Below, piece after piece: positions 1-42,307 of a DNA stretch of 42,307 nt (position 1 is its first letter; each line of letters opens with the position of its first letter). Where the stretch lies: contig CAKTLJ010000016.1 in the NCBI GenBank assembly GCA_934572535.1, positions 1-42,307 of the forward strand. Direction: 5' to 3'. The position numbers and the translations under genes are program-made. The notes below the pieces were generated by a model. It did not search any database and had not been told where the DNA came from. It was given only the letters and a program-made list of their open reading frames with translations. The DNA comes from an uncultured Eubacteriales bacterium (lineage in GTDB: Bacteria > Bacillota > Clostridia > Oscillospirales > Oscillospiraceae).

Positions 1-1658
1 TAGAGGAACTTGTGCCAGAAGCGGGAGTAGAGCAGGTGCAGGGTGGTGTGCTCCATGCCGCCGTTGTACCAGTCCACCTGGCCCCAATACTTGAGGGCTT
101 CGGGGGAAGCCAGGGCCTTGTCGTTGTGGGGGTCCATGTAGCGCAGGAAGTACCAGGAGGAACCGGCCCACTGGGGCATGGTGTCGGTCTCCCGCTTGGC
201 GGGGCCGCCGCAGCAGGGGCAGGTGGTGTTGACCCAGTCGGTCATGGGCGCCAGGGGGGACTCGCCGTTGTCGGTGGGCTCGTAGCTCTCCACCTCGGGC
301 AGCAGCAGGGGCAGCTGCTCCTCGGGGAGGGCCACCCAGCCGCACTTCTCGCAGTTGACCAGGGGGATGGGCTCGCCCCAGTAGCGCTGGCGGGAGAAGA
401 CCCAGTCGCGGAGCTTGTAGTTGACCTTCTGGTGGCCGATGCCCTTCTCCGTCAGCCAGTCGGTGATGACGGGGATGGCGTCCTTGACGGTCATGCCGTT
501 CAGGAAGTCGGAGTTGACCATGATGCCGGTGTCGTCCTTCAGGGTGAAGGCCTCCTTCTCCACGTCGCCGCCCTGGACCACCTCGATGATCTCGCAGCCG
601 AACTTCTTGGCGAATTCCCAGTCGCGGTCGTCGTGGGCGGGGACGGCCATGATCGCGCCGGTGCCGTAGGACACCAGGACGTAGTCGGAGATGAAGATGG
701 GGATCTCCTTGCCGTTGACGGGGTTGATGCCCCGCACGCCGTCCAGCTTCACGCCGGTCTTTTCCTTGACCAGCTCGGTGCGCTCGAAGTCGGACTTGCG
801 GGCAGCGGCCTCCACGTAGGCGCTGACCTCATCCCAGTTGCCGAGCGCGTCCTTCCACTGGTTGATGTAGGGGTGCTCGGGGGAGAGGACCATGTAGGTC
901 GCGCCGAAGAGGGTGTCGGGGCGGGTGGTGTAGACCACCAGGTCGTCGCCCTGGGTGGTCCGGAAGGTCACTTCCGCGCCGGTGGAGCGGCCGATCCAGT
1001 TCTTCTGCTGGGTCTTGACGCGCTCGATGAAGTCCACGTCGTCCAGGTCGTCGATCAGGCGCTGGGCGTACTCCGTGATCTTCAGCATCCACTGGCTCTT
1101 CTCCTTGCGGATGACCTCGGAACCGCAGCGCTCGCAGCCGCCGTTGACCACTTCCTCGTTGGCCAGGACGCACTTGCAGGAGGTGCACCAGTTCACGGGC
1201 ATGGAGGTCTTATAGGCCAGGCCCTTCTTGAAGAGCTGGAGGAAGATCCACTGGGTCCACTTGTAGTAGCCGGGGTCGGTGGTGTCCACCACGCGGTCCC
1301 AGTCGAAGGAATAGCCCAGCATCTTCAGCTGCTTGGTGAAGTTGGCGATGTTGTCCTTGGTCACCTGGGCGGGGTGGATGTGGTTCTTGATGGCATAGTT
1401 CTCCGTGGGCAGGCCGAAGGCGTCGTAGCCCATGGGGAAGAGCACGTTGTAGCCGTTCATGCGGCGCTTTCTCGCCACCACGTCCATGGCGGTGTAGGGG
1501 CGGGCGTGGCCCACATGCAGGCCCTGGCCGGAGGGATAGGGGAACTCCACCAGGGCGTAGAACTTGGGCTTGTCGCCGCCGTTCTCTGCGTGGTAGCAGT
1601 CTGCCTCGGCCCAGCGGTCCTGCCACTTCTTTTCGATGCGGTTAAATTCGTATTTCAC
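1..1658 (-). CDS. leuS: Leucyl-tRNA synthetase, N-terminal part (runs off left edge)
   Basis: Class I aminoacyl-tRNA synthetase that charges tRNA-Leu with leucine in the cytoplasm. About 552 codons of roughly 800 are in the window. The HIGH signature is seen as HVGH at residues 48-51, inside [15 protein letters not shown]. It is followed by a zinc-type Cys cluster (WCTSCKC...GGCERCG) and the CP1 editing domain ([12 protein letters not shown], later [16 protein letters not shown]). A second Cys cluster (CEKCG...CPCCGG) precedes the catalytic-core return [20 protein letters not shown]. The KMSKS loop and anticodon-binding domain would lie beyond position 1. The start is GTG: the upstream in-frame triplet is a stop (TGA), and an AGGAAAG ribosome site lies just upstream. 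It is the last visible gene of the ftsY-to-leuS run, about 80 bp after rsfS. Confidence 0.96.
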
Positions 1659-1685
1659 TTCTGATCACACTTTCCTATTTTTGTT

Positions 1686-1715
1686 CCGCCGGGAAGGGGT
1701 TCCCCTTCCCGGCGG
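1686..1715. repeat. Perfect 14-bp intergenic hairpin between rsfS and leuS
   Basis: CCGCCGGGAAGGGG, a 2-nt loop, then its exact reverse complement. There is no U-tract on the minus strand after the stem, so it is not a classical terminator for rsfS. It could be an mRNA processing or stability hairpin, or a partial attenuator before leuS. Confidence 0.6.
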
Positions 1716-1738
1716 ATGGTTTGACTTGGGGTTCTGCC

Positions 1739-2101
1739 TTACTCGCCCGGCGTGAGGATCTCGCTCAGATCCACCACCTTGGCGTCCTGCCACAGGCGGT
1801 CCAGGTCATAGAACGCGCGGGCCTCCTCGGAGAACAGGTGCAGGACCACGTCGCCGTAGTCCTGGAGGATCCAGGTGCCGCCCCGGTGCCCCTCGACGTG
1901 GTGGGGCAGGATCTCGTTGTCCTTCATGCTCTTTTCGGCCGCGTCGCCCAGCGCCTTCAGCTGGGGGGCGGAGGAGCCGGAGCACAGGACGAAATAGTCG
2001 GCCAGGGTGGTGACGCCGTCCGTTTCCAGCACCAGGATATCCTTTCCCTTCTTGCTGTCCAGCGCCTTCGCTATGGTCAGGGCCATCTCTTTGGGTGTCA
2101 T
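1739..2101 (-). CDS. rsfS: Ribosomal silencing factor RsfS (Iojap family)
   Basis: A 120-residue protein of normal length for RsfS. In this family the protein binds ribosomal protein L14 and blocks subunit joining when nutrients are limiting. The family core is clear: DILVLETDGVTTLADYFVLCSGSS near residues 20-43, then HHVEGHRGGTWILQDYGDVVLHLF and AFYDLDRLWQDAKVVDL. The start is the ATG at 2101, preceded by AGAAAGGAAG at good spacing; upstream in-frame sequence does not resemble the family. It follows the LCP gene by 62 bp and precedes leuS in the same operon. The nadD-yqeK-rsfS neighbourhood is typical of Firmicutes. Confidence 0.95.
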   Translation of the reverse strand: MTPKEMALTIAKALDSKKGKDILVLETDGVTTLADYFVLCSGSSAPQLKALGDAAEKSMKDNEILPHHVEGHRGGTWILQDYGDVVLHLFSEEARAFYDLDRLWQDAKVVDLSEILTPGE

Positions 2102-2163
2102 GCTATCTTCCTTTCTGCTGCGGGCCGGTCGGGTTCCGGCCCGGCGGTTCGATTTGATATGGG

Positions 2164-3558
2164 TCACTCCACGGGAACATTCGCGCCGCCGGAGAGGTTG
2201 TCCACGGTGGTGGCGTGGCTCACGTTCTGCATGTCGGCAAGGATGTCCGTGGTGTATGGGTTCATATAGGCGTTGACCAGCTCCAGCAGGGCCTTGTCGT
2301 TGACGAAGACATAGCTCTGATAGTTCTGGTAGGTTTTGCTCCACAGGGAGCCGGTGGCATCGCCGGGCATGGTGTGGAAGCGAAGCCCTTCCTTGTCCAT
2401 CAGGAGGAAGTGCTCTCCGAACCACATCATTTCACCGTAGCTCAGGTTGCTGGTGAGGTTCTTGTCCACGATCCGGGCGATCTCCGCGATGTTGGCCAGG
2501 GTGCTGATGCGCAGCGTCTGGCTCATCATGGTCTTCAGGAAGGAATGCTGGATCTCCACGCGGCCCACGTCGCCCACGGAGCGGCTCTCACCGCTGTTGT
2601 TCTTGCGCCAGCGGAGGAGCTTGACCGCGTCCTCGCCGTTGAAGTGCTGCATCCCCTGGTCAAAGTGGATGTGCAGGTCCTGGGTGGGGTCGTCGTAGTG
2701 CATCTCGAAGGGGACCTCATAGTCCACCCCGCCGATGGCGTCCACCAGCTGGGCCACGATGTCCAGCTCCATGAGGAAGTAGTAGTCGGGGGTGTAGCCG
2801 ATCAGGTCCTGGACCTTGTCCAGCAGGCCGTCCATGCCCTCCCGGTTGTAGACCGAGTTGATCTTTTTGATCTCCCAGGGCACGTCCACCAGGGTGTCGC
2901 GATAGATGCTCATCACGTCCATGGTGCCGTTCTTCACGTCGTAGCAGCCCAGCATGATGGTGTCGGTGTTGCCGCCGCCGCCGTCGTCACGGCCCACCAG
3001 CAGGAAGGTGTACACGTCCTCCCGCCGTCCCGCTTCCAGCAGGGCCGGGTGGACGCCCTCTCCCTGGCTCTCCGGGCTGGGAAGCTCCGGCCGCCGGACC
3101 AGGACGCCGTGGAGGATGAGCCCCAGAAGCATCAGGGCCGCCAGGGCCACCAGCACGATGAGCAGGATCTTCCGCCGCCGTCTCTGCTTCCGGCGGGGCG
3201 AGGGACGCCGCTGGGGCGGTCTCTCCCTGGGTGGCGGACGGTCCTCCTTCTCCCGAATGGGCGGACGGTTGGGGATCGTGTCGAACGCCTCCTGCCGCCG
3301 CCGGGGCCGGGGCGGCTCCCGGTCTCTGGGGTCCTCCCAGTCGTGGTAGGCCTCCTGATGGCGGGGGCGAGGCTCCTCCCACACCGGGGACCAGTCATCA
3401 AGCTCCGGCTCCCGCTCGGGCGGGTAGGCCTCGCCGTAGATCCTGGCGTTGATCGCCCGCTGGGCCTCGCGGTAGGCCTGGTCCTGGAGATGCTGGCGGG
3501 AGCGCTCCTCCCGTTCCCTCTGCCGGCGCTCCTCCTCGGAAAGGCGGTGTCCCTTCAC
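2164..3558 (-). CDS. LytR-CpsA-Psr (LCP) family cell-wall glycopolymer transferase
   Basis: LCP enzymes move undecaprenyl-phosphate-linked glycopolymers onto peptidoglycan at the outer membrane face. The protein has about 464 residues. The N-terminal 125 or so are very rich in Arg, Glu, Asp and Pro and predicted cytoplasmic. One membrane helix follows (about 130-151, ILLIVLVALAALMLLGLIL), then the extracellular LCP domain from about 184. That domain shows FLLVGRDDGGGGNTDTIML and SIYRDTLVDVP, carrying the conserved acidic and Arg residues that bind phosphate and metal, then INSVYNREG, IGGVDYEVPF and VKLLRWRKNN. The start chosen is the GTG at 3558: it has GAGGGGG eight bases upstream and overlaps the nadD/yqeK stop as GTGA. 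A GTG at 3567 is an alternative. The long charged tail is unusual. Confidence 0.9.
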   Translation of the reverse strand: MKGHRLSEEERRQREREERSRQHLQDQAYREAQRAINARIYGEAYPPEREPELDDWSPVWEEPRPRHQEAYHDWEDPRDREPPRPRRRQEAFDTIPNRPPIREKEDRPPPRERPPQRRPSPRRKQRRRRKILLIVLVALAALMLLGLILHGVLVRRPELPSPESQGEGVHPALLEAGRREDVYTFLLVGRDDGGGGNTDTIMLGCYDVKNGTMDVMSIYRDTLVDVPWEIKKINSVYNREGMDGLLDKVQDLIGYTPDYYFLMELDIVAQLVDAIGGVDYEVPFEMHYDDPTQDLHIHFDQGMQHFNGEDAVKLLRWRKNNSGESRSVGDVGRVEIQHSFLKTMMSQTLRISTLANIAEIARIVDKNLTSNLSYGEMMWFGEHFLLMDKEGLRFHTMPGDATGSLWSKTYQNYQSYVFVNDKALLELVNAYMNPYTTDILADMQNVSHATTVDNLSGGANVPVE

Positions 3559-4763
3559 TGGGCGCACCCCCTCAGTTCATCCAAGGTCCCCTGGGTGTTT
3601 CGATGGACGGGGACGCCGCGCTCGGTCAGGTCCTCCACGCTCATCTCCAGGCCCAGGATCATGGCCTTGTCCAGGTCCTCCCAGACCAGGCGGCGCAGCT
3701 CCTCCACCCCGTCGAAGTCGCGGTTCGGCTCCATGTAGTCGGCCAGGTAGAGGATCTTGTCAAAGGTCGTCATGCCGGGCTTGCCGGTGGTGTGGCAGAA
3801 GATGGCGTTGTACACGTCGTCAGGCTCCCCGAAGACGTACTTGGCCATGGCCGCGCCGGTCTTGGAGTGGAGGAGCTTGGGCGACTGCCGCTCCAGCTCG
3901 TCCAGCTCGATGCCGTATTTCTCACAGGTCGCCACCTGGGGCTCCAGCTCCCAATACTTGGTGCAGTCGTGGAGGATGGCGGCCCGGCGGGCCTTTTCCG
4001 GGTCCACGCCCCAGAACTTGGCCAGCGCCACGGCGGTCTCCTCCGCGCCCCGGATGTGGGGCAGGCGCTTGGCCTTCACCATGGAGTAGGAGACGGCCCG
4101 GAGGTGCTTGTCGCTCAGATGCTTTAAGTCGGCCTTGGTGCCGAACAGGCCCTCCTTCAGGATGTAGCCGTAGACCGGCAGCCAGAGGTACTGGGCCGGG
4201 TCCACGTTGCCGCCGGTCCACTCGGAGGCCAGCATCCGTCTCAGATCCCGGGAGGCGATCTCGTGGATCTTGGGCAGGTTCACGATGGTGGTCCGGGCAT
4301 GGAAGCGCTCGGACAGGTAGCTGCTCTGCTCCTCAAACATCTCCCCCGTGTCGTCGTGGCTGCGGGAAAAGCCCGCCACCCCGGCGTACTGGAAGATGCG
4401 CTCGGGCTGGTACCAGTTCTGCACCGTCAGGAACATGTCGGTGCCCATGAGCAGCCACAGCTCGTCGTCGGGGAAGGTCTCGTGCAGCTCCTCCACGGTG
4501 TCGGCCGTGTAGCTCCGGCCCTCCCGCTTCAGCTCCAGGTCGGAGGCCTCCGCCCGGGGGCCGATGCCGTCGGCCATGAGCCGGGCCATTTCCAGGCGCT
4601 GTTGGGGGGAAGCCGCGTCGGTGGGCAGCCCCTTGTGGGGCGGTTCACGGTCGGGGATGATGATGAGCCGGTCCAGACCCAGCTGGTCCATAGCGGCCTT
4701 GGCCGCCTCCATGTGTCCCAGATGCGGCGGGTCAAAGGTCCCGCCATAAATTCCGATTTTCAC
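3555..4763 (-). CDS. nadD-yqeK: Fused nicotinate-nucleotide adenylyltransferase / YqeK HD hydrolase
   Basis: A 402-residue two-domain protein. Residues 1-200 are NadD, which adenylates NaMN for NAD synthesis: GIYGGTFDPPHLGHMEAA with HLGH at 14-17, PPHKG near 41-45, SYTADTVEEL near 84-93 and the ribose/phosphate loop SRDLRRML near 171-178. Residues 212-402 are YqeK-like HD domain: RLPHIRGAEETAVALAKFWG, AAILHDCTKYW with His265-Asp266, SKTGAAMAKYVFG, and FDKILYLADYMEPNRDF. YqeK enzymes hydrolyse Ap4A symmetrically. In Bacillus the two are separate adjacent genes; here they share one frame with no internal stop. It starts with GTG behind AGGTGG and overlaps the lcp gene by 4 bp. Confidence 0.93.
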   Translation of the reverse strand: MKIGIYGGTFDPPHLGHMEAAKAAMDQLGLDRLIIIPDREPPHKGLPTDAASPQQRLEMARLMADGIGPRAEASDLELKREGRSYTADTVEELHETFPDDELWLLMGTDMFLTVQNWYQPERIFQYAGVAGFSRSHDDTGEMFEEQSSYLSERFHARTTIVNLPKIHEIASRDLRRMLASEWTGGNVDPAQYLWLPVYGYILKEGLFGTKADLKHLSDKHLRAVSYSMVKAKRLPHIRGAEETAVALAKFWGVDPEKARRAAILHDCTKYWELEPQVATCEKYGIELDELERQSPKLLHSKTGAAMAKYVFGEPDDVYNAIFCHTTGKPGMTTFDKILYLADYMEPNRDFDGVEELRRLVWEDLDKAMILGLEMSVEDLTERGVPVHRNTQGTLDELRGCAQ

Positions 4764-4836
4764 GTCGTTTTTCCACCTGTTCCTTTCCTTCGCACGATCA
4801 TGCTGTGCCGGGGCAGGCGCTCCCCTTGCGCAACGA

Positions 4837-5166
4837 TCACGCTTTGGTTGCCTTCTTCTTATCCTTGACCAGGACGATCTTGTCCTTTTTCTCCTTGTTG
4901 TGGCTCTCGCGGTAGAGGACGAACTTGGTGCCGATGACCTGGACCACCTCGCTGCGGCTCAGCTTGCCCAGCTCCTGGGCGGCCTCGCGGGCCGTGAGCA
5001 TGGCGGTCTCCAGGACCCGGCACTTGATGAGCTCCCGGGATTCCAGGGCGTCGTTGGCCTGCTTCACCAGGTTCTCGCCGATGCCCTCCTTGCCGATGAT
5101 CAGGATGGTGTCCAGGCTGTTGGCCATGCCGCGCAGCTGGGCTCTCTGTTTACTGGTCAGTTCCAT
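4837..5166 (-). CDS. yhbY: YhbY-family (CRM domain) RNA-binding protein
   Basis: A 109-residue single CRM-domain protein. Family members associate with pre-50S ribosomal particles. It shows the expected LTSKQRAQLRGMANSLD start, ILIIGKEGIGENLV (the GxxG RNA-binding loop), ALESRELIKCRVLE and VQVIGTKFVLYRES, with a Lys-rich tail. It overlaps rdgB by 17 bp and is followed by a 73-bp gap before nadD. The yhbY-nadD-yqeK order is conserved in many Firmicutes, which supports the call. Confidence 0.93.
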   Translation of the reverse strand: MELTSKQRAQLRGMANSLDTILIIGKEGIGENLVKQANDALESRELIKCRVLETAMLTAREAAQELGKLSRSEVVQVIGTKFVLYRESHNKEKKDKIVLVKDKKKATKA

Positions 5167-5749
5167 TCAGTTTCTTCTCCAATTCTTCTTTGAATACCCG
5201 CAGGGCGTTGCCTCTGTGGGAAATTTGGTTCTTTTCCTCCGGGGACAGCTCCGCCATGGACCGGCCCTTCTCGGGCAGCCAGAAGACGGGATCGTAGCCG
5301 AAGCCGCCCTCTCCCCGGGGGCCTTCCGCCACCACGCCGGGGCACTCCCCCCGGGTCGTGAGGCAGGTGCCGTCAGGGAAGGCGCAGCAGATGACGCTGA
5401 CGAACCGGCAGGTCCGGTCCTTCTTTCCCGCCATGTTCCGCAGCAGGAGCTGCCAGCGGCCGGTGTCGTCCAGCCCCTCGCCGCCGTAGCGGGCGGAGTA
5501 GACCCCGGGCGCCCCGTCCAGGGCGTCCACCACCAGGCCGGAGTCGTCGGCGATGGCGGGCAGGCCGGTGGCTTGCAGGATGGCCTCCGCCTTGATGCGG
5601 GCATTCTCCTCGAAGGTGGTCCCGGTCTCTTCCGGCTCGATGTCCACCCCCACGTCGGCCTGGGAGAGGACCTCCACCCCCAGCGCAGACAGGATGGCCC
5701 GCATTTCGGCCATTTTCTTCTTGTTGTGGCTGGCTAATACGGCTTTCAT
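5150..5749 (-). CDS. rdgB: XTP/dITP diphosphatase (HAM1/RdgB)
   Basis: A 199-residue house-cleaning nucleotide pyrophosphatase that hydrolyses dITP, XTP and dHAPTP to monophosphates so that deaminated purines stay out of DNA. Diagnostic motifs: VLASHNKKKMAEM near the N-terminus (SHN-K substrate loop), TGTTFEENARIKA, ADDSGLVVDALDGAPGVYSARY (catalytic Asp pair), GEGGFGYDPVFWLPE, and SHRGNAL near the end. It overlaps rph by 4 bp (ATGA), so the two are translationally coupled; the rph-rdgB pair is a common bacterial arrangement. Confidence 0.96.
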   Translation of the reverse strand: MKAVLASHNKKKMAEMRAILSALGVEVLSQADVGVDIEPEETGTTFEENARIKAEAILQATGLPAIADDSGLVVDALDGAPGVYSARYGGEGLDDTGRWQLLLRNMAGKKDRTCRFVSVICCAFPDGTCLTTRGECPGVVAEGPRGEGGFGYDPVFWLPEKGRSMAELSPEEKNQISHRGNALRVFKEELEKKLNGTDQ

Positions 5750-6471
5750 CGGCTGCCTCCCTCCAGAACGGCCTGCTGGATGGCCTGAAGCTCCCGGATG
5801 CCCTTGGCGCACAGGTCCACCAGCTTCCGCTGTTCGTCCAGGGTGAAGGCCCGGCCCTCGCCGGTGCCCTGGATCTCGATCAGCTCCCCCGCCTCGTTCA
5901 TCACGCAGTTCAGGTCCACCATGGCGGAGGAGTCCTCCTCGTAGCACAGGTCCAGCATGGGCACGTTGTCCACGATGCCCGCCGACACGGCGGCCACGCG
6001 GGTGGTCAGGGGCGAGGAGGGGATGACCCCGTCCTCCACCAGCTTCTGGCAGGCGAAGGCGAGGGCCACGAAGCCTCCCGTCACCGAGGCGGTGCGGGTG
6101 CCGCCGTCTCCCTGGAGGACGTCGCAGTCGATGGTGATGGTGCGCTCCCCCAGCTTCTTCCCGTCCACCGCCGCCCGGAGGGCGCGGCCCACCAGGCGCT
6201 GGATCTCGGCGGAGCGGGGGGAGAGTTTCAGCTTGGAGATGTCTCTCCGGCTGCGCTCCCGGTTGGCCCGGGGCAGCATGGAGTACTCGGCGGTGACCCA
6301 TCCCTCCCCGAAGGGGACGTGGGGCGGGGTGCGCTCCTCCACGCTGGCGGTACACAGGACCTGGGTGCTGCCGCAGCGGATGAGGCAGCTCCCCTCGGCA
6401 AAGCGATTGATGTGGGGGATGATCTCCACCGGGCGGAGTTCCTCGTTCTTTCGGCCGTCAATTCTGCTCAT
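5746..6471 (-). CDS. rph: Ribonuclease PH
   Basis: Phosphate-dependent 3'-to-5' exoribonuclease that trims tRNA 3' ends; 241 residues, normal length. Motifs: a start of the form MSRIDGRKNEELRPVEI, GSCLIRCGSTQVLCTASVEE, GWVTAEYSMLPRA (phosphate and RNA site), RSAEIQRLVGRALRA, DCDVLQGDGGTRTASVTGGF and VDLNCVMNEAGELIEIQGTGEG. The ribosome site GAGGAGGAG is well placed. It sits between ftsY (15 bp upstream) and rdgB (4-bp overlap). Confidence 0.97.
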   Translation of the reverse strand: MSRIDGRKNEELRPVEIIPHINRFAEGSCLIRCGSTQVLCTASVEERTPPHVPFGEGWVTAEYSMLPRANRERSRRDISKLKLSPRSAEIQRLVGRALRAAVDGKKLGERTITIDCDVLQGDGGTRTASVTGGFVALAFACQKLVEDGVIPSSPLTTRVAAVSAGIVDNVPMLDLCYEEDSSAMVDLNCVMNEAGELIEIQGTGEGRAFTLDEQRKLVDLCAKGIRELQAIQQAVLEGGSR

Positions 6472-6485
6472 AGCGCTCCTCCTCC

Positions 6486-7352
6486 TCAGACCAAGGCTTC
6501 CGCAAAGGCCACCGGGTCAAAGGGCTGCAAGTCGTCGATCCCTTCGCCCAGCCCCACGTATTTCACGGGCAGGCCCAGCTCCTTGGCAATGGCCAGGACG
6601 ATGCCCCCCTTGGCGGTGCCATCCAGCTTGGTGAGGACAAGGCCGGTGATCCCGGCGCTCTCGCCGAACTGCTTGGCCTGGATCAGGCCGTTCTGGCCGG
6701 TGGTGGCGTCCAGCACCAGCAGGACCTCCTTGGTGCTGGTCTCCCCTTCCCGGTCGATGACCCGCCGGATCTTGTTCAGCTCGTTCATCAGGTTCTGCTT
6801 GTTGTGCAGACGGCCGGCGGTGTCCACCAGGACCACGTCGGCCTTTCTGGCCCGGGCGGCGTTCATGGCGTCGAAGACCACGGCGGCGGGGTCGGACCCC
6901 TCCCCGTGCTTGATGATGTCCACCTTGGCCCGGTCCGCCCAGATGGTCAGCTGGTCGGAGGCGGCGGCCCGGAAGGTGTCCCCGGCGGCCAGCAGGACCC
7001 GGTTCCCGTCGTTTTTCAGGCGGTTGGCCAGCTTGCCGATGGTGGTGGTCTTGCCCACGCCGTTCACGCCGATCATCAGGATCACGGCGGGCTTGCCGGA
7101 CAGGTCCAGGCTGAGGTCGCCCACGTCCAGCATCTCCACCAAGATCTCCCGCAGGCAGGCCTTCACCTCCTCGGGCTCCTTGATCTTGCGCTCCTTCACC
7201 CGGCTCCGCAGCTCCTCCACGGCCTCCAGGGTGGTGTCCATGCCCATGTCGGACAGGATCAGGTTCTCCTCAAGTTCTTCAAAAAAGTCCTCGTCCACGG
7301 AGAACAGGCCGGAGAAAACGCTTAACTTCTTGATTTTATCGAACAATCCCAT
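6486..7352 (-). CDS. ftsY: Signal recognition particle receptor FtsY
   Basis: SRP-receptor GTPase that delivers ribosome-nascent chains to the membrane. At 288 residues it is the short NG-only form, without the acidic A domain. The N domain covers about 1-85. The G domain has GVNGVGKTTT at 95-104, DTFRAAASDQL, VDTAGRLHNKQNLMNEL, LDATTGQNG, TKLDGTAKGG and GLGEGIDDLQPFDP. Strong AGGAGG ribosome site. It is the promoter-proximal gene of the operon running down to leuS, with a consensus promoter about 200 bp upstream. Confidence 0.97.
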   Translation of the reverse strand: MGLFDKIKKLSVFSGLFSVDEDFFEELEENLILSDMGMDTTLEAVEELRSRVKERKIKEPEEVKACLREILVEMLDVGDLSLDLSGKPAVILMIGVNGVGKTTTIGKLANRLKNDGNRVLLAAGDTFRAAASDQLTIWADRAKVDIIKHGEGSDPAAVVFDAMNAARARKADVVLVDTAGRLHNKQNLMNELNKIRRVIDREGETSTKEVLLVLDATTGQNGLIQAKQFGESAGITGLVLTKLDGTAKGGIVLAIAKELGLPVKYVGLGEGIDDLQPFDPVAFAEALV

Positions 7353-7552
7353 GGGGTGTTCCTCCTGTTGTTCCTGTTTTATGGATGCAGCGGGGCTTCC
7401 GCCCGCTTAGATGCCAGGTCCAGCGCCGCAGCGTCCAACGGACGGCGGCGCGGGGGAGCAGGGCCTGCTCCGGAAGGGTCCGGAAGCCCTGGCGTTGCTG
7501 CGATTTCCGCCGCAAGCCGCTCTCCCCCTTATAAAAGAATATAATTCAGTTT

Positions 7553-7581
7553 ATTATAGCAATTCCACAGCGGTTTTGCAA
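7553..7581 (-). promoter_or_regulatory. SigA promoter for the ftsY operon
   Basis: On the minus strand TTGCAA, exactly 17 bp, then TATAAT. It sits in a locally AT-rich patch about 200 bp upstream of ftsY and is the only strong promoter seen ahead of that eight-gene run. Confidence 0.8.
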
Positions 7582-7617
7582 CGGGTAATTGAAACAGACC
7601 CGCAGACCCGCAGCGGA

Positions 7618-7645
7618 AAGAGCCGCCGGGAAACCGGCGGCTCTT
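7618..7645 (-). terminator. metH terminator hairpin
   Basis: AGAGCCGCCGG and its reverse complement around a short GAAA-type loop, starting about 12 bp after the metH stop, followed on the minus strand by a short TTTCC tract. Strong stem, weak U-tract. Confidence 0.65.
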
Positions 7646-7656
7646 GTGATGTAGCT

Positions 7657-10041
7657 TTAAACGTCCAGCAGGCTCTGGGCGTAGTGGACGCTCTCCATGG
7701 CGTCGGGGGCATAGTGGTCGGCCCCGATGCTGTCGGCGTAGTCCTGGGTGATGACCGCGCCGCCCACCACGACCTTGCAGGGCAGTCCGGCAGCCCGGAG
7801 CCGATGGATGGTCTCCTCCATGTAGGGGGCCGTGGTGGTCATCAGGGCGGACAGGCCCACCAGGGGCGTCTTCTTCTCCCGGACCGCCGCCACGATGGTC
7901 TCGGGGTCCACGTCCTTGCCCAGGTCCAGGACCCGGAAGCGGTAGCTCTCCAGCAGGACCTTCACGATGTTCTTGCCGATGTCGTGGATGTCCCCCTTGA
8001 CGGTGGCCAGGATGATCTGCGGCTCCCCGTCGCTCTCCGCCGGGGGCAGGTAGTCCTTCAGGACCTGGAAGGCCTCCTTGGCGGCCTCGGCGCTCATGAG
8101 CAGCTGGGGCAGGAAGAGGGTCCCCTTCTCAAAGCCCTTGCCCACCTCGTCCAGGGCGGGGACCAGCTCCCCGTTGATGATGTCCAGGATGGCCTTGCCG
8201 GAGGCCGCCTGGGCCTTGGCCTGGGCGACGGCCGCCTCCTTCAAGCCCTTGCACACCGCCTGATGGAGACTCACCGCCCCGTCGGCGGCCTTGGGCGCGG
8301 GGTCGGCAGGGGGCGCGTCCCGGAAGGCCTCCATGTAGGTCTGGCACTGGTCGTCCAGGCCGGTCAGGGCGCAGTAGGCCCGATAGGCCCCCATCATGGC
8401 CTCGCTCTTGGGGTTGATGATGGCCCCGTCCAGGCCGCTCTGGAGGGCCATGGTGAAGAAGGCCTGGTTCAGCAGCTCCCGCCGGGGCAGGCCGAAGGAG
8501 ACATTGGACACCCCCAGGGCAGTCTTGACCCCCAGGGCCTTGGCGGCTCGGAGGGTCCCCAGGGTCACGTTGGCGTTCTCGCGCCCGGCACTGACGGGCA
8601 TGGTCAGGCCGTCCACCAGCAGCTCCCGGCGCGGGATGCCCAGCGCCTCCGCCCGGCGGATGATCCGCTCCGCGATGGCCACCCGGCCCGCCACGGTCTC
8701 GGGGATGCCGTCCTCGTCCAGGGTCAGGCAGACCAGGCCGCCGCCGTACTTCTTCACCAGGGGCAGGATGGTCCGCAGGCTCTCCTCCTTGCCGTTGACC
8801 GAGTTCACCAGGGCCTTGCCGTTGTACCGGCGCAGGGCCCGCTCCATGGCCTCGGGGTCCGAGGTGTCCAGCTGGAGGGGCAGGGCCGTGACCTCCTGGA
8901 TGGCCTCCATGGTCCGGGTGAGGACCTCTGGCTCATCCAGGCCGGGCAGGCCCACGTTCACGTCCAGAATGTGGGAACCGGCCTCCTCCTGGGCAAGCGC
9001 CTCGTTGAGGACGTAGCCGGTGTCCCCCTCCCGCAGGGCGGCCTGGAGCTTCTTCTTGCCGGTGGGGTTGATCCGCTCACCGATGACCGCGGGGGTCTTG
9101 CCGTCCAGCGCCACCGCCTGGCAGTAGGAGGAGATGAGGCACACGTCCTTCCGGGTGACCTCGGGCAGGGGCAGGTCCTGGGTGGCGTCGATCAGCGCCT
9201 TCAAATGGGCCGGCGTCGTGCCGCAGCAGCCGCCCATGACCGTGGCCATGGGGGCCAGGGGGCGCATCTGCCGGGCGTAGTCGGCGGGGTCCACGTCGTA
9301 GACCGCCTTGCCCCCCTCGCTCCGGGGCAGACCGGCGTTGGGCTGCAAGAGCAGCGGGGTGGCGGCGTCGGCCCAGAAGGCCTCGAAGACGGGGGCCATC
9401 TCGTTGGGGCCCAGGCCGCAGTTGATGCCGAAGACGTCCACCCCCAGCCCCTCCAGCAGGGCCACGGCGGCCCGGGGCGAGCCGCCGGTGAGGAGCTTTC
9501 CGGTGGCGTCGAAGATCAGGCTGGCGAAGATGGGCAGGTCGCAGGTCTCCTTGGCCGCCACCACGGCGGCCTTCATCTCATACAGGTCGCTCATCGTCTC
9601 GATGAGGATGGCGTCGGCCCCGGCCTGGGCGGCCCCCCGGATGCTCTCGGCGAAGAGGGAGACCGCCTGCTCAAAGTCCAGGTCGCCGTAGGGCTTGAGC
9701 AGCTTGCCCGTGGGGCCGATGTCGCCCAGCACGTAGGCGTCAGTCACCCCGGCCTGGTCCATGGCCGCCCGGACGTTGCCCACGGCGGCGGCCATGATCT
9801 CCCCGCAGGTGACCCCGTAGGGGGCCAGCTTCTGGGGGTTGGTGCCGAAGGTGTTGGTGGTGATCAGGCGGCAGCCGGCCTCCAGATACTGGCGGTGAAC
9901 GCGCTGCACGGCCTCAGGGTTTTGGAGGCTCCACAGGTCGGGGAGCAGCCCCTCCGGCAGACCGGCGTCCTGGAGCATACTCCCCAGCCCGCCATCCAGG
10001 TAGAGGCGGCGTTCTTTGATGGCTTCCAGTATGGTTTTCAT
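7657..10041 (-). CDS. metH: Cobalamin-dependent methionine synthase, without reactivation domain
   Basis: Transfers the methyl group of 5-methyltetrahydrofolate to homocysteine through B12. The protein has 794 residues. The homocysteine-binding barrel (about 1-300) carries its zinc ligands at Cys208 (GINCG) and Cys272-Cys273 (MGGCCGTTPAHL). The pterin-binding barrel starts near VIGERINPTGKKKL and includes NSVNGKEE. The cap and B12 domains follow, with VKGDIHDIGKNIVKVLLES (the D-x-H-x-x-G base-off motif) and VGLSALMTTTAPYM. The roughly 330-residue AdoMet reactivation domain of E. coli MetH is missing; a separate reactivation protein is encoded just upstream. Good AAAGGGGAG ribosome site. Last gene of the methyl-cycle run. 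Confidence 0.96.
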   Translation of the reverse strand: MKTILEAIKERRLYLDGGLGSMLQDAGLPEGLLPDLWSLQNPEAVQRVHRQYLEAGCRLITTNTFGTNPQKLAPYGVTCGEIMAAAVGNVRAAMDQAGVTDAYVLGDIGPTGKLLKPYGDLDFEQAVSLFAESIRGAAQAGADAILIETMSDLYEMKAAVVAAKETCDLPIFASLIFDATGKLLTGGSPRAAVALLEGLGVDVFGINCGLGPNEMAPVFEAFWADAATPLLLQPNAGLPRSEGGKAVYDVDPADYARQMRPLAPMATVMGGCCGTTPAHLKALIDATQDLPLPEVTRKDVCLISSYCQAVALDGKTPAVIGERINPTGKKKLQAALREGDTGYVLNEALAQEEAGSHILDVNVGLPGLDEPEVLTRTMEAIQEVTALPLQLDTSDPEAMERALRRYNGKALVNSVNGKEESLRTILPLVKKYGGGLVCLTLDEDGIPETVAGRVAIAERIIRRAEALGIPRRELLVDGLTMPVSAGRENANVTLGTLRAAKALGVKTALGVSNVSFGLPRRELLNQAFFTMALQSGLDGAIINPKSEAMMGAYRAYCALTGLDDQCQTYMEAFRDAPPADPAPKAADGAVSLHQAVCKGLKEAAVAQAKAQAASGKAILDIINGELVPALDEVGKGFEKGTLFLPQLLMSAEAAKEAFQVLKDYLPPAESDGEPQIILATVKGDIHDIGKNIVKVLLESYRFRVLDLGKDVDPETIVAAVREKKTPLVGLSALMTTTAPYMEETIHRLRAAGLPCKVVVGGAVITQDYADSIGADHYAPDAMESVHYAQSLLDV

Positions 10042-10056
10042 GGGACAGCTCCCCTT

Positions 10057-10686
10057 TCATCGATCCGTTGGTGTCTCTGCCCGGAAGGGGCAGTCTTTTT
10101 TCTGACAGCGCATACACGCTTGGCCGCAGAGCTCCTCCGCCCGGTCGCTGACGCCCACCACGGCGGTGATGGACTTTTCCGGCACCATCATCCCGGCGGC
10201 GGTGAGGGTCAGGCCGATGCGCTTGGGGGCCTCCAGCAGGCGCAGGACCTGCCCCTGGCAGGAGAGGTCCCAGTCTCCATAGCCGGGGCTGAACGGCGGG
10301 GTCAGGTACTCCCCCGCCCCCAGGCTCGCCTGGAGCCTCTGGCAGTGGTCGGCGCAGAGCCGGTCCAGCCAGGTGGCGCACACCGCCTGGCCCACGGCGG
10401 CCTTGGCCATGGACTGGGCGCTCCACCGGCGCAGGAGGCGGTCGGTCTCGGCCCCCAGCGTCACCGCGTAGAGATAGCCCTCCCGGCAGTGGCGCAGGTG
10501 GTGAGCCAGGTCCCGGCTTTCGCCCATCAAAAGCGCGAGGGACAGCCGCCGCCCGACGATCCGGGGGGCGGCTGTCCGCTCCAGCTCCGACGCGCAGGCG
10601 TCGGCATAGGCTGCCACCTCTGGCGAGAGAGGCGCGCCTCGATATCCCAAATAGCGGGAAATTTCCCGGCGATCCAGCTCCATCAT
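10057..10686 (-). CDS. Stand-alone methionine synthase reactivation (AdoMet-binding) domain protein
   Basis: A 209-residue protein resembling the Met_synt_B12 reactivation domain, which re-methylates oxidised cobalamin in MetH using AdoMet and reducing power. Seen: RYLGYRG near the N-terminus (typical of clostridial stand-alone forms), LGAETDRLLRRW, DRLCADHCQ, LTPPFSPGYGDWDLSCQ (the P-x-x-SPGYGD signature), IGLTLTAAGMMVPEKSITAVVG, and a C-terminal Cys cluster CGQACMRCQKKDC. It lies 15 bp upstream of metH, so the two should be co-expressed and work together. Its start ATG overlaps the preceding stop (ATGA); a second ATG follows directly and could also be used. Confidence 0.9.
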   Translation of the reverse strand: MMELDRREISRYLGYRGAPLSPEVAAYADACASELERTAAPRIVGRRLSLALLMGESRDLAHHLRHCREGYLYAVTLGAETDRLLRRWSAQSMAKAAVGQAVCATWLDRLCADHCQRLQASLGAGEYLTPPFSPGYGDWDLSCQGQVLRLLEAPKRIGLTLTAAGMMVPEKSITAVVGVSDRAEELCGQACMRCQKKDCPFRAETPTDR

Positions 10687-12230
10687 CCCTCCGCCGTCTC
10701 CTCCCGGGCGGCCAGGCGAATGCCCGCCAGGGCCAGGGCGCAGACGAACCAGAAGACCAGCATGACCCGGGGATAGTTCCAGATATAGTCGGCCATGCCG
10801 CAGAGCATGGTGCCCATCAGGGCGGTGACGCTCCCCAGGATCAGCATCCGGACCGCAGGGTCGCAGGCGGCCTTGAGGACCGCCTTGGCCCCCTTCTTGG
10901 CCGTCCAGAAGATGCCGCCCACGAAGGTGATCAGCCCCAGCAGGCCGGTCTCGCACCAGACCTGGAGATAGATGTTGTGGCAGTGGACGAACTTGTCGTG
11001 GCCGTGGAAGAGGTTCAGGTCGCTGATGGCCCGGCGGACCGCGTCGGACCCCAGACCGGCCCCCAGGATGGGCCGCTGGCGCAGGAAGTCCCCGGCGGCG
11101 TAGTAGAGGGGGAAGCGGCTGCTGGTGGAGCTGTCCGAGGCGTCGAAGATGGTCAGAAGGCGGTTGAACATGCTCTCCGGCAGGAGCGGGATGGCCGCGA
11201 AGACCAGCAGGATGCAGGCCGGGATGAGCTTCCGGTTCCACAGCAGCACAAAGAGGGCGGCGGCAAAGACCAGGCCGATCCAGCTGGCCCGGGAGTAGGT
11301 CATCACGAGGGCCACGCAGCCCACGGCGGCCGCGAAGAAGCCCAGGAACCGGCCGCCCCAGCCCCTGCTGCCCAGCATCAGGGCGACCGCCACGGGGATG
11401 AGCAGGAGGAGGACCTCGCCAAAGGCGTTGGGGTTTTCAAAAAAGGAAAAGACACGGCCCGGCATGTTCTTGTTCAGCGCCAGGGTCACGTCCACGTAGG
11501 AGGGGTTCACCTCGATGCCGCTGGCCCGCTGGTAAAACCCGTACCCGGACATGGCGATGAGGGCCACGGAGGCGATCCCCGCCAGGCGCGTCAGGTGTTC
11601 TCTCCGCTCCACCGTGCTCACGATGACGATGACGCAGAGGATGCAGGCCCCGTAATACTTCAAAAAGCGGTAGGACAGGTCCGGGTAGGCCGACAGGGGC
11701 CAGGCCAGAAGGAGCGTCCCGCCGAAGGCCGCCAGCCAGGGACCCAAGGCGTCCAGGTCCAGCTTCCAGCCCTTTTTCCGCGTACCGGCGAAGATCGCCA
11801 GGACAAAGCAGAGGACGAACCCGGCAAAGCTGTATCCATTGCTCCAATTCTCATAGGGGATGACCAGGAAGAGGAGCATGAGCCAGCCCACCAGAAGGGG
11901 CAGGTTTTCCAGGGCGCTGAAGGCCAGCCGGACAAAGAAGCTGCCGTCGAAGACGGTCTTGCCCTTGCCGTAGATCCACTGGAGGAGCTTCGTCGGGAGA
12001 TTGAGCAGGAAGGTCAGCCCGCGGCAGAGGAGGCTGTCCTTCCAGGCGAGCGAGAGGACCCCTTCCCGGGCCGCGAATCGGACGAGTCCGCTGCCAACGC
12101 AGCAGGCCTTGAGCCCGGCGGCAATGCCTCGGATGACGACGGCCAGAAGGCTGTATTCATACCAGTCTGCCAGCTGCCGCCAAAGGGGGGCCAGCCAGCG
12201 GCAGAGGCGGCTGCTGTTGACCGTTTCCAT
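10683..12230 (-). CDS. O-antigen ligase / Wzy-like polytopic membrane protein
   Basis: A 515-residue protein with about a dozen hydrophobic segments, for example LPLLVGWLMLLFLVIPYENW, FAGFVLCFVLAIFAG and LFVLLWNRKLIPACILLVF. A large loop near residues 395-430 carries RPILGAGLGSDAVRRA and FVHCHNIYLQVWCETGLLGLI, the conserved H-N-x-Y-L-Q-x-x-x-E-x-G-x-x-G pattern of the O-antigen ligase/polymerase (Wzy_C) family. Such proteins ligate or polymerise lipid-linked glycans at the outer face of the membrane. The substrate cannot be inferred. It follows the GT2 gene by 33 bp and overlaps the reactivation gene by 4 bp, so it lies inside the methyl-cycle transcription unit. Confidence 0.85.
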   Translation of the reverse strand: METVNSSRLCRWLAPLWRQLADWYEYSLLAVVIRGIAAGLKACCVGSGLVRFAAREGVLSLAWKDSLLCRGLTFLLNLPTKLLQWIYGKGKTVFDGSFFVRLAFSALENLPLLVGWLMLLFLVIPYENWSNGYSFAGFVLCFVLAIFAGTRKKGWKLDLDALGPWLAAFGGTLLLAWPLSAYPDLSYRFLKYYGACILCVIVIVSTVERREHLTRLAGIASVALIAMSGYGFYQRASGIEVNPSYVDVTLALNKNMPGRVFSFFENPNAFGEVLLLLIPVAVALMLGSRGWGGRFLGFFAAAVGCVALVMTYSRASWIGLVFAAALFVLLWNRKLIPACILLVFAAIPLLPESMFNRLLTIFDASDSSTSSRFPLYYAAGDFLRQRPILGAGLGSDAVRRAISDLNLFHGHDKFVHCHNIYLQVWCETGLLGLITFVGGIFWTAKKGAKAVLKAACDPAVRMLILGSVTALMGTMLCGMADYIWNYPRVMLVFWFVCALALAGIRLAAREETAEG

Positions 12231-12263
12231 AGGCGATCTCTCCTTTCTTGGGGATAGGAATGG

Positions 12264-13289
12264 TCAGTGGTTTCTGTTTTTATACCAGTAGAGCAGGGAG
12301 AGCACGAAGAAGTGCCGCTTGCACACCAGGTCGGCCACCATCTGCTTGTTGCGGCCCAGGCCCTGGGGGTGGATGGTCCGGATGGCCTCAGCCATTTCGG
12401 CCCGGGCGCAGAGCTCCTTGACCTTCCGGCGCTTCTTGGCCAGGGGGGCCGGGTTGTTGGCGGCGAACTCGTTGCCGATGGCGATGAGCAGCCCGGCCCA
12501 GTTGGAGTTCTCCTTCCAGTGGGGCAGGTCCGCCCCCAGGCCGTGCTTCTCCGCCAGGGCGGCCTTGGCCGCCATGAACCGCTCGAAGGTGCGGATGTAG
12601 TCGGGCAGGTAGCGGCGGGTGACCGAGACGGGATTCTGGAGATAGTAGTACACCGGCTCGTCGCGCATGGCCAGCTTTCTGGCATGGCAGAAGTACTCCA
12701 GAAGGAAGAGCTCGTCCTCCAGGTAGGCCCCGTCGAAGGTGATGTTGTTCGCCCGGATGATCTCCTTGGAGAAGAGGAAGCGCCAGATAAATCCGTTCAG
12801 CACCTCGCCGGGCTTGCCCATGCGCTCTGCCAGCAGGCGGTCGAGGATGCCCGCGCGGATCTCCTCCGGGCCGTAGACCCCGGCGGGCATGGCCCCCGGC
12901 TCAAGCGCGCTGCTGCCGTCCACCTCCACCCGGTTGTGCGCGCCGCCCGCGGTGTCCGCCCCGTTTTTCTCCAGGGCGGCGTGCAGCAGCGCCAGGGCGT
13001 CGGGGGGCAGCCAGTCGTCGGCGTCGGCAAAGGCGAGGTATCGCCCCTGGGCCTTCTCCATCCCCAGGTTCCGGGCGGAGCTGACCCCGCCGTTCTCCTT
13101 GTGGAAGACCCGCACCCGGGGGTCCTCCCCGGCGATGGCGTCGCAGAGGGCGCCGCTCTGATCCGGGGAGCCGTCCTCCACCAGGAGCAGCTCCAGGTCG
13201 GCAAAGGTCTGGCTCAAAATGGATTCAGTGCATTTGCGCAAAAAGGCCTCCGCCCGGTACACGGGCACGATCACCGAAATTTCCGGCAT
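12264..13289 (-). CDS. Family 2 glycosyltransferase
   Basis: A 341-residue GT-A enzyme. The N-terminus ISVIVPVYRAEAFLRKCTESI, then LLLVEDGSPDQSG, NGGVSSARNLGMEKAQGRYLAFADADDWLPPDAL with the DAD metal motif near residues 90-95, are all classic GT2 features. The C-terminal 120 residues are specific to this branch (YLEDELFLLEYFCHARKL, YYYLQNPVSVTRRYLPDYI). It probably adds a sugar to a surface glycan, together with the neighbouring ligase-like protein. AAAGGAGGG ribosome site. It lies 30 bp after metK, so it is likely co-transcribed with it. Confidence 0.92.
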   Translation of the reverse strand: MPEISVIVPVYRAEAFLRKCTESILSQTFADLELLLVEDGSPDQSGALCDAIAGEDPRVRVFHKENGGVSSARNLGMEKAQGRYLAFADADDWLPPDALALLHAALEKNGADTAGGAHNRVEVDGSSALEPGAMPAGVYGPEEIRAGILDRLLAERMGKPGEVLNGFIWRFLFSKEIIRANNITFDGAYLEDELFLLEYFCHARKLAMRDEPVYYYLQNPVSVTRRYLPDYIRTFERFMAAKAALAEKHGLGADLPHWKENSNWAGLLIAIGNEFAANNPAPLAKKRRKVKELCARAEMAEAIRTIHPQGLGRNKQMVADLVCKRHFFVLSLLYWYKNRNH

Positions 13290-13319
13290 GTCGAACCCTC
13301 CTTTCCATGTTCTGCTTGG

Positions 13320-14510
13320 TCAAGAAAGCGCGGCGCAGGCAGCCTTCAGCTGCTCGGCCCGGTCGGTCTTCTCCCACAGGACCCCCAGATCCTCCCGGCC
13401 CATGTGGCCGTAGGCGGCCAGCTTCCGGTAGATGGGCTTCTGAAGCTCCAGGTCGCGGATGATGGCGGTGGGGCGCAGGTCGAAGGTCTTCCGGACGGCC
13501 TGCTCCAGGACCTCGTCGGCGACCGTGCCGGTGCCGAAGGTCTCCACCAGGATGGAGACGGGCTGGGCCACGCCGATGGCGTAGGCCAGCTGGACCTGGC
13601 AGCGCTTGGCCAGCCCGGCGGCCACCACGGTCTTGGCCACCCAGCGGGCGGCGTAGGCGGCGGAGCGGTCCACCTTCGTGGGGTCCTTGCCGGAGAAGGC
13701 GCCGCCGCCGTGGGGCGCGGAGCCGCCGTAGGTATCCACGATGATCTTACGGCCGGTGAGGCCGGTGTCGCCCTGGGGGCCGCCGATGACGAAGCGGCCG
13801 GTGGGGTTCACATAGATCTTGGTGTTCTCGTCCATGAGCCCGGCGGGGACGGTGGGCTTGATGACCAGCTCGATCATGTCCGCGCGGATCTGGTCCAGGG
13901 TCGCGTCGGGGCTGTGCTGGGTGGAGAGGACCACGGTGTCCACCCGGACGGGGACCTTGTTCTCGTCGTACTCCACGGTGACCTGGGTCTTGCCGTCGGG
14001 GCGCAGGTAGTTCACCACGCCCTCCTTGCGGACGTCGGTGAGGCGCTTTGCCATCTTGTGGGCCAGGGAGATGGCCAGGGGCATCCGCTCGGGGGTCTCG
14101 TCGCAGGCGTAGCCGAACATCATGCCCTGGTCCCCGGCCCCGTTGTCCAGGGCGGTGTCGCCGCCGCACTTGGCCTCCAGGGACTTGTCCACGCCCATGG
14201 CGATGTCGGCGCTCTGCTCGTCGATGTTGGAGATGATCCCGCAGGTGTCGCAGTCAAAGCCGTACTTGGCGCGGTCATAGCCGATCTCCCGGACCACCTG
14301 GCGGGCGATCTTGGGGATGTCCACGTAGCAGTGGGTGCTGATCTCGCCCATGATGTGGATCAGACCGGTGGAGGCAGTGGTCTCGCAGGCGACGCGGCCG
14401 GTGGGGTCCTTTTCCAGGATGGCGTCGAGGACGGCGTCGGAGATCTGGTCGCAGATCTTATCGGGATGTCCTTCCGTAACGGACTCAGACGTAAAAAAAC
14501 GATGGCTCAT
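13320..14510 (-). CDS. metK: S-adenosylmethionine synthetase
   Basis: Makes AdoMet from methionine and ATP. 396 residues, normal length. Motifs: [20 protein letters not shown] at the N-terminus (ATP and metal site), [18 protein letters not shown] in the middle (methionine/ATP loop), and the P-loop-like [19 protein letters not shown] in the C-terminal third. AGGATATCATC-ATG start with GGAGG upstream. It follows ahcY by 99 bp on the same strand, so it may share the SAM-riboswitch-controlled transcript. Confidence 0.97.
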
Positions 14511-14576
14511 GATGATATCCTCCAGAAATGATAGTATTCGGTGCGAAACTGGGTGGTGTCTTCTTCCTTCTCCCTC

Positions 14577-14595
14577 TCTCCCGCCGGGCGGGAGG
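14577..14595. repeat. Short G+C-only palindrome between ahcY and metK
   Basis: CTCCCGCC and GGCGGGAG separated by one base, without a U-tract on the transcribed strand. It may be a processing or pausing element between the two cistrons. The one-base loop argues against an ordinary terminator. Confidence 0.4.
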
Positions 14596-14609
14596 GGGCG
14601 GCACCTTGT

Positions 14610-15851
14610 TTACACAGACCAGCTGGTCAGGTAAGCTTCCTGGTCGGGGGTCAGGGCGTCGATGGACAGCCCCAGGGCGGCCAGCTTGGCCCGGCCGATC
14701 TCGTCGTCGATGGAGTCGGGGATGGCATAGACCTTCTTTTCCAGGCCGGTCTGCTTGGTCAGCCACTCGGCGGCCAGGGCCTGGACGGCGAAGGACATGT
14801 CCATGATCTCGGCGGGATGGCCGTTTCCGGCGGCCAGGTTCACCAGGCGGCCCTCCGCCAGCACGTTCAACGTGCGGCCGTTGGGCAGGGTGTAGCCGAT
14901 GATGTTCTCCCGGCGGAGCTTCTGCTCCACGGACATGGCCCGCAGCGCGGCCACAGCCACCTCGCAGTCGAAATGACCGGCGTTGGCCAGCAGGACGTTG
15001 TCCTTCATCTTCTCAAAGTGGCGGGGGGTGATCACGTCCTTGCAGCCGGTGACGGTGACGAAGATATCCCCCAGGGGGGCCGCGTCGTCCATGGTCATCA
15101 CGCGGAAGCCGTTCATGGTGGCGTCCAGCGCCTTGAAGGGGTCGATCTCGGTGACGATCACGTTGGCCCCCATCCCGGCGGCCCGCATGGCCACGCCCTT
15201 GCCGCACCAGCCGTATCCGGCCACCACCACGGTCTTCCCGGCCACCACGAGGTTGGTCGTGTGCATGATGCCGTCCCAGGCGGACTGGCCGGTGCCGTAC
15301 TTATTGTCGTAGTAGTGCTTGGCCTTGGCGTCGTTGACGGCCATCATGGGGCAGGGCAGGATGCCCTCCTTCTCCCGGGCCTTCAGGCGGAGGATGCCGG
15401 TGGTGGTCTCCTCACAGCCGCCCAGCAGGCAGTCGGCGTAGTCCCTGCACTTGCCGCCCAGCAGGTCGATCAGGTCGCCGCCGTCGTCGATGACGATGTG
15501 GGGGTGACACTTGAGGGTCTCGGTGAGGTGGTGCTCGTACTCCTCGGCGGAGGCCCCGTAGATCCCAAAGGTCTCCACCCCCAGGGACGCCAGCCCGGCG
15601 GCCACGTCGTCCTGGGTGGACAGGGGGTTGGAGCCGGTCAGGTAGACCTCCGCGCCGCCCTTGGACAGCACATAGCCCAGGTTGGCGGTCTTGGCCTCCA
15701 GGTGGACCGACACCGCCACCCGCAGACCCCGGAAGGGCTGCTCCTTCTCGAAGCGGGCCTCGATCTGGGACAGGGCGGGCATGAAGGCCCGGACCCAGTC
15801 GATCTTTCTCCGGCCGGACTCGGCCAGGGACATGTCTTTTACAATGCTCAT
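14610..15851 (-). CDS. ahcY: Adenosylhomocysteinase (S-adenosylhomocysteine hydrolase)
   Basis: NAD-dependent enzyme that splits SAH into adenosine and homocysteine and so relieves product inhibition of methyltransferases. 413 residues, the usual length for the short bacterial/archaeal form. Seen: SVHLEAKTANLGYVLSKGGA, SNPLSTQDDVAAGL, DDGGDLIDLL, GCEETTTGILRL, AVNDAKAKHYYDNKYGTGQS, the Rossmann motif VVAGYGWCGKGVA and LANAGHFDCEV. The start is the ATG at 15851; further upstream the frame runs through the riboswitch and is not protein-like. The pathway fits its neighbours metK and metH. Most Firmicutes use Pfs/LuxS instead, so its presence is a mild surprise. Confidence 0.96.
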   Translation of the reverse strand: MSIVKDMSLAESGRRKIDWVRAFMPALSQIEARFEKEQPFRGLRVAVSVHLEAKTANLGYVLSKGGAEVYLTGSNPLSTQDDVAAGLASLGVETFGIYGASAEEYEHHLTETLKCHPHIVIDDGGDLIDLLGGKCRDYADCLLGGCEETTTGILRLKAREKEGILPCPMMAVNDAKAKHYYDNKYGTGQSAWDGIMHTTNLVVAGKTVVVAGYGWCGKGVAMRAAGMGANVIVTEIDPFKALDATMNGFRVMTMDDAAPLGDIFVTVTGCKDVITPRHFEKMKDNVLLANAGHFDCEVAVAALRAMSVEQKLRRENIIGYTLPNGRTLNVLAEGRLVNLAAGNGHPAEIMDMSFAVQALAAEWLTKQTGLEKKVYAIPDSIDDEIGRAKLAALGLSIDALTPDQEAYLTSWSV

Positions 15852-15895
15852 CGGTTCGTTTCCTTTTCCTTCTAATTTAGTGGGATAGTTATCCA

Positions 15896-15923
15896 AGAAA
15901 AAAAGGCTCCCCAAGGGAACCTT
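15896..15923 (-). terminator. Riboswitch expression-platform terminator
   Basis: On the minus strand AAGGTTCCC, TT, GGGGAGCCTT, then a run of about eight T. It stands between the SAM aptamer and ahcY, as expected for a transcription-off switch. Confidence 0.85.
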
Positions 15924-15929
15924 GCTCGC

Positions 15930-16040
15930 AGGGCCGCGGCGCTCCCGTATCGCTGTTAGCGGAACCACCTTGCCTCGCGGGGCAGGTTGGTGTGGGGTCA
16001 TGGAGCTAACTCTCTCGCCCACTCTTGATAACGCGCTCGT
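15930..16040 (-). promoter_or_regulatory. SAM-clan (SAM-I-like) riboswitch
   Basis: The minus strand reads TTATCAAGAGTGGGCGAGAG followed by GCTCC-ATGACCCCACACCAACC. This matches the SAM-I core order: TATCAAGAG, the P2 strand GTGGG pairing with CCCAC, the ATGA bulge and the CAACC junction. P3 is CCTGCC/GGCAAGG; then comes AAGGTGG, a small CGCTAACAGCG hairpin and a GATA closing strand that can pair with TATC. The short P4-like arm departs from canonical SAM-I, so a SAM-I/IV-type variant is possible. High SAM should favour the terminator at 15896-15923 and reduce ahcY and metK expression. Confidence 0.85.
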
Positions 16041-16053
16041 ATTCATTTTTTAA

Positions 16054-16082
16054 ATTATACGGCGATTCCGACAAAAAGGCAA
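16054..16082 (-). promoter_or_regulatory. Promoter of the riboswitch-ahcY transcript
   Basis: Minus strand TTGCCT, 17 bp, TATAAT. The predicted start near 16047 is a few bases before the aptamer. Confidence 0.75.
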
Positions 16083-16213
16083 GAGGAATTTTCCCCATCC
16101 CGCCGGAAATCCAAAGAATTGGAAATGTTCACAGTTTGGGGTAGACTTCCCGGCCCAAAGCGGGTAAAATATAGTTTGTATCCGTATCTTGATTTTTAAG
16201 GAGGTCATGTCTT

Positions 16214-17083
16214 TTGCGTGCCATGCAACAGTGGCTGGATCGCTTCTGCTACAAACATCCCCGCCTGGGCATCCCCGGGCTCATGCGGTATATCATCATC
16301 GGCAATGTCCTGGTCTACCTGCTGGATCTGTTCAGCATCGGCGGAGGGGCCGTCGGCTCCGGGTTGTTCAGCTTCAATACGTCCGCCATCCTCTCCGGTC
16401 AGGTCTGGCGTCTGGTCACCTTTGTCTTCGTGCCCTACAGCAGCCAGGGCATCTTTTTCTTTGCCATCACCCTTTACTTCTACTACTTCATCGGCTCCGC
16501 CCTGGAGCGGGAGTGGGGGGCCAACAAGTTCACCGTGTTCTACTTCTTCGGGGTGCTGCTCAATATCCTGATCGGCTTCCTGGTGGGCGGTGCGTCCATG
16601 TACTATGTAAATATGTCCATGTTCTTCGCCTTCGCCACCCTCTACCCCGACCTGCGCTTCCTGCTCTTCTTCCTCATCCCCGTGAAGGCCAAGTGGCTGG
16701 CCTGGATCGACGGGGCCTACTTCGCCATCGCCGTCATCCAGTACCTGCTGGCCGGGCGGTTCCTGATGGCCCTCATCCCCATCGTGGCCATCCTCAACTA
16801 CCTGCTCTTCTTCGCCTCCGACATCGGCAACCTCTTCTCCGGCATGAAGCGCAAGGCCCAGTGGAAGGCCCGGACCAGCCGCGGCCCCTCCTACGGCGGG
16901 CCGAAGGTCGTGAACTTCCACGACCACAAGACCCAGACGAAGGAGAACTACCTCCACCGCTGCGCCGTCTGCGGCAAGACCGACGTGTCCGACCCCCAGA
17001 TGGAGTTCCGCTACTGCTCCCGGTGCAACGGCTACTACTGCTACTGCGCCGACCACATCAACAGCCATGTCCACATCCAATGA
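16214..17083 (+). CDS. Rhomboid-like membrane protein with C-terminal zinc ribbon
   Basis: 289 residues. The rhomboid fold is suggested by SGQVWRLVTFVFVP (L1-loop WR motif) and YYFIGSALEREWGANKFTVF (the G-x-x-L-E-x-x-W-G motif), plus about six hydrophobic helices. The catalytic pattern is degraded: the GxSG of TM4 reads N-M-S-M (YVNMSMFFAFATLYPD), keeping a Ser, but no His is seen in the last helix (ALIPIVAILNYLLFF). It is therefore probably a pseudoprotease. The C-terminus (about 250-280) has CAVCGKT and YCSRCNGYYCYCADH, a four-plus-Cys zinc ribbon. The start is TTG: AAGGAGG at 16198-16204 lies nine bases from it, but 18 from the next ATG (16223). Function unknown. Confidence 0.75.
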   Translation: MRAMQQWLDRFCYKHPRLGIPGLMRYIIIGNVLVYLLDLFSIGGGAVGSGLFSFNTSAILSGQVWRLVTFVFVPYSSQGIFFFAITLYFYYFIGSALEREWGANKFTVFYFFGVLLNILIGFLVGGASMYYVNMSMFFAFATLYPDLRFLLFFLIPVKAKWLAWIDGAYFAIAVIQYLLAGRFLMALIPIVAILNYLLFFASDIGNLFSGMKRKAQWKARTSRGPSYGGPKVVNFHDHKTQTKENYLHRCAVCGKTDVSDPQMEFRYCSRCNGYYCYCADHINSHVHIQ

Positions 17084-17148
17084 CCCGTCCGGCGCGCCGC
17101 GCGCCCGATGACGGACCCTTGAAAAAAACTGGAAGGAAGTGCATTGCT

Positions 17149-17541
17149 ATGACGGACTGCGACCTGGTGGAGCTTGCCTTCACCATGCTGGAGCGTTCCT
17201 ACGCGCCCTATTCCCACTTCCCCGTTGGAGCCGCGCTGGAGGGTGCCGACGGCACGCTCTACACCGGCTGCAACGTGGAAAACGCCGCCTACGGCTCCTG
17301 CATCTGCGCCGAGCGCACCGCCTTGGTCAAGGCGGTCAGCGAGGGCTGCCGCTCCTTCCGCCGCTTGGCGGTGGTGGGCAGCGGCCCGGACTACTGCTGG
17401 CCCTGCGGCGCCTGCCGACAGATGCTCTATGAATTCGCCCCCGACCTGGAGATCCTGGCCGCCAATGGGGCGCATCAGTTCGTGAAATACACCCTGCGCC
17501 AGCTGCTTCCCCACGGCTTCGGGCCGGAGACCCTGGGCTGA
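17149..17541 (+). CDS. cdd: Cytidine deaminase
   Basis: A 130-residue homotetrameric-type zinc enzyme that deaminates cytidine and deoxycytidine for pyrimidine salvage. Motifs: YAPYSHFPVGAAL, then CNVENAAYGSCICAERTAL, which includes the catalytic Glu in CAE, and the second zinc pair PCGACRQML. Length is normal. The ribosome site GGAAGGAAG lies a few bases upstream. It follows the rhomboid-like gene by 65 bp on the same strand. Confidence 0.96.
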   Translation: MTDCDLVELAFTMLERSYAPYSHFPVGAALEGADGTLYTGCNVENAAYGSCICAERTALVKAVSEGCRSFRRLAVVGSGPDYCWPCGACRQMLYEFAPDLEILAANGAHQFVKYTLRQLLPHGFGPETLG

Positions 17542-17595
17542 CCCAGGACCAGCGGCCGCGTGTCCCGCACCCCGGCCATGTCAAAGGAGATTTTT

Positions 17596-18237
17596 ATGGA
17601 CCTACAGGAATTTTTGGATCGCTTGAACAGCGGTGAACCCATCACCGGCGAGAAGGATATGCACCTCTTCATGCGTCAGGTCAGCGAGGAGACCATGCGC
17701 CTGACCTGCGCGCTCAACAACCAATACCACACCCAGGAGGAGGTCCGGGAGATCTTCTCCCAGATCATCGGCAAGCCCGTGCCGGAAGGCTTCCGCCTCT
17801 TCCCGCCCTTCTATGCCAACTGCGGCAAGAACATCACCGTGGGCAAGGGGGTCTTCATCAACACCGGCTGCCACTTCCAGGACCAGGGCGGCATCACCCT
17901 GGGGGACGGCACCTTTTTGGGGAACAACGTCCTCCTCACCACCCTGAACCACGACTTTGACCCCGAAAAGCGCCGGACCACCTACCCCGCGCCCATCGTC
18001 ACGGGCAAGAACGTCTGGCTCTCCTCCGGCGTCATCGTGGTCCCGGGGGTCCACATCGGCGACGGCGCCATCGCGGCCGCCGGGGCCGTCATCACCCGGG
18101 ACGTGCCGCCCAACACCCTGGTCGCCGGGGTCCCCGCCCGGGTCGTCCGCACCCTCTCCCCCACGGATCGCCCCCGCCGCCGCCTGGACCTGGCCAAGCT
18201 CCGGGCCGAGCTGGAGGAGGAGGCCCAGGCAGACTGA
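17596..18237 (+). CDS. Sugar O-acetyltransferase (maltose/galactoside acetyltransferase family)
   Basis: A 213-residue left-handed beta-helix acyltransferase. The N-terminal Mac domain (FLDRLNSGEPI...LNNQYHTQEEVREIFSQIIGK) is followed by hexapeptide repeats: ITVGKGVFINTGCHFQDQGG, LGDGTFLGNNVLLTTLNHDF with the catalytic His, and GDGAIAAAGAVITRDVPPNTLVAGVPARVV. These enzymes acetylate sugars with acetyl-CoA; the true substrate is open. The start is the ATG at 17596 behind AAAGGAG; an in-frame ATG at 17560 has no ribosome site. The C-terminal tail is Arg/Glu-rich. Confidence 0.92.
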   Translation: MDLQEFLDRLNSGEPITGEKDMHLFMRQVSEETMRLTCALNNQYHTQEEVREIFSQIIGKPVPEGFRLFPPFYANCGKNITVGKGVFINTGCHFQDQGGITLGDGTFLGNNVLLTTLNHDFDPEKRRTTYPAPIVTGKNVWLSSGVIVVPGVHIGDGAIAAAGAVITRDVPPNTLVAGVPARVVRTLSPTDRPRRRLDLAKLRAELEEEAQAD

Positions 18238-18249
18238 ACCTCTCCGCAC

Positions 18250-18287
18250 AAAAGAACTCCCTTGCCGGGCGGCAAGGGAGTTCTTTT
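18250..18287. terminator. Bidirectional intrinsic terminator
   Basis: AAAAGAACTCCCTTGCC, a 4-nt loop, and the exact complement ending in TTCTTTT. It serves the plus-strand acetyltransferase and the convergent DUF378 gene. Confidence 0.92.
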
Positions 18288-18510
18288 ATGCAGCGCCTCG
18301 GGCCTGATGCTCGTTGGTCTCCTCGCGGAAGAAGAGCGTGATGCTCCAAATTGCCGCGACGCACACCAGGATATAGACCAGGCGGCTCATCACGCTGGCG
18401 GAGCCGCCGAAGAGGGCCGCCACGATGTCCAGGCCGAACAACCCGACGCTGCCCCAATTCAGGCCCCCGATGATGACCAGGGCCAGGGCAATTCGATCGA
18501 TTATCTTCAT
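18286..18510 (-). CDS. DUF378 family small membrane protein
   Basis: A 74-residue protein with two hydrophobic helices: IDRIALALVIIGGLNWGSVG near residues 4-23 and VMSRLVYILVCVAAIWSITL near 40-59. The G-x-x-NWG-x-x-G-x-F-x-x-D-x-V-A-x-L-F-G pattern is the DUF378 signature. Function unknown; the family is widespread in Firmicutes. GGGAGG ribosome site. Single gene ending in a bidirectional terminator. Confidence 0.88.
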   Translation of the reverse strand: MKIIDRIALALVIIGGLNWGSVGLFGLDIVAALFGGSASVMSRLVYILVCVAAIWSITLFFREETNEHQARGAA

Positions 18511-18608
18511 ACTGAAAACCTCCCGGAATCGAGTTTCGATTCTCTGCTGGATAGTATGCGCGCTGACGCGCCGCTCTTCCCCGGAAATTTTTACAATGCT
18601 GCACAGAA

Positions 18609-18641
18609 CGCGACCGCTCGGCAGAAGTCCGAGCGGTCGCG
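18609..18641. terminator. Strong hairpin after the U32 gene
   Basis: CGCGACCGCTCGG, a 7-nt loop, and its exact complement, 10 bp past the U32 peptidase stop. A likely terminator for the tagA-to-U32 operon, although the U-tract is poor. Confidence 0.7.
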
Positions 18642-18650
18642 TCGCATGGT

Positions 18651-19862
18651 TCAGGAGTTCTCCCGGCAGGCCCGCAGGAAGGACAGGGGCGGGGCGCAGC
18701 AGGGCAGCTGGATCTTGAATTTCATCTGGGGGTGGCGAGGCTCCCGGAGGGGGCAGCCCTCCATGTCCTCCATCACCGGGGCCTGGAAGGCCGCCGGGCG
18801 GGTGTCCGGTCCCACCAGCTCAATGGCGTCCCCGGCGGCAAACTTGTTGCGCAGGGAGGCCACGGCCAGGCCAGTCTCGTCGCAGGACTCCACCACGGCC
18901 ACCACCTGCCAGTCCCGGATGTACCGGGCGTCGGCGGTGAACTGGCCGGGCTGACCGTAGAAAAAGCCGGTGGAGTAGTGCCGGTGGCTGACCTTCTCCA
19001 CCTCGTCCCGCCAGACGGGGTCCAGGGGACGACCGGCCAGCACGTCGTCGATGCAGTGGCGATACGCCCCGGTGACGATGGCGGCGTAGTAGGCCGACTT
19101 GGCGCGGCCCTCGATCTTCAGGGAGTCCACCCCGGCCTCGATCAGGTCGGGGATGTGGTCGATCATGCACATGTCCCGGGCGTTCATGATATAGGTCCCC
19201 TTCTCGTCCTCATAGACATCGAAGTACTCACCGGGCCGCTTCTCCTCCATCAGGGCGTACTGATACCGGCAGGGCTGGGCGCAGGCGCCCCGGTTGGAGT
19301 CCCGGCCCGTCATGTAGTTGGACAGAAGGCACCGGCCGGAGTAGGACACGCACATGGCCCCGTGGGCGAAGGTCTCGATCTCCAGCGCCCGGGGGGTCTT
19401 GGCCCGGATCTCGGCGATCTCGGGCAAGCTCAGCTCCCGGGCCAGAATGACCCGGTCGGCCCCCAGCTCGTGCCAGGCCCGGGCGGCCTGGTAGTTGACG
19501 ATGCTGGCCTGGGTGCTGATGTGTATCTTCACCGAGGGGGCGTACTTCTTGGCCAGGGCCAGCACACCCACGTCAGCCAGGATGGCGGCGGTGACCCCCG
19601 CCTCCTCCAGCAATTCCAGCCACTGGGGCAGGCGGGCCACCTCGTCGTTGCGGGGCATGGTGTTGCAGGTCACGTGGGCGTCCACCCCGCGGGCCTTGCA
19701 GAAGGCCACGGCCTTTTTCAGCGCCTCCGGGGAGAAGTTCCCGGCGAATGAGCGCATCCCGAAGGTGGTCCCGGCCAGGTAGACGGCGTCGGCCCCGTAG
19801 GCCACCGCCATCTCCAGCCGCTCCCAGTCCCCGGCGGGGGCGAGCAGTTCTATCTTCTTCAT
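18651..19862 (-). CDS. U32 family protein (TrhP/RlhA-type RNA hydroxylation family)
   Basis: 403 residues. Starts with KKIELLAPAGDWERLEMAVAYGADAVYLAG and contains the U32 signature ETFAHGAMCVSYSGRCLLSN followed by RGACAQPCRY, four conserved Cys. Annotated historically as collagenase-like peptidase. Characterised relatives (RlhA on 23S rRNA, TrhP on tRNA U34) use prephenate to hydroxylate RNA bases and probably bind an Fe-S cluster through these Cys. Which RNA this one acts on cannot be told. GAGGGAGG ribosome site; ten bases after mltG, a typical Firmicutes neighbourhood. Confidence 0.9.
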   Translation of the reverse strand: MKKIELLAPAGDWERLEMAVAYGADAVYLAGTTFGMRSFAGNFSPEALKKAVAFCKARGVDAHVTCNTMPRNDEVARLPQWLELLEEAGVTAAILADVGVLALAKKYAPSVKIHISTQASIVNYQAARAWHELGADRVILARELSLPEIAEIRAKTPRALEIETFAHGAMCVSYSGRCLLSNYMTGRDSNRGACAQPCRYQYALMEEKRPGEYFDVYEDEKGTYIMNARDMCMIDHIPDLIEAGVDSLKIEGRAKSAYYAAIVTGAYRHCIDDVLAGRPLDPVWRDEVEKVSHRHYSTGFFYGQPGQFTADARYIRDWQVVAVVESCDETGLAVASLRNKFAAGDAIELVGPDTRPAAFQAPVMEDMEGCPLREPRHPQMKFKIQLPCCAPPLSFLRACRENS

Positions 19863-19872
19863 GGCCCCTCCC

Positions 19873-21093
19873 TCAGCTGTTCAGGAAGGCCTGATGCTCG
19901 GCGTAGGTGGAGAAGAAGTGGTGGACCTTGTCCTCGCCCAGCGCGTAGTAATAGTAGTTGGTGCGCTCGGGGTTGATGGCCGCCATGATGGCCGCCATAC
20001 CGGGGTTGGCGATGGGTCCCGGCGGCAGGCCCTTGTGCAGGTAGGTGTTGTAGGGGCTCTGCACGGTGGTGTAGTCCTTCTCCGTGACGAGCTCGCCCTC
20101 CGGCAGCACATACTGGATGGTGGCGTCGATCTGCAAGTAGCCCTGGGTCCCGCCGTTGGGGTTGTTCAGGCGGTTGTAGATGACCGAGGCGATGGTGGCC
20201 CGGTCCGTGCCGTCACTCTCCTTCTCGATCATGGAGGCCACGGTGATGATCTCGCCGATGGACTTGCCCTGGTCCCAGATCTTCTGGCGGATGTCGTCGT
20301 TGACCTTGGCGTCGAAGTTCACCAGCATCTTGTTGATGACATACTTGGGGTCCTCGCCCAGATAGAAGAGGTAGGTATCGGGGAAGAGGTAGCCCTCCAA
20401 CCGGCTGGCATCGCCCAGGGGGATGTCCTTCAGGAAGGAAAAGTCATAGTCGTGGTTGGCCGCCACGTCCTCCAGCTTCTCCACGGTGGAGACGCCCTTT
20501 TCATCCAACATCTGGAAGATCTGCGCCATGGTCTTACCTTCCGGTATGGTCACCGTGACGGACGTTCGGCTGGCCGAGGAGGAGCTCAGGTTGTTCAGAA
20601 TGGCGCTGTAGTCCATGCTGGTGTCCAGCTTATACTGGCCGGGCGCGATATTTTTCGCCTTGCCGGAGAAGGTGCCGAAGAGGCGGAAGAGCAGCTTATA
20701 GTTGATGATGTCGTTGTCCTTCAGCTGATCCGCTACCTTTCCGAAGTTCGTCTCGTCCTGGATGGTGATGACCGCTTCCACCTCGTCCTTGTTCAGGGCC
20801 AGCATGTCGTTGGCCATGGTCCAGCCCAGGGTGGCCAGGATGGCGGACACGCCGCAGACCACCAGGATATAGATCATCGAGTTGGACAGGGCGGAGCGCT
20901 TTTTCTTTTTCTTCCTTCGGGGCGGCGGCGCGGCGCGGCGTCGCTCGTGCTCCCGTTCCCGCTCCCAGTCGCGCTCCCGGCCCCGGTCATAGTCGCGGTC
21001 CCGGCGCCGCTCGTAGTCCCGGTCCCAGTCGCGGTCTCTGCTGCGCTCCCGGCCCCGGTCGTGGTCGTCATAGTATCTTCTGTCCCGTTCCAT
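19873..21093 (-). CDS. mltG: Endolytic transglycosylase MltG with long charged N-terminal tail
   Basis: Cleaves nascent peptidoglycan glycan strands at the membrane and sets strand length. 406 residues. Residues 1-55 consist almost only of Arg, Asp, Glu, Tyr and Trp (repeats of the RDRDYDRGRERDWERE type); a poly-Lys stop-transfer stretch lies at 61-65 and one helix at about 72-92. The extracellular YceG domain has a LysM-like part followed by the catalytic region: TVTIPEGKTMAQI, LEGYLFPDTYLF, and VASMIEKES with catalytic Glu near 290, then YNRL, LQIDATIQYVL and GLPPGPIANPG. Start ATG behind GGAGG. The N-terminal tail is unusual. Confidence 0.94.
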   Translation of the reverse strand: MERDRRYYDDHDRGRERSRDRDWDRDYERRRDRDYDRGRERDWEREREHERRRAAPPPRRKKKKKRSALSNSMIYILVVCGVSAILATLGWTMANDMLALNKDEVEAVITIQDETNFGKVADQLKDNDIINYKLLFRLFGTFSGKAKNIAPGQYKLDTSMDYSAILNNLSSSSASRTSVTVTIPEGKTMAQIFQMLDEKGVSTVEKLEDVAANHDYDFSFLKDIPLGDASRLEGYLFPDTYLFYLGEDPKYVINKMLVNFDAKVNDDIRQKIWDQGKSIGEIITVASMIEKESDGTDRATIASVIYNRLNNPNGGTQGYLQIDATIQYVLPEGELVTEKDYTTVQSPYNTYLHKGLPPGPIANPGMAAIMAAINPERTNYYYYALGEDKVHHFFSTYAEHQAFLNS

Positions 21094-21141
21094 TTGTTGC
21101 CTCCAATCTGGTACAGACGTCGGGGGTCTGGTCTTCTTTCC

Positions 21142-21726
21142 TTATTCCGGCCGGTAGGGCCAGACCTGCCCCTCCTCGGTGAGGACGTATTTGACCCACA
21201 TGTCCAGAGGCTCCTTGGGCAGGTTGATCTGGAAGAAATCCTCCCGGCACAGGCCGATGGTCACGCCCTCGTAGTCCTCCAGGTAGCGGTCATAGTAACC
21301 GGCGCCCTGGCCCAGGCGGCCGCCGCGGCTGTCAAAGCAGAGGCCGGGGGTGAGGATCAGGTCGATGTCCTTCCGCTCCACCTTGGGGCAGGTGAGCTTG
21401 GGGGCGGGAATGTGATACCGGCCCGGCTCCAGGTCCTCCGCGCCGGTGATGGCATAGGCCTCCATCTCCGTGTCGCTCAGGCAGCGGGGCATACAGACCG
21501 TCTTGCCCTGCCGGAGCAGCGCCTCCAGGATCGCGTCGGTGCGGATCTCGGTGCCCACGCCGCAGTAGAGCAGGATGGTCTGGGCCTGCTCCAGGGCGGG
21601 GTGCTGGAGAAACTGCTGACACAGCGCCCGGTCGGACCAGGCCCGCTCCTCCTCGGTCAGCTCGGCCAGCGCCTGGCGGAGCTGGGTGCGGAGGATCTTT
21701 TTCACTTCAGAAATATCGCTTGCCAT
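21142..21726 (-). CDS. 5-formyltetrahydrofolate cyclo-ligase
   Basis: A 194-residue ATP-dependent enzyme that converts 5-formyl-THF to 5,10-methenyl-THF. Seen: KKILRTQLRQAL at the N-terminus (ATP-binding basic segment), YCGVGTEIRTDAILEALL, and the C-terminal hallmark DLILTPGLCFDSRGGRLGQG-AGYYDRYL. Normal length. Lies 49 bp upstream of mltG and 3 bp downstream of the thymidylate-kinase-like gene in the same operon. Confidence 0.95.
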   Translation of the reverse strand: MASDISEVKKILRTQLRQALAELTEEERAWSDRALCQQFLQHPALEQAQTILLYCGVGTEIRTDAILEALLRQGKTVCMPRCLSDTEMEAYAITGAEDLEPGRYHIPAPKLTCPKVERKDIDLILTPGLCFDSRGGRLGQGAGYYDRYLEDYEGVTIGLCREDFFQINLPKEPLDMWVKYVLTEEGQVWPYRPE

Positions 21727-21729
21727 AGG

Positions 21730-22413
21730 TCAAGTCTCCTTTTCCATCAGCAGGGGGGATACCGCCTGCCAGATTTCATGGTGTATCTCGTCGATCGTTC
21801 TCAACGCGCCGTGGGCGTCCAGGCAGGAGATGACGGTCCAGCCATAGACCGCCGCCGCTTCCATGGCGGCGGACCGGCAGGCCGCCAGGTAGGCGGTGTC
21901 GGTCTCGTGGATATCGCCCTTGGTGTGGGTGTCCGCTTCCCGCTGCCGGAGCATCTCCACGGCCTTCTCCGTGGGCAGGTCCAGGTAGAGGACCAGGTCC
22001 GGCGCCGGAAGCCCCAGGCGGTCGTACTCAAAGTCGGACAGCCAGCGGAAATAGGCCTTCCGCGCCGCGCTGTCCAGCTTGCTGGCCTGGTGGACGGCGT
22101 TGGAGGTGGTGTACCGGTCGGCCAGGACCAGGCCGCCCTTCTCATAGTGCGCCTGCCAGACCTTTTTCCAGGAGGCGTAGCGGTCCACCGCGTAAAAGGC
22201 CGAGGCCGCGTAGGCGTTCACATCCCCGGGCTTTTGGCCGAACTCCCCCGCCAGGTACATGCGGATGAGGGCCGAGGACGGCTCCTGGTACTGCGGGAAC
22301 ACCAGCCGCCGGAAGGGGTATCCCTCCCGCTCGACCCGCGCGCAGAGGCGGGCGAACTGGGTGGACTTGCCGGAGCCGTCGGTGCCCTCGATGACGATCA
22401 GTCTTCCCTTCAT
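21730..22413 (-). CDS. tmk: Thymidylate kinase (dTMP kinase family)
   Basis: A 227-residue P-loop nucleotide kinase that phosphorylates dTMP to dTDP. Motifs: VIEGTDGSGKSTQF with the P-loop at about 9-17, FPQYQEPSSALIRMYLAGEFG, ADRYTTSNAVHQ (the DR motif with the following basic/Thr positions), and a lid region near LRQREADTHTKGDIHE. The insert sequence (FYAVDRYASWKKVWQ) is like the clostridial divergent dTMP-kinase branch, so a second canonical tmk may exist elsewhere. It overlaps the glycosyltransferase by ATGA. Confidence 0.88.
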   Translation of the reverse strand: MKGRLIVIEGTDGSGKSTQFARLCARVEREGYPFRRLVFPQYQEPSSALIRMYLAGEFGQKPGDVNAYAASAFYAVDRYASWKKVWQAHYEKGGLVLADRYTTSNAVHQASKLDSAARKAYFRWLSDFEYDRLGLPAPDLVLYLDLPTEKAVEMLRQREADTHTKGDIHETDTAYLAACRSAAMEAAAVYGWTVISCLDAHGALRTIDEIHHEIWQAVSPLLMEKET

Positions 22414-23147
22414 GCCTTCCCCTTTCTCCGGCGCTCCCGCCTGGCGTCCACCAGGAAGAGGGGGAGCTTGGCCATCCGGCCAATGCGGCTGGGCTGGTGG
22501 AGCAGGCGGTAAAACCACTCCAGCCCCAGCGTTTGCCAGAGCTCCGGGGCGCGCTTCACGTTCCCGGCGTAGACGTCCAGCACGCCCCCCAGGCCCACCA
22601 TCAGGTGCGCGCCGGTGTCGGGGCCGTATTGGGCCATCCACCGCTCCTGCTTGGGCGCGCCCAAGCAGACGAAGACCACGTCGGCCCGGGCCGCCTTGAG
22701 CTTCTCCACCACGGGGGCGGCGTCCTTGAAATACCCGTCGTTGACGCCGCAGATGGTCAGGGCGGGATAGCGCGCCTTCAGGTTGGCCGCCGCCTGCTCC
22801 GCCACCCCGGGCTTGGCCCCCAGGAGGAAGAGCCGCCCGCCGCTGACCTCCAGCCGGGCCAGCAGGCCCGTGGCAAAGTCGATGCCCGGGACCCGCTCCC
22901 GCAGGGGACAGCCCAGGATCCTGGCCGCGTGGACCACCCCGATCCCGTCGGGCAGGACGAGACTCGCGCCATTCAGAATATCCGCATAGGCCTTCTCCTG
23001 GCGGGCCATGTTCACGATCTCAGGGTTGGGGGTCACCACGTAGGAAAACCCCGGTCCCTGGGCCAGGGCGGCGCCCCGCTCGATGGCCTCCTCCAGGGTG
23101 AGGTCGTCAAAGGACACTCCCATAATTTCATTTCGCAAGGTTTGCAT
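22410..23147 (-). CDS. WecG/TagA/CpsF family glycosyltransferase
   Basis: About 245 residues. GT26-family enzymes add N-acetylmannosamine(-uronate) to undecaprenyl-PP-GlcNAc in teichoic-acid linkage or enterobacterial common antigen. Motifs: VTPNPEIVNMAR, LVLPDGIGVVHAARILG, RVPGIDFATGLL, LFLLGAKPGVAEQAA, CGVNDGYF, VFVCLGAPKQERWMAQ and LMVGLGGVLDVYAGNVKRAP. The ATG at 23147 has a GGGGAG site touching it. A TTG at 23138, nine bases from the same site, is a better-spaced start and would give 242 residues. First gene of the operon. It probably decorates the wall together with the LCP transferase. Confidence 0.93.
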   Translation of the reverse strand: MQTLRNEIMGVSFDDLTLEEAIERGAALAQGPGFSYVVTPNPEIVNMARQEKAYADILNGASLVLPDGIGVVHAARILGCPLRERVPGIDFATGLLARLEVSGGRLFLLGAKPGVAEQAAANLKARYPALTICGVNDGYFKDAAPVVEKLKAARADVVFVCLGAPKQERWMAQYGPDTGAHLMVGLGGVLDVYAGNVKRAPELWQTLGLEWFYRLLHQPSRIGRMAKLPLFLVDARRERRRKGKA

Positions 23148-23210
23148 CTCCCCTGTACTCCACCGGGCCAAATGGGCACAATGACGGAGTATAAAAGTAT
23201 ATTCCGTTGT

Positions 23211-23239
23211 ATTGTACCACGGATGAAAGGGTTTGTCCA
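23211..23239 (-). promoter_or_regulatory. Promoter of the tagA-tmk-fthfs-mltG-U32 operon
   Basis: Minus strand TGGACA, 17 bp, TACAAT; five of six matches in each box. Predicted start near 23204 gives a leader of about 60 nt. Confidence 0.75.
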
Positions 23240-23274
23240 TTCCCAGGAAACGGCTCTGCCGCGGGTGATTTTTG

Positions 23275-23303
23275 TTGAAATTTCCCGGGATTGATGGTAT
23301 CCT
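23275..23303 (+). promoter_or_regulatory. Promoter of the GNAT gene
   Basis: TTGAAA, 17 bp, TATCCT; about 35 bp before the GNAT start. Divergent from the tagA promoter. Confidence 0.5.
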
Positions 23304-23340
23304 TTCCCTAAAGCAATCCCAGAGAAAGGACGTGAGGACG

Positions 23341-23856
23341 ATGGTACGAAAGGCCACCCCCGCCGATCTGGACGCCATTGCCGCCATTTACGACGACATC
23401 CACACAGAGGAGGAAGCGGGCCGGAGCACGGTGGGCTGGGTCCGGGGCGTGTATCCCACCCGAAAAAGCGCGGAAGAGGCCATCGGCCGGGCGGAGATGT
23501 TCGTCCTGGACGCCGACGGCGTGGTCGCCGCCGCCAAGATCAACCGCGAGCAGGTCCCCGAATACGCGCTCGCCCAGTGGGACTTCCCCGCCCCCGACGA
23601 GCAGGTCATGGTCCTGCACACCCTGGTGGTCTCCCCCCGGTGCAAGGGACAGGGCTATGGTTCCCGGTTCGTGGACTTTTACGAGGCCTACGCCCGGGAA
23701 AACGGCTGCCCCTACCTGCGCATGGACACCAACGAGCGCAACCTGGCCGCCCGTGCCCTGTATAAAAAGCTGGGTTACCGGGAAGTGGGCATCGTCCCCT
23801 GTGCGTTCAACGGCATCCCCGACGTCCGCCTGGTCTGCTTAGAGAAAAAGGGATAA
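23341..23856 (+). CDS. GNAT family N-acetyltransferase
   Basis: A 171-residue acetyl-CoA-dependent acyltransferase. Seen: VRKATPADLDAIAAIYDDIH (beta1-alpha1), VMVLHTLVVSPRCKGQGYGS with the R/Q-x-x-G-x-G/A coenzyme loop near residue 105, and MDTNERNLAARALYKKLGYREVG. The substrate is not inferable; similar clostridial proteins are simply annotated as GNAT. The start is the ATG at 23341 after GAGGACG; an upstream in-frame ATG at 23272 lies over the promoter. It is followed 24 bp later by the SH3b protein. Confidence 0.9.
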   Translation: MVRKATPADLDAIAAIYDDIHTEEEAGRSTVGWVRGVYPTRKSAEEAIGRAEMFVLDADGVVAAAKINREQVPEYALAQWDFPAPDEQVMVLHTLVVSPRCKGQGYGSRFVDFYEAYARENGCPYLRMDTNERNLAARALYKKLGYREVGIVPCAFNGIPDVRLVCLEKKG

Positions 23857-23880
23857 CCCAAAGAGAGAGGAAGGATTCCT

Positions 23881-24675
23881 ATGAAGCGCAGCCCCCTTCT
23901 CCCCCGCGTGCTGAGCCTGGCCCTGTGCCTGGTTCTGCTCACCGGCCTGCTGGCCATCCCGGCCGGCGCCAGCTACACCATTTACGTCAACGCCAAGGAC
24001 GGCGTCGGGCTGAACCTCCGGTCCGGTCCCGGCACCGAATATTCCAAGGTGCGGTCCAACCCCGTTCCCATGTACACCGCCCTGACCATCTCCCAAACCG
24101 AGACCTCCGCCGCCGGCAACCCCTGGGGCTACACCAGCTATGAGGGAACCTCCGGCTGGGTCTGTCTGGTGGAGACCACCACCTACGATCCGCGCCCCAG
24201 TCAGAGTCCCACCGCCTACACCGCCGCGGACTACCACATCTACGTCAACGCCAAGGACGGTCTGGGGCTGAATCTCCGGTCCGGTCCCGGCACCGAATAT
24301 TCCAAGGTGCGGTCCAACCCCATTCCCATGTACACCAGACTCCACATCGTCCAGACCGCCTACTCCCAGGCGGACCTCCTCTGGGGCTACACCAGCTATG
24401 ACGGGGTCTCCGGCTGGGTCTGCCTGGTGGAGACCACCACCTACGATCCCACCCCCGAGCAGGCCGTGACCGCCCAGCCCGAAACGTCCCCCGTCCAGGC
24501 GGACGACGCGCCCGCTGTCCCCGACCAGACCGCACCGGCAGCGGAACCTGCCCCCACCGCCGGGGAGGACGGCTCCGCCCTCACCACCATGGCCTTGGGG
24601 GTCATCATCGGCCTTCTGGCCGCTATCCTCATTCTGCTGGTTGTCCTGGCCACCAGAAGAAAGAAGAACAACTGA
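23881..24675 (+). CDS. Secreted, membrane-anchored protein with two SH3b repeats
   Basis: 264 residues. Signal peptide 1-30 (VLSLALCLVLLTGLLAIPAG-A). Two almost identical bacterial SH3 (SH3_3) repeats of 86 residues: TIYVNAKDGVGLNLRSGPGT and HIYVNAKDGLGLNLRSGPGT, each ending in SGWVCLVETTTYDP. A Pro/Ala/Thr-rich linker follows, then one C-terminal helix (ALGVIIGLLAAILILLVVLA) and RRKKNN as a cytoplasmic stop. The SH3b domains probably bind cell-wall peptide, displaying the protein at the envelope. The 258-bp repeat is conserved in DNA sequence too, pointing to recent duplication. Confidence 0.88.
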   Translation: MKRSPLLPRVLSLALCLVLLTGLLAIPAGASYTIYVNAKDGVGLNLRSGPGTEYSKVRSNPVPMYTALTISQTETSAAGNPWGYTSYEGTSGWVCLVETTTYDPRPSQSPTAYTAADYHIYVNAKDGLGLNLRSGPGTEYSKVRSNPIPMYTRLHIVQTAYSQADLLWGYTSYDGVSGWVCLVETTTYDPTPEQAVTAQPETSPVQADDAPAVPDQTAPAAEPAPTAGEDGSALTTMALGVIIGLLAAILILLVVLATRRKKNN

Positions 24676-24680
24676 CCGAC

Positions 24681-24717
24681 AAAAAGCTCCATCGGAAGAT
24701 TCCAATGGAGCTTTTCC
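24681..24717. terminator. Bidirectional terminator between SH3b gene and asparaginase
   Basis: AAAAAGCTCCAT and ATGGAGCTTTT around a short loop, with A- and T-tracts on the two sides; it can serve both converging genes. Confidence 0.88.
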
Positions 24718-24719
24718 TT

Positions 24720-25721
24720 TTATTCCGGCCGGCAGAGCATGTCGCCCGCCACGGGGGTGTAGAAGAGCCTGGCCACTTCCCCGCTGTCCCTGGTCTGCGC
24801 CAGCGCCCACATGAGCTTGGCCACCACGGACTCGATGGTCATGTCATAGGATTCCAGCACGCCCAGGTCGCTCTTGAGCCGGTGGCCCACGTTGTACACC
24901 GACAGGTCGCTGCCCTCGTTCTGGACCTGGGTGGTCATGGCCACCACCTTGCCCTGGCTGCACGCCGAGCGGATGAGGCCGTAGAAGCTGCCCTGGTCCC
25001 CGGCGGGGATGCCGCCCACGCCGTAGCTCTCCACGATGACCGCGTCGCTCTCCAGCAGGGCGAAGGAGAGGTAGGTCGGGGTGATGCCGGGGATGAGCTT
25101 CACCAGGGAGACCCGGGTGTTCAGCGCCTCATAGAAGGTCGGCGCCTTCCCGGCGGCCGGCTGGATATAGGGCACCAGCCGACCATCCTGCACCACCCCC
25201 AGGATGGGATAGTTGATGCTGGAAAAGGCCCCGTAGCTCTTGGAATAGGTCTTTCTGGCCCGGGTGCCCAGGATGACCACGCCGCCAAAGACCACGGACA
25301 CGCCGGGGATGCGGCCATCGCAGGCCACGGTGAAGCTGTCCATCAGGTTGGTCTTGGAGTCGGTGACGTCCATGTGGATGGGCTTCTGGCTGCCCGTGAG
25401 GACGATGGGCTTCGGGCTGTTCTGGATGAGGTAGCTCAGCGCCGCCGCCGTGTAGGCCATGGTGTCGGTGCCGTGGCTGATGACGAACCCGTCATAGGCC
25501 GCGTAATGCGTCTTCACCGCCCGGACGATCTCCAGCCAATGCGCAGGGGTCATGTTGGTCGAGTCGATGTTGCACACCTGGAGGCAGTCCACATGGCAGA
25601 GCCGCTCCACCGCGGGGACGTAGCGCAGAAAGTCCGCGCCGCGAAGGCCGGGGCTCAGGCCCGCGTCGGTCATCTCCGAGGCGATGGTGCCGCCGGTGCC
25701 GATCAGTAAGATCCGTTTCAT
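24720..25721 (-). CDS. ansA: Type I (cytoplasmic-type) L-asparaginase
   Basis: Hydrolyses asparagine to aspartate and ammonia. 333 residues without a signal peptide. The first active-site Thr is in ILLIGTGGTIASEM (Thr12), the second in GFVISHGTDTMAYTAAAL, with Asp following. Also IVLTGSQKPI, TNLMDSFTVAC and VIVESYGVGGIP. Length and the lack of a secretion signal favour the AnsA branch over the periplasmic type II. It lies 18 bp after the S41-SLH gene stop, on the same strand. Confidence 0.94.
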   Translation of the reverse strand: MKRILLIGTGGTIASEMTDAGLSPGLRGADFLRYVPAVERLCHVDCLQVCNIDSTNMTPAHWLEIVRAVKTHYAAYDGFVISHGTDTMAYTAAALSYLIQNSPKPIVLTGSQKPIHMDVTDSKTNLMDSFTVACDGRIPGVSVVFGGVVILGTRARKTYSKSYGAFSSINYPILGVVQDGRLVPYIQPAAGKAPTFYEALNTRVSLVKLIPGITPTYLSFALLESDAVIVESYGVGGIPAGDQGSFYGLIRSACSQGKVVAMTTQVQNEGSDLSVYNVGHRLKSDLGVLESYDMTIESVVAKLMWALAQTRDSGEVARLFYTPVAGDMLCRPE

Positions 25722-25739
25722 TCCTCTCCTCCGTCCCGC

Positions 25740-27644
25740 TCAGTATTTGATGACTTCCACCGCCGCGAAGAGGTTGTAGAGCACCTGGGCGGTCTCTCCG
25801 CGGGTGGCGAAGGCCTTGGGCTGGATGGCGTCCAGGTCGTCATAGAGCATGTTCAGGGGCTGGCCCAGGGCATTCTTCTGGCTCTCGGCCAGCAGCCAGG
25901 CCCAGGGCGCCGCCCAGCTGCTGTAGCTCTTCGGCACGCCGGTCTCCTCCGGCGTCTCCTTGGCGGCCTGGTAGAAGTTCAGGTTCAGCGCGGCGGCCAG
26001 GCGACCCAGGACGGTGATCATCTCCTCGTGGGTCACGGTGCCCTTGGGGTCGAACCGCCCCGCGCCCACGCCCTTCATGTACCCGGCGGCGCAGGCCGCC
26101 TGGATGGCGGGGGCGTACCAGCTGTCTGCGGGCACATCGGCAAAGCGCGCCGCCGTCCCGGCGGCGGGCAGGCCCATGGCCTGGACCAGCAGGGCGCACA
26201 GCTCGGCCCGGGTCAGGGTGTTGTCGGGCCGGAAGGTCCCGTCCTGATAGCCCTGGAGCATCTCATAGGTCCGCAGGGTGTTGGCGGCCGTCTCGCAGGG
26301 CTGGCCCATCACGTCGGAGAAGGTCCGGGGCTGGTAATCCGGCACGCTGTTCCGGGTCGCCACCTGCTGGGCAGTGGTCTTGACCCAGGTGTCCCCAAGG
26401 CCCTGCAAGAGGACGCAGCCGGGCGCCAGCGCGGAGAGCATTTTTCCAAAATAGGGGGCGTTCTCTTCGCGCAGGGCATGGTCCAGGTCCACGTACCAGC
26501 GCCAGCCGCCCAGGTGGACCTGGAGCCAGCCGCTCTTGTCGCCGCTCGGCTCGCGGGCGGAGAAGAGGCGGGCGATCTCGTCGGCGTCCTCGGCCTGCAC
26601 CAGCAGGTCCGGCACCACGCCGATGCGGTTGGCGGTGTTGCCGCTGACGCCGTAATACTGATAGGCGGTGATCCGCAGGGCGTCGCCGTCCAGGGCCTCG
26701 GGCTGCTGGTCCTCGGTGAGGATGATCTGGGCCACGCCCTTGCCGTAGGTGTTGGAGCCGATGACCATGCCCCCCTGCTTGTCCTTGATGGCCAGGGAGA
26801 AGATCTCCGCCGACGAGGCGGTCTTGGGGCTGACCAGCACGATGGTCGGCGAGAGGGTCAGGCTCTTCTGCTGGGACTCGTAGAGGTAATACTGGTCCTC
26901 GCCGTCCCGCAGGTAGACCTGGGCGCCCTCGCCGAGGAAGGTCCCCAGGGTCTGGGTGACGGCGTAGACGTCGCCGCCGCCGTTGTTTCGCAGGTCCACC
27001 AGCCAGAGGTTGGCGTCGTCATAGGCCTGGATGCCCTCGGTGAAGTGGCCCAGGGTGTCCTCCCCGAAGGCGGTGCAGACGATGTAGCCGGTGCTGCCGT
27101 CCTCCAGCAGCTCCGTGGTGGTGGTGGGGATGACCACCTTCGTCCGGGTGGCGGTGTAGGCCGCCTCGGTCCCGTCGGCGTGGCGGACGGTGAAGGTCAC
27201 CTGGGTGCCCTCCTCCCCCTTGAGCCAGCCGGTGATGACGTCAGACGGCTGACCGGCGGCGTTGTTCCCGGCCACGTTGATGATGCGGTCTCCGGCCACC
27301 AGGCCCAGCTTCTCCGCCGGGGACCCGGCGTACACGCCCACCACCAGCAGGCCCTCGTCGTCGGGCAGGGCGGAGATGCCAATGCCGACCACCGCGCTGT
27401 CCCGCAGGGAGGCCTGAAGCGCCTCGAACTCCTCCGGGGTCATGTACATGGTGTAGGGGTCGCCCAGGGCCTGGATGACCTCCTCCACCGTCTCGGCGTC
27501 CAGGGCCGCCTGGGGCACTTCGTCGATGTAATACTCCTGCAAGAGGGTCTTGAGCTGGTCGGGGGTCAGCGCCTGGGCCGCGGGGGCCAGGCAGAGGGCC
27601 AGAGCCAGGCTCAGGGCCGTCAACTTCTTCCACAGATGTTTCAT
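25740..27644 (-). CDS. Secreted S41 (C-terminal processing) protease with three SLH domains
   Basis: 634 residues. Signal peptide 1-26 (KLTALSLALALCLAPAAQA). Short N-terminal helical region, then a PDZ domain (SALPDDEGLLVVGVYAGSPA...AGDRIINVAGN), then the S41 peptidase domain: VDLRNNGGGDVYAV, VSPKTASSAEIFSLAI with the nucleophile Ser, and IGSNTYGKGVAQ with the catalytic Lys. A middle region of unknown fold is followed by three SLH motifs: TFSDVMGQPCETAANTLRTY, FADVPADSWYAPAIQAACAA and the divergent SYSSWAAPWAWLLAESQ. The SLH triplet should hold the protease on pyruvylated wall polymer. The start is the ATG at 27644 behind AGGAGG. Confidence 0.93.
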   Translation of the reverse strand: MKHLWKKLTALSLALALCLAPAAQALTPDQLKTLLQEYYIDEVPQAALDAETVEEVIQALGDPYTMYMTPEEFEALQASLRDSAVVGIGISALPDDEGLLVVGVYAGSPAEKLGLVAGDRIINVAGNNAAGQPSDVITGWLKGEEGTQVTFTVRHADGTEAAYTATRTKVVIPTTTTELLEDGSTGYIVCTAFGEDTLGHFTEGIQAYDDANLWLVDLRNNGGGDVYAVTQTLGTFLGEGAQVYLRDGEDQYYLYESQQKSLTLSPTIVLVSPKTASSAEIFSLAIKDKQGGMVIGSNTYGKGVAQIILTEDQQPEALDGDALRITAYQYYGVSGNTANRIGVVPDLLVQAEDADEIARLFSAREPSGDKSGWLQVHLGGWRWYVDLDHALREENAPYFGKMLSALAPGCVLLQGLGDTWVKTTAQQVATRNSVPDYQPRTFSDVMGQPCETAANTLRTYEMLQGYQDGTFRPDNTLTRAELCALLVQAMGLPAAGTAARFADVPADSWYAPAIQAACAAGYMKGVGAGRFDPKGTVTHEEMITVLGRLAAALNLNFYQAAKETPEETGVPKSYSSWAAPWAWLLAESQKNALGQPLNMLYDDLDAIQPKAFATRGETAQVLYNLFAAVEVIKY

Positions 27645-27675
27645 GGATTCCTCCTTTGATCGTCCGGATGAAAAG

Positions 27676-27702
27676 GGGGACATTCGGCAACCGAATGTCC
27701 CC
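27676..27702 (-). terminator. Terminator of the beta-CASP nuclease gene
   Basis: GGGGACATTCGG, 3-nt loop, exact complement, then CTTTTC on the minus strand. Confidence 0.8.
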
Positions 27703-27740
27703 GTGGTCGTTGTGTGTGATCGCGGTGTGCGGTGTGTCGG

Positions 27741-29345
27741 TCAGCTCTGCCAGCGCTCCGCCAAGGCGCGCAGCTGGCTGGCCATTCGTTTCAGGTCCTT
27801 GTTGGAGCTGCCCTTGCTGGCCCGGATGAGGGACATGACGTCCATGGCGGCCACCTCCAGCTCGTGGTAGGCGGCGGAGACGTGGCCGCTGGACTCGTAG
27901 CTGAGCTTCTTGGGCGGCAGCTCCACCCCGGCGGCCAGCATCTTCCCGGCGGCCAGGTCATAGACCTCTTCGTACAGCGGCGCGTGGGCCGGGATGCCCT
28001 TCTCCCGCAGGGTGTTGGCGAAGATCTCCGTCACCTGGGCGTCGCCGTGGACCACGAAGACCTGCTGGGGCGCGGGGTCCTGCACGTGGCTGATCCAGTT
28101 GAGCAGGTGGTCCCGGTCCGCGTGGGAGGACAGGCCCTTGAAGTTGTGGATGGTCGCGTTGACCGCGATGTCCTCGCCGAAGAGGCGGACCTGCTTGGCC
28201 CCGTTGAGCAGATGGCGGCCCAGGGTGCCCTCCCCCTGGTAGCCCACGAAGACGATGGCGCACTCCTCCCGCCACAGGTTGTGCTTCAGGTGGTGGCGGA
28301 TGCGCCCGGCGTCGCACATGCCGGAGGCCGAAATGATGACCTTGGAGCGCTTATCCATGTTCAGCAGCTTGGACTCCTCGCTGCTCTCGGTCATGGTCAG
28401 GCCGGGGAAGGTAAAGAGCTTCTCGCCGTCCCGCACCAGCTCGATGGCCTCCTCGTCCAGGTAGCCGCGCAGGTCGCCGGAGAAGATCTTGGTGGCCTCG
28501 TTGGCCAGGGGGGAGTCCACGACCACGGTGAAGTCGGGGTTGGACTTGACCATCCCGTCCCGCTTCATCTCCCGCATGAAGTAGAGCAGCTCCTGGGTGC
28601 GGCCCACGGCGAAGGAGGGGATGACGACGTTGCCGCCCTTGGAGAAGGTATCGTCAATGATCTTGGCCAGCTCGGCGGTGTAGGAGGTCGCCGGTTCGTG
28701 GTTCCGGTCGCCGTAGGTGCTCTCCATGACCACGTAATCCGCCCCATCGACAAAGGAGGGGTCCTCGATGACGGGCTGGTTGATGTTGCCCAGGTCGCCG
28801 GAGAAGACGATCTTCTTCTCCACGCCGTCCTCGGCGGCCCAGACCTCCACGCAGGCGGAGCCAAGCAGATGGCCCGCGTCCACGAAGCGGATCTTCAGCC
28901 CGGGGAAGAGCTCGACGATCTGGCCGTACTCGAAGGTCACCACCTGGGTCATGGCCTGGCTGGCCTCCGCCACGGTGTACAGCGGCTCCACCGGCTCCCG
29001 CCCGGCGCGCTTGCCCTTCTGGTTCTTCCACTGGGCGTCCATCTCCTGGATGTGGGCGGAGTCCTGGAGCATGATGGACAGCAGCTCGCCGGTGAGGCGG
29101 GTGGTAAAGATCTGGCCGTGGAAGCCCTGCTTGACCAGCAGCGGGATGCGGCCGGAGTGGTCGATGTGGGCGTGGGTCACGATGACATAGTCGATGTCGC
29201 CGGCGTCAAAGTCCAGAACGGCGTTGTCTCGTTCGTCTCTTCCCTGCTGCAGCCCGCAGTCAACGAGGATCTTTTTCCCGCTCACTTGCAGGCAGTGACA
29301 GCTGCCGGTGACCGCTTTGGCTGCGCCGAAAAAGGTCAGTTTCAT
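27741..29345 (-). CDS. MBL-fold beta-CASP ribonuclease
   Basis: 534 residues. Metallo-beta-lactamase domain with the zinc motif VIVTHAHIDHSGRIP (HxHxDH), followed by DAGHLLGSACVEV and FSGDLGNINQPVI. Beta-CASP insert: SFAVGRTQELLYFMREMKR, IISASGMCDAGRIRHHLKH, VGYQGEGTLGRHLL and SSHADRDHLLNWI. It belongs to the COG1236/CPSF73-like group of RNA exo/endonucleases. The C-terminal 60 or so residues (YESSGHVSAAYHELEVAAMD) are helical and extra. The ATG at 29345 has GGGAGG upstream. Sequence just before the gene can form a terminator-like hairpin. Confidence 0.93.
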   Translation of the reverse strand: MKLTFFGAAKAVTGSCHCLQVSGKKILVDCGLQQGRDERDNAVLDFDAGDIDYVIVTHAHIDHSGRIPLLVKQGFHGQIFTTRLTGELLSIMLQDSAHIQEMDAQWKNQKGKRAGREPVEPLYTVAEASQAMTQVVTFEYGQIVELFPGLKIRFVDAGHLLGSACVEVWAAEDGVEKKIVFSGDLGNINQPVIEDPSFVDGADYVVMESTYGDRNHEPATSYTAELAKIIDDTFSKGGNVVIPSFAVGRTQELLYFMREMKRDGMVKSNPDFTVVVDSPLANEATKIFSGDLRGYLDEEAIELVRDGEKLFTFPGLTMTESSEESKLLNMDKRSKVIISASGMCDAGRIRHHLKHNLWREECAIVFVGYQGEGTLGRHLLNGAKQVRLFGEDIAVNATIHNFKGLSSHADRDHLLNWISHVQDPAPQQVFVVHGDAQVTEIFANTLREKGIPAHAPLYEEVYDLAAGKMLAAGVELPPKKLSYESSGHVSAAYHELEVAAMDVMSLIRASKGSSNKDLKRMASQLRALAERWQS

Positions 29346-29373
29346 AACAGGACCTCCCTTAAAACAAAATAGG

Positions 29374-29413
29374 GTCCTCCCGGCCCCGGAAGCGAACGGG
29401 ACCCGGAGAGGAC
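29374..29413 (-). promoter_or_regulatory. Terminator-like hairpin in the nuclease leader
   Basis: On the minus strand GTCCTCTCCGGGTCCCG pairs imperfectly with CGGGGCCGGGAGGAC and is followed by CCTATTTTGTTTT, 35-40 bp before the start codon. It may be a transcription attenuator or an RNase-responsive leader structure. Confidence 0.5.
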
Positions 29414-29497
29414 GTTTCCTTTCAATACGTCCTATCATACTCCATTTTTGCCCGTTTGCATAGGGGAATTTCCCCTTTTTCTGAAAAAAGGCCGGGC

Positions 29498-29526
29498 TTG
29501 CCCTCCCCTTTCGCCCGTGGTAAAAT
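29498..29526 (+). promoter_or_regulatory. Promoter of the VOC gene
   Basis: TTGCCC, 17 bp, TAAAAT; 35 bp before the VOC start codon. Confidence 0.6.
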
Positions 29527-29561
29527 GGGGGCAGAGATCAAAACAAAGGGAGGAGATCCGA

Positions 29562-29927
29562 ATGATCACCATGAACCATGTCTGCGTGCGGGTGCTGGAG
29601 CTGGCCCGCAGCATCGCCTTTTACCGGGACGCCCTGGGCCTGACCGTCCAGCGGGAGCTGGACATGCCCGACCGGGGCTGGAAGCTGTGCTTCCTGGGCG
29701 ACGGCGTGACCGGCTTCCAGCTGGAGCTGTGCAAGGAGACCGCCCGGACGGAGCCCTACCGCCTGGGGGACGACACCCCCCACGTGGCCCTGGTGGCCGA
29801 GGACTTCGAGGGGCGCAAGGCAAAGCACCGGGCCATGGGCCTGATTTTTGACGAGCTGGCCTCCGGGATCTATTTCATCCGGGACCCGGACGGGCATATT
29901 TTAGAGATCCTGCCCCAAAAGAGATGA
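29562..29927 (+). CDS. VOC superfamily protein (glyoxalase I-like)
   Basis: A 121-residue metal-dependent enzyme of the vicinal-oxygen-chelate fold: MNHVCVRVLELARSIAFYRDALGL in the first module, HVALVAEDFEGRKAKHRAMG and IYFIRDPDGHILEILPQK in the second. The metal ligands His (NHVCV), Glu (QLELC), His (HVALV) and Glu (LEIL) all appear kept, which fits lactoylglutathione-lyase/methylmalonyl-CoA-epimerase-like members. Exact substrate unknown. Start at 29562 behind AGGGAGGAG; the upstream extension has no such site. Confidence 0.9.
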   Translation: MITMNHVCVRVLELARSIAFYRDALGLTVQRELDMPDRGWKLCFLGDGVTGFQLELCKETARTEPYRLGDDTPHVALVAEDFEGRKAKHRAMGLIFDELASGIYFIRDPDGHILEILPQKR

Positions 29928-29966
29928 TGTTTTTTCCTTCAAAACGCTGTCTTTTCCATCCTTTTC

Positions 29967-29995
29967 TTGTCCTGACCCCCTGCGCATGATAAAAT
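29967..29995 (+). promoter_or_regulatory. Promoter of the secreted repeat protein
   Basis: TTGTCC, 17 bp, TAAAAT; start codon about 30 bp downstream of the -10 box. Confidence 0.6.
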
Positions 29996-30027
29996 GGGTA
30001 TCATTTTAACAGAGAAAGGAAGATGAT

Positions 30028-32313
30028 ATGAAAAAACGATCCTTTTCCCGCTTCCTGGCTGTGCTGGTGAGCCTGCTCATCCTGACGCAGTCGCTTTGCC
30101 TGACGGCCCTTGCCGCAGGGGAAGAAAAGACCGTGCTCATTCCCTCCAATAGCACCAAAGAAGAAGTGAATCAAATTCTGACGAAACAACTTCTTGGAGA
30201 GAACGCAGAAACTGTAGCATGGGAGTATCAGTGCGAAGGTACAAGTCGCATCTACACTAAAAACACCGCTTGGGGCTCCATTGCAGGTTTCACGAGTTCA
30301 ACGAAAACGCTGGGTATCACCACAACATACACCCACCCCGCTCTGGCAGCAAACGCCGATGGAGCGTATCAGGTGCGTGTTGCCAACGACCCCTCTAAGG
30401 CATACACCATCAACAAAATTGCCAAGCAGCAGAGTTCCATCACGCCGAAGGAAAACCCCACCGTCAACCTGGTCTATAAAGAGGACCAGAGCGTAGATTA
30501 CAGCAACATCAACGCAAGGGTATTCGACGCGGTCGTAGCATCCACCACCCCGGCGGGTCTGACGGCGGAAAACGTGACCATCGAGTATTACGCTACAGCT
30601 ACCACTGGTTCGCTGGGCGATCTTGGCAAGAACTGGGCACCGCTGACCGGCGGTAAGGTCAATACTCTGACCTACCCCGCCATTTCCGAGGGTACGCACC
30701 AGGTACGCATCACCTTCCCCGGCAACGCTGCGTATGCAAAGACCGTCATTGAGGCAACGCTCAATGTCACCGGCCGCGACCCGATGACGTTCGACTTGAA
30801 CGAAACACCTTACAATGTCGGTCTGGTCTTTACCGCCGAGCAGGCCATTGACTACGACCAGACCGCCAAGGCGATTTATGGCGCGGTCGTAAAGTCCACC
30901 ACCCCGGAGGGTCTGACGGCGGATGATATGACCATCGAGTACAATGCCGCAACGACGAACTTGACCAAAGTTTGGGTCCCGCTGGAAGGCGGCCGGGTTA
31001 ATTTGATCAATTACCCCGCCATTTCCGAGGGTACGCACCAGGTACGCATCACCTTCCCCGGCAACAATGAATTTGCGCCTGCCAGCGTGACCGCAACCGT
31101 TACGGTAACGGATAACCGCATTCCCAGCGCGGTCGTGCTCAAGGACGGCGTGTCCTTCCCCTACAACCAGGAGGTCGCCGCCATGAAGCAGGCGGTTCTG
31201 GACAACGTGGTCGATTGGGAGAATTCGACGCTTCCCGCGAAGGATACCCTGACGATCAACAACTTCACCTTCGCGTATGAAGCGCAGCTTTCGCTGCTCG
31301 ATGGTCTCAGCGGTGATATCGCGGACGGCGTCCTGAAACAGTTCCTGAACAATCCGAAGAAGGAATACGTTCCCTTCGAGGGCGAGAAGTATACCCTTGG
31401 TAATCAAATCCTTGGTCAGTACCCGCAGATCGGCGCGGGGGAGCAGAAGATCCGCGTGACCTACAAAGGCAACGCCGACTATAAGCCCAGCGCCGCGGCA
31501 GACGGCACGATCACCGTCAACAAGGCGAAGGTCAAGGTCAGCGTGAAGAGCACCAGCCTGACCGTCAGCGAAGCCAAGAACGGTCTGCATCTGGTCACCA
31601 CGACCCCGGTCGATGACTTTAATATCTATGTGATCTACGCCGGTGTCACCAGAAACATGACGAGCGCGCTCTATCTGGAGCTGCCCGCAAAGTACACGGA
31701 GAACAGTCCGGCGCTGAAGGCGATCGACATGACCTTGAAAGCCCTCGGTCAGAAGACGCTGACGCAGATGATGCAGGACGGCATCACGGTCGGCGAGCTG
31801 CGCGCGCTGCTGCTCAACACCAAGATCATCGACGCACTGGGGCAGATCGGCATTGACACCGGCGCGCTGGGTCAGCTGGTCAAGGTCATTGACAAGCTGC
31901 CTGCGGTCGGGGACGATATCCGCATCGCCTTCGGTCAGCCCAACCACGCGGGCATGTATTCCGTGACCGCCGTGACTGAGAACAAGAACTACAACACCGG
32001 CGTGGGCGTGGGCGCGCTGGTCCTCAAGGCGGACAAGGCCAAGCTGGAATGGAATCAGGACATCGGCAAGAAGATCTCCGCCGCCGACGCAAAGACCGCC
32101 GATTTCGGCGCAACGCTGAACATGGACGGCAAGGCGGTTGCCGATCAGAGCAGCGTGCGGGTGCTGTACTCCGGCTTCACCAGCAGGTGGAAGCCCTATT
32201 CCAGCACCACCACACCTCCCACGGAACCGGGCCGTTACGCCATGACGGTGGTGGTCCTGGGCGGCGACTACCAGGCCTCCCCCATCAGCCGTTCCTTCCA
32301 AATCACACGGTAA
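30028..32313 (+). CDS. Large secreted protein with Ig-like repeats, function unknown
   Basis: 761 residues. Signal peptide 1-30 (RFLAVLVSLLILTQSLCLTALA-A). Two 113-residue Ig-like beta repeats at about 135-250 and 250-360 end in the same sentence, YPAISEGTHQVRITFPGN. A third related module ends GAGEQKIRVTYKGNADYKPS near 490. The C-terminal half has a helical block (TLKALGQKTLTQMMQDGITV...KVIDKLPAVGDDIRIAF) between beta-rich segments and a final Ig-like unit (EPGRYAMTVVVLGGDYQASP). No SLH, LPXTG or C-terminal helix is visible, so anchoring is unclear. I do not recognise a family. Base use is less G+C-rich than the flanking housekeeping genes. Confidence 0.85.
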   Translation: MKKRSFSRFLAVLVSLLILTQSLCLTALAAGEEKTVLIPSNSTKEEVNQILTKQLLGENAETVAWEYQCEGTSRIYTKNTAWGSIAGFTSSTKTLGITTTYTHPALAANADGAYQVRVANDPSKAYTINKIAKQQSSITPKENPTVNLVYKEDQSVDYSNINARVFDAVVASTTPAGLTAENVTIEYYATATTGSLGDLGKNWAPLTGGKVNTLTYPAISEGTHQVRITFPGNAAYAKTVIEATLNVTGRDPMTFDLNETPYNVGLVFTAEQAIDYDQTAKAIYGAVVKSTTPEGLTADDMTIEYNAATTNLTKVWVPLEGGRVNLINYPAISEGTHQVRITFPGNNEFAPASVTATVTVTDNRIPSAVVLKDGVSFPYNQEVAAMKQAVLDNVVDWENSTLPAKDTLTINNFTFAYEAQLSLLDGLSGDIADGVLKQFLNNPKKEYVPFEGEKYTLGNQILGQYPQIGAGEQKIRVTYKGNADYKPSAAADGTITVNKAKVKVSVKSTSLTVSEAKNGLHLVTTTPVDDFNIYVIYAGVTRNMTSALYLELPAKYTENSPALKAIDMTLKALGQKTLTQMMQDGITVGELRALLLNTKIIDALGQIGIDTGALGQLVKVIDKLPAVGDDIRIAFGQPNHAGMYSVTAVTENKNYNTGVGVGALVLKADKAKLEWNQDIGKKISAADAKTADFGATLNMDGKAVADQSSVRVLYSGFTSRWKPYSSTTTPPTEPGRYAMTVVVLGGDYQASPISRSFQITR

Positions 32314-32331
32314 ATCCTTCCCAAAACGCGA

Positions 32332-32363
32332 AACAGCCGTAGTTCGATCGAACTACGGCTGTT
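32332..32363. terminator. Perfect 32-bp palindrome after the secreted protein gene
   Basis: AACAGCCGTAGTTCGA and its exact complement with no spacer, 18 bp after the stop codon. Likely terminator hairpin despite a poor T-tract. Confidence 0.7.
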
Positions 32364-32394
32364 CGCTTGTCGGCCTTTGGCGACAGAAAAGAGA

Positions 32395-32430
32395 CGACTC
32401 CGCCAGCGTATGCAGTACGCGGCGGAGTCG
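32395..32430. repeat. Strong hairpin immediately before the tandem elements
   Basis: CGACTCCGCC then GCGTA, 5-nt loop, TACGC and GGCGGAGTCG; a 15-bp stem with one bulge. No gene is attached. It may be a second terminator insulating the downstream module. Confidence 0.6.
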
Positions 32431-32441
32431 CTTTCCGAGCG

Positions 32442-32471
32442 TTGACAAAGTTTGACGCAATATGCTAAACT
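32442..32471 (+). promoter_or_regulatory. Toxin-mRNA promoter, copy 1
   Basis: TTGACA, 18 bp ending in an extended TGC, then TAAACT. Predicted start near 32478. Confidence 0.7.
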
Positions 32472-32547
32472 GGAACACAAGGACACTGTTACTTTAGTGG
32501 TCAGGTCACCTATCCCAGCGCAGTTGATGCGAAGGGAGGTGATGCCG

Positions 32548-32622
32548 ATGTGGAAAAAAGTGTTGCAGTCTTTACTGCTGACAGCAATTCTGCTGCTCGC
32601 GCTTTCCATAAAGGCGTGCTGA
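32548..32622 (+). CDS. 24-residue hydrophobic peptide, candidate type I toxin, copy 1
   Basis: Encodes MWKKVLQSLLLTAILLL-ALSIKAC: basic N-terminus, one short membrane helix, terminal Cys. The ribosome site GGGAGG is eight bases before the ATG at 32548. Another ATG at 32542 would add Met-Pro, but its spacing is too tight. The site lies in a stable hairpin (32506-32542: TCACCT with AGGTGA, CCC with GGG, CGC with GCG), so translation should be low unless it is opened. The stop codon is inside the left arm of the terminator, as in TxpA-type toxins. No homologue is recognised by eye; toxicity is inferred only. Confidence 0.7.
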   Translation: MWKKVLQSLLLTAILLLALSIKAC

Positions 32623-32649
32623 CCACTCGACGGCACTCAAGTGGTCAGC
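32618..32649. terminator. Shared terminator stem, copy 1
   Basis: GCTGACCACT and AGTGGTCAGC around a 12-nt loop, located where the convergent transcripts meet. T-tracts are short on both sides. Confidence 0.6.
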
Positions 32650-32709
32650 TGATATAACATATTAGCAATCAAATCGGGGGCCTGGCTACAAGTAACAGTG
32701 TCCCCTTTT
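32618..32709 (-). ncRNA. Candidate antisense (antitoxin) RNA, copy 1
   Basis: A roughly 90-nt minus-strand RNA is expected from the consensus promoter at 32716-32744. It begins just before GGACACTGTTACTT and runs into the terminator that overlaps the 3' end and stop codon of the toxin mRNA. If the terminator is leaky on this strand, the RNA would also cover the toxin reading frame and ribosome site. Ends are estimates. Confidence 0.6.
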
Positions 32710-32715
32710 GCCTTT

Positions 32716-32744
32716 ATTATATCCAGACGTTCCGACTTTGTCAA
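32716..32744 (-). promoter_or_regulatory. Perfect consensus promoter for the antisense RNA, copy 1
   Basis: Minus strand TTGACA, 17 bp, TATAAT: six of six in both boxes. It faces the toxin promoter. Confidence 0.85.
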
Positions 32745-32774
32745 GACGAGAAATGACGGAGCGACGGAGCGTTA

Positions 32775-32804
32775 TTGACAAAGTTTGACGCAATGTGCTA
32801 AACT
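32775..32804 (+). promoter_or_regulatory. Toxin-mRNA promoter, copy 2
   Basis: TTGACA, 18 bp ending in TGC, TAAACT; differs from copy 1 only in one spacer base (ATGTGC against ATATGC). Confidence 0.7.
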
Positions 32805-32880
32805 GGAACACAAGGACACTGTTACTTTAGTGGTCAGGTCACCCACCCCAGCGCAGTTGATGCGAAGGGAGGTGATGCCG

Positions 32881-32955
32881 ATGTGGAAAAAAGTGTTGCA
32901 GTCTTTACTGCTGACAGCAATTCTGCTGCTCGCGCTTTCCACAAAAGCGTGCTGA
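32881..32955 (+). CDS. 24-residue hydrophobic peptide, candidate type I toxin, copy 2
   Basis: Identical to copy 1 except Thr for Ile near the end (ALSTKAC). Same GGGAGG ribosome site with eight-base spacing, same stop inside the terminator arm. The leader hairpin keeps TCACC/GGTGA and CCC/GGG pairs but loses one inner pair. The terminator is stronger than in copy 1, with seven T after the stem. Retaining the reading frame with a conservative change argues that the peptide is under selection, but one substitution is thin evidence. Confidence 0.7.
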   Translation: MWKKVLQSLLLTAILLLALSTKAC

Positions 32956-32992
32956 CCACTCGACGGCAATCGAATGGTCAGCTAGTTTTTTT
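32951..32992 (+). terminator. Toxin terminator, copy 2
   Basis: GCTGACCACTCG and CGAATGGTCAGC with one mismatch, then TAGTTTTTTT. Confidence 0.8.
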
Positions 32993-33042
32993 AATTAGAT
33001 GATTTCTTAAGGGCCTGGCTACAAGTAACAGTGTCCTCTTTT
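32951..33042 (-). ncRNA. Candidate antisense (antitoxin) RNA, copy 2
   Basis: Equivalent of the copy 1 RNA, from the promoter at 33049-33077 to the shared stem. Its middle part differs from copy 1, which could make each antisense RNA partly specific for its own partner. Ends are estimates. Confidence 0.6.
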
Positions 33043-33048
33043 GTCTTT

Positions 33049-33077
33049 ATTATATCCAGGCGTTCCGACTTTGTCAA
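33049..33077 (-). promoter_or_regulatory. Perfect consensus promoter for the antisense RNA, copy 2
   Basis: Minus strand TTGACA, 17 bp, TATAAT. Confidence 0.85.
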
Positions 33078-33167
33078 GTTCAGAAACGAGATTGTCTCAA
33101 CCGATCCTAGAGTGGTGTCGGCCTGGGACTCCATCCCTACTATTAGAGTATCTAGTATCTAATTTGC

Positions 33168-33785
33168 TTACGAAAGAATGAACAATACAACGAGAATGAT
33201 GGCGAAGATGAGGACAGTACGAATAGCACATTTAAAAAATTCATATGCCATAGTCATGGAGTCCACTTTTTTATTTATTATACTCATATTTGAATATGTG
33301 GAATTACGGATTTTCAAAAAAAGAAGCGTCTTGTATTCTCTGGCTCCGTTATACAAAAAAGAGGGAACAGCTGGCCAATCATAGCCCTCCTTAGCTTTAG
33401 TTAATACCTTGGTTGCATGATAAACGGAAAAAGACAAATAAACCACAATTATACTGACGAAGATGAATGCAGTTGCTGTAAAAAAGATAGGATACGTATT
33501 CAGTCCTAATATGACATCTTTTAAAAAACTTAAAAGGATTGTTATCGCGACAGAAAATGTTCCGATTAGTATAGATGCCTTGTTCTCTACTGTTTTTCGA
33601 CGATCTTCCTCACGAGCAGAAAAATCTCGTGCAGCTTGTATGGCCAGATCTATATTCTCGTCGCCCAGAAAAGAACATTTTTCCAAAGATATTGAAAGAT
33701 CCTTTTTGTCTGAATCTTTCGCTTCCATTACTGGCCAAAAGAAGTCTCTTATGCGTCTCAACTTTCCTTTTGTATCTTCTTTCAT
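33168..33785 (-). CDS. Membrane protein of the graspetide locus, function unknown
   Basis: 205 residues. The soluble N-terminal 65 are rich in charged residues. Helix 1 (about 70-88, ASILIGTFSVAITILLSFL) is preceded by the amphipathic RRKTVENK; helix 2 is about 98-122; a loop of about 60 residues follows, and helix 3 is about 186-205, ending the protein. The charged-helix-then-NKAS pattern resembles small multi-helix effectors of the SLATT/2TM type, but I cannot assign a family. It overlaps the ATP-grasp stop by 4 bp (ATGA), so it is translationally coupled. Possible roles are export, immunity or a membrane effector. Strongly AT-rich, unlike neighbours outside the island, which suggests transfer. 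Confidence 0.75.
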   Translation of the reverse strand: MKEDTKGKLRRIRDFFWPVMEAKDSDKKDLSISLEKCSFLGDENIDLAIQAARDFSAREEDRRKTVENKASILIGTFSVAITILLSFLKDVILGLNTYPIFFTATAFIFVSIIVVYLSFSVYHATKVLTKAKEGYDWPAVPSFLYNGAREYKTLLFLKIRNSTYSNMSIINKKVDSMTMAYEFFKCAIRTVLIFAIILVVLFILS

Positions 33786-34756
33786 TTGGATACCTCTCGT
33801 AATAGGCTCACGATATGCTTGCTAATAGGATAACCCAAACGATTTTCAATCCAGGCCCACTGTCCGTTCGGATTGCACTCCAGGAAAATATATTCTCCGT
33901 CCGTATCTAGAATTAGGTCAATTGCTGAATATGTAAGCTCGAATCGTTGCGTTAGAGAAATTACTCTCTTTTGAATTTCACTTGGCAAGTCAATCTTATT
34001 ATGCGTCAAATACCCTCGAGCTTTTCTCCAGTCCACCTTTCCATCTTCGCTATTGGGGGAATCAATACTTGCAGCAAATACACTAGAACCTACTACAATA
34101 CAACGGATATCACAAGTTTTATGAATATTTTCCTGAAGATAAATAGGAAATGCCTCCACCCGTTCGGATGTGAAGTTTTCTGGATTTACCTTGCTGGTAA
34201 AGATTACTTTGTGACCGTCGGCATATCCCATATTCCCAGATCGGATAGGTTTAATGATACAATCCCCTTGAAATGCCTCCATGGTTTGTTTAAGCAATTT
34301 GTGCTCATTTGCTATGACAGATCTCGGAATTTTAAAACCTATTTCCTGCGCGATCTGCAACTGGTATAATTTGTTCTCGGCCTCCCGAATTTTATATACA
34401 TCATTGATCCAGTAAACGTTCCGCAAAGACTTATAAATTCCCTCTAGCAAGGTAGCCAATTCAAGTCTCAGGTAATTCCGTTCATAACTATCTAATTTAA
34501 GGATGTTCTCTAATGTAGCAATCTCAGGCCGTCTGAAATACACAGAGGAAATGTCGGAAAGAGATAGGGATTCCTGTTTGATTGTATCGTATAGAATGTA
34601 GTTCCCATTATCAACATCGAATTGAACATGGACAATCGTAGGAATATCTTCTGTATTAAGACGATAATAAGGGCATTTTTGAGCTTTGAGTTCTCGCACA
34701 ATAAAATCGACTGTTATATCTTGTTTATTAGTGATAAGTAGAACCATCTTCGTCAT
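33782..34756 (-). CDS. ATP-grasp ligase of the MvdD/graspetide-synthase type
   Basis: About 324 residues. These enzymes phosphorylate Asp/Glu side chains of a precursor and close omega-ester or omega-amide rings with Thr/Ser or Lys. Seen in order: VLLITNKQDITVDFIVREL at the N-terminus, SSVYFRRPEIA near 70-80, VYWINDVYKIREAENKLYQL near 114-133 with the W-x-N-D and K-x-x-Q-L pattern of this family, GFKIPRSVIAN, CIIKPIRSGNMGY (ATP-binding Lys), DIRCIVVGSSVFAASI, and metal-binding AIDLILDTDGEYIFLECNPNG near 279-298 followed by QWAWIE. The start at 34756 overlaps the end of the precursor gene by 29 bp; an ATG at 34747 is also possible. AT-rich. Confidence 0.88.
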   Translation of the reverse strand: MTKMVLLITNKQDITVDFIVRELKAQKCPYYRLNTEDIPTIVHVQFDVDNGNYILYDTIKQESLSLSDISSVYFRRPEIATLENILKLDSYERNYLRLELATLLEGIYKSLRNVYWINDVYKIREAENKLYQLQIAQEIGFKIPRSVIANEHKLLKQTMEAFQGDCIIKPIRSGNMGYADGHKVIFTSKVNPENFTSERVEAFPIYLQENIHKTCDIRCIVVGSSVFAASIDSPNSEDGKVDWRKARGYLTHNKIDLPSEIQKRVISLTQRFELTYSAIDLILDTDGEYIFLECNPNGQWAWIENRLGYPISKHIVSLLREVSK

Positions 34757-34997
34757 CCCGTTCTCTTTCGACAAAAGTCTTCGAGTACAACTCATTCATA
34801 TCATCGTCCTGTTCACTACAGGCTTCCGTTTTTGTCATTAGCTCACTAGCTGACTTGGACGCTTCGATGAATAAGGCAAATATATGACCATGCTTTACAA
34901 CGTTCATATCTTGCGCTCTATCGTAGAAAAAAGACGGAGTAGCGCACTTCGTGCTACGAGTGGAAATGTTGTCCAGTATGATTGGGCGGTTACTCAT
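34728..34997 (-). CDS. Graspetide-type precursor peptide with two core repeats
   Basis: 89 residues. The leader (1-53) contains PSFFYDRAQDM near 21-31 and a hydrophobic stretch, GHIFALFIEASKSASELM. The C-terminal core has two copies of one pattern, 17 residues apart: K56-T57-x4-E62-x-D64-D65-D66 (KTEACSEQDDD) and K73-T74-x4-E79-x-D81-D82-E83 (KTFVERERDDED). The tail is GSTYH. A Thr/Lys donor followed by clustered Glu/Asp acceptors is what ATP-grasp macrocyclases use. The start ATG at 34997 follows AGAAAGAGAG. The ligase starts inside its 3' end. No precursor family name is claimed. Confidence 0.85.
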   Translation of the reverse strand: MSNRPIILDNISTRSTKCATPSFFYDRAQDMNVVKHGHIFALFIEASKSASELMTKTEACSEQDDDMNELYSKTFVERERDDEDGSTYH

Positions 34998-35028
34998 AAT
35001 ATACACTCTCTTTCTATTTTTAAGTGGG

Positions 35029-35066
35029 CGCAAAGCCCCTAGGGATCAGTCCCCAGGGGCTTTGCG
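35029..35066. terminator. Hairpin between S-layer gene and graspetide operon
   Basis: CGCAAAGCCCCT and AGGGGCTTTGCG around a 14-nt loop. There is no U-tract on the minus strand, so termination of the S-layer transcript may be partial. Confidence 0.65.
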
Positions 35067-35103
35067 TTTGTCGAAATCTTACCTAAATTAGATTCAGGGG
35101 AGA

Positions 35104-37845
35104 TTACTGCTCCATGTTGGAGTCAGAGTCAACGAAGATAGCAACGATCTCGTTGTTCTGGTTATCATTGTCGAAGACAACAACAATATTCTTGTGGCCC
35201 TTAACTGCGTCGAATTCATTCACGCCGATGTTGGAACCAGCCTTGTCATCGCTAGAGTTGACATAAACGATCTTCACGTCCTTGTCAACAGCCTTAGTAA
35301 CCAGAGAAGCGACACCCTCATAGATCTTGCTATCGCCGTTATAGTTAACAGCAGTGTAGTAGCTCAGGATCTTGCCCTGCTCATCGTACTCATCCACATA
35401 AGCGGCGACTGCACCAGCGCAGTTAGCAACGTTAACGTTCAGAGTAGCCTCGTTGTTACCCTCGGCCTTGGCATAACGAGCATACACCTTGATGTTGGAG
35501 GTGCTATAGATATCATCTGCGCTCACATCAAAGGAAACCAGATCGCCTTCCTTCAGATAAGTATCGCCGGACCCCTCAATCAGAACGGTCTTCTGAGTGG
35601 ACTCATCCAGGTCAACGGTGTAAGAGGTGTAGGTATCGCCATTCACCTTCACATCGCCGTTCTCAGCGGAGACAATGCCGTAAACAGTGTCGGAAGAGGA
35701 GCTGTTGGGCTTGCTGGTCAGAGTCACATAAGCAGCAACGACCTTGCTGTTATCCAGAATAACAGTGGTATCATACTCCACAGCCGTATTCTTATTGCCA
35801 GACACGGTGATGGTGTCCAGGTTGCGTGCAGTGTACTTGGTAAACTCGCCGCCCTTGTTCACGAAGAGAACTGCGTCAGCGGAAACAACAGCAGAACCAT
35901 CACTATAAGTAAAGGTCTTAGTCTTCTCATTGTAAACGGTGTTCACCGTAACAGGAGTGCCAGCAGAAATGGTAGTGGTTGCAGGCTTGTGGACCTCGGT
36001 GATCTTGATCTTGCCGTTGGAGGTCTCAGTGTACTTGATCAGAGCGCCAGCAACAACATCATCCTTGGTAACAGCAGCACCACCATTGGAAACCTTAGAG
36101 TCCTTGTGCAGGACATACTTGCCCTCAGTGCCATCGGCCTTCATGATCTTCACTTCCAGAGGATCAAAGCCAGTGTCCAGCTTACCCTTATTGTTATCCT
36201 CAACAACAGCGTAGTTCTTAGCGCCGTCGGAGGTCTGCTCGGCAGCATAAACAAGGCCGCCAATCAGATAGAGGGTGTAAGTCTCATCCAGCTGGTTCTG
36301 GAAGTCAGCTACGAAATCAGAGCAGATGCTCTTAGAAGCCAGCTGTGCGATATCGTAGCTCTTCTTGTCCAGGCTAACCTTCTCAGTGCCCTTGAAGCTA
36401 GTCAGCTTGCCGGAAACGGTATCAGCCTTGGTCACAATGCTATAAGCATCGGAATTGGTAGCATCCTTCTTGTACAGGGTGGTAACTGCCACGATGTCGT
36501 CCTTAGCAACACCCTTATAGATCTCGTTGTCCTCGATCTTGATGGAGCCAATGCCATTGTTGATGGACACCTTGTCGGAACTGACAGCGGTAACACGAGC
36601 CAGCTTAGTCTCAACGACATAAGCCTTTACAATCTTACCCTTGCTGTTGCAGACGAACTTAATGGTGTCGGCGGAAGTAGCCTTCAGCTTGGCAATCATT
36701 GCGTCAGCAACTTCATCGGCAGACATATCTGCGGTCGCAGTTGCGCTCTCTGCACCATAGTTATAGTTGATGTAAAGATCACCCTCATCGATGCCAGCCA
36801 CGTCATAATTCTTATCGCCGAAACGAACGGTGCCGTCTTCCTTCTGCTTCTGCAGGTCGTTCTTGGTGATGTTGTAGACCTTGGTCTCGCCGGTCACATA
36901 GACGCCATAGATGGTATCCTTGGTGTCAGGAACATCCTTAGTGCCGCCGGTGGCATCCTTAAACAGGACCTTAACTTCTTCGCCAATATACTTCAGGTCA
37001 AAGTTGTACTTGAAGTTTGCTTCGGTCTTCTTCTTTTCGGAATCGATAGAACCGGTAACCTGAATCTCGCCATCGTCCAGCTTGCACACATCGGAGTTGC
37101 CATCGAAGGTGCCGGTGAAGGTCTTAGCCTCGTACTTGTCTTCCAGCAGGGTGATCTTGGTCTTGCCGTCCAGACCGACCTTGTCCTGGAGCACCAGCTT
37201 GGAGACCAGCTGGCCGTTCTCGGAGACCAGGTTGTACTTATACTCGACCTCGTAGGCGTTCAGAGCGTTCCACAGCATCTGAGCCGCGTTGTCACGGGAC
37301 AGAGCCTTGGAGGGGTCCATGCCAGCCAGGTCAGCGTACAGGCCCTTGGCGGAAGCGTCCACGTTGACGTTCACTTCCCAGGGAGCGCCGACGTAGCCCT
37401 GGTTGTCAGCATTGTAGCCCAGCGCGATCAGCAGCATCTTGGCAAACTGGGAGCCGGTCACGTTGCCGTTCGGGTCGAACTTGCCGCCGCCAATACCGGC
37501 CACGATGCCCTGGCTCACGCAGGACTCGATGTACTTCTCAGCCCAGTGGCCCTTGGTGTCGGTGAAGGTTGCCTTGGCGTTGGTACCCAGGACGGGGTCC
37601 TTGCCGCCGTTCAGCGCCACGCAGATCATCTTGCAAGCTTCTGCGCGGGTGATGGTCCCCTCGGGCTTATAGGAGCCGTCAGGATAACCCTTGATGATGC
37701 TCAGCGCTTCGCAAGCATCAACTGCCTCGGTGTTCTTGATCTTGGACTGATCGTTGAACGCCGCTGCGCCTGCGCCCACGACCATGACGGACAGCATCAT
37801 AGCCATGCAGAGCACCAGGCTAAGAACCTTTTTCAGGTTTCTCAT
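35104..37845 (-). CDS. S-layer-type surface protein with N-terminal SLH domains
   Basis: 913 residues. Signal peptide 1-28 (MRNLKKVLSLVLCMAMMLSV then MVVGAGAAA). Three SLH modules at about 30-220: ALSIIKGYPDGSYKPEGTIT, TFTDTKGHWAEKYIESCVSQ plus GIVAGIGGGKFDPNGNVTGS, and YADLAGMDPSKALSRDNAAQ. The remaining 690 residues are Asp/Lys/Thr/Val-rich beta domains without a recognised family. SLH modules bind pyruvylated secondary wall polymers; the size, strong promoter, long leader and AGGGAGG site fit an abundant surface-layer protein. Codon use is less G+C-rich than the housekeeping genes. The start is the ATG at 37845; upstream codons do not resemble a signal peptide. Confidence 0.9.
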   Translation of the reverse strand: MRNLKKVLSLVLCMAMMLSVMVVGAGAAAFNDQSKIKNTEAVDACEALSIIKGYPDGSYKPEGTITRAEACKMICVALNGGKDPVLGTNAKATFTDTKGHWAEKYIESCVSQGIVAGIGGGKFDPNGNVTGSQFAKMLLIALGYNADNQGYVGAPWEVNVNVDASAKGLYADLAGMDPSKALSRDNAAQMLWNALNAYEVEYKYNLVSENGQLVSKLVLQDKVGLDGKTKITLLEDKYEAKTFTGTFDGNSDVCKLDDGEIQVTGSIDSEKKKTEANFKYNFDLKYIGEEVKVLFKDATGGTKDVPDTKDTIYGVYVTGETKVYNITKNDLQKQKEDGTVRFGDKNYDVAGIDEGDLYINYNYGAESATATADMSADEVADAMIAKLKATSADTIKFVCNSKGKIVKAYVVETKLARVTAVSSDKVSINNGIGSIKIEDNEIYKGVAKDDIVAVTTLYKKDATNSDAYSIVTKADTVSGKLTSFKGTEKVSLDKKSYDIAQLASKSICSDFVADFQNQLDETYTLYLIGGLVYAAEQTSDGAKNYAVVEDNNKGKLDTGFDPLEVKIMKADGTEGKYVLHKDSKVSNGGAAVTKDDVVAGALIKYTETSNGKIKITEVHKPATTTISAGTPVTVNTVYNEKTKTFTYSDGSAVVSADAVLFVNKGGEFTKYTARNLDTITVSGNKNTAVEYDTTVILDNSKVVAAYVTLTSKPNSSSSDTVYGIVSAENGDVKVNGDTYTSYTVDLDESTQKTVLIEGSGDTYLKEGDLVSFDVSADDIYSTSNIKVYARYAKAEGNNEATLNVNVANCAGAVAAYVDEYDEQGKILSYYTAVNYNGDSKIYEGVASLVTKAVDKDVKIVYVNSSDDKAGSNIGVNEFDAVKGHKNIVVVFDNDNQNNEIVAIFVDSDSNMEQ

Positions 37846-37969
37846 AGGAATTACCTCCCTTAAAATATTTTGAACGCATCCCCCCGCTCCGCTTTCCGGC
37901 ACACATACCGTGGCATGCCGTAGCAGTATCTGCGCCGGTGCGCAGTTCGGTCGGATTTGTTCTATGGCT

Positions 37970-37998
37970 ACTATACGAGAACTTTTTCCATTTGTAAA
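37970..37998 (-). promoter_or_regulatory. S-layer gene promoter
   Basis: Minus strand TTTACA, 17 bp, TATAGT. Predicted start near 37963 gives a leader of about 118 nt, long for this genome and common for stable S-layer mRNAs. Confidence 0.75.
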
Positions 37999-38074
37999 TA
38001 GAATCGGACGTTTTGTAACACAACAGTAATAAAGTTACAAATCGGTAACGAGCGCAAAAAACACCGCCGCGCGG

Positions 38075-38104
38075 TTGACAAACCGCACGGCGATGCTTTA
38101 TACT
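38075..38104 (+). promoter_or_regulatory. Promoter of the 38.1-kb small RNA
   Basis: TTGACA, 18 bp, TATACT; predicted start near 38111. Confidence 0.75.
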
Positions 38105-38110
38105 ATAAGC

Positions 38111-38192
38111 AAGAGGGGCCGGTCAGTGGCTGGCCCAAACGTGTTTAGCTAAGTAACCGTCTGGGTCGTGTCCAGGCGGTTACTTCTTTTTT
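38111..38192 (+). ncRNA. Small RNA, candidate RatA-like antitoxin
   Basis: About 82 nt. A 9-bp hairpin GGGCCGGTC/GGCTGGCCC is followed by a 14-bp terminator stem (AAGTAACCGTCTGG with CCAGGCGGTTACTT) and CTTTTTT. The terminator overlaps the 3' end of a short hydrophobic-then-charged reading frame on the other strand, the architecture of txpA/ratA-type type I systems. Promoter and terminator are both strong, so expression of the RNA is likely; its role is inferred. Confidence 0.65.
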
Positions 38193-38256
38193 GGGTCATC
38201 GTCGTCATCTTTGAAAAAAGATGCGATCGCCATTACCACTAAGATGATCTGACATA
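38182..38256 (-). pseudogene. Remnant of a small type I toxin-like peptide
   Basis: In the minus-strand frame the translation reads CQIILVVMAIASFFK then DDDDDPKKK and a TAA stop that lies in the terminator stem. Hydrophobic helix, charged tail and stop-in-terminator are TxpA-like. There is no ATG with a ribosome site; only GTG or ATG codons within the helix are available, and a second copy of the terminator (38264-38306) lies directly upstream. The gene appears truncated by a local duplication or deletion. Low certainty. Confidence 0.4.
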
Positions 38257-38263
38257 TCTCAGC

Positions 38264-38306
38264 TAAGTAACCGCTTGGGTCCAGCCAGGCGGTTACTTCT
38301 TTTTTC
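38264..38306 (+). terminator. Second copy of the small-RNA terminator
   Basis: AAGTAACCGCTTGG with CCAGGCGGTTACTT, then CTTTTTT. On the minus strand it preserves the tail of a second peptide frame ending in KKK-stop. Confidence 0.75.
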
Positions 38307-38317
38307 GGTCACTATAT

Positions 38318-38353
38318 AGGAGAGGGCTGGCCCAGCTGGGTCAGCCCTCTCCT
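38318..38353 (-). terminator. gapA terminator
   Basis: AGGAGAGGGCTG pairs with CAGCCCTCTCCT, with CCC/GGG and a 4-nt loop inside; about 25 bp after the gapA stop. Confidence 0.7.
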
Positions 38354-38377
38354 ATTATTTATATAATGTATATCTGA

Positions 38378-39412
<1,035 letters not shown>

Positions 39413-39548
39413 TCAAATCTCTTTTTCGCATGATGGGCCGGGCATTGCCTCGGCATAGTCAATCAGTATTATACTCCTCTTTTCCCCCAGATGGAAGTCC
39501 CTATCTGAAAAATTCCTCCGTTTCCCCCCACCTTTTTCGACAAAATTC

Positions 39549-39577
39549 TTGTTATTTATGGCAGCATTTGTTACACT
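39549..39577 (+). promoter_or_regulatory. Promoter of the kinase-like gene
   Basis: TTGTTA, 17 bp, TACACT; about 78 bp before the start codon. Confidence 0.45.
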
Positions 39578-39654
39578 GGATATTACCCAGCTATGACATG
39601 ATATTTCCCGGCTCGTCCGGGAATCCTAATCCCATTTTCCAAGGAGTTGACGCT

Positions 39655-40719
39655 ATGGAGCCTATCACTTCCCGCCTGGAGCCGATCTTCGGCAGCTTCC
39701 CCGAGGCTGTGATCTACCTGTTCGGCGGGCAGGCGGTCTATTCCAACGAGCCCGGGTCCCACCTGCTGCAAAGCTGCCCCGCAGATCTGCTCTTCGCCAT
39801 GGCAGAGCATCCCGGCGGAGCGATGGAGATCGCCCTGGGCCAGGACCTGTATCGGGTGACGGTCTCCCCCTTTGACGGCGGTGTGCTGCTGGTGCTGCGC
39901 CCCCTGCCCCAGAGCGAGGAGAAGAAGCACCCCTTCGCCCACCCCGTGTACCGGATGCGGGAGTGCCTGTCCAACTTCAACGCAGTCCAGTTCCGCATGA
40001 GGCGGGTCCTGGAGGAGAAGCATCTGACCGGCGCGTTCGAGCAGGACCTGGCCAGCCAGAGCCGCTTGCTCTTCCAAATGCTGCGCCTGACCCGCCAGGC
40101 AGAGCTGACCCAGGAGCTCAACGAGAAGGCCTTCCCCCGGGAGGAGGGCTTCGACCTGGCCATGGTCTGCCGGGGCATGGCCGAGGAGGCCGGGTGGCTG
40201 GCCGACCTGGCCGGGGTGCGGTTCTCCTATTCCAGCAACGTGGAGAGCCTGGGCTTCCAGGGCAGCAAGTCGCTTCTGACCCAGATGCTCCTGGCCCTGG
40301 TGTCCAACAGCATCCGCGCCGCCGGAAAGGACGGCGTGTCCGAGATGCGCTTCCACGCGGAGAACGGCCGGGTGGTCATTTCCCTGCGCGACAGCGGCAT
40401 GGGCATCCCCGAGGACCGCATGGCCACCCTCTTTTCCGGGGACGCCCCGGAAGAGATCCCCCGCCCCGGCGAGGGGGCCGGTCTGGGGCTGTACAACGCC
40501 CAGCGGATCGCGGCCCTTCACGGCGGCGTCCTCATCGCCCAGAGCGGCCAGGAGGGCGGGACCAGCCTGGTGGTCTCCCTGCCCATCGTGACCCCCGCCA
40601 GCGTACCGGCCCGAAACAATCCGGGCTACGACAACCTGGGCGGCTATTCGCCGGTGCTCATCGAGCTGAGCGACGTGCTGCCCTGGCAGGCCTTCGTGCC
40701 CTCCAGCCAGGACGAATAA
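39655..40719 (+). CDS. Histidine-kinase-like ATPase without phosphoacceptor His box
   Basis: 354 residues, no membrane helix. The N-terminal 100 or so look like a small sensor (PAS-like) region. The helical middle (MRECLSNFNAVQFRMRRVLE...SRLLFQMLRLTRQAELTQEL) has the position of a DHp helix pair but no H-E/D motif. The HATPase domain is intact: N box LLALVSNSIRAA, G1 DSGMGIPEDRM, G2 GEGAGLGLYNAQRI, and GGTSLVVSLP. No response regulator adjoins. It could be a degenerate kinase, a phosphatase/anti-sigma-type ATPase, or act with a distant partner. Start ATG behind AAGGAG. Confidence 0.8.
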   Translation: MEPITSRLEPIFGSFPEAVIYLFGGQAVYSNEPGSHLLQSCPADLLFAMAEHPGGAMEIALGQDLYRVTVSPFDGGVLLVLRPLPQSEEKKHPFAHPVYRMRECLSNFNAVQFRMRRVLEEKHLTGAFEQDLASQSRLLFQMLRLTRQAELTQELNEKAFPREEGFDLAMVCRGMAEEAGWLADLAGVRFSYSSNVESLGFQGSKSLLTQMLLALVSNSIRAAGKDGVSEMRFHAENGRVVISLRDSGMGIPEDRMATLFSGDAPEEIPRPGEGAGLGLYNAQRIAALHGGVLIAQSGQEGGTSLVVSLPIVTPASVPARNNPGYDNLGGYSPVLIELSDVLPWQAFVPSSQDE

Positions 40720-40722
40720 GGC

Positions 40723-40748
40723 AAAAACGCCCCGATCGGGGCGTTTTT
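40723..40748. terminator. Bidirectional terminator between kinase-like and LuxR-type genes
   Basis: AAAAACGCCCCGA and TCGGGGCGTTTTT, perfect palindrome, shared by two convergent genes. Confidence 0.93.
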
Positions 40749-40760
40749 GCGTTTCTTCTG

Positions 40761-41519
40761 TCACTCGCTTCGCCGTTTCAGCAGGTCCCAGCGAGAGGAC
40801 ACCCCGCACTTGCGGTACAGGTTTTGCAGGTGCTTGAGCAGCGTATTTTTGCTGATGGACAGCCGCTCCAGCAGCTCGTTGTTGTTCATGTCCTGGAAGA
40901 TGAGGCCCAGGATCTCCTCCTCCCGGCGGGTCAGACCATAGGCCCGGCTCATCTCGGCCAGGCTGCGGCCCTCGTGCGCCGCGGTCGTCCTCCGCTGCCC
41001 GCAGGTCCAGTAGGCCAGGTTGATGTGGTTGGCCAGGGAGCGCAGGTAGAAATCCTCCCGCTCCGTAAACAGGCCGTCGGCCTTGGTGCGATACAGCGCC
41101 AGCCGCCCCATGACCCGGTTGCCGTAGGCGATGTTCATTTGCACGCAGTCAATGATGTTGTAGGGGCTGTAGAGGTCCCGGTAGGACCAGGCCGAAAACC
41201 GCCCGCTGTCCGACATGACCTCGCTGTCCCGCACCACCACGGACTCCACCGCATGACTGAGCCAGAGGGTGTAGGACTGGTCGATCTGCTCCACCCACTG
41301 CTTTTCCACCGACTCAAACTGCCGCGGCTTGCAGAACGGCTCGCCGTGGACCGTCTCCTGGCTCTCCGGGTCCTCGGTAATGGGGATCAGGCTGGCGTAG
41401 GTATAGGGGATGAGGAGCTTGATCTGGGCCAGGAGCGCGGGCTTGAGCGCCTCCATGGTCTGGCAGGCGTGGATGCGGTAAATCACTTCGTTGTAGAGAA
41501 GAAAATCGTTTTTTTCCAT
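40761..41519 (-). CDS. LuxR-type (HTH) transcriptional regulator
   Basis: 252 residues. The N-terminal 180 have a GAF-like sensor character (LLIPYTYASLIPITED, GRLALYRTKADGLFTEREDF). The C-terminal LuxR HTH: YGLTRREEEILGLIFQDMNN, then NELLERLSISKNTLLKHLQN and LYRKCGVSSRWDLL. No receiver domain Asp triad is seen, so it is not an ordinary response regulator. The start is the ATG at 41519 after GGAGG. The convergent neighbour is the kinase-like ATPase; a functional link is possible but not shown. Confidence 0.88.
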   Translation of the reverse strand: MEKNDFLLYNEVIYRIHACQTMEALKPALLAQIKLLIPYTYASLIPITEDPESQETVHGEPFCKPRQFESVEKQWVEQIDQSYTLWLSHAVESVVVRDSEVMSDSGRFSAWSYRDLYSPYNIIDCVQMNIAYGNRVMGRLALYRTKADGLFTEREDFYLRSLANHINLAYWTCGQRRTTAAHEGRSLAEMSRAYGLTRREEEILGLIFQDMNNNELLERLSISKNTLLKHLQNLYRKCGVSSRWDLLKRRSE

Positions 41520-41559
41520 GGGGACCTCCGGGGGAACGCGCGGGCGCTTTGGTTCCTCA

Positions 41560-41588
41560 ATTGTAACCAGCTTTCTCCTTAAAATCAA
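41560..41588 (-). promoter_or_regulatory. Promoter of the LuxR-type gene
   Basis: Minus strand TTGATT, 17 bp, TACAAT; about 40 bp before the start codon. Confidence 0.7.
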
Positions 41589-41655
41589 GGCGAAACGGAT
41601 CAAATTTAAGAAGGGAAGGCGGGAGCACGCGGGCATTTCCACCAAAAAATGAGAA

Positions 41656-41684
41656 TTGACGGCCGCTGTTTTTTGCGATACGAT
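41656..41684 (+). promoter_or_regulatory. Promoter of a candidate sRNA
   Basis: TTGACG, 17 bp, TACGAT; predicted start near 41691. Confidence 0.6.
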
Positions 41685-41690
41685 ATGAGT

Positions 41691-41819
41691 GATGTGGAGC
41701 CTCCTTGCTCCTCTACCCTTTCTTGAGAGCCCACCACAAAGCCTCCCGTCTTTCGTCTCTTCCTTTTGACCGACCACCCCCCGCCGGGACTGCTTCCGGC
41801 GCGGGGTGGCATTTTTCTT
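41691..41819 (+). ncRNA. Candidate C-rich small RNA
   Basis: About 129 nt between a promoter and a terminator, with no good reading frame or ribosome site. It carries several unpaired-looking CCTCC/CTCC words (GAGCCTCCTTGCTCCTC and AAAGCCTCCCGTC), complementary to Shine-Dalgarno sequences, as in some Gram-positive trans-acting sRNAs. The terminator is CCACCCCCCGCCGG pairing with CCGGCGCGGGGTGG, followed by CATTTTTC (41774-41817). Targets unknown. Confidence 0.5.
41774..41817 (+). terminator. Terminator of the candidate sRNA
   Basis: CCACCCC...GCCGG with CCGGC...GGGGTGG, then ATTTTTC. Only the plus strand carries the T-tract. Confidence 0.75.
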
Positions 41820-41833
41820 GCGTTCTGAACAAG

Positions 41834-41870
41834 AAAGCCTGAAAACCCTTGATACGGGCTTTCAGGCTTT
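41834..41870 (-). terminator. Terminator of the tRNA cluster
   Basis: AAAGCCTGAAA and TTTCAGGCTTT around a 15-nt loop, six bases after tRNA-Lys. Confidence 0.8.
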
Positions 41871-41875
41871 GGGGT

Positions 41876-41951
41876 TGGTGACCCAGCGGGGATTCGAACC
41901 CCGGACACCCTGCTTAAAAGGCAGGTGCTCTGCCGACTGAGCTACTGGGTC
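41876..41951 (-). tRNA. tRNA-Lys(TTT)
   Basis: 76 nt with encoded CCA. Acceptor GACCCAG/CTGGGTC, anticodon loop CTTTTAA in the stem CTGCC..AGCAG, T-arm GGGGTTCGAACCCC. Confidence 0.95.
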
Positions 41952-41981
41952 ATCTCTCTATGTCAAGTTGAAGAATAAGTA

Positions 41982-42056
41982 TGGCTGGGGTGGCCGGACT
42001 CGAACCAGCGAATGCGGGAGTCAAAGTCCCGTGCCTTACCACTTGGCGACACCCCA
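41982..42056 (-). tRNA. tRNA-Gln(TTG)
   Basis: 75 nt with encoded CCA. Acceptor TGGGGTG/CACCCCA, anticodon loop CTTTGAC in the stem GGGA..TCCC, T-arm with GGTTCGAGTCC. Confidence 0.95.
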
Positions 42057-42075
42057 TTGTGAAGGTGTTAATAGA

Positions 42076-42109
42076 AGAGAGAGCCGGAACCGCCGCTCCG
42101 GCTCTCTCT
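42076..42109. repeat. Hairpin between tRNA-His and tRNA-Gln
   Basis: Perfect 13-bp stem AGAGAGAGCCGGA/TCCGGCTCTCTCT with an 8-nt loop, 20 bp before tRNA-Gln. It may be an RNase III-type processing site or a partial terminator in the tRNA transcript. Confidence 0.6.
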
Positions 42110-42116
42110 CGAGATC

Positions 42117-42194
42117 TGGGGTGGGTAAAGGGATTCGAACCCTCGACACCCGGAACCACAATCCGGTGCTCTAACCAACTGAGCTATACCCACC
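42117..42194 (-). tRNA. tRNA-His(GTG)
   Basis: 78 nt with the His-specific extra 5' G opposite the discriminator C, encoded CCA, and anticodon loop TTGTGGT in the stem CCGGA..TCCGG. Confidence 0.95.
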
Positions 42195-42226
42195 AAATAT
42201 TCAATTGCTAAGCAGTGAAGAGAAAA

Positions 42227-42303
<77 letters not shown>

Positions 42304-42307
42304 ATAT

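Follow-up and report, generated by a model that had tools for sequence, protein, structure and literature searches.

Thuringinin-type graspetide loci (precursor cluster 13 and membrane cluster 18 of Makarova 2022) are the closest described systems to the locus reported here, whose layout is not new, since repeat precursors accompanied by an uncharacterised membrane protein are already in print for this group (in a section of PMC8939145). These loci combine Thr/Glu/Asp core repeats with a single ATP-grasp enzyme and the membrane protein, mostly without a known transporter, and a role in transport was proposed by Makarova 2022 because the membrane family occurs mostly in such transporter-free loci (same section of PMC8939145). 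The figure legend of PMC12291112 gives thuringinin two ester links per repeat. Among the matches listed, titles and abstract openings tied no thuringinin-type locus to phage defence, subscription papers and bioRxiv-only preprints lying mostly outside that search. Microviridin-type and other graspetide ligases (AMdnB, CdnC, 5ig8, 5ig9, 9bou) are sequence relatives over the whole of the ligase discussed below, and the systems to which they belong have other core spacing and other leaders. Their products have been described as protease inhibitors (in part of PMC8939145).

A second point of reference comes from immune systems that signal with nucleotides. In Pycsar, cyclic pyrimidines activate PycTM, which disrupts the membrane (part of PMC11224242), and in Panoptes constitutively present cyclic nucleotides restrain the membrane effector OptE until phage proteins remove the signal (part of PMC12657218). 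The window analysed here, a stretch of 42,307 nucleotides from an uncultured Eubacteriales bacterium, encodes on its minus strand at 33168-34997, as read from the open reading frames, a precursor, an MvdC/MvdD-type ATP-grasp macrocyclase and a three-helix membrane protein. It shows the thuringinin-type features as that group has been described, with several Thr/Glu/Asp core repeats and a single ligase, and we infer that its proteins belong to clusters 13 and 18, the match having been made through the description of those clusters. As in Pycsar (PycC cyclase with PycTM), a small-molecule-making enzyme lies beside a membrane protein of three long helices that appears distantly homologous to PycTM, but the cyclase is replaced by a precursor and a peptide macrocyclase; no PycC pyrimidine cyclase stands beside the effector, the overlapping set consisting of precursor, ligase and membrane protein only. 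The likeness to Panoptes (OptS with OptE) is one of model, with no homology claimed, and that system differs in its nucleotide signal and its S-2TMbeta effector. On sequence grounds we propose that the window carries a thuringinin-type graspetide locus which would most likely act as an intracellular conflict (anti-phage) module, a reading to which we assign a probability of about 0.52.

The original prediction had described a three-gene graspetide-type locus, and its account of frames, overlaps and AT-richness holds throughout. All three predicted frames are open, namely those of the precursor (34728..34997, 89 aa, recognised by its reading frame and core modules), the macrocyclase (33782..34756, 324 aa, recognised by Pfam, NCBIfam and PDB matches) and the membrane protein (33168..33785, 205 aa, a distant PycTM relative at family level and the putative effector), and the coordinates give overlaps of 29 bp between precursor and ligase and 4 bp between ligase and membrane gene. 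The GC content is 42.6 % in the precursor, 38.7 % in the ligase and 35.8 % in the membrane gene, against a mean of 65.4 % over positions 1-30000, where none of 141 overlapping segments of 1,830 nt falls below 59.2 %; the two genes flanking the trio are intermediate (52 and 58 %), so that the drop is partly shared with the surroundings. Between the precursor and its upstream neighbour gene sits a terminator-like hairpin core (35048..35061, strand unassigned), found solely as a consensus pattern match on the plus strand, the stem of which appears longer in the sequence. A search of 32000-35300 returned no Rfam family at cutoff, a His-leader remaining sub-threshold (E 0.16, 26.8 bits against 49). 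An empty site could not be demonstrated because the neighbouring surface-protein gene had relatives of just 31-44 % identity at the thresholds used, in 1 of 391 and 3 of 87 genomes.

The ligase frame runs as far as 33782, with its start at 34756 or, like several homologues, at 34747 (321 aa). It matches PF21068 (3.1e-13) and the RimK-like domain PF08443 (8.5e-13), and its best NCBIfam model is TIGR04187, 'ATP-grasp ribosomal peptide maturase' (2.4e-76). The scores of 256.9 bits for TIGR04187 (cutoff 350), 216.8 for TIGR04185 (425) and 198.6 for TIGR04184 (475) all lie below the curated cutoffs, which places the enzyme with the graspetide ligases but outside these three subfamilies. The RimK family TIGR00768 gives 71.7 bits, also below its cutoff, so the earlier description of the ligase as MvdD-like is upheld by the HMM comparison, in which MvdC/MvdD-type maturase models score best and RimK does not; the grouping with RimK that the original prediction had named as refuting it is thus not seen. 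The closest PDB entry is the microviridin-type AMdnB 7m4s (9.9e-43), followed by 5ig9, 5ig8 and CdnC. W-I-N-D, K-L-Y-Q-L and ECNPNG are all present, bearing out the predicted W-x-N-D, K-x-x-Q-L and ECNPNG elements; an alignment of 21 sequences shows W113, N115, K126, Q129, E290, N292, P293, N294 and G295 without exception, but D116 and C291 as variable positions. A protein search with 2,061 candidates yielded 1,057 ligase homologues at E<=1e-3.

As is characteristic of the graspetide class, the precursor adjoins the ligase and possesses a conserved leader and a core rich in Thr/Ser and Glu/Asp. In the window, P-I-I-L-D lies close to the N terminus and the modules TKTEACSEQDD and SKTFVERERDD lie toward the C terminus; two modules of the form [ST]x[ST]x4[ED]x[DE][DE] are reached in just 5 of 20,000 shuffles of the precursor's own residues. 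Relatives were collected by a genome scan, in which 448 stretches encoded a relative and the best 80 were retained, and by a virus scan that gave 19 loci. The clade studied comprises L001-L085, with a ligase identity of 34-53 %, and L086-L099 (26-31 %) serve as outgroup. A precursor-like frame with T/S-K-T...E-x-D-D modules was found by pattern upstream of the ligase in 74 of the 85 clade loci, and in two of the 11 loci without such a match, L032 and L034, degenerate modules can be recognised by eye; the precursor is thus conserved beside homologous ligases, the original prediction having named the opposite outcome as one that would refute it. Counted exactly, 75 precursors (window included) hold 225 modules, against a mean of 1.7 and a maximum of 5 in 500 composition shuffles, a figure that is partly circular for the relatives, because their precursors had been chosen beforehand by a looser T/S-E/D pattern, but not for the window. 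Most precursors (67 of 75) carry 2-4 modules, with none in L066 and L085, and the commonest residues spell L-E-L-x-T-K-T-x-V-x-x-E-x-D-D; P-h-h occurs in 70 of the 75.

The membrane gene is the constant companion of this pair. Searched with a membrane profile, it lies directly downstream of the ligase in 82 of 85 clade loci, and 34 of these 82 genes came from outside the training set of the profile. Of the three exceptions, L048 has its membrane gene upstream, and L019 and L053 are cut by contig ends 5 and 73 nt past the ligase match. The outgroup has the membrane gene in only one of 14 loci (L096), two of the 14 being cut. In all 38 genomes searched with the profile, which had been picked as ligase carriers, the best membrane-family match falls within the ligase locus, and 34 of them hold no other match at 1e-5; the unit is therefore one of precursor, ligase and membrane protein. 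More distantly, L101 and L102, from the order of Cerasibacillus (ligase identity 28-29 %), have a membrane relative downstream (3.5e-8 and 4.4e-5). Judged from these sequences, the trio appears nearly invariant, with the membrane protein as a near-obligate third part. Since the precursor modules are rarely reached by shuffling and the trio recurs across phyla, the data support a graspetide-type locus in the window that is real rather than the product of chance.

Several variants of this arrangement were observed. The Desulfoscipio locus (L048:4537-4996 and 3889-4492) shows two precursor-like frames with the membrane gene upstream, i.e., the trio in rearranged order. Four membrane proteins (L039:5952-7637, L049:5873-7153, L052:4037-5188 and L062:5948-7153) are extended at the C terminus by some 150-330 residues. 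In the L010 genome an incomplete further copy of the membrane family, interrupted by two stops (G1101:C1:46624-46995), lies some 11 kb away from the intact locus and is perhaps a decayed earlier copy.

What the membrane protein might do was approached through a set of 49 members, made up of 48 of the 74 membrane ORFs listed together with the window protein. The original prediction of a three-helix protein agrees with three hydrophobic segments and with an AlphaFold model of three long helices (42-96, 100-132 and 148-204; mean pLDDT 91.1, pTM 0.83). Pfam and NCBIfam gave no coherent match for the 49 members. When these were scanned singly against PADLOC, three PycTM models matched most often (18, 13 and 11 of 49 at E<=0.05; best 1.8e-7), followed by the CorA-like and CBASS 2TM effector families with 2-3 members each; unrelated models also matched weakly, namely Pfam DUF2207_C in 9 of 49 (best 3.9e-4) and PADLOC CorA-like in 3 of 49 (best 2.2e-4). 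The window protein alone matched PycTM models weakly (0.011 and 0.04). For comparison at family level, 12 of 18 loci found with one PycTM model in 17 of 321 gammaproteobacterial-class genomes were used. HHalign related the membrane family to PycTM at 87.8 % over 147 columns and 89.1 % over 144, pairing E-x-K with D-x-K ahead of the first membrane helix and N-x-K ahead of the last; the reversed profile gave 1.3 % and seven column shuffles at most 0.3 %, these controls being artificial profiles rather than natural membrane families of similar topology. A PycTM protein encoded next to a cyclase-like gene was modelled at modest quality (pLDDT 70) with helices 6-56, 62-93 and 131-181, similar in length and order to those predicted for the window protein. 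Foldseek returned no match at 1e-3, and the PycTM profile itself found no PDB entry with E <0.2. Taken as a family, the membrane proteins would thus be distant relatives of PycTM, a kinship that is weak for the window protein alone.

Within the comparison set, L108 and L109 adjoin, by reading, a nucleotide-cyclase-like gene. In L110, L111, L112 and L117 the PycTM-like domain continues into a C-terminal fusion partner of about 300 residues, by appearance a propeller or repeat domain, an arrangement unlike the usual Pycsar layout.

The genes beside the relatives point in a similar direction. Up to two flanking genes per side were taken from 38 of the 80 genome loci, picked for long contigs (135 proteins), and compared with 139 proteins called in the same way from 38 stretches placed at round coordinates elsewhere on the same contigs, proteins above 700 aa and ORFs below 90 aa being dropped from both sets. 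At E<=1e-15 the flanks matched 288 PADLOC models and the controls 10, counts which overstate the difference because the models are redundant; individual flank proteins were therefore inspected. Five of ten hand-picked large flank genes match PADLOC at 1e-30, these 5 proteins alone giving 65 family matches, and five match none, the matches being adjoining GajA and GajB, which follow the trio of L075, GajB (L078), a type I methyltransferase (L076) and PDC-S39 (L054). The nearest downstream gene matches at 1e-15 in 3 of the first 10 loci of the set, and not in 7, as an Avs1a/LmuA-type protein (L001), a 93-aa type III methyltransferase piece (L002) and PDC-S05 (L021); PDC entries are themselves predictions. 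Among the best 25 of 96 Pfam families in the flanks are phage integrase (4), RadC (3), ThsB_TIR (3), Methylase_S (2), GmrSD (2) and UvrD (2), whereas glycosyl transferases and ABC ATPases are the most frequent in the controls (best 25 of 154 families). For the relatives, these matches indicate loci set among apparent defence genes of the Gabija, restriction-modification and Thoeris-type TIR kinds, in islands that hold other cargo as well. The window's own neighbours are, by reading, surface-protein genes and a tRNA cluster near the window end (Lys, Gln, His and Arg; 41876-42303, minus strand), with no obvious defence island.

The distribution is likewise patchy. Of 299 genomes from one order, among them the query genome, 3 carry the ligase; relatives of it are found on 56 of 72,556 plasmid records (all ligase groups, 1e-20) and on 2 of 50,697 phage records at 1e-10. 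Opened individually, one of these two phage records, a Leptospira phage, and three large plasmids each have the membrane gene adjoining the ligase (profile E 1.3e-60 to 1.4e-52). The DNA of a Vibrio relative had no E. coli match at 1e-5. Patchy, mobile spread together with defence neighbours is the pattern that a horizontally moving defence gene set would leave.

We tentatively propose the following mechanism for an intracellular anti-phage module. The ligase would bind the precursor leader and ester-link Thr/Ser hydroxyls to Glu/Asp carboxylates, closing probably two rings in each module, or four for the window peptide as a whole. As the trio encodes neither exporter nor peptidase, the ringed peptide would remain inside the cell, where its presence, or its loss, could set the state of the membrane protein much as cyclic nucleotides control PycTM or the Panoptes effector OptE. 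Phage attack would alter the peptide pool, the membrane protein would damage the inner membrane and the infected cell would cease growth. Either restraint by the ringed peptide, as in Panoptes, or activation, as in Pycsar, would fit the sequence. The narrower proposal, in which a multiply ringed ribosomal peptide replaces the cyclic nucleotide of Pycsar, Panoptes or CBASS as a signal that gates a PycTM-like membrane effector, is less likely than not. Infection might lift a restraint, e.g., if a phage protease or loss of ATP depleted the ringed peptide, or the ringed peptide might be produced upon infection and open the effector. A protease as the sensor step is speculation, suggested by the activity of characterised graspetides as protease inhibitors. 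If this model is true, a published graspetide group, so far read as a source of secreted natural products, would instead consist of immune modules acting inside the cell, and the signals used in immunity would include a RiPP besides nucleotides. The model would account for a core trio without its own exporter or peptidase and for a membrane gene in every clade locus with remaining sequence, and it makes the role of the membrane proteins in thuringinin-type loci directly testable.

A classical secreted graspetide, acting as a multivalent protease inhibitor or competition peptide whose leader is cut by host enzymes with its export or the protection of its producer falling to the membrane protein, is the strongest competitor, albeit an unlikely one. 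It accords with the peptide transport proposed by Makarova 2022 for the thuringinin-specific membrane family and with the statement that all graspetides characterised so far are protease inhibitors (both in sections of PMC8939145), and a Gly-Gly/Ala/Ser pair at residues 21 to 80, found in 35 of 75 precursors, is in keeping with it. However, no consistent transporter match emerged from the 49 membrane members, the best 25 of 51 and 25 of 28 families containing scattered weak ones (SLAC1 in 2 of 49 at 0.024, a cytosine permease model in one at 0.0028 and CrcB in one at 0.016). The membrane protein has three helices without an energy-coupling domain, the trio lacks a peptidase, and both the PycTM kinship and the defence genes beside relatives' loci weigh against secretion. 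Given the gene order, the constant membrane protein and the lack of export genes, intracellular control of an effector fits better. The original prediction was right in calling the locus graspetide-type but missed the PycTM kinship and left maturation, export or immunity to the membrane protein or to host functions; the evidence points away from such a part for the membrane protein, as the protein is constant and PycTM-related and its relatives' loci lie among defence genes.

Less probable still is an addiction module with no phage-specific role, in which the membrane protein would be a toxin, the ringed precursor its antitoxin and post-segregational killing the means by which the module is kept. 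The tightly overlapping genes, the mobile carriers, the PycTM-like membrane protein and the presence, beside the trio, of two type I toxin-antitoxin-like cassettes in tandem would all suit such a module, but a simple antidote would come at a high cost if it needed an ATP-dependent macrocyclase and repeated modules, usually 2-4 of them. Addiction modules frequently double as defence systems, and the distinction between the two is weak for that reason. That the trio is a remnant of horizontal transfer, decayed or otherwise without current function, agrees with its low GC relative to the chromosome but is very improbable, for the three frames are intact, the conserved ligase positions are retained and a ligase 91 % identical to that of the window (P0002) represents 37 member sequences.

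The neighbouring cassettes, which fall within 32442-33089 of the window, matched no Rfam family above cutoff and have a layout that we take to be reminiscent of TxpA/RatA. The two copies lie in tandem 333 bp apart and are closely alike, over 209 nt at 96 % and 79 nt at 91 %. Each comprises a sigma-70-like promoter, a GGAGG start site and a 24-aa hydrophobic peptide ending in KAC, directly followed by a hairpin, with a minus-strand terminator score in the second copy; the opposing promoter is a perfect TTGACA-17-TATAAT.
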